Part shown: positions 1-41,446 of the stretch, piece after piece | How positions within the stretch are numbered: the first letter of the stretch is position 1 | Layout of the letters: each line of letters starts with the position of its first letter | Source: Chloroflexota bacterium | GTDB lineage: Bacteria > Chloroflexota > Dehalococcoidia > Lucifugimonadales > UBA3495 | Assembly: GCA_009837355.1 (NCBI GenBank) | Contig: VXTR01000066.1 | Coordinates: 1 to 41,446, forward strand | DNA length: 41,446 nt | Direction of reading: 5' to 3' | Position numbers and translations under genes: made by a program | The notes under the pieces: generated by a model | The model's input: only the letters and a program-made list of their open reading frames with translations | Told to the model about the DNA's origin: nothing | Databases searched by the model: none

Positions 1-1
1 G

Positions 2-1432
2 GCCGGGCGGGATGGGTTGCCCAGCGATTGTGTGCTGTTCTTTTCAGAGGGAGACCGAGCCAAGCAGGAATACTTCATCCAGGAAATGACCGGCGATGCT
101 CGTGCGACGGCGGAGCGGCAGTTGCAACAGATGGTGGAATACGGACGGTTGCAATCCTGCCGGCGCAAGTATCTGCTGCGTTACTTCGGTGAGGCAATGG
201 CCGGCGAAACTTGCGGCAACTGCGACGTTTGCCTGGCGGAACGTACGGCGGTGGACGTTACGGTAGTGGCGCAAAAGCTGCTGTCGGCGGTGATTCGCAC
301 CGGAGAACGGTTCGGTGTCGCTCACGTCAGCGACGTGCTTCTGGGCAGTGGCAGGCAGCGCGTCAAGGAATTGGGGCACGACAGGTTGAGCGTTTACGGC
401 ATCGTAAATGACTATGACCGCAGCAGCTTGCGGGAGATTGCCAACGGACTGGTGGAACTAGGGATGCTGGGGCGGGCCGACGGGCAGTATGCCACGGTGA
501 GTGTAACTGCAGTCGGACGGGAATGGCTGAGGAGCCGGGAGAGTTTGACGCTGGAAATGCGGGTGGATGAAATTGCGTCTGTGAGAGGGAAACGGCGGGA
601 ATCACGAAGCGACACTCCAGGCTTGATCAACGTGGCGGCAGACTATGACGCTGGGCTGTTTGACGAGTTGCGCGCGTTGCGGAGGAAGCTGGCTGATGAG
701 CAAGGCGTGCCGGCGTTCGTGGTGTTCAGCGACGCCACGTTGCGGAGTCTGGCGTCGGCCAGACCTACCAAGCCTCAGGATATGCTGAGAGTCTCCGGCG
801 TGGGGCCGGCGAAGCTGGAGCGGTATGGGGAAGAGTTTCTGGAAGTCATACAGGGATATGCGTCAGAAGTCGCAAACTCGAGCGTGAATGAACCGGAGCG
901 GATGGGAGTTCCTGTCAGTGCCTTTGCTGATAGTGACAGATTGCAAGAAATCCGACGTGAACATCCCAGAGCGTATGAACCCTGGACCGCCGAGGAAGAA
1001 CAGAAACTAGGACAACTCCATAGTGCCGGGCTGGGCGTTGCGGAGATTGCTCAGCGTTTGGGGCGGCAACCGGGCGGGACCCAGTCAAGGTTGAACCGCT
1101 TGGGAACAGACAATGACGGCCAACGACTAGGTGGTACGCAAGCAGTGACTCGCCAGTTTTTGCAGCAAGGTTTGGGTATTGCTGAAATTGCTGAGGAACG
1201 CGGATTGTCGCCGGGGACAGTGCTAGCGCATTTAGAACGCATCATAAGTGCCGGCGAAACCGTTGACCTGTCCCGACTGTTGCCGTCGCCAGGGCGGGTA
1301 GCGCGCATCAAGGCAGCTTTGAGAACTGCGGGAGACGAACGACTGACGCCGGTAAAGGAACTGTTGGGCGATGACTTTACCTACGAAGAGATACGGCTAG
1401 TCAGGATTGCCTCCAACGGGATAAAGGCGTAG
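2..1432 (+). CDS. recQ: ATP-dependent DNA helicase RecQ, C-terminal part (5' end outside window)
   Basis: RecQ is a 3'-5' DNA helicase used in recombination repair and fork restart. The gene runs in from the left edge, and the reading frame is open from base 2. The first visible residues, GRDGLPSDC, are the end of helicase motif VI. With residues counted from the codon at base 17, the RecQ zinc-binding cysteines are C48, C66, C69 and C72 (CGNCDVC). A winged-helix RQC domain follows at about 80-185 and an HRDC domain at about 213-280. Two helix-turn-helix regions then appear: a SANT-like segment around 325-365 and a RecQ C-terminal HTH from about 383 to the end. The helicase core with Walker A and the DEAH box lies outside the window. 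The gene converges on the nickel SOD gene, and its stop codon lies inside a palindrome. The family assignment is firm. Confidence 0.95.
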   Translation, partial: AGRDGLPSDCVLFFSEGDRAKQEYFIQEMTGDARATAERQLQQMVEYGRLQSCRRKYLLRYFGEAMAGETCGNCDVCLAERTAVDVTVVAQKLLSAVIRTGERFGVAHVSDVLLGSGRQRVKELGHDRLSVYGIVNDYDRSSLREIANGLVELGMLGRADGQYATVSVTAVGREWLRSRESLTLEMRVDEIASVRGKRRESRSDTPGLINVAADYDAGLFDELRALRRKLADEQGVPAFVVFSDATLRSLASARPTKPQDMLRVSGVGPAKLERYGEEFLEVIQGYASEVANSSVNEPERMGVPVSAFADSDRLQEIRREHPRAYEPWTAEEEQKLGQLHSAGLGVAEIAQRLGRQPGGTQSRLNRLGTDNDGQRLGGTQAVTRQFLQQGLGIAEIAEERGLSPGTVLAHLERIISAGETVDLSRLLPSPGRVARIKAALRTAGDERLTPVKELLGDDFTYEEIRLVRIASNGIKA

Positions 1433-1456
1433 GGGCGAATGATTATTCGCCCCTAC
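1429..1456. repeat. Perfect 12-bp palindrome with GATT loop at the recQ stop codon
   Basis: GTAGGGGCGAAT and ATTCGCCCCTAC pair perfectly around a 4-base GATT loop. The recQ TAG stop (1430-1432) is part of the left arm. It sits between two convergent genes and could fold on transcripts from either strand as a bidirectional terminator. No run of T follows on either side, so it is not a classic rho-independent terminator. A degenerate relative lies at 32678-32704, also at a stop codon between convergent genes, which suggests a dispersed palindromic repeat. Confidence 0.75.
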
Positions 1457-1458
1457 GG

Positions 1459-1478
1459 ATTCCGGAGAAAGCCGGAAT
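1459..1478. repeat. Second small palindrome in the recQ-sodN gap
   Basis: ATTCCGG and CCGGAAT form a 7-bp stem around AGAAAG, immediately right of the larger palindrome. It resembles widespread intergenic palindromes of the type ATTCC...GGAATGAC seen in many bacterial genomes. It may help terminate sodN transcripts arriving from the right. Function is inferred only. Confidence 0.5.
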
Positions 1479-1496
1479 GACGTTTTGGGTTGGATT

Positions 1497-1967
1497 TTAG
1501 GCGCCGTAGCGGGCCGCCGCGTTGGGGTCGCTGTACTCCACGCTCTTGGTGGCCCAGAAGGCGGAGGCTATGTCGTCGCAGGCGGCGACCAGGGCCTCGG
1601 CGTTTTCCATGCTGACGGTCTGCTTGCACTGGCCGGCCAGCTTGAGGGCGGCGTTGAACTTGGCGGCGATTTCGTTGGCATCAGTGTTAGGCCAGGCATA
1701 GTCGGCCCAGAGGATGCGCAGCTCTTCCTTGCACTTCTCGGCGTGCTCCTCTTTCACCGTGATGTAGCGAGCGAAGGTGTTGGCATAGGTCTGCCGCTCC
1801 GGGGACGGCGCGCCGGGCTGGGGGGCCTCCAGACTCTGCATCCGCAGCACCATTTTCTGCACGGTCTGGGCGGCAATTTTGGCAACGACGGGGTCGTAGA
1901 TGCCGCAAGGTATGTCGCAGTGGGCGTGGGCCGTGCGAGGCTTCAGGAACGCGATGAGGTTGAACAT
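1497..1967 (-). CDS. sodN: Nickel-containing superoxide dismutase (NiSOD)
   Basis: NiSOD dismutates superoxide to oxygen and hydrogen peroxide in a cytoplasmic hexamer. The nickel-hook motif HCDxPCGxYD is intact: H16, C17, D18, P20, C21, G22, Y24. Cleavage before H16 would free the amino-terminal His that ligates nickel and leave a 15-residue propeptide. The predicted protein has 156 residues. The mature part, about 141 residues, is longer than the 117-residue Streptomyces enzyme, mainly through a linker after the first helix and a C-terminal tail. The ATG is preceded by AAGGAG at 1978-1983. The maturation protease gene sodX, often next to sodN, is not in this window. The 246 bases between this gene and the lipoprotein at 2214 hold no other gene I can support. 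Confidence 0.93.
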   Translation of the reverse strand: MFNLIAFLKPRTAHAHCDIPCGIYDPVVAKIAAQTVQKMVLRMQSLEAPQPGAPSPERQTYANTFARYITVKEEHAEKCKEELRILWADYAWPNTDANEIAAKFNAALKLAGQCKQTVSMENAEALVAACDDIASAFWATKSVEYSDPNAAARYGA

Positions 1968-2213
1968 TGTAGGCAGTCTCCTTTGGTTGGTTCGGTGGCG
2001 AAAACGCGGAGCGAATTGCCGTTGGACGCGAATCGATTTCGGCGAAAATGCTAGCGCAATTTGGCGGACGGCGCAAGGGCAGTCGTTTGGCCGCGGCGTC
2101 GTATGCTATCCTTGCGCATCTAGGCCGCTCCAAAGGGACTTTGCGATGCGCGTTGCCGTGTATAAGGGCGAGCAGGTCTTGCAGGTTGAAAAGTAGCAGA
2201 TGGCGGTTGAGTT

Positions 2214-2864
2214 GTGAGGGTCGCTGACTGCGCTCGGTTTCTGCCGGCGGCGTGGGCTACTGTTGCGGTTATCGTCTCTATGACCGCTGTGTTCGGCTGT
2301 TCCGACGAGCGGGCTGCTACCGTCGCTGAGCTGATAGACCTCAGCCCCGAGGAGCACCGGAGAATCTTGTTCGAAGAGATGCTGGAAGGCCGGCTGCTGT
2401 ATGTCAAAAAGGAGCAGTTTCAGAGCGTGGCATCGGGTGGACTGCCGCAGCAATTCGTAACGGAAACGTGGTTCGGTGTCGGCCCGGACGGCAAATTCAA
2501 CAGCGCGGTGTCCACGCTGTGGCTTGAAGAGGAAGCGGAGACTACGGATATGCTGTTGGTGTACCAGGGGCAGTCTATTGAGGATTGGCTGACCTATTCG
2601 TGGCAGATGGCCGACTACGCCGAACGGTCAGGCGCGGAGTACAAAGGCCGTGGCAAGCTGCATCACTGGGACAGCCTGATTTACGAATGGCAACGCGACT
2701 CCAACGTACAGCGGCTGGAGATAGTGGAAAATGCGCCGCTGATTGCACGAGAGTCCGAGTATGCCATCAACCAGCAGGGCGAGCTATCGCTAACCGAGTC
2801 AAACACCGTGCTTGAGTACCAATTGCTTCCTGCGGGAAGCACCGCTCCCCAGGTCGATTATTGA
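2214..2864 (+). CDS. Putative small lipoprotein, unknown function
   Basis: This 216-residue protein starts at GTG. A hydrophobic segment at about residues 10-27 is followed by a lipobox-like VFGC with C29 as the likely lipidated cysteine, so it is probably a membrane-anchored exported lipoprotein. Phe at the position before Gly is atypical for a lipobox. The mature part is acidic, with many Glu, Trp and Tyr residues and alternating hydrophobic strands (about residues 65-205), as in LolA/outer-membrane-lipoprotein-like beta folds, but I do not recognise the family. It ends about 20 bases before the ilvD promoter and on the same strand. Function is unknown. Confidence 0.65.
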
Positions 2865-2884
2865 AACGCTCCGCGTACTCTCGC

Positions 2885-2913
2885 TTGCCGCCTTTGCGGG
2901 GCCAATCTATAAT
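2885..2913 (+). promoter_or_regulatory. Sigma-70-type promoter upstream of ilvD
   Basis: TTGCCG (2885-2890), a 17-base spacer and TATAAT (2908-2913). The -10 matches consensus and the -35 matches in 3-4 of 6 positions. It would give a leader of about 50 bases before the TTG start at 2968. Confidence 0.6.
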
Positions 2914-2967
2914 CGGGTTCCACATTCGCCGCACACTGGCGGGCCTATGCCCGTTGAGGAGGCCATT

Positions 2968-4662
<1,695 letters not shown>

Positions 4663-4680
4663 CGGATACCGGAGGGCTTG

Positions 4681-5490
4681 ATGGCGACGGCTGAAAATCG
4701 CATCCAGTTTGAACGCAAGGGGACGCTGGCCGTTATCCGGTTGAATCGACCCGATGCGCGCAACGCCCTGTCGCCGGCCATGGTAGCCGAGCTGGGGGAG
4801 GCGCTGGCCGCCTGTAGGGGCGGCGACGTGCGTGCGGTGTTGCTCACCGGAACTGACGGCGCATTTTGCGCCGGCGCCGACGTGCGCGACTTTGCCCACC
4901 AGCTGGACGAAGATGGGCCGGAGGGTCTCTCCCAACACCTGCGCAGTCTGGCCGACGCGCTGCATCGGGACGTGATAACGGCAATTCGCCGGCTGGACAA
5001 GCCGGTGGTGGCGGCAGTGAACGGCGTGGCGGCCGGCGCCGGGTTCAGCCTGGCGTTGGCCTGCGACCTGCGGCTGGCGTCGTCGGATGCGCGGTTTCTG
5101 CTGGCCTACGCCAACATCGGCTGCACCGCTGACGGCGGGTCAACCTATATGTTGCCGCGCATAGTGGGCCAGGGGCGCGCCATGGAGATTTATCTGGCCC
5201 GTCAGCCCATCGGCGCGCAGTATGCGCTGGAGCTGGGACTGGTCAGCCAGGTTTTCGATTCGGCAAACTTTGAACGCCATGCCATGGAAACCGCCGACCA
5301 CCTGGCCCAGGGGCCGACGCAAGCCTACGGCAGGGTCAAGGCGCTGTTTGACGGGAGCTGGGAGGCCGATTTGGCGACGCAGCTGGACGCTGAAACCGAT
5401 GCTATCGCCAACATCGGGTTGACCGGGGATTTTCAGGAAGGGATAAGGGCGTTCTCCCAGAAGCGTCCGGCATGGTTCCAGGGGCGCTAG
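4681..5490 (+). CDS. Enoyl-CoA hydratase/isomerase (crotonase) family protein
   Basis: Crotonase-fold enzymes hydrate or isomerise acyl-CoA thioesters. This 269-residue protein has the oxyanion-hole segments AFCAGADVRDF (about residues 60-70) and AVNGVAAGAGFSLALACDLRLAS (about 112-134). The second active-site region reads IGCTADGGSTYMLPRIVG, with an Asp where PaaG-type ring-epoxide isomerases carry one (PDSGG). This favours an isomerase-like chemistry over a simple Glu/Glu hydratase, which is inference. The ATG at 4681 follows GGAGGG by 4 bases; an adjacent TTG at 4678 is less likely. It is probably in one operon with ilvD. The exact substrate cannot be deduced. Confidence 0.9.
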   Translation: MATAENRIQFERKGTLAVIRLNRPDARNALSPAMVAELGEALAACRGGDVRAVLLTGTDGAFCAGADVRDFAHQLDEDGPEGLSQHLRSLADALHRDVITAIRRLDKPVVAAVNGVAAGAGFSLALACDLRLASSDARFLLAYANIGCTADGGSTYMLPRIVGQGRAMEIYLARQPIGAQYALELGLVSQVFDSANFERHAMETADHLAQGPTQAYGRVKALFDGSWEADLATQLDAETDAIANIGLTGDFQEGIRAFSQKRPAWFQGR

Positions 5491-5514
5491 TCCCAGGGCC
5501 GGCGACGCGCGGCG

Positions 5515-5757
5515 ATGAAAAGGTGGCTGGCTCTCAGGCGGTGGCGGTTGCTGCTGCTTACGTCGGCCATCGTCGGTTTGCGGGTGATTCTTTCCCTGGT
5601 CTTTCACATCGTTGACGGTGAACGACCCGCGTTCTTGGCGGCCCGCCTGGCGACGCTTACCGCCTGCGACGTGGCAATGTGCGTGCTGGCGGTGGCTACA
5701 ATAGTGGCCTTCGTGCAGTACGGGAGGATTTACAACGCGCGGGTGCCGACGGAGTGA
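5515..5757 (+). CDS. Small membrane protein, unknown function
   Basis: This 80-residue protein has a basic N-terminus (MKRWLALRRWR) and two hydrophobic stretches at about residues 12-32 and 44-68, so it is likely a two-helix inner-membrane protein with both ends inside. It begins 24 bases after the crotonase gene on the same strand. No family was recognised and no convincing ribosome binding site was seen. Codon use resembles its neighbours. Confidence 0.5.
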   Translation: MKRWLALRRWRLLLLTSAIVGLRVILSLVFHIVDGERPAFLAARLATLTACDVAMCVLAVATIVAFVQYGRIYNARVPTE

Positions 5758-5779
5758 GGGAAGCGTTCGCACGTTCTGC

Positions 5780-5809
5780 TTGCGCAAATGGGCGGGTGCC
5801 TGCTACAAT
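5780..5809 (+). promoter_or_regulatory. Possible promoter with extended -10 (TGCTACAAT)
   Basis: TACAAT (5804-5809) is preceded by TGC, an extended -10. A poor -35 (TTGCGC, 5780-5785) lies 18 bases upstream. It would drive the metalloprotease-like gene at 5857. The same TGCTACAAT string occurs on the minus strand at 34064-34072 ahead of the RraA-like gene. Confidence 0.4.
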
Positions 5810-5856
5810 CAGCACATCACTGCGCCGCACGAGATACTGCCGGTTGAGTACTGCTG

Positions 5857-6435
5857 ATGATAAATTTTGCGGTTTGGTTTGCGATATGGGCCGTTCAGGG
5901 GCCGGGACTCGTCCTGCACTATATCACCTTCCCGGGCGTAATTTTTCACGAACTGGCGCACCAGATGATGTGCTACATCTTGGGTCATCGTGTACTGGAG
6001 GTGAGCTACTTGGAGTTCAACTCCGGCGGCGGACGTTCCGGGTATGTGATTCACGAAGGGCCGCCTTACGGCTGGCATAGTTTCTTGATTGGCATGGCTC
6101 CGTTTTTCCTGGCGGCGCTAACGTGGAGCGGAACGATGGCCTATGCCTGGTGGCTGTTTCAGGATGGTTCAGACCCGGCCCTCTGGCAGTTGATTATCCT
6201 GGGAATATGCGCTTGGATAGCAATTTCGGCCACTTACTCGGGTTTGCCCAGTGACCGCGACTTGGAAAATTTGTACGATACCCGAATGACAATTTGGAAC
6301 TTACCCTTTCGCTTGATCACCTGGCCTTTCTATCTGATTGGGTACACAGAGCGAATTTGCGTGATGGGGTGGACGCCCTGGCGCGTAGCAGTGATAGCGG
6401 GAACGATTTATGCGGTCATTAGAATCTGGTTCTAA
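5857..6435 (+). CDS. Putative membrane zinc metalloprotease (HExxH)
   Basis: This 192-residue membrane protein carries HELAH at residues 31-35 just after a first hydrophobic segment (about 5-28), the placement of the zinc site in site-2-protease-like (M50-type) membrane proteases. Further hydrophobic segments lie at about 75-105, 113-130 and 170-190. PSDRD at about residue 130 could supply a third metal ligand, as PSxxD does in related small archaeal and bacterial families; that is inference. No PDZ domain or regulator is present, so no target can be proposed. The last 26 bases overlap the start of a truncated dehydrogenase reading frame, suggesting that this gene and an intact dehydrogenase were once adjacent. 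Confidence 0.65.
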   Translation: MINFAVWFAIWAVQGPGLVLHYITFPGVIFHELAHQMMCYILGHRVLEVSYLEFNSGGGRSGYVIHEGPPYGWHSFLIGMAPFFLAALTWSGTMAYAWWLFQDGSDPALWQLIILGICAWIAISATYSGLPSDRDLENLYDTRMTIWNLPFRLITWPFYLIGYTERICVMGWTPWRVAVIAGTIYAVIRIWF

Positions 6436-6544
6436 AAAGCCCCAGGCTTTTGTAGGGGTCGGCACTATGGGCAGCCTGATGGCCGGCTGCCTGCTGGACG
6501 CCGGCGTTGAACTGACGGTTTATGACATCAGGAGAGCGGCGGCG
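6410..6544 (+). pseudogene. Relic N-terminus of a 3-hydroxyisobutyrate-dehydrogenase-like gene
   Basis: Bases 6442-6544 align without gaps to 8627-8729 inside the intact dehydrogenase gene, with 8 differences in 103 bases. They encode QAFVGVGTMGSLMAGCLLD and the following 15 or so residues of the Rossmann N-terminus. Seven of the eight differences are at third codon positions, and only one residue differs (Val for Ile). The frame opens at ATG 6410, inside the end of the previous gene, and loses homology after 6544, reaching a stop at 6598. This is the 5' end of a diverged second copy cut off by the block carrying the DUF262 gene. The catalytic and substrate regions are missing, so it cannot be functional. 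Confidence 0.85.
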
Positions 6545-6548
6545 TCGA

Positions 6549-6606
6549 CTAATTCGCCGTCTAGGCGAAAGATGATTAGGTTTTGGCGGTCTTGGTGACA
6601 GTCACC
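6549..6606. repeat. Cluster of palindromes at the left junction of the DUF262 block
   Basis: TTCGCC/GGCGAA (6553-6558 and 6564-6569) form a stem around GTCTA, flanked by CTAA and TTAG. GGTGACAGTCACC at 6594-6606 is a perfect dyad with a one-base centre. These lie immediately after the point where dehydrogenase homology is lost. They could be remains of an element end, a protein-binding dyad, or a terminator; none of these is established. Confidence 0.45.
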
Positions 6607-6640
6607 GATTTACATCCCTTTCTTGCAAAACAAGGTCATT

Positions 6641-8446
6641 CTACTGGATGCCGTCGGCGTGGGGCCAGACTTTGATTGCGGCCTGACAGAGCCGGCGGGC
6701 ACGGGCGGCGATGGCCGTCTCATTCCAACTGCCCTTTGCTGAAACATGGGCAAGTAGCTCTTTGTTGAGCGAGAGTACGGAATACTCGTCCAACTTTGCG
6801 CGTTTGTTTTGCCACGATTCGTTGGACATGCTCGAATTAAGCTCCGGCCTCGCCAACGTTAGGTTGCCGATTGAGTGGATCAGAGAGTTGCGCCTCCCTG
6901 TAGCTAACTCGACCTCTTCGGGACTGAAGCTTTCGGACAATGGCAGAGGCCAGCTATCACGGTTTTCTCGCCAGCCCTGCGGTAAAACGTGCTCTATGGT
7001 TATTCTTTCTGGTATTGCTCTCGTTTCGGCCCAACCGCTTCGTATTTCGTCTTCGATTCCCTCTAGAACGAGACGCAGGCGCCCGCGATTCAGCATCCGA
7101 TAAAGAGGTAGCCGGGCGAAAGAATCAGCTATCAATGGGTCTTTTGGCCACAGACTTGCGTTAGAATCTTGTCCCTGTCCCTTCAGGTAGTCGATAGTCG
7201 CGTTGCCACACTGGGCCGGGTCAGTGGCTTGGAGGAGTTGAAGCAGGCCGATAAACAGCTGGCCATAGCTCCGAGCCTGCAAGCCGCAAATCATTCGTCG
7301 CACTAAAAAGCTTTCCAGCGCTTTCACGCTCTTCGCAATCTGATGGTTGGGCGCACCTGAGGTGAACAACCACAAAAGAACCGGTGTGAGTGTGCCGACT
7401 TGGATTACAGTACGTCTGCGCAAGAACGTCTCGTAGTCAGGATTTCGTTTGCCTGGAACCTCCATCGATTCATAAACGACTGCCAGTTGCGCTATGTCGT
7501 GAGCGATGTGTTCGATGGATGGTTCCTCTCGGTCCACGTAATTTCCAAAGGCAGGAAACTCCCCATAGGCTTTGACTTCTGCTGACGTGCGGACCGTCAA
7601 CCAGTTATTGAGAAAAATGTCGATACGGGGACGGGCTTGGAATCCTCTGCCAACCTCCTCTTGCCACCAATCCCCGAAGTTCCACAAACGGAGTGCAGCC
7701 TCTTCGTCGTTACCGATGTCGGCTTTGTGCACCACCAAGTTGCGAATCAAGTCTGATTGGAGTAGGGGTGTACCGCGAGCATTCAGGGTTTCAAAGATGA
7801 CATTTGCATCTTCGTCACCTTGTACTTCAATCACCACAAATTCGAGCAGTCCGGAAACAGCTTCCTCTAATGCTTTAACGCGTTTTTGCCTCTGTTCCTC
7901 TGGTGAGGTATCCAGCCACATCCCGACTTGGTCTTTGAAAAAATCGTGTGCTTGGACGATGGACGAATTCTTGTGTGATTCACTCGGCAGTTCGTTTTCC
8001 ATAGCGTGCCGGAAAGCGTCTTGGTCGTACGCGGTCGGCCAAATCTTGAAGCGACGGTCAGGATCGTTGCCCCAGAAAAGTTCTTCATTCAACACCAGCC
8101 GAGACAAGCGGCCTGCGGCATCTGAGAATCCTCGCTGCTCAACAGCCTCTTGTACGGCGTCAAGGAGCAGTTGTATGGTAGTGAGCCGCTGCTGTCCATC
8201 TACAACCGTGCATGGACGCGCTTGGGTTACGCTATTTTCGCCAGAGCGATGGTCGAGCACCACTGTTCCCATGAAGTGAGGTACTGAGCGGCCTTCCAAG
8301 TAGTCCTCGGCTGTACTCAGCACATCTTCCCACAGTGGCTCCCACTGCGGTTCTTGCTCCCAGACGTAACGCCTCTGATAAGGCGGAATCTCGTACCGTA
8401 TAGGCTGACTGAATAATTTGGACGGGGACGCATTATCGGGCTTCAT
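6641..8446 (-). CDS. DUF262/DUF1524 protein, GmrSD-like putative defence nuclease
   Basis: This 601-residue protein has the DUF262 (ParB/sulfiredoxin-like) motifs IPPYQRRYVW at residues 20-29 and VVDGQQRLTT at 81-90, thought to bind and hydrolyse nucleotides. The C-terminal DUF1524 HNH-like nuclease region shows IEHVLPQ at about 484-490, GNLTL at 527-531 and a downstream SN pair at about 541. Fused DUF262-DUF1524 proteins include the modification-dependent GmrSD type IV restriction enzyme and the phosphorothioate-dependent SspE, so an anti-phage role is likely by family. No modification genes or partners are present here. AGGAGA lies 9 bases before the ATG. Base composition is visibly lower in GC than the neighbours. 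Together with the duplicated dehydrogenase ends on either side, this points to acquisition by transfer. Confidence 0.88.
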   Translation of the reverse strand: MKPDNASPSKLFSQPIRYEIPPYQRRYVWEQEPQWEPLWEDVLSTAEDYLEGRSVPHFMGTVVLDHRSGENSVTQARPCTVVDGQQRLTTIQLLLDAVQEAVEQRGFSDAAGRLSRLVLNEELFWGNDPDRRFKIWPTAYDQDAFRHAMENELPSESHKNSSIVQAHDFFKDQVGMWLDTSPEEQRQKRVKALEEAVSGLLEFVVIEVQGDEDANVIFETLNARGTPLLQSDLIRNLVVHKADIGNDEEAALRLWNFGDWWQEEVGRGFQARPRIDIFLNNWLTVRTSAEVKAYGEFPAFGNYVDREEPSIEHIAHDIAQLAVVYESMEVPGKRNPDYETFLRRRTVIQVGTLTPVLLWLFTSGAPNHQIAKSVKALESFLVRRMICGLQARSYGQLFIGLLQLLQATDPAQCGNATIDYLKGQGQDSNASLWPKDPLIADSFARLPLYRMLNRGRLRLVLEGIEDEIRSGWAETRAIPERITIEHVLPQGWRENRDSWPLPLSESFSPEEVELATGRRNSLIHSIGNLTLARPELNSSMSNESWQNKRAKLDEYSVLSLNKELLAHVSAKGSWNETAIAARARRLCQAAIKVWPHADGIQ

Positions 8447-8606
8447 CTCATGCTTTCTCCTGGATGATCTGCCGCAATCATAACACGATCAGACGCGCTA
8501 ATTAGCACCTATATCCTTGCTCACATCCTTGTCCATCCCTATACTGACGCTATTCGTGGCGTGCTCGTTAACAGGTTCCAACCGCGGCTCCCAGCAAGGG
8601 GTCTCT

Positions 8607-9497
8607 ATGTCGAAACTACCGCAACGCCAGGCTTTCATTGGCGTCGGCACCATGGGCAGCCTGATGGCCGGCTGCCTGCTGGACGCCGGCGTTGAGCTGA
8701 CGGTTTATGACATCAGGAGGGCGGCTGCGGAGCCGTTGTTGCAGCAAGGCGCTCATTGGGCCGACAGCGCTGAGGCAGCGGCGGCCGGTTGCGAAATGGT
8801 TTGGACGTCGCTGCCGGGGCCGACGCAGGTGGAGTCGGTCTTGCTGGGCGATGAGTTCGGCGTGCTGGCCACCATGGCCGACGGCGCGGTCCTGGTGGAC
8901 ACGACAACCAACGACCCGGACGTGGCCCGCCGGGTCGCTGTGGCCTGCGCCGAGCGGGGCCTGTCTATGCTGGACGCTCCCGTGAGTGGCCGACCGCCTA
9001 CCATGACGATGATGGTCGGCGGTGATGAGGCGGTGTTTGAACAGGCGCGGCCGGCGTTGGATGCGGTAGCGGCGCAGGTATTTTACGTGGGGCCTTCCGG
9101 CGCCGGCTGCGTGGCCAAGCTGGCCACGCAGTATATGGGCTACACCAACCTGATTGCCGCCATCGAGGGTATGCTTATCGCCAAACTCGGCGGCGTTGAC
9201 CCGGCGGTGCTGGCGGAGATTGTCCCCGTAAGCGCCGGGGCCAGCCGAGCGTTTAACTCGATTCCCAACGCAGTGCTGGACGGTTCGTATCAGGCCGGCG
9301 GCACGCTGGACATCGTAGCCAAGGACGTGGCGTTGGCCTGTGCGCTGGCGGAACGGTTGGGCGCGCCGTCGGCGACGGGAGCGGTGGCGGACGCGCTGTA
9401 TCGCCGGGCCCAGCAGGCCGGTTGGGGCGGCGAGGGCTATCCGGTGGTGGCGCGGCTGCTGGAAGAGATGGCGGGAGTGGAATTGCGACGCGAGTGA
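8607..9497 (+). CDS. NAD(P)-dependent beta-hydroxyacid dehydrogenase (3-hydroxyisobutyrate dehydrogenase family)
   Basis: The 296-residue enzyme should oxidise a beta-hydroxy acid to its semialdehyde or reduce the reverse. The N-terminal dinucleotide site GVGTMG at residues 12-17 and the family motif DAPVSG at 123-128 are present, as is the catalytic lysine K171 in GAGCVAKLATQ. Two departures are visible. The position of the usual conserved Asn four residues after the lysine is Q175. The loop after PVSG runs straight into RPPTMTMMVGG, about five residues shorter than the family pattern. The substrate may therefore be unusual. The ATG at 8607 follows AGGGG; the frame is open upstream to 8517 without a better start. 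The gene precedes the Rieske dioxygenase genes on the same strand, suggesting a shared catabolic role. Confidence 0.88.
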   Translation: MSKLPQRQAFIGVGTMGSLMAGCLLDAGVELTVYDIRRAAAEPLLQQGAHWADSAEAAAAGCEMVWTSLPGPTQVESVLLGDEFGVLATMADGAVLVDTTTNDPDVARRVAVACAERGLSMLDAPVSGRPPTMTMMVGGDEAVFEQARPALDAVAAQVFYVGPSGAGCVAKLATQYMGYTNLIAAIEGMLIAKLGGVDPAVLAEIVPVSAGASRAFNSIPNAVLDGSYQAGGTLDIVAKDVALACALAERLGAPSATGAVADALYRRAQQAGWGGEGYPVVARLLEEMAGVELRRE

Positions 9498-9560
9498 GAG
9501 GGCGGAGACTGCGGCAGTGTGATACCATTCGGCGGGGCGAGCCGCGCCCGGAGGAATACT

Positions 9561-10946
9561 ATGGCGATTACGTTTCAGCCTAGCGCGTACAGCGGCCTGG
9601 TTGACCAGGACAACGGGATGGTCAGCCGGGAGATTTTCGTCAACGCCGACATCTACGCCGAGGAGCAGGAGCGGATTTTCACCCGCGCCTGGCTGTTCGT
9701 GGGCCACGAAAGCCAGATTGCCAAGCCGGGCGACTTCTTCGTGTCCTCCATGGGCGAGGAATCGGTAATCCTGTGCCGGGACCGGCAGGGTGAGATTCAC
9801 GTCTTCTTAAACTCCTGTATGCACCGGGGGATGAAGGTTTGCCGCTACGACGAGGGCAACACGCCGATATTCACCTGCCCGTATCACGGCTGGAGTTTCG
9901 CCACGGACGGCGCGCTGGTGGGCGTGCCTTTCTACAAGGACGCGTACCACGAGGAACTGGACAAGTCCCAGTGGGGGCTGATTCGCGTGCCCCGGATGAC
10001 CAACTACAAGGGTGGAATCTGGGCGACGTGGGACGAAAACGCGCCGGACTTCCTGGAGTACATCGGCGACTTCCGCACCTACCTGGACATCTTGTTTGAC
10101 GGCTGGGACGGCGCGGAGGGCGGCACCGAGGTCATCGGCGGCATTGAGAAGTGGCTGGTGCCGTCCAACTGGAAGTTCCCCGCCGAGAACTTCATCGGCG
10201 ACCGCTACCACAACATCAGCCACCGCTCCGTTGACCTGGTGGGCATCGGCCCATCCGGGCAGGGACGCCGAGATACCCGCGAGCGCGACAATGCCCGGGC
10301 CCTGGACATATCCTTCCCGGAGCGTGGGCACGGCACCATCGTTTTCCTACGGCCGGCCGACGCGCAGCCTGTGCCCTCTTACCAGAATGACCCGGTGATT
10401 GCCGATTACTTCTACCAGTCGGAGATTGCCCGCAAGGAACGTCAGGGCGAATTGTGGCGCATCCTGGGCGGGCCGGGAACGATTTTCCCCAATATGTCCT
10501 ATCTGCCCCGGCAGCCGCGCAGCATCGCCGTGTGGCACCCCCGTGGCCCCGACCAGACCGAGGTATGGCGGTGGTTCCTGGTGGACAGCGCCGCGCCGCC
10601 GGAGGTCAAGGAGTTCCTGCGCCAGTACTACATCCGCTATTCCGGCCCCAGCGGACTGACCGAGCAGGATGATATGGAGAACTGGAACTACGCCCACGCC
10701 GCCAGCCGCGGCGCTATGGCCCGGCGCCATCACTACAACTACCAGATGGGGATGGGCCACGCCGTTACCGACTTTGAGGACGGCGGCCTGCGCATCCCCG
10801 GCACGGTGCTGGACGTTACCAAGGCCCGGGCCGGCGAGCAGAATCAGCGCAGTTTTTACACTCGCTGGGCCGATTTCATGGCGGCGCGGGATTGGGACGA
10901 GCTGGCCGGATGGCGGCGCGGCAACGGCTCCGGCTCCACCTGTTAG
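9561..10946 (+). CDS. Aromatic-ring-hydroxylating dioxygenase alpha subunit (Rieske)
   Basis: This is the catalytic subunit of a two-component-type Rieske non-haem iron oxygenase, which would dihydroxylate or O-demethylate an aromatic or related substrate. The 461-residue protein has a Rieske [2Fe-2S] domain with C86, H88 (CMH) and C106, H109 (CPYH). The mononuclear iron site ENFIGDRYHNISH supplies D214, H217 and H221. The third ligand is probably an Asp in TEQDDMENW, the usual place in alpha subunits. ATG 9561 follows GAGGA. The beta subunit gene starts 11 bases after the stop. No ferredoxin or reductase gene is found nearby, so electrons must come from elsewhere in the genome. The substrate is unknown. 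Confidence 0.95.
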   Translation: MAITFQPSAYSGLVDQDNGMVSREIFVNADIYAEEQERIFTRAWLFVGHESQIAKPGDFFVSSMGEESVILCRDRQGEIHVFLNSCMHRGMKVCRYDEGNTPIFTCPYHGWSFATDGALVGVPFYKDAYHEELDKSQWGLIRVPRMTNYKGGIWATWDENAPDFLEYIGDFRTYLDILFDGWDGAEGGTEVIGGIEKWLVPSNWKFPAENFIGDRYHNISHRSVDLVGIGPSGQGRRDTRERDNARALDISFPERGHGTIVFLRPADAQPVPSYQNDPVIADYFYQSEIARKERQGELWRILGGPGTIFPNMSYLPRQPRSIAVWHPRGPDQTEVWRWFLVDSAAPPEVKEFLRQYYIRYSGPSGLTEQDDMENWNYAHAASRGAMARRHHYNYQMGMGHAVTDFEDGGLRIPGTVLDVTKARAGEQNQRSFYTRWADFMAARDWDELAGWRRGNGSGSTC

Positions 10947-10956
10947 GTTGCACACC

Positions 10957-11502
10957 ATGGTAGTCGCTAACGACCCGCTGGCCTTGCTGCTGCTGAAGCA
11001 GGACGTGGAGACGTTCCTGTACCACGAGGCCAACCTGCTGGATGACCGCCGCTACGAGGAATGGCTGGAGCTGCTCACCGACGACGTGCGCTACTGGGTT
11101 CCCATGCGCCGCAACGTCAAGTTCGGCGAACTGGAACGGGAGTTCACCCGGGAAGGCCAGGACATCAACTGGTTCGACGAGGGCAAGGACACACTGACCC
11201 GCCGGGTCAACCAGATTCTCACCGGCGTGCATTGGGCTGAAGAGCCGCTGTCGCGCATCGCCCACATGGTTACCAACGTGGAGATTCTGGAGGCGACGCC
11301 CACGCCGGCGGAGCCTGAAACCGTGTCCCTGCGCTGCCGGTTCATCATCTACCGCAACCGGGTGGCAACGGAGACCGACATCCTGGTGGGCCGGCGCGAG
11401 GATATGCTGCGGCGAGCCGATGGCCAATGGCGCATCGCCCAGCGGCAGGTATTCCTGGACCAGAACGTGCTGCTGGCGAAGAATCTCACGTTCTTCTTCT
11501 GA
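10957..11502 (+). CDS. Aromatic-ring-hydroxylating dioxygenase beta subunit
   Basis: This 181-residue protein has the SnoaL/NTF2-like fold pattern of dioxygenase small subunits: an N-terminal helix (VETFLYHEANLLDDRRYEEWLELL), DDVRYWVPM, a central RRVNQILTGVHW segment, SRIAHMVTNVEI, and a C-terminal RQVFLDQNVL strand. Small subunits build the alpha3beta3 hexamer and are structural. Its position directly after the alpha gene fixes the assignment. The frame is open far upstream within the alpha gene, but ATG 10957 gives the normal family length. Confidence 0.93.
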   Translation: MVVANDPLALLLLKQDVETFLYHEANLLDDRRYEEWLELLTDDVRYWVPMRRNVKFGELEREFTREGQDINWFDEGKDTLTRRVNQILTGVHWAEEPLSRIAHMVTNVEILEATPTPAEPETVSLRCRFIIYRNRVATETDILVGRREDMLRRADGQWRIAQRQVFLDQNVLLAKNLTFFF

Positions 11503-11512
11503 CGGGTGTGTT

Positions 11513-11716
11513 ATGGCCGACATAGTGAATCTGTTCGAGGTTGAGCCGGGTCAGACTATCCGGCTGCATAGCGACGCAACCGCCGAAGTGGTTTCCAACC
11601 CGCGGGATGGCGTGTGGCTGTTCGTGCGCTACCTGACCAGTCCCGACGACCCGGAGCAGGTGGGCGCAGAGGATATGGTTTTCGCCCAGGACGTGGTCGA
11701 GTTGTTGACCGACTAG
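11513..11716 (+). CDS. Small conserved-looking protein in the dioxygenase cluster, unknown function
   Basis: The ATG at 11513 lies 10 bases after the beta-subunit stop, and the next gene begins 5 bases after this one, so it is very probably co-transcribed. The 67-residue product is acidic and has no cysteine, so it is not a ferredoxin. Alternating hydrophobic residues (QTIRLHSD, AEVVSNPR, GVWLFVRYL) suggest a small beta-barrel, SH3-like domain. An accessory or stability role for the oxygenase is only inference. No family was recognised. Confidence 0.7.
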   Translation: MADIVNLFEVEPGQTIRLHSDATAEVVSNPRDGVWLFVRYLTSPDDPEQVGAEDMVFAQDVVELLTD

Positions 11717-11721
11717 CGCTG

Positions 11722-11952
11722 ATGGCAGTCTCGGCGGAAATCGGCAGGGATTTTGCGGTTCCCAGCCACGATGAAGTGCTCGCGGCGCTGCGGGCCGGTT
11801 ACCGGGCCATCGACGACGGCTACGGGTTCTATCCCGGCTTCAACGGCTGGCTGGAATCGCTGGGCTATCGGCATCGGAACGACATACCCTGTACCTGCCC
11901 GGACGGCGGCTATCGCGGCCATTTGCCCGAATGCCGCTGGGTCAAAGACTGA
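11722..11952 (+). CDS. Small Cys-containing protein in the dioxygenase cluster, unknown function
   Basis: The 76-residue protein begins at ATG 11722, 5 bases after the previous stop. The N-terminal half is helical (HDEVLAALRAGYRAIDD). The C-terminal half is rich in aromatics and ends with CTCPDGGYRGHLPEC, a C-x-C-x11-C pattern with a nearby His that could bind a metal, most likely zinc. No known family was recognised. Its tight packing in the dioxygenase cluster suggests a role there. A longer frame opens upstream at 11614 but would overlap the preceding gene. Confidence 0.65.
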   Translation: MAVSAEIGRDFAVPSHDEVLAALRAGYRAIDDGYGFYPGFNGWLESLGYRHRNDIPCTCPDGGYRGHLPECRWVKD

Positions 11953-11969
11953 ATTATGGAGTAGCAAAA

Positions 11970-12779
11970 ATGTCGCAACAGATGGTTGACCTGATTGAAA
12001 CGGTGTGGCAGTCCCTGTCCGCGCTGTGCGCCGACTTCAGCCCCGAACAGTGGGCGACGCCGACGGAATGTCCCGGCTGGGCGGTGCAGGACCAGATTTC
12101 CCACCTGGTGGGCAGCGAGTGCCGGCTGCTGGGTCGCCCGGCGCCGGCGCACGAGCCGGCGGACACCTCCCACGTGCGCAACGACACCGGACAGAGCAAC
12201 GAGGTGCTGGTGGACTTTCGCCGGCAGTTCAGTGGCGTAGAGGTGCTGGCGGAGTTCCGGGAAATCACCGCCGAGCGACTGGGAGCGCTGCGGGCGATGA
12301 CCGAGGACGACTTCGCCGTCGAGACGCCCAACCCGCTGGGTCGCGGCCCCTACACCGACCTGCTAGCCGTCCGCATCTACGACGCCTGGGTGCACGAGCA
12401 GGACATCCGCCGAGCTTTGGGCATCCCCGGCCATCTGAGCGGCCCGGTGGCGCAGCACGCTTACGGGCGCACGGAGATGGCGATGCCGTTTGTCGTAGGC
12501 CGCAAGGTGAAGCCCGACGACGGCACGACGGTAGTGTTTGAAGTCGCCGGCGACGTGGGCGGCACGATTGCGCTGAACATGGACGGCGGACGGGCCTACC
12601 GGATGGACGCCGCGCCGGCCTCGCCCACGGTGCAGTTGAGCATGAACTTGACGGCGTTCAACGCGCTGAGCACGGGACGCTGGACGGCGCAGCAGGCGTT
12701 GGCCGACGGCTCGGTCGCCATCGCCGGCGACCGGGCGCTGGGGGAGCGGATAGTGGGGGAAATGAACTTTATGATTTGA
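11970..12779 (+). CDS. DinB/maleylpyruvate-isomerase-like family protein
   Basis: The 269-residue protein belongs to the TIGR03083 / MDMPI_N group (mycothiol-dependent maleylpyruvate isomerase N-terminal, DinB-like four-helix bundle). The signature CPGWAVQDQISHLVG is at about residues 36-50, and WVHEQDIRRALG at about 143-154. The histidines in these motifs form the metal site in characterised relatives. Members with this architecture are annotated as thiol-dependent isomerases or transferases, but mycothiol is mainly actinobacterial, so the cofactor here is uncertain. ATG 11970 follows GGAG. The position after dioxygenase genes fits ring-cleavage-product isomerisation, which is inference. Confidence 0.8.
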   Translation: MSQQMVDLIETVWQSLSALCADFSPEQWATPTECPGWAVQDQISHLVGSECRLLGRPAPAHEPADTSHVRNDTGQSNEVLVDFRRQFSGVEVLAEFREITAERLGALRAMTEDDFAVETPNPLGRGPYTDLLAVRIYDAWVHEQDIRRALGIPGHLSGPVAQHAYGRTEMAMPFVVGRKVKPDDGTTVVFEVAGDVGGTIALNMDGGRAYRMDAAPASPTVQLSMNLTAFNALSTGRWTAQQALADGSVAIAGDRALGERIVGEMNFMI

Positions 12780-12817
12780 CGGGGGCGGGTGCTATCATTG
12801 GGAAAAGGAGAGTGGCA

Positions 12818-13168
12818 ATGCCAACGGCAAAACAAGACAACGACCTTTACGAAGTGATTCTCATTGAATCGGACGATGACTTTGCCGTTATCTGTCCCGG
12901 CATTCCCGGCGCTATTTCCCAAGGCAAGGATCGGGAAGAGGCGTTGGTGATGATTGCCGACGCGATAGCGAGGTGTCGGTTGTACCCGCTGCCCGGTGAG
13001 GAAAGCGAAACACGCCGCGAAGAACTGGGCCAGTTGGGTAAAGCTACAATTGCTGAGTTGGTGGCGGAGTGCGAGGAAGAGGGATTGGAATATTACGTCT
13101 GCGAGGTTGCTCCGCGGTTGATAAACCCTCTCGTTGAGAGATTTGACATTTCGACTCATATATGTTAA
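12818..13168 (+). CDS. HicB-like antitoxin-family protein without HicA partner
   Basis: The 116-residue protein opens with the HicB partial-RNase-H fold (YEVILIESDDDFAVICPGIPG, then a helix EEALVMIADAIA). AAGGAG precedes ATG 12818 by 8 bases. Classical HicB antitoxins pair with a short HicA toxin; no HicA-like frame lies on either side. The C-terminal part (about 65-116) is acidic and shows no clear DNA-binding domain, so it may be a solitary HicB-like protein. The 3' end overlaps the promoter of the next gene. A TGCTATCAT string at 12790-12798 could be a -10 but would start the transcript inside the ribosome binding site. Confidence 0.75.
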   Translation: MPTAKQDNDLYEVILIESDDDFAVICPGIPGAISQGKDREEALVMIADAIARCRLYPLPGEESETRREELGQLGKATIAELVAECEEEGLEYYVCEVAPRLINPLVERFDISTHIC

Positions 13169-13171
13169 TAT
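13143..13171 (+). promoter_or_regulatory. Near-consensus sigma-70 promoter for the orphan gene at 13221
   Basis: TTGACA (13143-13148), a 17-base spacer and TAATAT (13166-13171). The predicted start is near 13178, giving a leader of about 43 bases with GGAGG at 13209-13213. It lies in an AT-rich stretch overlapping the last codons of the HicB-like gene. Confidence 0.8.
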
Positions 13172-13220
13172 ATCTGTACGAAAGATAGACCGGCGAAACA
13201 AACTGATGGAGGTTTATATC

Positions 13221-13733
13221 ATGGAATATCAAACCGTCGACGTACGCATTCAAGACGTCGATCTCCTAAACTCGAAAATATTCGAGAATGGTTGGATGTA
13301 CGTTGGTCACCCTTCTCACAAGAATAAGGACGTACCGTATTTCGTTCCCTATTTTACGAACGAATGTACCAGTCCGGGACTGTCTAGAATCACCCGAATC
13401 TTGTGCCTCGACTTCTATAAGATCGCGGACCTTCTTGACAGGAAATTGAATTTCCCAGAAACCCCTAGCGAGCAACACTCTCTCAATTGGCGGATTGGCT
13501 TGGATGCCATACGCTATCGAGCCATAAACGAGAATTGGCCATCCCAAGGTTTCGGTGCGCTTTTTTACCTTGATCGACCTGAATCTTTCAGGTCGCCGGC
13601 GCTGACCAAGCAAGCCTATAATGCCAGCAATCCCGATAAGCAGATCCCACCCACTATACCCACTGGCTTTATACTGAGGTATGAAGAGTTGCTAGTCAAG
13701 AATTCGTGGTTCCTGGAACATTCGCCTGCGTAG
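13221..13733 (+). CDS. Orphan protein, unknown function, AT-rich gene
   Basis: I do not recognise this 170-residue protein. It is soluble, with no membrane segment or signal peptide, and rich in aromatic and charged residues (VPYFVPYF, LSRITRILCLDFYKIADLLDRKL, FGALFYLDRPESF). The start at ATG 13221 is set by GGAGG 7 bases upstream; an earlier ATG at 13206 lacks a site. Its base composition is clearly lower in GC than nearly all neighbours and it has its own strong promoter, both signs of recent transfer. Position next to a HicB-like gene raises the possibility of a toxin-antitoxin or defence role, but nothing in the sequence proves that. Confidence 0.7.
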   Translation: MEYQTVDVRIQDVDLLNSKIFENGWMYVGHPSHKNKDVPYFVPYFTNECTSPGLSRITRILCLDFYKIADLLDRKLNFPETPSEQHSLNWRIGLDAIRYRAINENWPSQGFGALFYLDRPESFRSPALTKQAYNASNPDKQIPPTIPTGFILRYEELLVKNSWFLEHSPA

Positions 13734-13778
13734 ATTGGCGAGGCTGGTTGTCAGTCAAAACCGCTATCTATCCCACAC

Positions 13779-13832
13779 GCCCCGCCGCCCCGCTATAATG
13801 GCCTTCTAGAGACATTATAGAGGCGGCGGGGC
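13779..13832. repeat. Long imperfect hairpin upstream of the LLM oxidoreductase
   Basis: GCCCCGCCGCC (13779-13789) pairs with GGCGGCGGGGC (13822-13832), and CTATAATG (13793-13800) with CATTATAG (13813-13820), around a 12-base loop. Three unpaired bases on the left face one on the right. It could terminate the upstream gene (the right arm is followed by CGCTTTCGTTTT) or act in the leader of the next gene, since TATAAT in the left arm resembles a -10. No matching -35 was found. Confidence 0.6.
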
Positions 13833-13866
13833 CGCTTTCGTTTTCAGTCAGGGAGGAGGTTCCAGT

Positions 13867-14751
13867 ATGGAGATTGGCGTTTCGGTTCCTATTGTTGAGA
13901 TTGGGGACGACTTTGGCGCGCTGCGGGATTACATCCAGGCTGCTGAGGACCTGGGGTACTCTCACGTGCGGATTCTGGACCACGTGCTGGGCGCGGTGCC
14001 GGAGCAGCATCCAGAGGTGCCCCAGTTTCCCTATACGCATGAATCGTACATCCACGAGCCGTTTACGTTGATGGCTTATCTGGCCGCCGTTACCAAGCGC
14101 ATCGGGCTGACCACCGGCATCCTCATTTTGCCGCAGCGTCAGACGGCGTTGGTGGCCAAGCAGGCGGCGGAGGTTGATCTGCTGTCCGGTGGACGGCTGC
14201 GGCTGGGCATCGGCGTGGGCTGGAACTCCGTCGAGTACGAGGCGCTGGGCGTGGACTTCGCCACTCGGGGCAGCCGCTGCGACGAACAGATTGAGGTGCT
14301 GCGCCGGCTGTGGACTGAGGAAGTCATCGATTATCACGGCAAGTACCACGACATCACCCACGCCGGCATCAACCCGCGGCCGGTGCAACGTCCCATCCCC
14401 ATCTGGATTGGCGCCGGCCGCAGCACGTCGCCGACGCCGCCCAACGCTGCCATCCGACGCATCGGCCGGCTGGCCGACGGCTACTTCCCCATGTTCGCGC
14501 CGGACGCCGGCGGACAGGCCATCCTGAACCGAATCCGGGCACAGGCGGAGGCCGCCGGGCGCAATCCGTCGGACGTTGGCTTTGAGGGCCGCATCACCAT
14601 CACCGCCGACAACAATCCGGAGGACTGGCTCACCGAGCTGAAGTCGTGGGAGGAAATGGGTGCGTCGCACATCGCGGCGGGCCTGCGGGGGGCCACCTCG
14701 CCGGACGCCCACATCGACGCCATTCGCCGGCTGCAAGAGGCTATGGGATAA
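13867..14751 (+). CDS. LLM-class F420-dependent oxidoreductase
   Basis: This is a luciferase-like TIM-barrel enzyme of the TIGR03619 type, which uses F420 or flavin to oxidise or reduce organic substrates. Visible family features in the 294-residue protein are the N-terminal strand MEIGVSVPIVEIG, a mid-protein RIGLTTGILILPQRQ strand, KQAAEVDLLSGGRLRLGIGVGWN at about residues 98-120, and a C-terminal IRRIGRLADGYFP segment. GGGAGGAGG precedes the ATG. Its stop is 7 bases before the ABC transporter start, so they are probably co-transcribed. It is one of three LLM paralogs in the window. The substrate is unknown. Confidence 0.9.
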   Translation: MEIGVSVPIVEIGDDFGALRDYIQAAEDLGYSHVRILDHVLGAVPEQHPEVPQFPYTHESYIHEPFTLMAYLAAVTKRIGLTTGILILPQRQTALVAKQAAEVDLLSGGRLRLGIGVGWNSVEYEALGVDFATRGSRCDEQIEVLRRLWTEEVIDYHGKYHDITHAGINPRPVQRPIPIWIGAGRSTSPTPPNAAIRRIGRLADGYFPMFAPDAGGQAILNRIRAQAEAAGRNPSDVGFEGRITITADNNPEDWLTELKSWEEMGASHIAAGLRGATSPDAHIDAIRRLQEAMG

Positions 14752-14758
14752 CCTGGCT

Positions 14759-16708
14759 ATGCGTCCGGTGCGAGAAAATATGCCTCACGGGCCGCGCCGG
14801 TCGGCTGCCGGCGGTGAGCGTCCCCGCCGTCGGGTGCCCAACCTGAACCGGCGGATTGCCGCCGCCTTTCAGCCGCATTGGCCCCAGGTATTGGCTATTG
14901 GCCTGCTGATACTGGTTACGGCCGGCTTGGGAGTCGTCAATCCCATCCTGATTCAGGTGGTGTTCGACTCGGCGCTGTTCGTTGACGGCGGGCCGGACCT
15001 GCGATTGCTCTGGATCATAGCTGGCGCCATGGCCGGTGTAGTCGTGCTCACGGGCAGCCTCGGCGTGCTCCAAACCTGGCTGACCCAACAGGTGGGCCAG
15101 CGAGTGATGCGGGACCTGCGCGACCGGCTGTATTCGCACCTGCAATCGCTGTCGCTGGGCTTCTTCACCTCCCAGCGCACCGGAGAGATCCAGAGCTGCG
15201 TCGCCAACGACGTGGCCGGCATTCGCGTGGTGGTTACGGGCACGGTCAGCAACATCCTCTCCAACGTGGTCATCCTCATCAGCACCCTGATCGCCATGGC
15301 CATCCTGTCGTGGGAGCTGACGTTAGTGGCGGCGGGCATCACGCCGCTGTTTGCGGTGTTCAGTTACCTGGTGGGCAAGCGACGGCGGGCGATGTCGTCG
15401 CTAGTGCAAGAATCAACGGCGGAGATGACGGCCATCACCCAGGAAACGCTGTCGGTCTCGGGGGTGATGCTGACCCGGCTGTTCGGCGCGCAGAACCGGG
15501 AAGTAGCCCGCTTTCACGACCAGAACGTGCGCCTGTCTGACTTGGAGATTCGCCGGGAGATGACCGGGCAGACGGTATGGGCCGGGATGCAGATATTCTT
15601 CTCGCTGACGCCGGTGGTGGTGTACGTGATAGCCGGCTACATCATCTACGGCAGTTTCGGGCCGGGAGGTCTGACCGCTGGCACCATCGTCGCCTTCACC
15701 ACGCTGCAGACTCGGCTGTACTTTCCAATCAGCACGCTGCTGCGGACGTCGGTGGAACTGCAATCGTCGCTGGCGCTGTTTGAACGCATCTTCGGCTATC
15801 TGGACATACGTCCCGACATTGTTGATGCGCCCGACGCCGTCGATTTGCCGGCCGAAAGGGTCGCCGGCCGGGTCGCCCTGCAGGAGGTGCGAATGAACTA
15901 TCATCCCGCGAACCTGCTGGCAGAGGCTTACGACATTGAGGATGACGGGTATGAGTTCTGGGCGCTGGACGGGGTCAGCTTGGAAGTGCAGCCGGGACAG
16001 CTGGCCGCGCTGGTCGGGCCCAGCGGCGCGGGCAAAACGACGATTTCGTACCTGATACCGCGCTTGTACGACGCTACGTCCGGTGTGGTCAGCATCGACG
16101 ACGTTGACGTGCGTAACATCAAGATGGAGAGCCTGGCCGGCATCGTCGGCTACGTGTCTCAGGAAAGTTACCTGTTCCACGCCTCCATACGGGAAAACCT
16201 GATGTATGGCAACCCCGACGCCACCGAGAAGCAACTGCACGCCGCCGCCAAAGCGGCCTACATCCACGACCGCATCATGGAGTTTCCTGACGGCTACGAT
16301 ACCATCGTCGGCGAGCGTGGCTACCGACTGTCCGGCGGCGAGCGGCAGCGGCTGTCCATCGCCCGGGTCATCCTGCACGACCCGCGCCTGCTAATACTGG
16401 ACGAGGCCACGTCCTCGCTCGACACCACCAGCGAACGCTACGTGCAGCAGGCCCTGGAACCGCTGATGCAAGGGCGCACCACCATCGCCATCGCCCACCG
16501 GCTTTCCACCATCATGGCCGCGGACGTGATTTTCGTGGTGGACCGAGGCCGGATTGTGGAACGAGGCACGCATTACGAGTTGCTGGCGCAGGACGGCCTG
16601 TACGCCCAACTGTATGATGAGCAATACGAGGGCGGCGGCGTGGAGTGTGTCTGCGCGGACGGCGTGGTGCTCACCGGCGGCAACGTAAGGCTGCCGGTAG
16701 CGGTATAA
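14759..16708 (+). CDS. ABC exporter, fused permease and ATPase (MsbA-like)
   Basis: The 649-residue half-transporter has an N-terminal six-helix exporter domain (about residues 35-325) and a nucleotide-binding domain. Walker A is GPSGAGKTT, the signature LSGGERQR and Walker B LLILDEATSSLD, followed by the H-loop in AIAHRLST. Between the A-loop tyrosine (MNYHP) and the ALDGVSLEV strand there is an extra acidic stretch of about 15 residues (LLAEAYDIEDDGYEF) not usual in the family. A full transporter needs a homodimer or another half elsewhere. The frame is open upstream to 14660; ATG 14759 just after the LLM stop is chosen, and ATG 14780 is possible. The substrate is unknown. Confidence 0.92.
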   Translation: MRPVRENMPHGPRRSAAGGERPRRRVPNLNRRIAAAFQPHWPQVLAIGLLILVTAGLGVVNPILIQVVFDSALFVDGGPDLRLLWIIAGAMAGVVVLTGSLGVLQTWLTQQVGQRVMRDLRDRLYSHLQSLSLGFFTSQRTGEIQSCVANDVAGIRVVVTGTVSNILSNVVILISTLIAMAILSWELTLVAAGITPLFAVFSYLVGKRRRAMSSLVQESTAEMTAITQETLSVSGVMLTRLFGAQNREVARFHDQNVRLSDLEIRREMTGQTVWAGMQIFFSLTPVVVYVIAGYIIYGSFGPGGLTAGTIVAFTTLQTRLYFPISTLLRTSVELQSSLALFERIFGYLDIRPDIVDAPDAVDLPAERVAGRVALQEVRMNYHPANLLAEAYDIEDDGYEFWALDGVSLEVQPGQLAALVGPSGAGKTTISYLIPRLYDATSGVVSIDDVDVRNIKMESLAGIVGYVSQESYLFHASIRENLMYGNPDATEKQLHAAAKAAYIHDRIMEFPDGYDTIVGERGYRLSGGERQRLSIARVILHDPRLLILDEATSSLDTTSERYVQQALEPLMQGRTTIAIAHRLSTIMAADVIFVVDRGRIVERGTHYELLAQDGLYAQLYDEQYEGGGVECVCADGVVLTGGNVRLPVAV

Positions 16709-16733
16709 CCGGAAGATGTAAGGAGCAAATGCA

Positions 16734-17669
16734 ATGAGTCAGCAAGTCAATTCTGAGCGCATCCGATTGCGGGTGGCTTTCCGCAATATGTTCTATACGA
16801 CGATATACGTCGCCGTCGAGGGCGGCTTTCTTGCCGAGCAAGGCTTGGATGTTGACTTCGACCACATCCCGGCCGGTCAGTCCAGCACCGACTTGCTGAA
16901 GGCCGGCGAAATCGACATCACTCAAAGCGGCATCAGCCGCAGCTTTATGGACCTGGACGCAGGCAGCGACGCGCCACCGCTGCACGTTGCCGAAATCAAT
17001 CAGCGGGATGGCTTCTTTTTGCTGTCCAGGCGGCCCACCGACGGATGGACATGGGCCGACCTCATCGGCGCTACGCTGATTCCGGTGGGGTTCACGCCGG
17101 TTCCCTACACAACTTTGCAGGCAGCCATGCGCTGGCACGGCGTTGACCCGGCCAGCGTGAACCTGATGGCCGGGCTCTCCGCCGAGGAGATGCTGGGCCG
17201 CTTCCGCAACGGCGACGCCGACTACCTGCAAGTACCCTACCCATTTGCGGGTCAACTGGTCGATGAAGGCTCTGGCCATATCGCCGTCACGCTGGGCACG
17301 GAGAGCGGATACGTTTGCTACAGCAGCTTCGCGGTTACGCCGGCATACTTGGCGGAAAACCCCGAAACCGTGCAGCGGTTCGTCAACGGCTACGCCCGGG
17401 CGCAGCGGTGGGTGGCGGAGAGCGAACCCGAAGCCGTTGCGGAGCGCATCGCTTCTATGTTCCCCGAATATGACCGCGCCTTGCTGGCCGACGGCGTCAG
17501 ACGCTACAAGGGTGCGGGGGTATGGGCAACCGACCCGATGATTGGCCGCAACGGGTTCGACCGGATGCGCGACGCCCTGATTGCCGGCGGCCTGGTGGAG
17601 GGCGCGCACCCCTACGAGAGCATCGTGCGCCCGGAGTTCGCTGAGCAGGCTAGCGCTGAGTTGGTGTAA
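16734..17669 (+). CDS. NMT1/SsuA-like substrate-binding-fold protein lacking a signal peptide
   Basis: The 311-residue protein has the NMT1/THI5-like periplasmic-binding fold: IRLRVAFRNMFYTTIYVAVEGGFLAEQGLDVDF, then AGQSSTDLLKAGEIDITQSG and a hinge region. Family members are usually exported binding proteins for sulfonates, pyrimidines or similar molecules, but this one starts directly with a hydrophilic N-terminus and no signal or lipobox, so it is probably cytoplasmic. It lacks the CCCFC motif of the Thi5 pyrimidine synthase. It follows the ABC exporter gene by 25 bases and is preceded by AAGGAG, but an exporter would not use it as a binding protein. Enzymatic or ligand-sensing roles are possible. 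Confidence 0.8.
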   Translation: MSQQVNSERIRLRVAFRNMFYTTIYVAVEGGFLAEQGLDVDFDHIPAGQSSTDLLKAGEIDITQSGISRSFMDLDAGSDAPPLHVAEINQRDGFFLLSRRPTDGWTWADLIGATLIPVGFTPVPYTTLQAAMRWHGVDPASVNLMAGLSAEEMLGRFRNGDADYLQVPYPFAGQLVDEGSGHIAVTLGTESGYVCYSSFAVTPAYLAENPETVQRFVNGYARAQRWVAESEPEAVAERIASMFPEYDRALLADGVRRYKGAGVWATDPMIGRNGFDRMRDALIAGGLVEGAHPYESIVRPEFAEQASAELV

Positions 17670-17732
17670 TGGGCATTGGCGGAGCATTCTGTCTACGGCC
17701 ACTAAGTAGGACACACTTTCAGGAGTTCTGCC

Positions 17733-19328
17733 ATGACCACCTACCACGCCGATACCGTTATCCGCCGGGCCAACGTCATTACCATTGACCCGTCGCAGCC
17801 GCGCGCTACCGCCGTCGCCATGCGCGACGGACGGATTATCGGCGTGGGCAGCGATACCGACGTGGCGACGCTGGTGGGGCCGAATACGAAAACGCTGGAT
17901 CTGGCGGGAAAGACGGTGTTGCCGGGGTTTATCGACGCCCATATTCACGTGCTCAGCAGCGGGACCCGCCACGTGATGGCCGCGGACTGTTCACTGCCCA
18001 CTATTGGAGATATACAAGCGGCTCTGCGGGAACGGGTCGCGGTTACTCCTCCCGGCCAGTGGGTGCAGGGGTTCAAGTTTGACGACACCAAGACCACCGA
18101 AAACCGCTTCCTGCGCCGGGAAGACTTGGACGCCGTCAGCGCGGAGCATCCCATCCTGGTGTCCCACCGGGCTGGGCACGTTTATTTCGGCAACACGCTG
18201 GCATTGGAACGGGCCGGCTACCACGACGAATCGCCCGACCCGCCGGGCGGACGGCTGGGCCGCAACCCGGACACCGGCCGGCTGGACGGCGTTATCTACG
18301 AGCGGGCCGCCGACGACTTGCGCGAGCATCACCTGCCCGTTGAATCCGCCGACACCCGGCGCGAAGGTCTGCGCGTCATCTGCGAGATGCTCAACCGCGC
18401 CGGCCTCACCAGCGTTCACGACGCCCGCGTTACCGACTACGAACTGCGAACCTACCAGGAGGGTCGCGACACCGGCGATTTGACCCTGCGGGTGTACGCG
18501 CTGATGTGGTATCGCTACTTCCCGGCGCTGCGCGACGCCGGCATCACCGCCGGCATGGGCGACGAACGGCTGCGTATCGGCGGCATCAAGATGGTTGCCG
18601 ACGGCGCGATTGCGTCGCGGACGGCCTACCTGTCGGAGCCTTACGTGGGCAGCTGCTGCGACCACGGCATCCTCACAATGACTGAGGATGAAATCGCGGG
18701 CAACGTGATGGAGATGCACGCCGCCGGTTTCCAGGTGTGCATCCACGCCAACGGCGACTCGACCATCGATTACGTGCTCAAGGCCTACGAGGCGGCGCAG
18801 GCGGCCTATCCCCGACCAGACCCGCGCCATCGTGTGGAGCACTGCACCCTGGTCAATCCCGACTTGCTGACCCGGATGAACCGCCTGGGCGCGGTGGCGA
18901 CGCCATTCTGCACCTACGTCTATTACCATGGCGAGAAGATGCAGTTCTACGGCGAAGAACGGCTGCAGTGGATGTTCGCCCAGCGTTCCTTTATGGACTA
19001 TGGGGTGATGTCCACCGGGGCCACCGACTACCCGCCGGGGCCGTTCGAGCCGCTGATGGGCATTCAGAGCTGCGTAACCCGCACCGACAGCGATGGCCGG
19101 GAGTGGGGCCTGAACCAGCGCATTTCGGTGGAGGACGCCCTCCGCATTTACACGCTGAACGGGGCCTACGCCGGCTTTGAGGAGAACCTGAAGGGCAGCA
19201 TCGAAGTGGGCAAGCTGGCCGACCTGACGGTGTTGGCAGAAGACCCGACGGCCATCGACCCCTTTGGAATCAAGGATATCCCGGTGGAACGAACGATAGT
19301 CGGCGGCAAGACGGTGTACGAGGGTTAA
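17733..19328 (+). CDS. Amidohydrolase family protein (YtcJ/Amidohydro_3 type)
   Basis: The 531-residue protein is a metal-dependent hydrolase of the YtcJ-like group that would cleave C-N bonds in amides or cyclic ureides. It starts with the beta-sandwich half (ADTVIRRANVITID), then the metal-binding GFIDAHIH at about residues 67-74, QVCIHANGDSTIDYVL around 333, HRVEHCTLV around 365, and an Asp-containing segment STGATDYPPGP near 430. Residues 500-531 return to the sandwich domain. AGGAG precedes ATG 17733. It shares the last 4 bases (TTAA) with the convergent amidase gene. It may be co-transcribed with the LLM-ABC-NMT1 genes. Exact substrate unknown. Confidence 0.9.
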   Translation: MTTYHADTVIRRANVITIDPSQPRATAVAMRDGRIIGVGSDTDVATLVGPNTKTLDLAGKTVLPGFIDAHIHVLSSGTRHVMAADCSLPTIGDIQAALRERVAVTPPGQWVQGFKFDDTKTTENRFLRREDLDAVSAEHPILVSHRAGHVYFGNTLALERAGYHDESPDPPGGRLGRNPDTGRLDGVIYERAADDLREHHLPVESADTRREGLRVICEMLNRAGLTSVHDARVTDYELRTYQEGRDTGDLTLRVYALMWYRYFPALRDAGITAGMGDERLRIGGIKMVADGAIASRTAYLSEPYVGSCCDHGILTMTEDEIAGNVMEMHAAGFQVCIHANGDSTIDYVLKAYEAAQAAYPRPDPRHRVEHCTLVNPDLLTRMNRLGAVATPFCTYVYYHGEKMQFYGEERLQWMFAQRSFMDYGVMSTGATDYPPGPFEPLMGIQSCVTRTDSDGREWGLNQRISVEDALRIYTLNGAYAGFEENLKGSIEVGKLADLTVLAEDPTAIDPFGIKDIPVERTIVGGKTVYEG

Positions 19329-20758
19329 AGCGCCGGCGGCCTCCGTTTGTGCCACGGTGTGGCCTGCTCGTAGGCGTAGGCGGCGCGGAAAATGGCAGCC
19401 TCGCCCAGGTGCGGGCCGCCGATTTGCAGGGCCAGCGGCAATGCTCCATCGCCGTCGCTCGTAAAGCCACAGGGGATGCTCAGCGCCGGGCACCCGCTCA
19501 GGCTGTACAAGCCGCGGAAGCTGCCCTCCCGCAGCGACCGAACAGCCATCTCCTTGTTGTCAATCACTGCCGGCTCGTCAGACAGCAGGCCAGCCGGCCC
19601 GCTGGAAGTGGGTTGCAGCAGCAGGTCAACATCGCGGAACGCCTGCAACACCTGGCGGCGGGCCAATGCCCGTAGCTTCAACGCCTTGTAATAGACTTGC
19701 CCCGGTATCAGGTTGCCCACCGCGAAAGCGACGCGCGTGTTGGGATGATAGTCCTCGAACCTTTCGCGCAGCCATTCCGGATTGAGGCTGACCCTCTCGG
19801 TGCTCGTGATGGTGCGGACTATCGGCCCGGTGAAGGGCGCGATGGGCAGGCTGACCGGGAGGACCTCTGCGCCAAGTTCCCGGAACACCTCGGCGGCGGC
19901 GGATACGGCGTCGCGGCTGCGGTCGTCCAGTCGCAGGCCGTGGCCGCCCATCAGCTCCTGTACCACCCCGATGCGCATACCCCTAACGCCGGCCTCCAGC
20001 CCGTCCAGGTAATCTGGCACCGGTTCCGGCCGGCTGTAGCGGTCCTTGGGGTCGTGGCCGGCGATGACCTGCAACGTCAGGGCACAGTCGGTTACGGTGC
20101 GGGAGATGGGGCCGATGGTGTCCGTGGACCAGCTGGCGCCGTCCACGCCGGCCCGGCTGACCCGGCCCCAGGTGGGGCGGATACCCACCAGTCCGGAGTT
20201 GGCCGCCGGCCCCCGAATGGAGCCGCCGGTGTCCTCGCCCAGGGACGTGGCGCACAGGAACCCGGCGGTGGCCGAACCGCTGCCGGTGCTGGACGTGCCC
20301 GGATTGCGGTCAGTGTCCCAGGGGTTGCGCGCCGGGCCGAACCAACTGCTGATGGGGTCCCCCATGGCGAACTCGCTCATGTTGGTCTTGCCGATGACGA
20401 CGGCCCCGGCCGCTTTCAGTTTGGCGACTACGGTAGCATCGGCGTCGGGCACGAAGTCGGCGCGGATTTTGGAGGCGTCGGTGGTGCGGATGCCGGCGGT
20501 GTGTATCTGGTCCTTGATGCCGACGGGAACGCCGTGGAGGGGGCCGCGGAAGTTGCCGGCGGCGGCTTCGTCTTCCATCTGTTTTGCATCGGCGCGAGCT
20601 TCGTCGGCGCAGACGGTGATATAGGCGTTCAGCTTGTCGCCAACCGCGTTGATGCGGTCTAGGTAGGCGCCCACTGCATCTACGGGCGATACCTCGCCGG
20701 CGCGGATGGCGTCGGCCAGCTCGGAGGCGGACAGGAACGGTATTTCGGCGGTGTTCAT
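19325..20758 (-). CDS. Amidase (GatA/AtzE-like amidase-signature hydrolase)
   Basis: The 477-residue amidase-signature enzyme has the Ser-Ser-Lys triad: K82 in GVPVGIKD, the cis-Ser within GTSSTGS (S156/S157), and nucleophile S180 in DTGGSIRGPA. Such enzymes hydrolyse amides or, as GatA, feed ammonia to tRNA-bound glutamate. Its start overlaps by 4 bases a small GatC/AtzG-like gene, and no gatB is present. A GatC-like partner without GatB is the arrangement of AtzG-AtzE, which hydrolyses 1-carboxybiuret in cyanuric acid breakdown, so a catabolic amidase is more likely than tRNA amidation. That substrate is not proven. The TAA stops of this gene and the convergent amidohydrolase share a TTAA. 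Confidence 0.9.
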   Translation of the reverse strand: MNTAEIPFLSASELADAIRAGEVSPVDAVGAYLDRINAVGDKLNAYITVCADEARADAKQMEDEAAAGNFRGPLHGVPVGIKDQIHTAGIRTTDASKIRADFVPDADATVVAKLKAAGAVVIGKTNMSEFAMGDPISSWFGPARNPWDTDRNPGTSSTGSGSATAGFLCATSLGEDTGGSIRGPAANSGLVGIRPTWGRVSRAGVDGASWSTDTIGPISRTVTDCALTLQVIAGHDPKDRYSRPEPVPDYLDGLEAGVRGMRIGVVQELMGGHGLRLDDRSRDAVSAAAEVFRELGAEVLPVSLPIAPFTGPIVRTITSTERVSLNPEWLRERFEDYHPNTRVAFAVGNLIPGQVYYKALKLRALARRQVLQAFRDVDLLLQPTSSGPAGLLSDEPAVIDNKEMAVRSLREGSFRGLYSLSGCPALSIPCGFTSDGDGALPLALQIGGPHLGEAAIFRAAYAYEQATPWHKRRPPAL

Positions 20759-20952
20759 TCTGCGTCCTCCAAATCGGCGGGCTGCACCACGGCAATGTAT
20801 TCCTCGTGGCTGAAGCCGGGCGGGTTGATGGCGGCCATCTCCTCCAGCATGGCGTTCAGGCTGTGGGTAACCTGGCTCAGCTCCGGTTCCTGCAGCGTCA
20901 GGCCCACGGCCTTGGCCAGCGCCCGGATTTCGTCGTTGTTCAAGTCGCTCAT
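20755..20952 (-). CDS. GatC/AtzG-like small subunit of the amidase
   Basis: This 65-residue protein fits the GatC/AtzG-like (DUF4089) pattern: a helical N-terminus (NDEIRALAKAVGLTLQEPEL), a second helix (SQVTHSLNAMLEEMAAINP) and a short tail that in relatives wraps around the amidase. The TGA stop overlaps the amidase ATG by 4 bases, so the two are translationally coupled. In AtzG-AtzE, the small protein stabilises the hydrolase. The assignment rests on length, pattern and context. Confidence 0.8.
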   Translation of the reverse strand: MSDLNNDEIRALAKAVGLTLQEPELSQVTHSLNAMLEEMAAINPPGFSHEEYIAVVQPADLEDAE

Positions 20953-20989
20953 GATTCCGCCTCTAATGTCGTTTTCGTCCTGTGCAAGA

Positions 20990-22324
20990 TTACACCGTTT
21001 GCCCCGTGAAACGCCAATTTTCCAGCAACGCGGCCGGCACGTGCATGGCCACGCCGGCCTCGTTCAGGTTCAGGTGCGCCGTGTTGGAAAGCGCTTGGCA
21101 GCCGGCCAGCGCGTCCACGTAGCTCTGCGTAAAGCGCAAGTTCTTGACCGGGGTTGTGATTTCCCCGTTCTCAATCAGAAAGGTGCCGTCTCGGGTCATC
21201 CCTGTCATCACGCAGCCCCGGTTGTGGGCCAGTCGGGTGTAGTAAAAGCGAGTGATGTAGAGGCCACGGTCCACCGATGCAATCAACTGATCGGTAGTGC
21301 GGTCGCCGGGGCGCATAAACAGGTTGGTTGCCGTGGGGCCGCCGGTGGCGCCGCGCTGGTGTCCGGTGGAGGCCACGCCGGCTTTGGCGGCGGTGTAGCT
21401 GTTGTGGACCGGCCCCTGCACCACGCCGTCAGTAACGATGTTCACCCGCTGCCTGGGGACGCCCTCGGCGTCAAATGGCACGGGCCATCCGGAAGGAGCC
21501 AGGCCGTCGTCCCAGATGGACACCAACGGACTCATCGCCGGCTGGTCGATTACGTCGTTCATCCAGCTGCGCCCGTCCTGCACCATGTGGGCGCCCATGC
21601 CGTAAAAGCTCAGGGCTTCCAGCATATCGTCCACGGCGTAGTGTTCCAGCACCACCGGGTATTCGCCGGATTCCAGGCTCTGCGGGTTGCGGCCTCGCAC
21701 TGCCTTGTCGATGGCTTCGTCCGCCAGAGCTTCCGGCTCAAAGGCATCTATCCGCCATCCGCCGCCCTTGGCCCAGCCAGCGGAATCGTCGCTGCGGGCG
21801 GTGATCAGCAGGCCGGCGAAGGTACCGGCGTGGTAGCAGTACCGAGGTCCCCGGCTACTGAACACGGCCAGCTCCGTTACGCCGGTGCGGTAGAAGCCGG
21901 CGGCTTCCAGCCCAGCGTCAGCCGCCTTGCGGCAAACCATTCCTACAACGGCGGCGCGATGTTCCGGGCCGGTGCTGGCTGTAGCTTCGTCATATGCGTG
22001 AACGGACGCGGACTGTGATGCGCTGGGAAGCCCGGGAAAGTCGGGGTCTTCCGGCATCAGGCTGGCGTGTTCTCTGGCTTGCAAAACCGCCGAGCGCAAT
22101 CCGTCGGGGGACAAGTTGTTGGTTACGGCGCGGCCTTGGCGTTTCTGGTAAGCGACGCGGACGTGGGCCACGGCGTCGTCATGGTACACGTTCTGGTGGA
22201 TGCGGTTGTTGGCGAAGCGGGTGAGGGCCTGCGTGGTTGCGGTCAGGTAAATGTCCGCATCGCCGAGATGCCGGTTGCGCAGGGCGTCGCGGAGCAGAGA
22301 GCCGATGTGTTCGGGGCCGAGCAT
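20990..22324 (-). CDS. TldE/PmbA-family metalloprotease subunit
   Basis: The 444-residue protein is the inactive-type partner (TldE/PmbA) of the TldD/TldE heterodimeric zinc protease, which unfolds and degrades peptides and matures microcin B17 in E. coli. It has the family N-terminal domain, EARFANNRIHQN-like signature (LTRFANNRIHQN) and C-terminal MTRDGTFLIENGEITTPVKNLRFTQSYVDAL. It has no HExxxH motif, as expected for the E subunit. It lies 16 bases downstream of tldD in the same operon. The native substrate is unknown; no RiPP precursor or modification enzyme was seen nearby. Confidence 0.9.
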   Translation of the reverse strand: MLGPEHIGSLLRDALRNRHLGDADIYLTATTQALTRFANNRIHQNVYHDDAVAHVRVAYQKRQGRAVTNNLSPDGLRSAVLQAREHASLMPEDPDFPGLPSASQSASVHAYDEATASTGPEHRAAVVGMVCRKAADAGLEAAGFYRTGVTELAVFSSRGPRYCYHAGTFAGLLITARSDDSAGWAKGGGWRIDAFEPEALADEAIDKAVRGRNPQSLESGEYPVVLEHYAVDDMLEALSFYGMGAHMVQDGRSWMNDVIDQPAMSPLVSIWDDGLAPSGWPVPFDAEGVPRQRVNIVTDGVVQGPVHNSYTAAKAGVASTGHQRGATGGPTATNLFMRPGDRTTDQLIASVDRGLYITRFYYTRLAHNRGCVMTGMTRDGTFLIENGEITTPVKNLRFTQSYVDALAGCQALSNTAHLNLNEAGVAMHVPAALLENWRFTGQTV

Positions 22325-22340
22325 ATTCGGACGCCGAGGG

Positions 22341-23798
22341 TCAGCGCATCACGCCGACGCGGACATTGCGGAACCGGGTTGGGCTGGCGCCGTGGCTGGT
22401 GTGGGCAATCTGTCCCGGCTGGCCCTTGCCGCAGCGGGGAGTGGCCCAGAGCTGCCGGTATTCCGGCCCGCATACGGCGTCGCAGCTGCGCCAGAACTCC
22501 GGCGTGATGCCCGTGTAGGTGCAGTTACGCAGCAGGCGGCCCAGCTTGCCGCTCTTGATTTCCCGCCCGATTTCAGTGCCGAACTGGAAGTTGTAGCGGC
22601 GGTCGTCGATGGACCAGGAGCGGTTGGTTTCCAGGTAGATGCCGTCGTCGGTGTCGGCAATCAGGTCGTCCAGCGTCCAGGCGCCGGGTTGCAGGCTGAC
22701 GTTGGTCATGCGAATCAGCGGGATGCGGTTCCACGACGATGCCCGCATACAGCCATTGGACGACAGACCCAGCCGGGTTGCCGATTCGCGGGACATCAGG
22801 TAACCGACGAACTGCCCATCGCGAATGTTGTCGGTGGATTGGGCCGGCAGCCCCTCGTCGTCCCAGCCGAAGGTGCCCAGGCCGGTGGCGTCCGTGCTGT
22901 CGGCGGTGATGTTGACGTGCTCCGAGCCGTACTGGAAGTTGTGCAGCAGGTCGGGGGTCAGGAACGACGTGCCGGCGAAGGCGGCCTCGTCGCCCAACGC
23001 CCGGTCCAGCTCGACGGCGTGGCCGCAGGACTCGTGGATTTGCAGAGCCAACTGGCTGCTGTCGATAATCAGGTCGGTGGCGATGTCCGTCGGACAAGGT
23101 TCGGCGGTGAGCAGTTCGGCGGCTTCCTCGGCGGTGCGGCGGGCGTTGCCGGGCAGGTCCATAGCGACGACGTACTCCCAGCCAGCGCAGCCCTGCTGCC
23201 GTCCGTGGGACTGTGGATACGACCGGCGCTGCGTTTCCCCGTTGCCAACAGCAGTAGCCTGCACGCCGCCGCCGGCCTCGTAGATGGTTTGGCTGACGTG
23301 CGCACCCTCGGTGTTGGCGAAGGTGCGTTCTTCGCGGATGAACACCAGGTTGTCCATCCGCGCGCTGACTTGCGGCACGGCGGCCATCTCGGAGTCGGCG
23401 GCCAGCAGCAGGGCCAGCTTGTCGTCAAGGGACACGGTGAATGGGTCAATGCCGATGGGAGTTGCGTAACTGCCCCGGCCGGTTACCGGAGCGCCGAGGA
23501 GTTGTTCGGAAGTCATGCCGGCGCCGTTCTGGCTGGCAGAGGCGCGGGCAATCTGCACCGCCTGTCCGGCTGCCTGGTCTGCGGCGGCGCTGGTCAACTC
23601 GCGGGTGGAAGCGAACCCCCATGCTCCGTTATAGAGCGCGCGAATCCCCAAACCGACGGATTCATCGGCGGTCATCGTCTCCACCACGCCGTTTCGAACG
23701 ACGATGCGCTGCTCCCGGTTGGAAACCAGCCGGATGTCAGCGTACTCAGCCCCGCGCTGCCGGGCGGTATCCAAGGCGGTGGCGATTAGGGGGTCCAT
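22341..23798 (-). CDS. tldD: TldD-family zinc metalloprotease, catalytic subunit
   Basis: The 485-residue protein is the catalytic half of the TldD/TldE protease. The zinc motif HESCGH with H255, E256 and H260, followed by E263, sits in the standard place. The C-terminal CGKGQPGQIAHTSHGASPTRFRNV block is the usual TldD ending. The tldE gene is downstream with a 16-base gap. The GIY-YIG gene lies upstream on the same strand with a 33-base gap but has different composition, so it is probably an insertion in front of an older operon. Confidence 0.92.
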   Translation of the reverse strand: MDPLIATALDTARQRGAEYADIRLVSNREQRIVVRNGVVETMTADESVGLGIRALYNGAWGFASTRELTSAAADQAAGQAVQIARASASQNGAGMTSEQLLGAPVTGRGSYATPIGIDPFTVSLDDKLALLLAADSEMAAVPQVSARMDNLVFIREERTFANTEGAHVSQTIYEAGGGVQATAVGNGETQRRSYPQSHGRQQGCAGWEYVVAMDLPGNARRTAEEAAELLTAEPCPTDIATDLIIDSSQLALQIHESCGHAVELDRALGDEAAFAGTSFLTPDLLHNFQYGSEHVNITADSTDATGLGTFGWDDEGLPAQSTDNIRDGQFVGYLMSRESATRLGLSSNGCMRASSWNRIPLIRMTNVSLQPGAWTLDDLIADTDDGIYLETNRSWSIDDRRYNFQFGTEIGREIKSGKLGRLLRNCTYTGITPEFWRSCDAVCGPEYRQLWATPRCGKGQPGQIAHTSHGASPTRFRNVRVGVMR

Positions 23799-23831
23799 GT
23801 CATATGCCGCAGCTAATGATTGCTTCCAAAT

Positions 23832-24431
23832 TCATCGCCAACTGAGCACCGAACCTCCACGTCTGCGTGCGATAGCAAATCCTACTTTCTGGGGCCAATT
23901 TGCTCTCCATTCACGACCACCTGGCGCTGGCTTGCCGAGGCTGAGCATCTCTCGCTCGGCAGCCAGCATTTCGTCTTTAGTGGGGAACGATATTCTCGCA
24001 ATCTTCTCGAGTTGGTACGGGTTCCCTCTTTGAGCTTCATTGAATCTAATCTTTGGAGGATTTTGAGTTCTGCCGACTTTGTGAAAATGCGTTCCCGGTT
24101 GTCCAATTACATATACGTAAAAGGCTTTTTCGGGTTCCAGATCTTTGATTTCTGCTGATGACAGCCCTGCTCTTTTCGATTCTCGTATTTGATCGGCCAA
24201 GGTATCGGGATCGTATTCGCCTGATAGCAGTCCTTCCTCCATCTTCTCATTTCGTGCTTTGAAGACCACGACGGTGTTTTTGAGGGGTTTATCCTTAACC
24301 CCATACTTTTCCCACTTAGCGAGTGCGTCATTGTGTTTCATGCCACGCTCGCAACGATCACGGGCGGCTTCCCAGAGGGCCCACCTATAGTATGACCCGG
24401 TGGGTGAGTTAGTGTTAATGTCCTGTAGCAC
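23832..24431 (-). CDS. GIY-YIG (T5orf172/Mug113-like) nuclease-fold protein
   Basis: The C-terminal half of this 199-residue protein is a GIY-YIG-type domain of the T5orf172 / Mug113 group. It has FYVYVI (104-109), HKVGRT (117-122), R129 and a Glu-rich helix with E159/E161 as candidate metal ligand. The N-terminal half is helical, basic and acidic in blocks (EAARDRCERG, MKHNDALAKWEKYG), and of unknown type. The GTG start at 24431 is well supported by AAGGAGG at 24440-24446, 8 bases away. Related domains occur in phage, plasmid and defence proteins. The gene is lower in GC than its neighbours, so recent transfer is likely. The target is unknown. Confidence 0.82.
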   Translation of the reverse strand: MLQDINTNSPTGSYYRWALWEAARDRCERGMKHNDALAKWEKYGVKDKPLKNTVVVFKARNEKMEEGLLSGEYDPDTLADQIRESKRAGLSSAEIKDLEPEKAFYVYVIGQPGTHFHKVGRTQNPPKIRFNEAQRGNPYQLEKIARISFPTKDEMLAAEREMLSLGKPAPGGREWRANWPQKVGFAIARRRGGSVLSWR

Positions 24432-24476
24432 CGTTCTGGCCTCCTTGAGGTGGAAAGGGAGTTTATGGACACCCCT

Positions 24477-25037
24477 TTACACCGGCAAAAACGGCTCATC
24501 CGACGCGGGCGGCAGCTGCTCGAAGGCGTTGATGTTGAAGGCCAGGACCGAGTAGTAGCCCATCAGGTTGGTCAGCTCGATGAGGCCGCGGTCGCCGAAC
24601 TCGGCGCGGGCGGCGTCGAAGGTGGCCTGGGATACCCGGCGGGTGCGGAAGAACTCCCGGCCGTAGTTGATGACGGCAGACTCCGCCGATGACAGTTGCG
24701 GCAGGTCTGCCTTGTCGCGCAGGCTGTCCACCAGGGCGTCGCTGAGGCCGGCGCGGCGGCCGGCGGCGGCGTGGGCGTGCCAGATGAACTGGCAATCCAT
24801 TTCGCGGGCGGTGGTGAGCATGGCGAGCTCCGCTACGTTGTCGGACAGAGTCGAACCGCCGGCGCGCAGGTAGTCCCGCAGCACTTCGCCGCGCTGGGCG
24901 ATTTCAGGCACGTGGAGCTGGACGGCTACCGGCCCCAGCTCCGGCACGACGTTGTTGCGGGACGACACGATGGCGTCGAAGGCGGCTACCTGTTCCTGGG
25001 GCACGGTGTCGCGGCGGGCGGCTGGAAAGCGGGGCAT
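24477..25037 (-). CDS. Carboxymuconolactone decarboxylase-like (AhpD fold) protein, copy 1
   Basis: The 186-residue protein has the CMD/AhpD helical fold with the family core AELAMLTTAREMDCQFIWHAHAAAGRRAGL at about residues 68-97. Only one cysteine is present in the core and no CxxC, so it is not an AhpD-type peroxidase. A gamma-lactone decarboxylase or unknown hydrolytic role fits. AGGAGA precedes ATG 25037; a longer frame upstream to 25160 would overlap the LLM gene. It is a clear paralog of the gene at 32711 (same MPR/MARxP..RDT start and same core). It ends the minus-strand operon of two LLM oxidoreductases. Confidence 0.88.
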   Translation of the reverse strand: MPRFPAARRDTVPQEQVAAFDAIVSSRNNVVPELGPVAVQLHVPEIAQRGEVLRDYLRAGGSTLSDNVAELAMLTTAREMDCQFIWHAHAAAGRRAGLSDALVDSLRDKADLPQLSSAESAVINYGREFFRTRRVSQATFDAARAEFGDRGLIELTNLMGYYSVLAFNINAFEQLPPASDEPFLPV

Positions 25038-25074
25038 GGCGGGTTCTCCTGTTGGCTGTGGTTGGATGGGTCGG

Positions 25075-26085
25075 TTATTGGCAGTGGGGAATGACTTTCT
25101 CGCCGAAGAGCTGGATGGCCTCCATGATGCGTTCGTGGGGCGGGCCGCCGGAGTGGGCATGGCGCAGGCGCAGCAGGAAATAGTCGGCGCCCGTGGCTTC
25201 CTGCCAACGGTGGAACTCGTCCACCACCTCCTGCGGTTCGCCCAGGATCAGGCGGTCGGGGCCTAGATTGCCGATGTTGATTTGCGACTCCTCGGTGTAG
25301 CGGCGGAACTCGTTGAGGCCGTTGCGCCAGTAGTACTTGTAGGCGTCTATGACCTCCGGGCCGTACACACGCTCGGCTTCGGCCCGGGTGGGCGCAACCC
25401 AGGCGTCCCGCATCAGGCAGATGACCGGCTGCCGACGGGATTCCTCGGCGGCTCGCTGGTACGCCGAGGTCAGGGCGATGGTGCTTTCCAAATCGGTGCT
25501 CGGCCCGGCCACGAAACCGTCGGCGATCCGTCCGGCCCGACGCGCGCCGGGGACGCGGCTGGCGCCAATCCACAGCGGCGGCGAGGGATCCGAGTATGGC
25601 TTGGGGGTGATGGTGATGTCCTCCAGGTTGAAATGCTCGCCGGAGAAGTCGAACCGCTCACCGCTCCAGCACTGGCGGATGATTTCGATTTCTTCCTCAA
25701 AACGGCTGACGCGCTGTTCGATGGGGGTGTCAAAGGTGCGAAAGTCCACCGGCTGGTATCCCAGGCCAACGCCGAGGATGAAACGTCCCCGCGATACCAG
25801 GTCCAGCGTGATGACGTCTTCCGCCATCTTGACCGGGTGATGCAGCGGCAGCAGGATGACCGAGGTGCCCAGGTTCAACGTGGTGGTCTGGGCGGCTACG
25901 GCTGCGGACACGATGAGCGGCGAGGGCAGAAAGCCGTCCTTGTCCTGGTGGTGCTCGCCGAAGAAGCAGGAGTCAAACCCCGATGACTCGGCCAGCTTCG
26001 CCTCGTCCACCACCTCGTCAATCCGCAGGGCCAGGTTCTCCCCGGCCGGCGGGTCTGCGATGGAACTGTAGATGCCGAACTTCAT
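25075..26085 (-). CDS. LLM-class flavin-dependent oxidoreductase (luciferase-like)
   Basis: The 336-residue luciferase-like monooxygenase has MKFGIYSS, the FFGEHHQDKDGFLPSPLIVSAAVA segment at about residues 41-63, LGTSVILLPLHHPVKMAEDV at about 72-91 and GRFILGVGLGYQPVDF around 100. This version, with the EHH motif, resembles FMNH2-dependent monooxygenases rather than the F420 group, which is inference. It starts 5 bases after the neighbouring LLM gene, so the two are one transcript. Such enzymes commonly insert oxygen or desulfonate organic substrates; the substrate here is unknown. Confidence 0.9.
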   Translation of the reverse strand: MKFGIYSSIADPPAGENLALRIDEVVDEAKLAESSGFDSCFFGEHHQDKDGFLPSPLIVSAAVAAQTTTLNLGTSVILLPLHHPVKMAEDVITLDLVSRGRFILGVGLGYQPVDFRTFDTPIEQRVSRFEEEIEIIRQCWSGERFDFSGEHFNLEDITITPKPYSDPSPPLWIGASRVPGARRAGRIADGFVAGPSTDLESTIALTSAYQRAAEESRRQPVICLMRDAWVAPTRAEAERVYGPEVIDAYKYYWRNGLNEFRRYTEESQINIGNLGPDRLILGEPQEVVDEFHRWQEATGADYFLLRLRHAHSGGPPHERIMEAIQLFGEKVIPHCQ

Positions 26086-26089
26086 TACA

Positions 26090-27046
26090 TCACCTGAAGT
26101 GGGTCAGTACCCGGTTGGAGAACAGCTCCATTTGGCGGAAGTAGTCGTCGGGTTCACCGGCCAGAAAGCCGAACACGAAATCCCGCACGCCGGCGTCAAC
26201 CCGCTCCTGGATGGCCCCGATGCAGTCCTCGGCGTTGCCGGTTACGCAGAGGGCGCGGGCGATGTCCTCGGCGCTGCGCTCCGCCGTAACGTAACGCTGG
26301 CCGACGTGGGCGACGGCGGCTTGCAGGGCCTTGTCCGGGTCGTCGTCAATAGCTGTCGGCTGGTTCAGGCCCCAGTGGAAGCGGCCCAGGTCGCGCCCGG
26401 AGTGTTCCGCCATTTCCCGCACGCTGGCGTTGGAGCGACGGAGGCGGTTCACCGTGAACAGGTAGGGATACCAACCGTCGCCGGCGACGGCGGCCCGACG
26501 AATCGCCGCGTCGCTGCGGCCGGCCACCCAGATGGGCGGGTAGGGTTCCTGCGCCGGCTTGGGCAGCAGGGTTACGTCGTCGTAGTTGAAAAACCGCCCG
26601 TGGTGGGACACGTGCTCTGACGTCCACAGCTCTTTCATGGCCCGCAGCATTTCGTCGGTGCGCCGGCCCCGGGTGTTGACCGGAATCTCCAGCGCGTCGA
26701 ACTCGGCGCGGGTGTCCCTTTGGCCGCTGATACCGATGCCGAAATCCAGCCGCCCGCCGGAGATTTGGTCCACCGTGGCCACCAGCTTGGCCAGCATCAC
26801 CGGGTGGTACAGCGGCGCGATGACGATGCCCGTGAGCACGCGGATTCGGGTGGTGGCGCCGGCCGCTGCGGCCATCGCCGGTATGCCCATCATCGTGGGT
26901 CGGGGCGGGTTGCCGTCCATGACGTGCTCGCCGACGGTAACCCGGTCAAAGCCCAGGTCTTCGGCGCGCCGGGCAAAGTCGCCAATGTCCCAATAGTTGT
27001 CAACGCTTAGATTGCAGCCGAAGGTCAGCGTCTTATCCGTCATCAT
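26090..27046 (-). CDS. LLM-class F420-dependent oxidoreductase
   Basis: The 318-residue protein opens MMTDKTLTFGCNLSV and has the FARRAEDLGFDRVTVGEHV segment, RIRVLTGIVIAPLYHPVMLAKLVATVDQISGGRLDFGIGISGQ at about residues 67-110, and a C-terminal IRRAAVAGDGWYPY motif like the other LLM proteins in the window. The pattern is closer to the F420-dependent group (methylene-tetrahydromethanopterin-reductase-like). The next LLM gene begins 5 bases beyond its stop and the TlpA-like gene ends 18 bases before its start, so they form one operon. Confidence 0.9.
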   Translation of the reverse strand: MMTDKTLTFGCNLSVDNYWDIGDFARRAEDLGFDRVTVGEHVMDGNPPRPTMMGIPAMAAAAGATTRIRVLTGIVIAPLYHPVMLAKLVATVDQISGGRLDFGIGISGQRDTRAEFDALEIPVNTRGRRTDEMLRAMKELWTSEHVSHHGRFFNYDDVTLLPKPAQEPYPPIWVAGRSDAAIRRAAVAGDGWYPYLFTVNRLRRSNASVREMAEHSGRDLGRFHWGLNQPTAIDDDPDKALQAAVAHVGQRYVTAERSAEDIARALCVTGNAEDCIGAIQERVDAGVRDFVFGFLAGEPDDYFRQMELFSNRVLTHFR

Positions 27047-27063
27047 CAGTTCCTATAGCCGAC

Positions 27064-27657
27064 TCATTGAGCCAGCATTTCGTCGGTAATCTCGGCCAGC
27101 TTTTCGCCGTTCAAAACTCCCAGCCATTTGCGATGCAGGCTGCCGTCGGCGGCGATGAAGTACGTAGCCGGCAGCCCGGTTACGCCCAGCTCCGGCAACA
27201 CGGCGGCATCCTCGGTATAGCCAGCCGGATACGTTACGGACAGCTCGTTGAGCAGCTTGATAGCATCGTCCTGGTTGCCCAGGCTGAAAAATTGTCCCAA
27301 GTCCACGCCAACCACCAGCGCGCGCCCGGCGTATTCATCGGCGAAGTGCTGGAACTCCGGCATTTCGGCGCGGCAGGGCGGACACAGGCCGGCCCAGAAA
27401 TTCAGCACCACCGGCTGCCCGCGCAGCTCCGATAGCGATGCCGTTTCCGAGCCTACGGCGTCCTGGCCCTGGTAGAAAACGATGGGAAAGTCGTACACGG
27501 TGTCGGCGGCCGGCCCGGTGTCTCCCGTTCCGCACGCCGCCATGATGACCACCGGCAGCGATGCAAACAGGAGTACTAACCGACGCGCTGCCCATCCGGT
27601 TAGCCATGCTTGACGCAGGTGTTGTAGTATGCTGAACATCGTCGGGCAGGGTAGCAT
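27064..27657 (-). CDS. TlpA/ResA-like thioredoxin-domain lipoprotein
   Basis: The 197-residue protein has a transmembrane or lipoprotein signal (RRLVLLFASLPVVIMAAC, lipobox cysteine C42) and an exported thioredoxin domain with the redox pair C92-P-P-C95 in GLCPPCRAEMPEF, and cis-proline region GLPATYFI. Family proteins reduce disulfides outside the membrane, for example in cytochrome c maturation. ATG 27639 is an alternative start giving 191 residues. It heads the minus-strand LLM operon. The usual W before CPPC is Leu. Confidence 0.88.
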   Translation of the reverse strand: MLPCPTMFSILQHLRQAWLTGWAARRLVLLFASLPVVIMAACGTGDTGPAADTVYDFPIVFYQGQDAVGSETASLSELRGQPVVLNFWAGLCPPCRAEMPEFQHFADEYAGRALVVGVDLGQFFSLGNQDDAIKLLNELSVTYPAGYTEDAAVLPELGVTGLPATYFIAADGSLHRKWLGVLNGEKLAEITDEMLAQ

Positions 27658-27717
27658 AAGGGCCGGCCATTGTTAAGCGAACTCGGCCCATGCTCCAGCC
27701 CGAACCCACGCTACCTG

Positions 27718-28806
27718 ATGCCTATGCTTGCGTCGCTCAACCTCACCGATACCGCACGCCGGCGCGTCCGCCTGGTGGCTGCCGTGGTCGTCGCGCTGGC
27801 CATGCTGGCGATAGTCTGGCAGTTGCTGGGAGTGCTGCTGCCTTTTCTGGTCAGCGGCGTGGTGGCGTATTTGCTGCTGCCGCTGGTCAAACTCGGCGAC
27901 CGCACGCCCTGGGCCAAACGCCGACCCAACCTCAACCGCGCGTTGTTTGCCGGCCTGGCCACGGCGCTGGTCATTCTCGCCGTGCTGGGAGCGCTGGCGT
28001 TGGGCATCTTTCGGCTGGTGGACGGCTCAATCACCCTGGCCGAGCGCGCTCCGGGCATAATCTCCGAGGGCAGAGCGGTATGGGAGGAGTTGCAGCACGT
28101 CTATGAGAACCGCGTTCCCGATAACATCAAGGAGCAAATAGGCCCCCGGCTGGTTGAACTCCGCGCCGGCCTGGGCGATGCCGGCCTCGTCGCGTTGCAA
28201 AAGGTATCCCGGATTGCGCAAAGCGGAATCTCGCAAGTCATCGGCCTGGCGTCCGCTCCCATTATCCTGTTCTATTTGATGTATGAGCCGGCGGCTCTGG
28301 GCAATGGCGTCAGAAGATTGCTCCCCGGCCCGTTGCGTGATGACCTTTCCGAGATAGGGCATCTGGCCGGCCAATCCATCGGCGCGTATATTCGGATGCA
28401 GCTGTTGCTGGGGCTGATAGTCGGCCTGGTGGTCTGGCTCGCCCTTTGGGCTCTGGGCGCGCCGCTGGCCCTGCCGCTGGGCATATTGGCGGGCCTGGCC
28501 GAATTGGTGCCCATAGTTGGCCCCACGATTTTCTTCGTCGTCGCCGGCCTGGTTATGGCGCTGGCCGACCTGTCAAAGCTGCCCTTTGTGCTTGCGATTT
28601 ACCTGGCAGTGCAGGCTTTGCAGAACACCCTGCTTGCGCCGAGGATGCAGGGAGAGGCGCTGGGATTGCACCCGCTGGCGGTAATCCTGGCGTTGGCCCT
28701 CTTCGGCATTTTCTTCGGCTTCCTGGGTACGTTGCTGGCCGCGCCGCTGACCGCCGCCGGCTATCGCGTCCTAACCTACACCCGGACGGAGTGGAACGCT
28801 GCATAG
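27718..28806 (+). CDS. AI-2E family transporter (PerM-like membrane protein)
   Basis: The 362-residue membrane protein has at least seven hydrophobic segments and the family block PSMYEP-like LMYEPAALG, AGLAELVPIVGPTIFF at about residues 259-274 and a C-terminal LGTLLAAPLTAAGYR. The family includes TqsA/PerM-type exporters, some linked to autoinducer-2 or sodium/proton exchange. ATG 27718 is chosen because the earlier TTG at 27670 adds a Pro/Cys-rich stretch and would overlap the divergent TlpA upstream region. No quorum-sensing genes lie nearby, so the AI-2 name should not be taken as function. Confidence 0.88.
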   Translation: MPMLASLNLTDTARRRVRLVAAVVVALAMLAIVWQLLGVLLPFLVSGVVAYLLLPLVKLGDRTPWAKRRPNLNRALFAGLATALVILAVLGALALGIFRLVDGSITLAERAPGIISEGRAVWEELQHVYENRVPDNIKEQIGPRLVELRAGLGDAGLVALQKVSRIAQSGISQVIGLASAPIILFYLMYEPAALGNGVRRLLPGPLRDDLSEIGHLAGQSIGAYIRMQLLLGLIVGLVVWLALWALGAPLALPLGILAGLAELVPIVGPTIFFVVAGLVMALADLSKLPFVLAIYLAVQALQNTLLAPRMQGEALGLHPLAVILALALFGIFFGFLGTLLAAPLTAAGYRVLTYTRTEWNAA

Positions 28807-28878
28807 TCTAATCATCCACCTTGGTGTACAATCGGGACGAATCCGTTCGTCGCGCCCGCCGCCGCCAGGGAGTTTCCG

Positions 28879-30180
28879 ATGCGTATCCTGCTGATTGCCA
28901 CCAACCGACACAACCGCGTTATGAGCCGTATGCGCGCCCAGCCCATTCCCATCGGACTGGCCTACGTCGCCGGCCACATCGACCGCTCGCGCCACGAAGT
29001 CAAGCTGGTTGACCTCATGTTCGCCAGCGACAGCTACCTGGATGAGGTAGAGCAGACGGTGCGGGACTTCAATCCCGAGTTGGTGGGCATTTCCATCAGG
29101 AACCTGAGCAATCACAGCTACGTTGACCCGCAGTGGCAGTTGCCTATCACCAAAAGCGTCATTGAGCGGATACGGACCATCTCAGACGCAACGATAGTTT
29201 GCGGAGGGCCGGCTTTCAGCATCATGCCCCGTCAGGTCTTCGACTTCGTGCAGCCGGACCTTGGCATCGCCGGCGACGCCGGAGAAACCTTCGCCGACCT
29301 GGCCAACCGCATCGAGGTTGGGGAGCCCGACTATCGCGGGATGACCGGCCTGCTCTACCGCGAAAGCGGCGAGCTGGTCTATAACGGGATGCGCTGCTCG
29401 TCCGACTTCATCGAACGTCCCAGCCTGGACGACCTGGATATGTCCAGGTACGCCAAGGCCGGCTTCGGCGTCAGCGTCCTCACCAAGCTGGGCGGGTTCT
29501 ACTATCCCACTTCTGCGGACGATATACGTACCCCCGAAGGCGCGTGGCGGGTGATTCGTCCCATCGATGAGGTTGTTGAGGAAGTGGCAGAGGTTACCGA
29601 CCGGTATGGCCTGAAGAAGATTTTCTTCGTGGACAACTGCTTCAACGTACCGCTGGAACACGCCAAGGACCTGTGCCACGCCCTCATGGACGCCGAAGTC
29701 AAAGTGCGCTGGAACACCTGCCTGGCTCCCTACGCCTGCGACGCCGAGCTGATTGGTCTGATGAAGGAAGCCGGTTGCGGCCTGGTGATGATGGGCGGCA
29801 CCCGCGGCGGCGACCCCCACGAAGGCGACAACGACACCTCTCGCTACGCATCCCTTAAGGAGACCACCGACCTGTGCGAAGCCGGCGACCTGCATTACAC
29901 CATCTCGCAGCAATTCGGCGAACCTGGTGAAACCCGGCAGTCTGTCGAGAACAAGTTGGAGTTCCTGCGCGGGCTGAAGCCGTCCCTGGCCAACCTCCGC
30001 GTCGGCGTCAGCGTGATGCCCGGCACCGACGTGGCCGCCCGCTGCATTGAGGAAGGCATCGTAAAAGACGAATCCGAGCTGATTGCGCCGACTTTCTACA
30101 TGGCCGAGGAAGTCCGTCCCTGGCTCGTTGACTACCTCCGCGAGCTGGTGGACGCCAACCCGCGCTGGAACCTGATGTAG
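28879..30180 (+). CDS. Cobalamin-binding/radical-SAM-like protein lacking the CxxxCxxC cluster motif
   Basis: The 433-residue protein has the two-domain layout of B12-binding radical SAM proteins: an N-terminal Rossmann-like domain (about 1-145, ending IVCGGPAFSIMPRQ and AGDAGETFADL), and then a radical-SAM-like barrel with KKIFFVDNCFN (about 246-256), WNTCLAPYACDAELIGLMKEAG and QFGEPGET. Where CxxxCxxC should follow VSVLTK, the sequence is VLTKLGGFYYPTSADD (residues 200-215), with no cysteine. The nearest cysteines are C108 and C173, outside the loop. No frameshift is visible: the frame is open throughout and neighbouring frames do not supply the cysteines. It would be unable to form the usual [4Fe-4S] cluster, so it may be a pseudoenzyme or have another function. 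The ATG follows GGGAG. Confidence 0.8.
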   Translation: MRILLIATNRHNRVMSRMRAQPIPIGLAYVAGHIDRSRHEVKLVDLMFASDSYLDEVEQTVRDFNPELVGISIRNLSNHSYVDPQWQLPITKSVIERIRTISDATIVCGGPAFSIMPRQVFDFVQPDLGIAGDAGETFADLANRIEVGEPDYRGMTGLLYRESGELVYNGMRCSSDFIERPSLDDLDMSRYAKAGFGVSVLTKLGGFYYPTSADDIRTPEGAWRVIRPIDEVVEEVAEVTDRYGLKKIFFVDNCFNVPLEHAKDLCHALMDAEVKVRWNTCLAPYACDAELIGLMKEAGCGLVMMGGTRGGDPHEGDNDTSRYASLKETTDLCEAGDLHYTISQQFGEPGETRQSVENKLEFLRGLKPSLANLRVGVSVMPGTDVAARCIEEGIVKDESELIAPTFYMAEEVRPWLVDYLRELVDANPRWNLM

Positions 30181-30204
30181 GCCGTGGGCCACGAGGCAAT
30201 TGGT

Positions 30205-31656
30205 ATGACTTTGACGCGTGATGCTCAGTTGGGCGCCCAACGAATTACTCTGGCTGACTCCGAAACCGTCCGCATCGCTCATCTGCTGCGCCGGGCCGGC
30301 TTCACTCCCACCCGCGCCGAAATTGAGCGGGCCGTGGCCCAGGGCTACGAGGCAACTGTCGAGGAGCTGCTGCATCCCGACGAGCAGCCCGACCTGGAAA
30401 TCGAAGACCTCATCCGCCGTTATCACGTTGACCAGAACAGCCTCATGCTGCTGGATAGCAGCCAGGGCTATTGGCTCTATCGCATCATCAACTCGCGCCG
30501 ACCGCTGGAAGAAAAAATGGCGCTGTTCTGGCACGGCCTTTTCGCCACCGCCTACGGCAAGCTCAACCACGCCAAGGCGGTGGTCAACCAGACCCATACC
30601 TTCCGCCGCCACGGGTTGGGCAAGTTCGCTGACATTCTGCTGGAGCTGTCCCGCGACCCCGCCATGATTTTCTGGCTGGACAACAAGGACAACCACCGGG
30701 ATGCTCCCAACGAAAACTACGGGCGCGAGTTGCTGGAGCTGTTCTCCATGGGCATCGGCAACTACACCGAGGACGACGTTAAGGCCGCCGCCCGCTCCTT
30801 CACCGGATGGACAATCGAGAACACCGAGTACATGAGCATCCGCGCCAGCCGCGATTCCTTCTGGCCATACGGCCGCATCGACTGGCAGTTCCGTTACCGC
30901 GACGACGACCACGACGACACCGAAAAAACGTTCCTGGGCCACACCGGAGCGTTCAACGGGCAGGACGTCATCGACATCATCATCCGGCAGCCGGCCACGG
31001 CCCACTACATTGCCGGCAAGCTCTACAATTTCTTCGTTTCCGACCGGCCGGACGAGGAGGCCATCGGCATCCTGGCCGACGAGTTCACGCGCACCGAGGG
31101 CGATATACGGGCCGTGATGCGCCGTATGTTCCTGTCCGACTTCTTTGTTGACCAATCCGTTCGCTTGGGCCGGGTCAAGAGCCCCGCCGAGCTGGTGGGC
31201 GGCACGGCGCGTTTGGCCGGCAGCCATCGCACACCGGAGTGGACTATCTGCAACCTGGCCATGGACGTCAACTTCATGGGGCAGGAAATCCTGAACCCGC
31301 CCACGGTGGAGGGCTGGCACACCGGCATGGAGTGGATCGACACCGGCAACTTGGTGGAACGCATCAACGCCGCCGGCGCCGAGATGCGCGATACTTCCCG
31401 GCCCGGCGTCCGTGCCGTCATCGACCGCGTAAAATCCGCCGGCAACAACCTCGCGCCGCAGCAACTGGCCGAGGCGTGCTTGGACGCCCTGGGAATGTTT
31501 GAAGTGTCGGATGCAACCCTGGACAGCTTGGTCGCTCTGGCCGCGCCCTGGGGCGAAGTCCGCTTCGACCGGCCCGAAGCCGCCGCCTGCGCCGAAGAGC
31601 GAATCTCCGAAATGCTGCAACTTATCGTCGCCTCCCGGGAGTACCAGTTGGCATGA
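30205..31656 (+). CDS. DUF1800 domain protein
   Basis: The 483-residue protein matches DUF1800: HLLRRAGFTPTRAEIERAVAQG near the start, RRPLEEKMALFWHGLFAT at about 94-111, NENYGRELLELFSMGIGNYTEDDVKAAARSFTGW at about 171-205, and a C-terminal REYQLA ending. DUF1800 genes usually pair with DUF1501 (twin-arginine exported) genes; none is here. No signal peptide is visible. ATG 30205 follows GAGG by 8 bases; GTG 30184 is an alternative start. The NHL gene starts in its stop codon. Function is unknown. Confidence 0.88.
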   Translation: MTLTRDAQLGAQRITLADSETVRIAHLLRRAGFTPTRAEIERAVAQGYEATVEELLHPDEQPDLEIEDLIRRYHVDQNSLMLLDSSQGYWLYRIINSRRPLEEKMALFWHGLFATAYGKLNHAKAVVNQTHTFRRHGLGKFADILLELSRDPAMIFWLDNKDNHRDAPNENYGRELLELFSMGIGNYTEDDVKAAARSFTGWTIENTEYMSIRASRDSFWPYGRIDWQFRYRDDDHDDTEKTFLGHTGAFNGQDVIDIIIRQPATAHYIAGKLYNFFVSDRPDEEAIGILADEFTRTEGDIRAVMRRMFLSDFFVDQSVRLGRVKSPAELVGGTARLAGSHRTPEWTICNLAMDVNFMGQEILNPPTVEGWHTGMEWIDTGNLVERINAAGAEMRDTSRPGVRAVIDRVKSAGNNLAPQQLAEACLDALGMFEVSDATLDSLVALAAPWGEVRFDRPEAAACAEERISEMLQLIVASREYQLA

Positions 31657-32681
31657 CCACAGCCGCCGCAACCGCGTCGTTCGCCTACAGCCATACCGTC
31701 GGATTCCTGGCCTACCGTGGGCGTGGGTTCATCCACCCTATTGACCTCGCCCTGGGCGATGATGGGGTGATGTACGTGCTGAACCGGGGCGGGCCGGAGT
31801 CCGTGGGCCGCCTGGAACACAAGCGCGTCTGCGTCTGTACCGTTGACGAAGGCTACGTCGGCGAATGGGGCACCGGCGGCATTGAAGACGGTCAATTTTG
31901 GTGGGCCAGCGGTATAGCTCGCGCTGCCGATGGCCGGCTTTACGTCACTGATGAAGCCTTACAGCGGATCAATATATTCGACCCCGATGGCGTTTTTCTC
32001 CGGTACTGGGGCGAGGTCGGCGACGAGCCGGGCCAAATCAATCGCCCTGCTGCCATCACTGTCGCCCCCGATGGTACGCTGCTGATTACCGACGGCTTGA
32101 ATCATCGCGTCCAGCGTTTCACCACGGAGGGCGAATACCTGGACGGCTGGGGCGAGTTCGGGGCCCAGGCCGGACAGTTCAACACGCCCTGGGGCTTGTG
32201 CTGCGACGCCGAGGGCAACGTGTTAGTCGCCGACTGGCGCAACGACCGCGTGCAGGCGTTCACGTCGTCCGGTCGCTTCGTCGGCCAGTGGGGTACCTCC
32301 GGAGAGGGCAAGGGGCAACTCAGCCGTCCCTCGTCAGTGGCGGTGGACGGCGACGGCTATATCTACGTTGCCGATTGGGGTAACGAGCGGGTGCAGATTT
32401 TCGCCCCCGATGGCGAAGTGGCCGCCGTTCTCCACGGCGACGCCACCACGTCAGCATGGGCGGAGGACTACCTGGCGGCTAACCCCGACGAGTCCAGGGC
32501 ACGCCGGGAAGCCAACCTGGTGCCGGCCGTTAACCCCTGGCGCGACCATCACCGGGAAACCTCCGCCCGCGTGGAGGCCCGGTTCTGGGGACCGACGTCA
32601 ATCAACGTGGATGCCCAGGGCCGCATCTACGTGGTGGATTCCTGCCGCCACCGGGTGCAGGTCTATCGCAAAAATGTGTAA
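31653..32681 (+). CDS. NHL-repeat beta-propeller protein
   Basis: The 342-residue protein carries at least five NHL-type blades, each ending in motifs such as LYVTDEALQRINIF, LLITDGLNHRVQRF, VLVADWRNDRVQAF, IYVADWGNERVQIF and IYVVDSCRHRVQVY. It is probably a six-bladed propeller for protein or ligand binding. It overlaps the DUF1800 stop by ATGA, so they are translationally coupled. No signal peptide is visible. The stop codon lies in a palindrome related to that after recQ. Confidence 0.9.
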   Translation: MTTAAATASFAYSHTVGFLAYRGRGFIHPIDLALGDDGVMYVLNRGGPESVGRLEHKRVCVCTVDEGYVGEWGTGGIEDGQFWWASGIARAADGRLYVTDEALQRINIFDPDGVFLRYWGEVGDEPGQINRPAAITVAPDGTLLITDGLNHRVQRFTTEGEYLDGWGEFGAQAGQFNTPWGLCCDAEGNVLVADWRNDRVQAFTSSGRFVGQWGTSGEGKGQLSRPSSVAVDGDGYIYVADWGNERVQIFAPDGEVAAVLHGDATTSAWAEDYLAANPDESRARREANLVPAVNPWRDHHRETSARVEARFWGPTSINVDAQGRIYVVDSCRHRVQVYRKNV

Positions 32682-32704
32682 GGGCGAATAATCATTCGCT
32701 CCTG
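32678..32704. repeat. Degenerate copy of the GGGCGAAT palindrome at the NHL stop codon
   Basis: GGGCGAAT (32682-32689) pairs with ATTCGCTC (32694-32701) around AATC with one G-U pair. The NHL gene's TAA stop is at 32679-32681. It has the same layout as 1429-1456: stop codon at the left arm, convergent gene on the right. Confidence 0.65.
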
Positions 32705-32710
32705 CTCTTG

Positions 32711-33277
32711 TTAGCCCGGTATCCGCTGCAACAGCGGGTCGGTGCGGTTGGGCGGCAGGTCGGTCTCAAAAGTGTTGATGACCATGGCCAGCATGGTGTA
32801 GTTGCCCAGCACCAGGGTCAGTTCAATGGTGCCCTGCTGCCCGAAAATCTCCAGCGCGCTCTGGTAGCCGCCGCGGCTCACTTGGTGATTGCACAGGATC
32901 TCCCGGCCCAGATTGATTACCGCCGATTCGTCCGGCGCCAATTCCGGCAGCGGTTTCTTGTCGCGGATCGCGTCCACCACTGCGGCCGGAACGCCAGCGT
33001 CCCGCGCCGATGCGGCGTGGGCGTTCCAGATGTGCTGGCAGTCCATCTCGCGAGCGGCGACCAGCATCGCCAGCTCCGCTGCTTTCATCGGCAGGCTGGC
33101 GTGATTGCGCAGGTACTGGTTCAGCGCCGTGGCGTGCTTGCTGGCCTCGGGCACGTGGGTCATCACCGAGCCGGGGCCGTAGGGCGGCACCGCGCTGCCG
33201 TTCTGGGTGATTTCGTCGAAGGCAGCCTCCTGGCCGGCCGGCGTAGTGTCACGGGATGCTAGTGGTAGTCGCGCCAT
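32711..33277 (-). CDS. Carboxymuconolactone decarboxylase-like (AhpD fold) protein, copy 2
   Basis: The 188-residue protein starts MARLPLASRDTTP and has the core AELAMLVAAREMDCQHIWNAHAASARDAGV, matching copy 1 at 24477. Again there is no CxxC. AGGAGA is 7 bases before ATG 33277. It follows the RraA-like gene by 10 bases and is almost certainly co-transcribed with it, pointing to a ring-cleavage or lactone step in the same pathway. The true reaction is unknown. Confidence 0.88.
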   Translation of the reverse strand: MARLPLASRDTTPAGQEAAFDEITQNGSAVPPYGPGSVMTHVPEASKHATALNQYLRNHASLPMKAAELAMLVAAREMDCQHIWNAHAASARDAGVPAAVVDAIRDKKPLPELAPDESAVINLGREILCNHQVSRGGYQSALEIFGQQGTIELTLVLGNYTMLAMVINTFETDLPPNRTDPLLQRIPG

Positions 33278-33287
33278 TTCAATTCTC

Positions 33288-34016
33288 CTATCGGTAAGGC
33301 TGCTTGCCCGTCTTCTCTTCAAAGAGTTTCCAAGTGTTTTCGTTGAATGGATAGTACTTGCCCGGCGAGCACTGCTCAACCTCCAGTTGCGCCTTGATGA
33401 CCGCCTCAACCTCTTCCCGCTGGTGGGCGATGTTGATGACCTCCTGCGCCGCGCTGGCCGGAACCACCACCACTCCATCGTCATCGCCGACGATAGCGTC
33501 GCCGGGCCGGACCAGCACGCCGCCGCACTGGATGCAGTCGTTCACTTGCCAGGGCCAAAACTCGGCCGGCCCCTGCTTGGCGGTGGCGTTGGCCGAATAG
33601 ACGGGAAAGCCGTACTCTTTCAGCGTGTTGGTGTCGCGTACCGCGCCGTCGGTTACCAAGCCGCCCACGCCGCGTTGGTAGAGGCGGTAAAACTTGATGT
33701 CGCCGCCGATGCTGCTGAAGAGCCAGCGCATGGCGTCAATCACCAGCACCTCTCCGGGGCCGCACAGCTCGAAAGCCACGTACTCCGCGGAGTCGGCTCC
33801 CTTGGGCTTGTCGGCGGCCAGGTCGGGACGGTGAGGGACGAAACGCAGCGTAACCGCGCGTCCGGCCATGTGCTGGCCGGGCTGCAATGGCTTGGCTCCC
33901 TCAATCATGCTCATGGGCCAGCCCATCACCCATAGCCCGTCAATCAGGGTTTGGGTTGGGATGGCTTTGAGTGTAGCCAGCGTTTCATCGGAAAGTTGAG
34001 TAGCAGTAGCGGTCAT
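33288..34016 (-). CDS. RraA-like / 4-hydroxy-4-methyl-2-oxoglutarate aldolase family protein
   Basis: The 242-residue protein has the RraA/HMG-aldolase fold motifs: the GPGEVLVIDAM strand (about 89-99), GGLVTDGAVRDTNTLKEYGFPVY (about 116-138) with the RD pair that binds the divalent metal and substrate oxo-acid, and PGDAIVGDDDGVVVVP at about 173-188. True HMG/CHA aldolases cleave pyruvate-derived intermediates of protocatechuate or gallate meta-cleavage; RraA proper regulates RNase E. A catabolic role is more likely given the adjacent decarboxylase-like gene. The start at 34016 is the second of two in-frame ATGs (34064 is longer and overlaps the promoter candidate). The C-terminus is longer than in E. 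coli RraA. Confidence 0.88.
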   Translation of the reverse strand: MTATATQLSDETLATLKAIPTQTLIDGLWVMGWPMSMIEGAKPLQPGQHMAGRAVTLRFVPHRPDLAADKPKGADSAEYVAFELCGPGEVLVIDAMRWLFSSIGGDIKFYRLYQRGVGGLVTDGAVRDTNTLKEYGFPVYSANATAKQGPAEFWPWQVNDCIQCGGVLVRPGDAIVGDDDGVVVVPASAAQEVINIAHQREEVEAVIKAQLEVEQCSPGKYYPFNENTWKLFEEKTGKQPYR

Positions 34017-34063
34017 TGGCGTGCCCGTTCCCGTGTTGGTAGATAGTGTGTTGCGCGGCTGCA

Positions 34064-34072
34064 ATTGTAGCA
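34064..34072 (-). promoter_or_regulatory. Possible extended -10 for the RraA-like operon
   Basis: TGCTACAAT read on the minus strand. It lies 48 bases before the ATG at 34016. No -35 matches well at 16-18 bases. It is identical to the element at 5801-5809. Confidence 0.35.
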
Positions 34073-34091
34073 GAAAGCCGGTATCCGTAAT

Positions 34092-35186
34092 CTATTCACC
34101 GGGCCAGCCGTCGGCGCGCTCGCCGGCGGCCAGCGCGGCCCGGATGCCCTCGGCGGCTGGCTCGGTAACCCATTGCGCCCATGCGTCTTCGTTGTTGTTC
34201 AGCCACCGGATAGCGGCATCGGCATAGCTCGCGTCCTGCTCGATTCGCCACCTGGCCAGCCCGGTGTAACTTTCGGTGTCCAGATGCCACTTGCGCAGCA
34301 TATCCACCACTTGCGGAGCTCGGCCGTCCAGCTCCGGGTTAACTCCGATCAGTACGGTGGCGTCCTCATAGGCGCAGGCTTTGTTCGTGTGCCAGCACCG
34401 GTCGCTGTACTCCGGCTCGGCCAGCCGCACCAGGTCCAACAGCAGCACCGGCTCGTTCAGGCTCTCCTGGTAACCCAGCCAGGGCTTCCTTTTCTCGTAC
34501 AGGCGGTACAGTTCTCCGTTGGCAATCTCACGGGTTCCGGGGTTCACGACGTGAACGTGCTCCGACAACCCGTATCCGGCGACCTGCGCCGTGTTCACTT
34601 CGTCGCAGGCCCACCCCACGAGGCAGGATACCAACCGCGCCTTGCCGTCGGTGTCCGCCGTGGCGAACAGTTCACGATACTGGGGGTCTTTCAGGTCTTC
34701 CACGCTGTCCAGATCGGGGTACTGCTCCTGGATGTAGGCCGGGATGACGAAAGCCGATTGCCAGGTGCTACTCAGGCTGCGACCTGCGGAAATCACGTCT
34801 CCGGCGGCCTGCGCGTCTACCCAGGCCTCATCTTGGTTGGGCAGCCAGATTTCCATGGCTACGTCAATTTCACCCTGACGCAGGCTCCTGAAGAGCGCCA
34901 GCGTCCCGCCGAACTCTGCCCGGGACGGATAGCCGTAGCCTTTCTCCACGATGTACTGGGCGATACGGTTCTGTAGTTGGGCGCTGTCCCAGTTCAGGTC
35001 GCTGAAAACGATTGGCTCTTTGGGAGGCGCAATTGTGGCCACTATGGCCTGTGTTGCCGGCAGCGGCGCGCCCGGCGACGACTGGACATCTCGTGGTTCT
35101 GCCCCTGGCGAGCAGGCAATCGCCATGGCTACTAGCGCCATTGCCAAGAGGACGACCGGCGACATGATTGCGGTTCTACCCAGCAC
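34092..35186 (-). CDS. Glycine betaine/proline-type ABC transporter substrate-binding lipoprotein, copy 1
   Basis: The 364-residue protein has a lipoprotein signal ending in IAC with C25, and the ProX/OpuAC binding domain with NWDSAQLQNRIAQYIVEKGYGY, MEIWLPNQDEAW and WLNNNEDAWAQWV. The Trp-rich segments match the aromatic cage for quaternary amines in the family. The GTG start is supported by AGGAGG (35192-35197), 5 bases away. It is a paralog of the gene at 35278 but lacks its coiled linker. A terminator lies upstream, so its expression is separated from the importer genes unless read through. It may bind a different ligand. Confidence 0.9.
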   Translation of the reverse strand: MLGRTAIMSPVVLLAMALVAMAIACSPGAEPRDVQSSPGAPLPATQAIVATIAPPKEPIVFSDLNWDSAQLQNRIAQYIVEKGYGYPSRAEFGGTLALFRSLRQGEIDVAMEIWLPNQDEAWVDAQAAGDVISAGRSLSSTWQSAFVIPAYIQEQYPDLDSVEDLKDPQYRELFATADTDGKARLVSCLVGWACDEVNTAQVAGYGLSEHVHVVNPGTREIANGELYRLYEKRKPWLGYQESLNEPVLLLDLVRLAEPEYSDRCWHTNKACAYEDATVLIGVNPELDGRAPQVVDMLRKWHLDTESYTGLARWRIEQDASYADAAIRWLNNNEDAWAQWVTEPAAEGIRAALAAGERADGWPGE

Positions 35187-35204
35187 ATCAGCCTCCTGAT
35201 AACT

Positions 35205-35239
35205 AAAAAGCGGGGCAGTCTGCGTAGAGACCGCCCCGC
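35205..35239 (-). terminator. Rho-independent terminator after binding-protein copy 2
   Basis: On the minus strand a 12-bp stem with one mismatch (arms 35228-35239 and 35210-35221, loop 35222-35227) is followed by TTTTT at 35209-35205. It ends the 35278-36474 transcript and insulates or attenuates copy 1 downstream. Confidence 0.85.
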
Positions 35240-35277
35240 CCGTGTGGGTAACGTGGTTGAGTGAATCGCGCGTGCGA

Positions 35278-36474
35278 CTACTCGGTGGGCCAGCCGTCGG
35301 CTTCCTCGCCGGTGCTCAGCGCGGCCTGGATGCCCTCGGCGGCTTCGTTGGTAACCCAACCGCCCCATACGTCGGCGTTGTTGTTCAACCACCACAGGGC
35401 CGTTGCCTTGACGTCGGCATCGGGGTTCTGGCCCTGCCAGCGTGCAACTTCCTTGTAGATGTCGATGTTGAAATCCCAATTGCGCAGCATTTCAACTACG
35501 TCGGGAGCCTCGCCGGGCAGGTTGGGATTGACCGCGATGAGGATCGTGGCGTCCTGGTAGCCACAGGCTTTGTCGGAGTTCCAGCAAGCATCGCTGTACG
35601 CCGGTTCTTCCAGGCGAACCAGGTCCAGGATGAGCGCCGGGTCGTTGGTGCCCCACTGGTAGCCCAGCCAGGGCTCCTCGCGCTCATACGCGCCGTACAG
35701 GTCGGCGTTCAGCGCGGCGCCGTCGCCGGGGTTAATGATTTCCACGTGGTCGGAAAGGCCATAGCCCGCAACCTGTGCGGCGTTCACGGTTTCACAGGCC
35801 CAGCCGATGATGCAGGATACGAGGCGAGCCTTGTCGCCGGTCTCCGCGGTCTGGAACAGTTCCTTGTACTGTGGGTCTTTCAGGTCTTCCACGCTGTCCA
35901 GGTCCGGATACTGCTCTTGCAGGTAGGCCGGAATGACAAAGGCCGACTGCCAGTCCTTGCCTAGGCTCTGGCCTACGGAAAGCACTGCACCCTCCTCCCG
36001 AGCTTCGTTCCAGGCTTCGTTCTGGTTGGGCAGCCAGATTTCCATTGTTACGTCGGTGTCGCCATTCTTCAGACCCTGGAACAGGGGCAGCGTCGCGCCG
36101 AACTTCACGTCGGTAGGATAGCCGTAGCCCTTCTCGACGATGTACTGGGCGATACGGTTCTGCAGCAAGGCGCTGGACCAGTTCAGGTCGCCGAAAATGA
36201 TGGTCTCTTTCGGCCCTTCAGGAGCCATAACTTCGACCTCGACGACTTTCTCGACTTCCTTAACCACTTCCTCGGTTACGACCCGCGTAACCTCGACCTG
36301 CTCTTGCTCAGTCACTACTCGGGTGACCTCGACCTCAACAGGAGCCGCCTGCTCGGTCACCACGCGGGTAACCTCAATGGTCTGGGGTTCGGCCGGCGCA
36401 CAAGCGGCTACGGCGAGAACCGTAACCAGGGCCATTGCCATGGCCAGGGCGAATAATCTGTACTTGGTGAACAA
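35278..36474 (-). CDS. Glycine betaine/proline-type ABC transporter substrate-binding lipoprotein, copy 2
   Basis: The 398-residue lipoprotein has a signal ending VAAC (C25). Between it and the binding domain is a charged repeat linker with three VTRVVTE copies followed by VVKEVEKVVEVEV, a stretch typical of Chloroflexota lipoproteins and probably a coiled tether to the membrane. The binding domain repeats the NW, EIWLPNQ and WLNNNADVWGGWV segments of copy 1. The TTG start at 36474 follows GGGAGGG. It has its own promoter (36536-36564) although it lies downstream of proW. Ligand specificity is not determined. Confidence 0.9.
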   Translation of the reverse strand: MFTKYRLFALAMAMALVTVLAVAACAPAEPQTIEVTRVVTEQAAPVEVEVTRVVTEQEQVEVTRVVTEEVVKEVEKVVEVEVMAPEGPKETIIFGDLNWSSALLQNRIAQYIVEKGYGYPTDVKFGATLPLFQGLKNGDTDVTMEIWLPNQNEAWNEAREEGAVLSVGQSLGKDWQSAFVIPAYLQEQYPDLDSVEDLKDPQYKELFQTAETGDKARLVSCIIGWACETVNAAQVAGYGLSDHVEIINPGDGAALNADLYGAYEREEPWLGYQWGTNDPALILDLVRLEEPAYSDACWNSDKACGYQDATILIAVNPNLPGEAPDVVEMLRNWDFNIDIYKEVARWQGQNPDADVKATALWWLNNNADVWGGWVTNEAAEGIQAALSTGEEADGWPTE

Positions 36475-36535
36475 AGTGATTCCCTCCCTCAGGGTGAGTT
36501 GCCGGGGTTCCCGGCGCTACAGTTTGGTGAGGCTG

Positions 36536-36564
36536 ATTATCCCAACGTTGATTATCGTTGTCAA
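36536..36564 (-). promoter_or_regulatory. Sigma-70-type promoter for binding-protein copy 2
   Basis: On the minus strand TTGACA (36564-36559), a 17-base spacer and GATAAT (36541-36536). The predicted start is near 36529, giving a 55-base leader. The -35 matches the consensus fully and the -10 in 5 of 6 positions. Confidence 0.8.
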
Positions 36565-36582
36565 TCCGACGATTGTTGCACG

Positions 36583-36607
36583 AATCGCATTACATAATGA
36601 TGCGATT
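36583..36607. promoter_or_regulatory. Palindrome upstream of the copy 2 promoter (possible operator)
   Basis: AATCGCAT and ATGCGATT form an 8-base perfect inverted repeat with a 9-base centre, about 20-45 bases upstream of the -35. The permease gene ends at 36643. It may be an osmosensing or ligand-regulator site, or a weak terminator for proW; there is no T run. Confidence 0.45.
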
Positions 36608-36642
36608 TCGTATCCGCCATGGTCATTGAATGTTACGCCGAC

Positions 36643-37731
36643 CTAGTGCCCGGCGCTCAATGCCTCTTGCCGTCCGCGGGCTACTGCCTGCGTCAGCCGG
36701 TCAATCACGATAGCCATGAACACGATGGACAGGCCGGCGATTACGCCGTTGCCCACTTCGTTCTTCTGGATGGCGCGGAGCACGTTGTCGCCCAGGCCGC
36801 CCGCCGCCACCATGCTGGCGATGGTTACCATGGCCAGGGCCATCATCGTGGTCTGGTTCACGCCTGCCATTATCGTCGGCAATGCCATTGGAACCTGCAC
36901 CTTGGTCAACAGCTGCAGCGACGATGCCCCGAATGACCGGGCCGCCTCCACGGTTTCCGGTGAAACCTGCCGTATGCCCAGGTTGGTCAATCGGATGACC
37001 GGCGGCACCGCGTAGATGATGGTGGCGAAAATGCCGGCTGGCTTACCCAGCCCGAAGAACAGGATGCCGGGTATCAGGTACACGAAGCTGGGCATCGTCT
37101 GCATCCCGTCAAGGATCGGGCGCATAATCCGGTCTGCCGTTTGATTGCGCGCTCCCAGCACTCCCAGCGGCAATCCGATGCCCACCGACAGCGCCACGGC
37201 CACCACCATCAACGCGACGGTGTCAATCATCGGCTCCCAGAGGCCCATAAAGCCGATGAACAGAAATGCGAACGCCGTGAAAAACATCATCGCCCAGCGC
37301 CCCACCGCGAAAGAGGCTAGGGTCAAGCCAAGCACCAGCGCCGGCCAGGGCAGCCACTTCAAGCCGTCCTCCAGATAGTTCAGGGCGTAGGTGATAGCGG
37401 TCTTTATCCCTCCAAACAGCCAGGCCCCTTTCACGGTCACCCACTTGGTCCCGGCGTCAATGGCGTCGCCGGTAACGTCGCGCAGCGACCGGGGAAAGCT
37501 GGTGGAGCCGTCGCTGGATGCCACGTAGGTTACCGTGGTGGGATATTCCATCCCCGGACCCCAAATCGCCAGGCTGATGATCATTACGGCGATGACCAGG
37601 ACTGCGCCGCCCAACCACCAGTATTTGGCCGGCACGTCGCCCAGGGCGAAACGCGGCGTAGGTTCGCCGGATTGCGGTTCGGTGGCAGGCGCAGCAGCGC
37701 TGTCCGCCCGGTTTCCGGTTATCGCTGCCAT
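36643..37731 (-). CDS. proW: Glycine betaine/proline-type ABC transporter permease
   Basis: The 362-residue protein has several transmembrane helices and the BPD permease signature EAARSFGASSLQLLTKVQVPMALPTIMAG at about 280-308. It opens with a soluble stretch (1-35), a first membrane segment (about 36-55), a loop of about 60 residues, then the core. The long N-terminal soluble part and additional loop are in the ProW style. It starts 53 bases after the ATPase gene ends, forming an operon with it. Quaternary-amine import is by family and context. Confidence 0.9.
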   Translation of the reverse strand: MAAITGNRADSAAAPATEPQSGEPTPRFALGDVPAKYWWLGGAVLVIAVMIISLAIWGPGMEYPTTVTYVASSDGSTSFPRSLRDVTGDAIDAGTKWVTVKGAWLFGGIKTAITYALNYLEDGLKWLPWPALVLGLTLASFAVGRWAMMFFTAFAFLFIGFMGLWEPMIDTVALMVVAVALSVGIGLPLGVLGARNQTADRIMRPILDGMQTMPSFVYLIPGILFFGLGKPAGIFATIIYAVPPVIRLTNLGIRQVSPETVEAARSFGASSLQLLTKVQVPMALPTIMAGVNQTTMMALAMVTIASMVAAGGLGDNVLRAIQKNEVGNGVIAGLSIVFMAIVIDRLTQAVARGRQEALSAGH

Positions 37732-37784
37732 GTGCTTCCCTCCTCAGAATTGCACGCGGGGGTTGGAGAGCGTTTCCGGCCCCC

Positions 37785-39101
37785 CTACTCTGCGGCCAGG
37801 GCCGCGTTCTCCGCCGCGTTGGCCTCGTAGTCGGTGTTGGGGCTGGAGGTTTCGGCGATGGCCTCGGCCAGCGCGCTCCGGTGCACTTCTCCAACCAGTG
37901 TGTTGTCGTCATCAATGACGGGCACCGGCCAATCGCTGCCCATGGCCAGGGGTATCAGTTCGTCAAAGGTGGTTGCCGGGCTGACGGCGCCGTATTCCCG
38001 GTCAACGTACTCCCAGGCCTCGTCCAACCGCCGCACTCCGGCGCGCAGAGCCCGTTCCGCGTTGGCGATGGTCAGCAATCCCAGGTAGTGTTCCCGCATA
38101 TCCACCACCCAGGCGGCGTCGCCGTCCCCGTTGCCGATGGTGTGCAGGGCGGCCCGGGGCCCTTGATGCCCCATCACGGTGGCCTTCGGCGTTACCATAA
38201 CCTTGCTGGCCGTTAGCACGCTTTCCAGCCGCACGTCCTGGGTGAAGTCGCCCACGTATTCGTCCTCGGGGCGGAGCACGATGTCCTCCGGCGAGCCGAT
38301 TTGCGCCACCTGCCCGTCGTGCATGATGGCGATGCGGTCGCCCAGTTTGAGGGCTTCATTGAGGTCGTGGGTGATGAACACGATGGTCTTGTGAAGCTCG
38401 GTTTGCAGCCGCAGCAGTTCATCCTGCATCTGCCGGCGAATCAGCGGGTCCAGGCCGCTGAAGGGCTCGTCCATCAGCATGATGTCCGTGTCAACGGCCA
38501 GGGCGCGGGCCAGGCCGACCCGCTGCTGCATCCCGCCGGACAGTTGCCGGGGGTAAGCGTCTTCCCACCCGGCCAGGCCCACCAGTTCCAGCACGTCCCG
38601 GACCCGTGTGTTGCGCTCCTCTTTGGTCACGCCCTGCACTTCCAGTCCCCAACCGGCGTTTTCCAGCACGTTGCGGTGAGGCTGCAGGCCGTAGTGCTGG
38701 AAGACCATCGCGATTTTGCCCCGGCGAAACTCCATCAATTCCTTGTCCGACATCTGCGTGATGTTTTCACCGTCGATGACCACCGAGCCGGCGGTGGGTT
38801 CAATCAGGCGTATCAGGCAGCGCACCATCGTTGACTTGCCGCTGCCGGACAGCCCCATAATCACGAAGGTCTCGCCCCGGTTCACGCTGAAGGAAACGTC
38901 CTGCAACCCCACCACGTTGCCGAATTCGCTCTGGAAGAAAGGCTTGTCCTTGTCGGCATACTCAGGTAGCAAAACCCGTTCTGGGTTCCTGCCGAAAACC
39001 TTCCAAATCGAGCTGACCTCGATGAACGGCCGGTCGTCTTCCCTCGAACTCCCGTCCAATAAACTCCCGTTGCCTTCGGTTGTTTCGTCAGCGGCGACCA
39101 T
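37785..39101 (-). CDS. proV: Glycine betaine/proline-type ABC transporter ATP-binding protein with CBS-like tail
   Basis: The 438-residue ATPase has the ProV N-terminal segment, Walker A GLSGSGKST, the signature LSGGMQQRVGLARAL and Walker B IMLMDEPFSGLD, with FITHD for the H-loop. A C-terminal region from about residue 280 contains CBS-like repeats, which in OpuA sense ionic strength and gate transport. The ATG at 39101 follows GGAGGAG; a longer frame begins at 39128. It is first in the operon with proW. A weak TTGACA with poor -10 lies about 60-90 bases upstream. Confidence 0.93.
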   Translation of the reverse strand: MVAADETTEGNGSLLDGSSREDDRPFIEVSSIWKVFGRNPERVLLPEYADKDKPFFQSEFGNVVGLQDVSFSVNRGETFVIMGLSGSGKSTMVRCLIRLIEPTAGSVVIDGENITQMSDKELMEFRRGKIAMVFQHYGLQPHRNVLENAGWGLEVQGVTKEERNTRVRDVLELVGLAGWEDAYPRQLSGGMQQRVGLARALAVDTDIMLMDEPFSGLDPLIRRQMQDELLRLQTELHKTIVFITHDLNEALKLGDRIAIMHDGQVAQIGSPEDIVLRPEDEYVGDFTQDVRLESVLTASKVMVTPKATVMGHQGPRAALHTIGNGDGDAAWVVDMREHYLGLLTIANAERALRAGVRRLDEAWEYVDREYGAVSPATTFDELIPLAMGSDWPVPVIDDDNTLVGEVHRSALAEAIAETSSPNTDYEANAAENAALAAE

Positions 39102-39368
39102 GGTTAAACTCCTCCGTTGGCGGGGCAAACCCGTTTGAGTCGCCCGCTACTGGAGGTTCACCGTAGGCCGGGCACAATCGTTTTGTCAACCCTGCCAGTA
39201 TTCCGAGAAAATTGTGAAACTGCCGTTGTGATTGAACAGCGGCTGAAATTCGTTGTATAAGCGACGATTTCCGTAATCGCGCGATTGACATCGTAGCTCC
39301 GTTTTCCCGACCCCTCCCATTCATCTCACATGGACCTTGCGACCGTCCATCAACTTGGAGGTGCTATC

Positions 39369-39605
39369 TTGGATTGGACAATGACGATCGCATTCCTAGT
39401 GGTATTGCTGATGCTGATATTGGCGTTGGTGCACATCAGCATCCTAGTAGTACAGCTATCGACAATAGAGCACCTATACCGACAGGCCATAGCGCGTTTA
39501 CACACCTGCGGGTGCGATATGCCCCTACCGCAGCCACCAGCAAAGACGCCGTTCCTACGAAGGCTAAAGCAAGCTTTTTTGGAAAGTGGACTCCCAAAGG
39601 AATGA
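39369..39605 (+). CDS. Possible small single-pass membrane protein
   Basis: A TTG at 39369 follows GGAGG (39357-39361) by 7 bases. The 78-residue product has one long hydrophobic helix at about 4-30, then HTCGCD, a Pro-rich stretch and a basic tail (FLRRLKQ). It overlaps an opposite-strand reading frame (39436-39750) that is also hydrophobic; only one may be real. An upstream ATG at 39330 lacks a ribosome binding site. Function is unknown. Confidence 0.4.
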   Translation: MDWTMTIAFLVVLLMLILALVHISILVVQLSTIEHLYRQAIARLHTCGCDMPLPQPPAKTPFLRRLKQAFLESGLPKE

Positions 39606-39750
39606 GCTCGCAGTAGTCGTCTTTCCATCGTTCCCAATCGATTCCCTCCGTTAGGCTATTCGTGCGAGGTACGCACTCAGCCCACAGAAAAATCGCCCCT
39701 GCCGCCACCAGGGTTACAACAGTAATTACGACCAGGATTCTCTGATTCAT
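39436..39750 (-). CDS. Possible small membrane protein, antisense to the previous frame
   Basis: From ATG 39750 the 104-residue product has three hydrophobic segments (about 4-22, 62-78 and 86-102) separated by a Trp-, Asp- and Lys-containing loop, resembling a real small membrane protein. No ribosome binding site is visible before ATG 39750 or before GTG 39795. Codon use does not settle which strand is coding. Confidence 0.4.
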   Translation of the reverse strand: MNQRILVVITVVTLVAAGAIFLWAECVPRTNSLTEGIDWERWKDDYCELIPLGVHFPKKLALAFVGTASLLVAAVGAYRTRRCVNALWPVGIGALLSIAVLLGC

Positions 39751-39856
39751 AATGGCACTGGAGGGCCGCGCATAGGAACTTGTTTGTGTGGCCACTCGCC
39801 AGGATATGTCCGAGGCAATTCGGTAGTCAACAACGGATGCAGTTACGGTGCCGCTG

Positions 39857-41191
39857 CTAACCCACCCGCATACGCCGCATCTTGGCGTAGTCGTTGGCTT
39901 TGAGATGGGCCAGCACAGTCGCCAAGTAGGACAAGCGGGATATCTTCACGTGCAGGCTGACCTTTTCGATCTCCAAGCACTGGTGCTGGTCCAGCAGGCG
40001 CGAGTGCTTGCCGCTGCGGAAATACCGCTCGATTGCCGGTCGCATCTTGTAAATCCGATTCCACTCATCGGTGAACCGGGGCAGGATTCCGACGATGCGT
40101 AGCAGCCTCCCCTCCGGTTTCTCCCACACCTCAGAGTCGCAGTAGCGCGACCAATCCATCTTATGCTTAAGGGCACATCCCTGCCCGGGGCAGCGGAACA
40201 GGTGGCCTTGTTCGGGGTCTGTCCTGACGTACTCCATGGGTTTCCCGCCCAAGCAGGTGGGACGACCGTCAGCAGTGTAGATACCGTCGAACAGTCTGCT
40301 CCCATCCTCGTCCTTGCGTGGGCGGGGCACGGCGACGACGGGAACGATGCCGAGGTTAACCAAGTGCTTTAGCCGTTCCAGCCCTGCATAGGCTTTATCG
40401 GCGACGAGGTACTGGATTGACATCCAAGAATGAAGACGTTGGACTTCCGCCAGGACCTTAGGCAGCTGAGGCCCGTCTCCTGCGTTGGCCGGCAGGACGA
40501 TTCCGCCCAACGGGAGTCCGTAGTATGTGTCCGCAACCTCGTGCACCTTATAGCCGTAGAACAGCTCAACATCTTTGCTGGTTTCGCTCTTATTCTTGGG
40601 AGTTCGGTATCCCCACGTGGCATCCGAGTCTGCCGGCCGGTGCCGTCGCGGGTTGCCGTAGGCCTCTACATCGGTGGAGTCCATGGCGACGTACTTGCCC
40701 AGCACGGGAGCGTCGGCCGGGACAATTCCCGCGGCTTGGAGGCGCCCCAGCTCGGTCCCAACTTCGACCACTACTTCGGCGTAAATCTCGTCGATATCAT
40801 TCTGGTGTGCGGAAAGCAATTTCTTGAAGCGCGAGTAGGCACTCTCTGATGGTGCCTGATTCAAGCCGCACAGTGCGAGCCATTTGGGGTTGGCGTCCAG
40901 TTCGGCCAAGAACCGGTTGGCATATCGGATGTTCAGGACGTGCTGTAAGCAGTGTGCGCTAAGTTTGGCCATCGCACCGTATCCCTTTCGCCCGTCTGTC
41001 CGGTGGGCATTGTCTAGAGTGGCAACCAAGGTACCAGCGCGCCGCTGCACCGATCCGACGACGACGGCCAGAAAGCCATCGCCGCTCTTCGGCGAGGGCG
41101 AAGATGGCGATTGGCCGGAATACCGGCATGAATCGGCAAGGCCAATGCCTTGCGCATCGCGGCCGGCTGATATATCATCCGTGAGTACCAC
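39857..41191 (-). CDS. Insertion-sequence transposase (DDE type)
   Basis: The 444-residue frame has an N-terminal DUF772-like transposase region (GRKGYGAMAKLSAHCLQHVLN...ANRFLAELDANPKWLALCGLNQAPSESAYSRFKKLL) followed by an RNase-H-like DDE core: VAMDSTDVEAYG (first Asp), YLVADKAYAG (second Asp) and a C-terminal Glu in AIERYF. A CPGQGCALKHK insertion with cysteines lies between the second Asp and the final Glu. The true start is uncertain: the first 60 or so residues look non-coding, and homology seems to begin near LDNAHRTDGRKGYG, upstream of the ATG at 40972. The frame is intact, so the copy could be active. Confidence 0.88.
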   Translation of the reverse strand: MVLTDDISAGRDAQGIGLADSCRYSGQSPSSPSPKSGDGFLAVVVGSVQRRAGTLVATLDNAHRTDGRKGYGAMAKLSAHCLQHVLNIRYANRFLAELDANPKWLALCGLNQAPSESAYSRFKKLLSAHQNDIDEIYAEVVVEVGTELGRLQAAGIVPADAPVLGKYVAMDSTDVEAYGNPRRHRPADSDATWGYRTPKNKSETSKDVELFYGYKVHEVADTYYGLPLGGIVLPANAGDGPQLPKVLAEVQRLHSWMSIQYLVADKAYAGLERLKHLVNLGIVPVVAVPRPRKDEDGSRLFDGIYTADGRPTCLGGKPMEYVRTDPEQGHLFRCPGQGCALKHKMDWSRYCDSEVWEKPEGRLLRIVGILPRFTDEWNRIYKMRPAIERYFRSGKHSRLLDQHQCLEIEKVSLHVKISRLSYLATVLAHLKANDYAKMRRMRVG

Positions 41192-41227
41192 GGAGCTGAC
41201 CTCTGCTAAGGGTGCGCTGTGGGAACC

Positions 41228-41262
41228 GACCGTTGGGGAATGCCATCCCTAACGGTCTTTTT
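41228..41262 (+). terminator. Rho-independent terminator right of the transposase
   Basis: GACCGTTGGGGA (41228-41239) pairs with TCCCTAACGGTC (41246-41257) with one mismatch around ATGCCA, followed by TTTTT (41258-41262). It stops transcripts moving rightward, that is, opposite to the transposase gene. Elements often carry such barriers near their ends. Confidence 0.8.
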
Positions 41263-41345
41263 CCTGTTGACGTTGCTAGAACAAATGTATCATTTATCTC
41301 GGGCCCGTGTGCTTGATGATTGTGACGTGGTCTCCAGAACTGAAT

Positions 41346-41373
41346 GGATTGCCACTGCGGCGAGTGGCAATCC
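41346..41373. repeat. Perfect 11-bp hairpin near the window's right end
   Basis: GGATTGCCACT and AGTGGCAATCC pair perfectly around GCGGCG. No T run follows. It may be another intergenic palindromic repeat or an element-end structure. Confidence 0.6.
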
Positions 41374-41415
41374 CCCTCAATATTGCCCGGCGGTTCTGTC
41401 CAATTTCTGCGGGGT

Positions 41416-41425
41416 ATGATATAAT
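41416..41425 (+). promoter_or_regulatory. Extended -10 promoter element reading out of the window
   Basis: TGATATAAT carries a perfect TATAAT (41420-41425) with the TGn extension. No good -35 is seen at 17 bases. Any gene it serves lies beyond 41446. Confidence 0.5.
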
Positions 41426-41446
41426 CGCTGGCACATAAAACGCAAA

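Follow-up and report, generated by a model that had tools for sequence, protein, structure and literature searches.

Does a protein that combines a B12-binding domain with a radical-SAM-like barrel, and that has no cysteines to bind an iron-sulfur cluster, still have a chemistry of its own, or is its gene decaying? The question is raised by a gene in a 41,446-nucleotide contig (VXTR01000066.1, assembly GCA_009837355.1, a member of the Chloroflexota; this whole stretch is called the window hereafter). A sequence-only reading had described an intact frame, a preserved two-domain layout and preserved barrel motifs around a loop devoid of CxxxCxxC, and had taken the product for a protein that is maintained but whose chemistry is lost or changed. 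The frame is indeed open from an ATG start at 28879 to 30180 on the + strand and encodes a product of 433 amino acids, with the following features.

28879..30180, + strand: cysteine-less B12-binding/radical-SAM-like protein (open frame; Pfam B12-binding; TsrM profile, E 8.4e-35; dN/dS 0.056)
28942..29301, + strand: N-terminal B12-binding Rossmann domain, PF02310 (Pfam; model superposition on 4jgi)
29098..29100, + strand: codon of R74, aligned with Arg69 of TsrM (alignments; 60/60 in the clade)
29416..30177, + strand: radical-SAM-type barrel and C-terminal part, residues 180-433 (TsrM/AprD4 profile match; model matches to TsrM, AprD4, MgmA and MiaB)
29464..29553, + strand: cysteine-less loop, residues 196-225 (alignments; loop dN/dS 0.017)
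29494-29496, 29506-29508 and 29515-29517, + strand: codons of G206, P210 and A213, in place of the three cluster cysteines

The two-domain layout was recovered by profile searches. The Pfam B12-binding family (PF02310) matched residues 22-141 with 58.2 bits (E 1e-15), over its curated cut-off of 32.1 bits, and Radical_SAM (PF04055) gave a weak match to residues 225-362 with 18.6 bits, below its cut-off of 29.5 bits, that enters the profile at position 26, i.e. downstream of the cysteine loop. The only sequence relatives in the PDB were TsrM, whose profile covers both domains (E 8.4e-35), and AprD4; these matches and a barrel model (mean pLDDT 61) indicate homology to the partial TIM barrel of radical SAM enzymes, of which IFFVDN and QFGEPGET are expected motifs. 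Among the NCBIfam models the top matches were B12/radical-SAM families, with TIGR04072 (rSAM_ladder_B12; 192 bits, cut-off 360) and TIGR04385 (BzaD; 117 bits, cut-off 450) nearest and aligned over nearly the full length, followed by PhpK and TsrM (TIGR04428; 78.8 bits, cut-off 500), every score lying below the curated cut-off; that of TIGR04072 was passed in none of 247 genomes of the order. Pfam revealed no DNA-binding or signalling domain in the protein, and a PHROGs search with it returned no match.

In the alignments the CxxxCxxC columns fall on G206, P210 and A213, and across the clade defined below they are occupied mostly by G/D/Q/S, then P, then A/D/S/G. The motif, which holds the SAM-ligated [4Fe-4S] cluster, was found neither in the window protein nor in any of 137 high-scoring homologous ORFs from all fetched loci (some places having been fetched more than once), and it was present in 32 of 34 lower-scoring relatives, the two exceptions being one truncated, frame-split gene fetched twice.

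The homologue search returned at least 62 distinct cysteine-less sequences, 39-100% identical to the window protein. They come from 63 of 250 genomes of the order to which the window genome belongs, recorded as Chloroflexi, Dehalococcoidia or SAR202 cluster MAGs. The gene is present in all 13 other genomes of the genus (85-94% identity), in nearly all genomes of the family (mostly about 54-68%, one 41%) and in some other families of the order. A second copy, 44-56% identical, is found in many genomes of the family; the loops of the second copies at loci L045-L048, L049-L051 and L052-L054 are quite different (VTKLDD..., ITKWF... and ITKLGWYSST...), which suggests several sub-functions within one genome. 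A sample of 400 genomes of the phylum yielded zero further members, the best other matches being 28-33% identical and having CxxxCxxC, and four scans of viral contigs found no relatives. With the family profile all 62 aligned members scored above 540 bits, versus 219 for the best motif-bearing relative. In a maximum-likelihood tree the 62 sequences formed one clade (support 100/99), and the remaining 21 relatives all carried the motif. The clade branches beside two Chloroflexota sequences, L060 and L061 (support 99/92), then TsrM and a third Chloroflexota sequence, L059, inside the TsrM/BzaD-type group of B12 radical SAM proteins, with some long branches that make the deeper branching order less certain. 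The close homologues thus all lack the cysteines, the cysteine-less form is a conserved clade, as the earlier reading had proposed to check, and the cluster ligands are absent across this one clade, most simply by a single loss.

Within the genus the gene as a whole has a median dN/dS of 0.056; taken by part, the medians are 0.067 (B12 domain), 0.046 (barrel) and 0.017 (cysteine-less loop). Six neighbouring window genes, compared likewise, gave 0.044-0.131. The gene is under strong purifying selection and the loop is its most constrained part; with such a value the loop is therefore not a relic. The conserved clade, these ratios and the radical-SAM-type barrel in low-confidence models bear out the view of a maintained protein rather than a decaying one.

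A full-length model, built from 14 close sequences (mean pLDDT 57), had TsrM as its best structural match, with a wrong arrangement of the domains (rmsd 14.7 versus TsrM). Its residues 1-147 superpose on the cobalamin-binding protein 4jgi (Z 11.7, 2.5 Å over 117 residues) and its residues 194-423 on the radical SAM barrel 2qgq (3.4 Å over 177). The barrel modelled by itself was slightly better and matched MgmA, TsrM, MiaB and AprD4 at Z of about 11, with radical SAM enzymes occupying the top ranks. The predicted fold is consequently of the radical SAM type at low confidence (mean pLDDT 57-61), and a different fold, which the sequence-only reading had named as evidence against itself, was not what superposition returned. 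The models agree with the sequence evidence but are too coarse for a description of the pocket.

The nearest known system is TsrM, a tryptophan 2-C-methyltransferase (TIGR04428; PDB 6WTE, 6WTF) in which Arg69 sits under the cobalt, blocking a lower ligand, and methyl transfer proceeds by heterolysis with no 5'-deoxyadenosyl radical (PMC8992657, PMC13331322). The window protein shares with TsrM the two-domain layout, a GG..FS..P segment and, as R74, the arginine that marks the TsrM-type group. R74 and N75 are conserved across the clade as well as in each of the six TsrM/BzaD-type relatives, and an equivalent of Arg69 was found in BzaD-type proteins and in L059-L061, but not in other B12 radical SAM relatives. 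Unlike TsrM, the window protein has no CxxxCxxC, is about 140 residues shorter, and has C254 (often G elsewhere in the clade) at the position of the Fe-binding Glu273. BzaD likewise has an RN after strand 3, and both BzaD and the TIGR04072 family differ from the window protein by their cysteine motif. The nearest cysteine-bearing relatives, L060 and L061 (genomes G148 and G140), have in common with the clade R74, N75, FNxPLxHAK and, close to the C-terminus, a PTFY segment; they differ by GCPFxCxxC and are only 26-32% identical.

Within the clade, S72, R74, N75 and GG109-110 are invariant (60-62 sequences, 39-100% identical to the window protein), and their retention suggests that cobalamin is probably still bound. 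The host genome encodes three other B12-binding proteins, so that the organism probably uses cobalamin or a related corrinoid. We compared the clade with a reference set of positions that are conserved in at least five of the six TsrM/BzaD-type relatives and do not differ in either of the two nearest cysteine-bearing ones. The clade has lost just seven of these (C206, C210, C213, A8, G38, P170 and L316), and those kept include R74-N75, GG109-110, F113, P117, G132, N256, G299, G350 and P381; most of the scaffold common to the nearest relatives is kept. Two further features are absent from the clade, the E normally found in the GEGE segment and the SAM-side GxES motif. This loss is not tied to that of the cysteines, because the nearest cysteine-bearing relatives already lack both features or have them in altered form, GxES being degenerate in TsrM-type relatives as well. 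New invariants of the clade include A7, T8, L76, N78, S175, F196, K247, N279, K359, R374 and W415.

The gene neighbourhood was the one point on which the sequence-only reading held only in part. An AI-2E-type permease precedes the gene in the window, and two genes whose ends overlap or nearly so follow it closely.

30205..31656, + strand: DUF1800 protein, encoded next in the apparent operon (PF08811, E 2.6e-106; mechanical ORF from GTG 30184)
31653..32681, + strand: NHL-repeat beta-propeller protein (Pfam NHL, E 1.3e-34; start codon overlapping the DUF1800 stop by 4 bases)

Whether the cysteine-less gene always sits beside DUF1800 and NHL genes had been put forward as a check; this adjacency is confined to the genus and three other genomes (G023, G021 and G487, where a PFK-type kinase gene is inserted). 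A phosphofructokinase-type kinase gene lies between the cysteine-less gene and DUF1800 at loci L112, L118 and L098. In G015, G022 and G032 the closest DUF1800 homologue is located away from the cysteine-less gene, and in f121 and f6 (loci L117, L120, L121, L132) DUF1800/NHL pairs lie 4-8 kb from it, which can be chance because those genomes hold 13-17 DUF1800 copies each. DUF1800 is expanded in genomes of the SAR202 order, which hold between 1 and 19 copies each (the window genome 11), and the window DUF1800 protein lacks a DUF1501 partner and, on visual inspection, an obvious signal peptide.

Upstream in the window, on the other strand, are genes for a TlpA-like thioredoxin and luciferase-type monooxygenases. 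At other loci the neighbours encode a CoA-transferase III with a thiolase, P450, amidohydrolases, a GMC oxidoreductase, or an HpcH aldolase with an alpha/beta hydrolase. No gene recurred as a constant partner across the loci examined; the neighbours differ between lineages and name no substrate. Two further arrangements were observed in the window: two adjacent OpuAC-type substrate-binding proteins by a permease and an ATPase gene (34095-36474), forming a duplicated betaine-type uptake system, and, flanking the operon on either side, two related proteins with the look of carboxymuconolactone decarboxylases (EMDCQ..H; 24480-25160 and 32714-33484, - strand), neither with a Pfam match at 1e-5. 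A homologue of the latter also follows a distant paralogue at L110.

As to function, the leading and still tentative reading is that the window protein is a cluster-less descendant of the TsrM/BzaD-type branch with an arginine under the cobalt, which would bind cobalamin and carry out polar cobalamin chemistry. From the missing cysteines we infer that the scaffold works by something other than SAM radical chemistry. Cobalamin would be bound base-off with R74 beneath the cobalt, SAM would not be cleaved to a 5'-deoxyadenosyl radical, and the reaction would be a two-electron one, either transfer of a methyl group or some other Co(I)/alkyl-Co(III) step. The substrate would be a small molecule accommodated by the re-purposed barrel, in a changed pocket lined by clade-specific invariants such as N279, K359, R374 and W415. 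Such a protein could have arisen from a TsrM-like ancestor in which SAM was already not used for radical generation, TsrM being itself non-radical. The main weakness of this reading is that cob(II)alamin would call for an external reductant, with no consistent partner gene found; TsrM itself keeps its cluster, possibly for the supply of electrons. The lack of the SAM-side GxES in the clade and the low pLDDT of the models (57-61) also count against it.

A somewhat less probable alternative is that the protein binds cobalamin or a corrinoid and catalyses nothing, acting as a sensor, a corrinoid carrier or a scaffold for neighbouring catabolic enzymes. Catabolic genes (CoA-transferase III, amidohydrolase, P450, GMC oxidoreductase) do lie upstream on the opposite strand at many loci, and the cobalamin side is the better kept, with 28 of the 43 clade-conserved positions of the B12 domain identical in both sister sequences versus 18 of 42 in the barrel. 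However, the barrel together with the C-terminal part is about as conserved within the clade (42 versus 43 positions), its new charged or aromatic invariants K359, R374 and W415 suggest an active or ligand site, and no DNA-binding or signalling domain was detected by Pfam. Polar cobalamin chemistry is favoured over a catalytically silent protein because the barrel has gained these invariants of its own.

It is improbable that neither cofactor is bound and that the old scaffold has been fully re-purposed, for instance as a sugar- or acid-binding enzyme that uses only the barrel. The loss of both the cluster loop and GxES would fit such a protein, as would weak matches of the low-confidence barrel models to ordinary TIM-barrel epimerases, but the clade-invariant S72, R74, N75 and GG109-110 are hard to explain without a ligand. 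More doubtful still is a cluster held through other cysteines or supplied by a partner protein. C266 (62/62), C300 (58/62) and C333 (61/62) are nearly general in the clade, but C266 and C300 are about 34 residues apart and do not make a new site, because they are common in the motif-bearing relatives too (15/21 and 19/21); the further barrel cysteines C254, C281 and C287 are not general in the clade, and no constant partner gene turned up at the loci examined. Local mutation, errors in sequencing or assembly, and gene decay can be dismissed, since dozens of independent assemblies contribute the 62 distinct sequences that share the cysteine-less form, and dN/dS is 0.056.

Cysteine-less radical-SAM-like families have already been named. 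Two of them, pseudo_rSAM_GG (TIGR04150) and pseudo_SAM_Halo (TIGR04347), we take to be families without the cluster motif and, presumably, other subfamilies without a B12 domain; neither model matched the window protein. In the open-licence literature we found no description of a kind with a B12 domain, and nothing useful on cysteine-less radical SAM proteins or on radical SAM genes of SAR202. Such genes call for caution in annotation pipelines, because they are easily labelled 'radical SAM protein'.

SAR202 is an abundant, uncultured marine lineage of the Chloroflexota whose metabolism is mostly inferred. Held more loosely than the reading of the window protein itself is its possible extension to the whole clade, whose members may be cobalamin enzymes on a radical SAM scaffold without an Fe-S cluster, doing polar chemistry on small molecules in SAR202, as an end point of the trend seen in TsrM. 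The clade offers a natural experiment, one scaffold with and without its cluster, split by a single well-supported branch. If its proteins bind cobalamin and are active, methyl-cobalamin chemistry would not need the cluster of TsrM-type enzymes, and the clade would supply a simpler catalyst that may also be less sensitive to oxygen; if they are inactive, SAR202 would possess a widespread and conserved cobalamin-binding pseudoenzyme.
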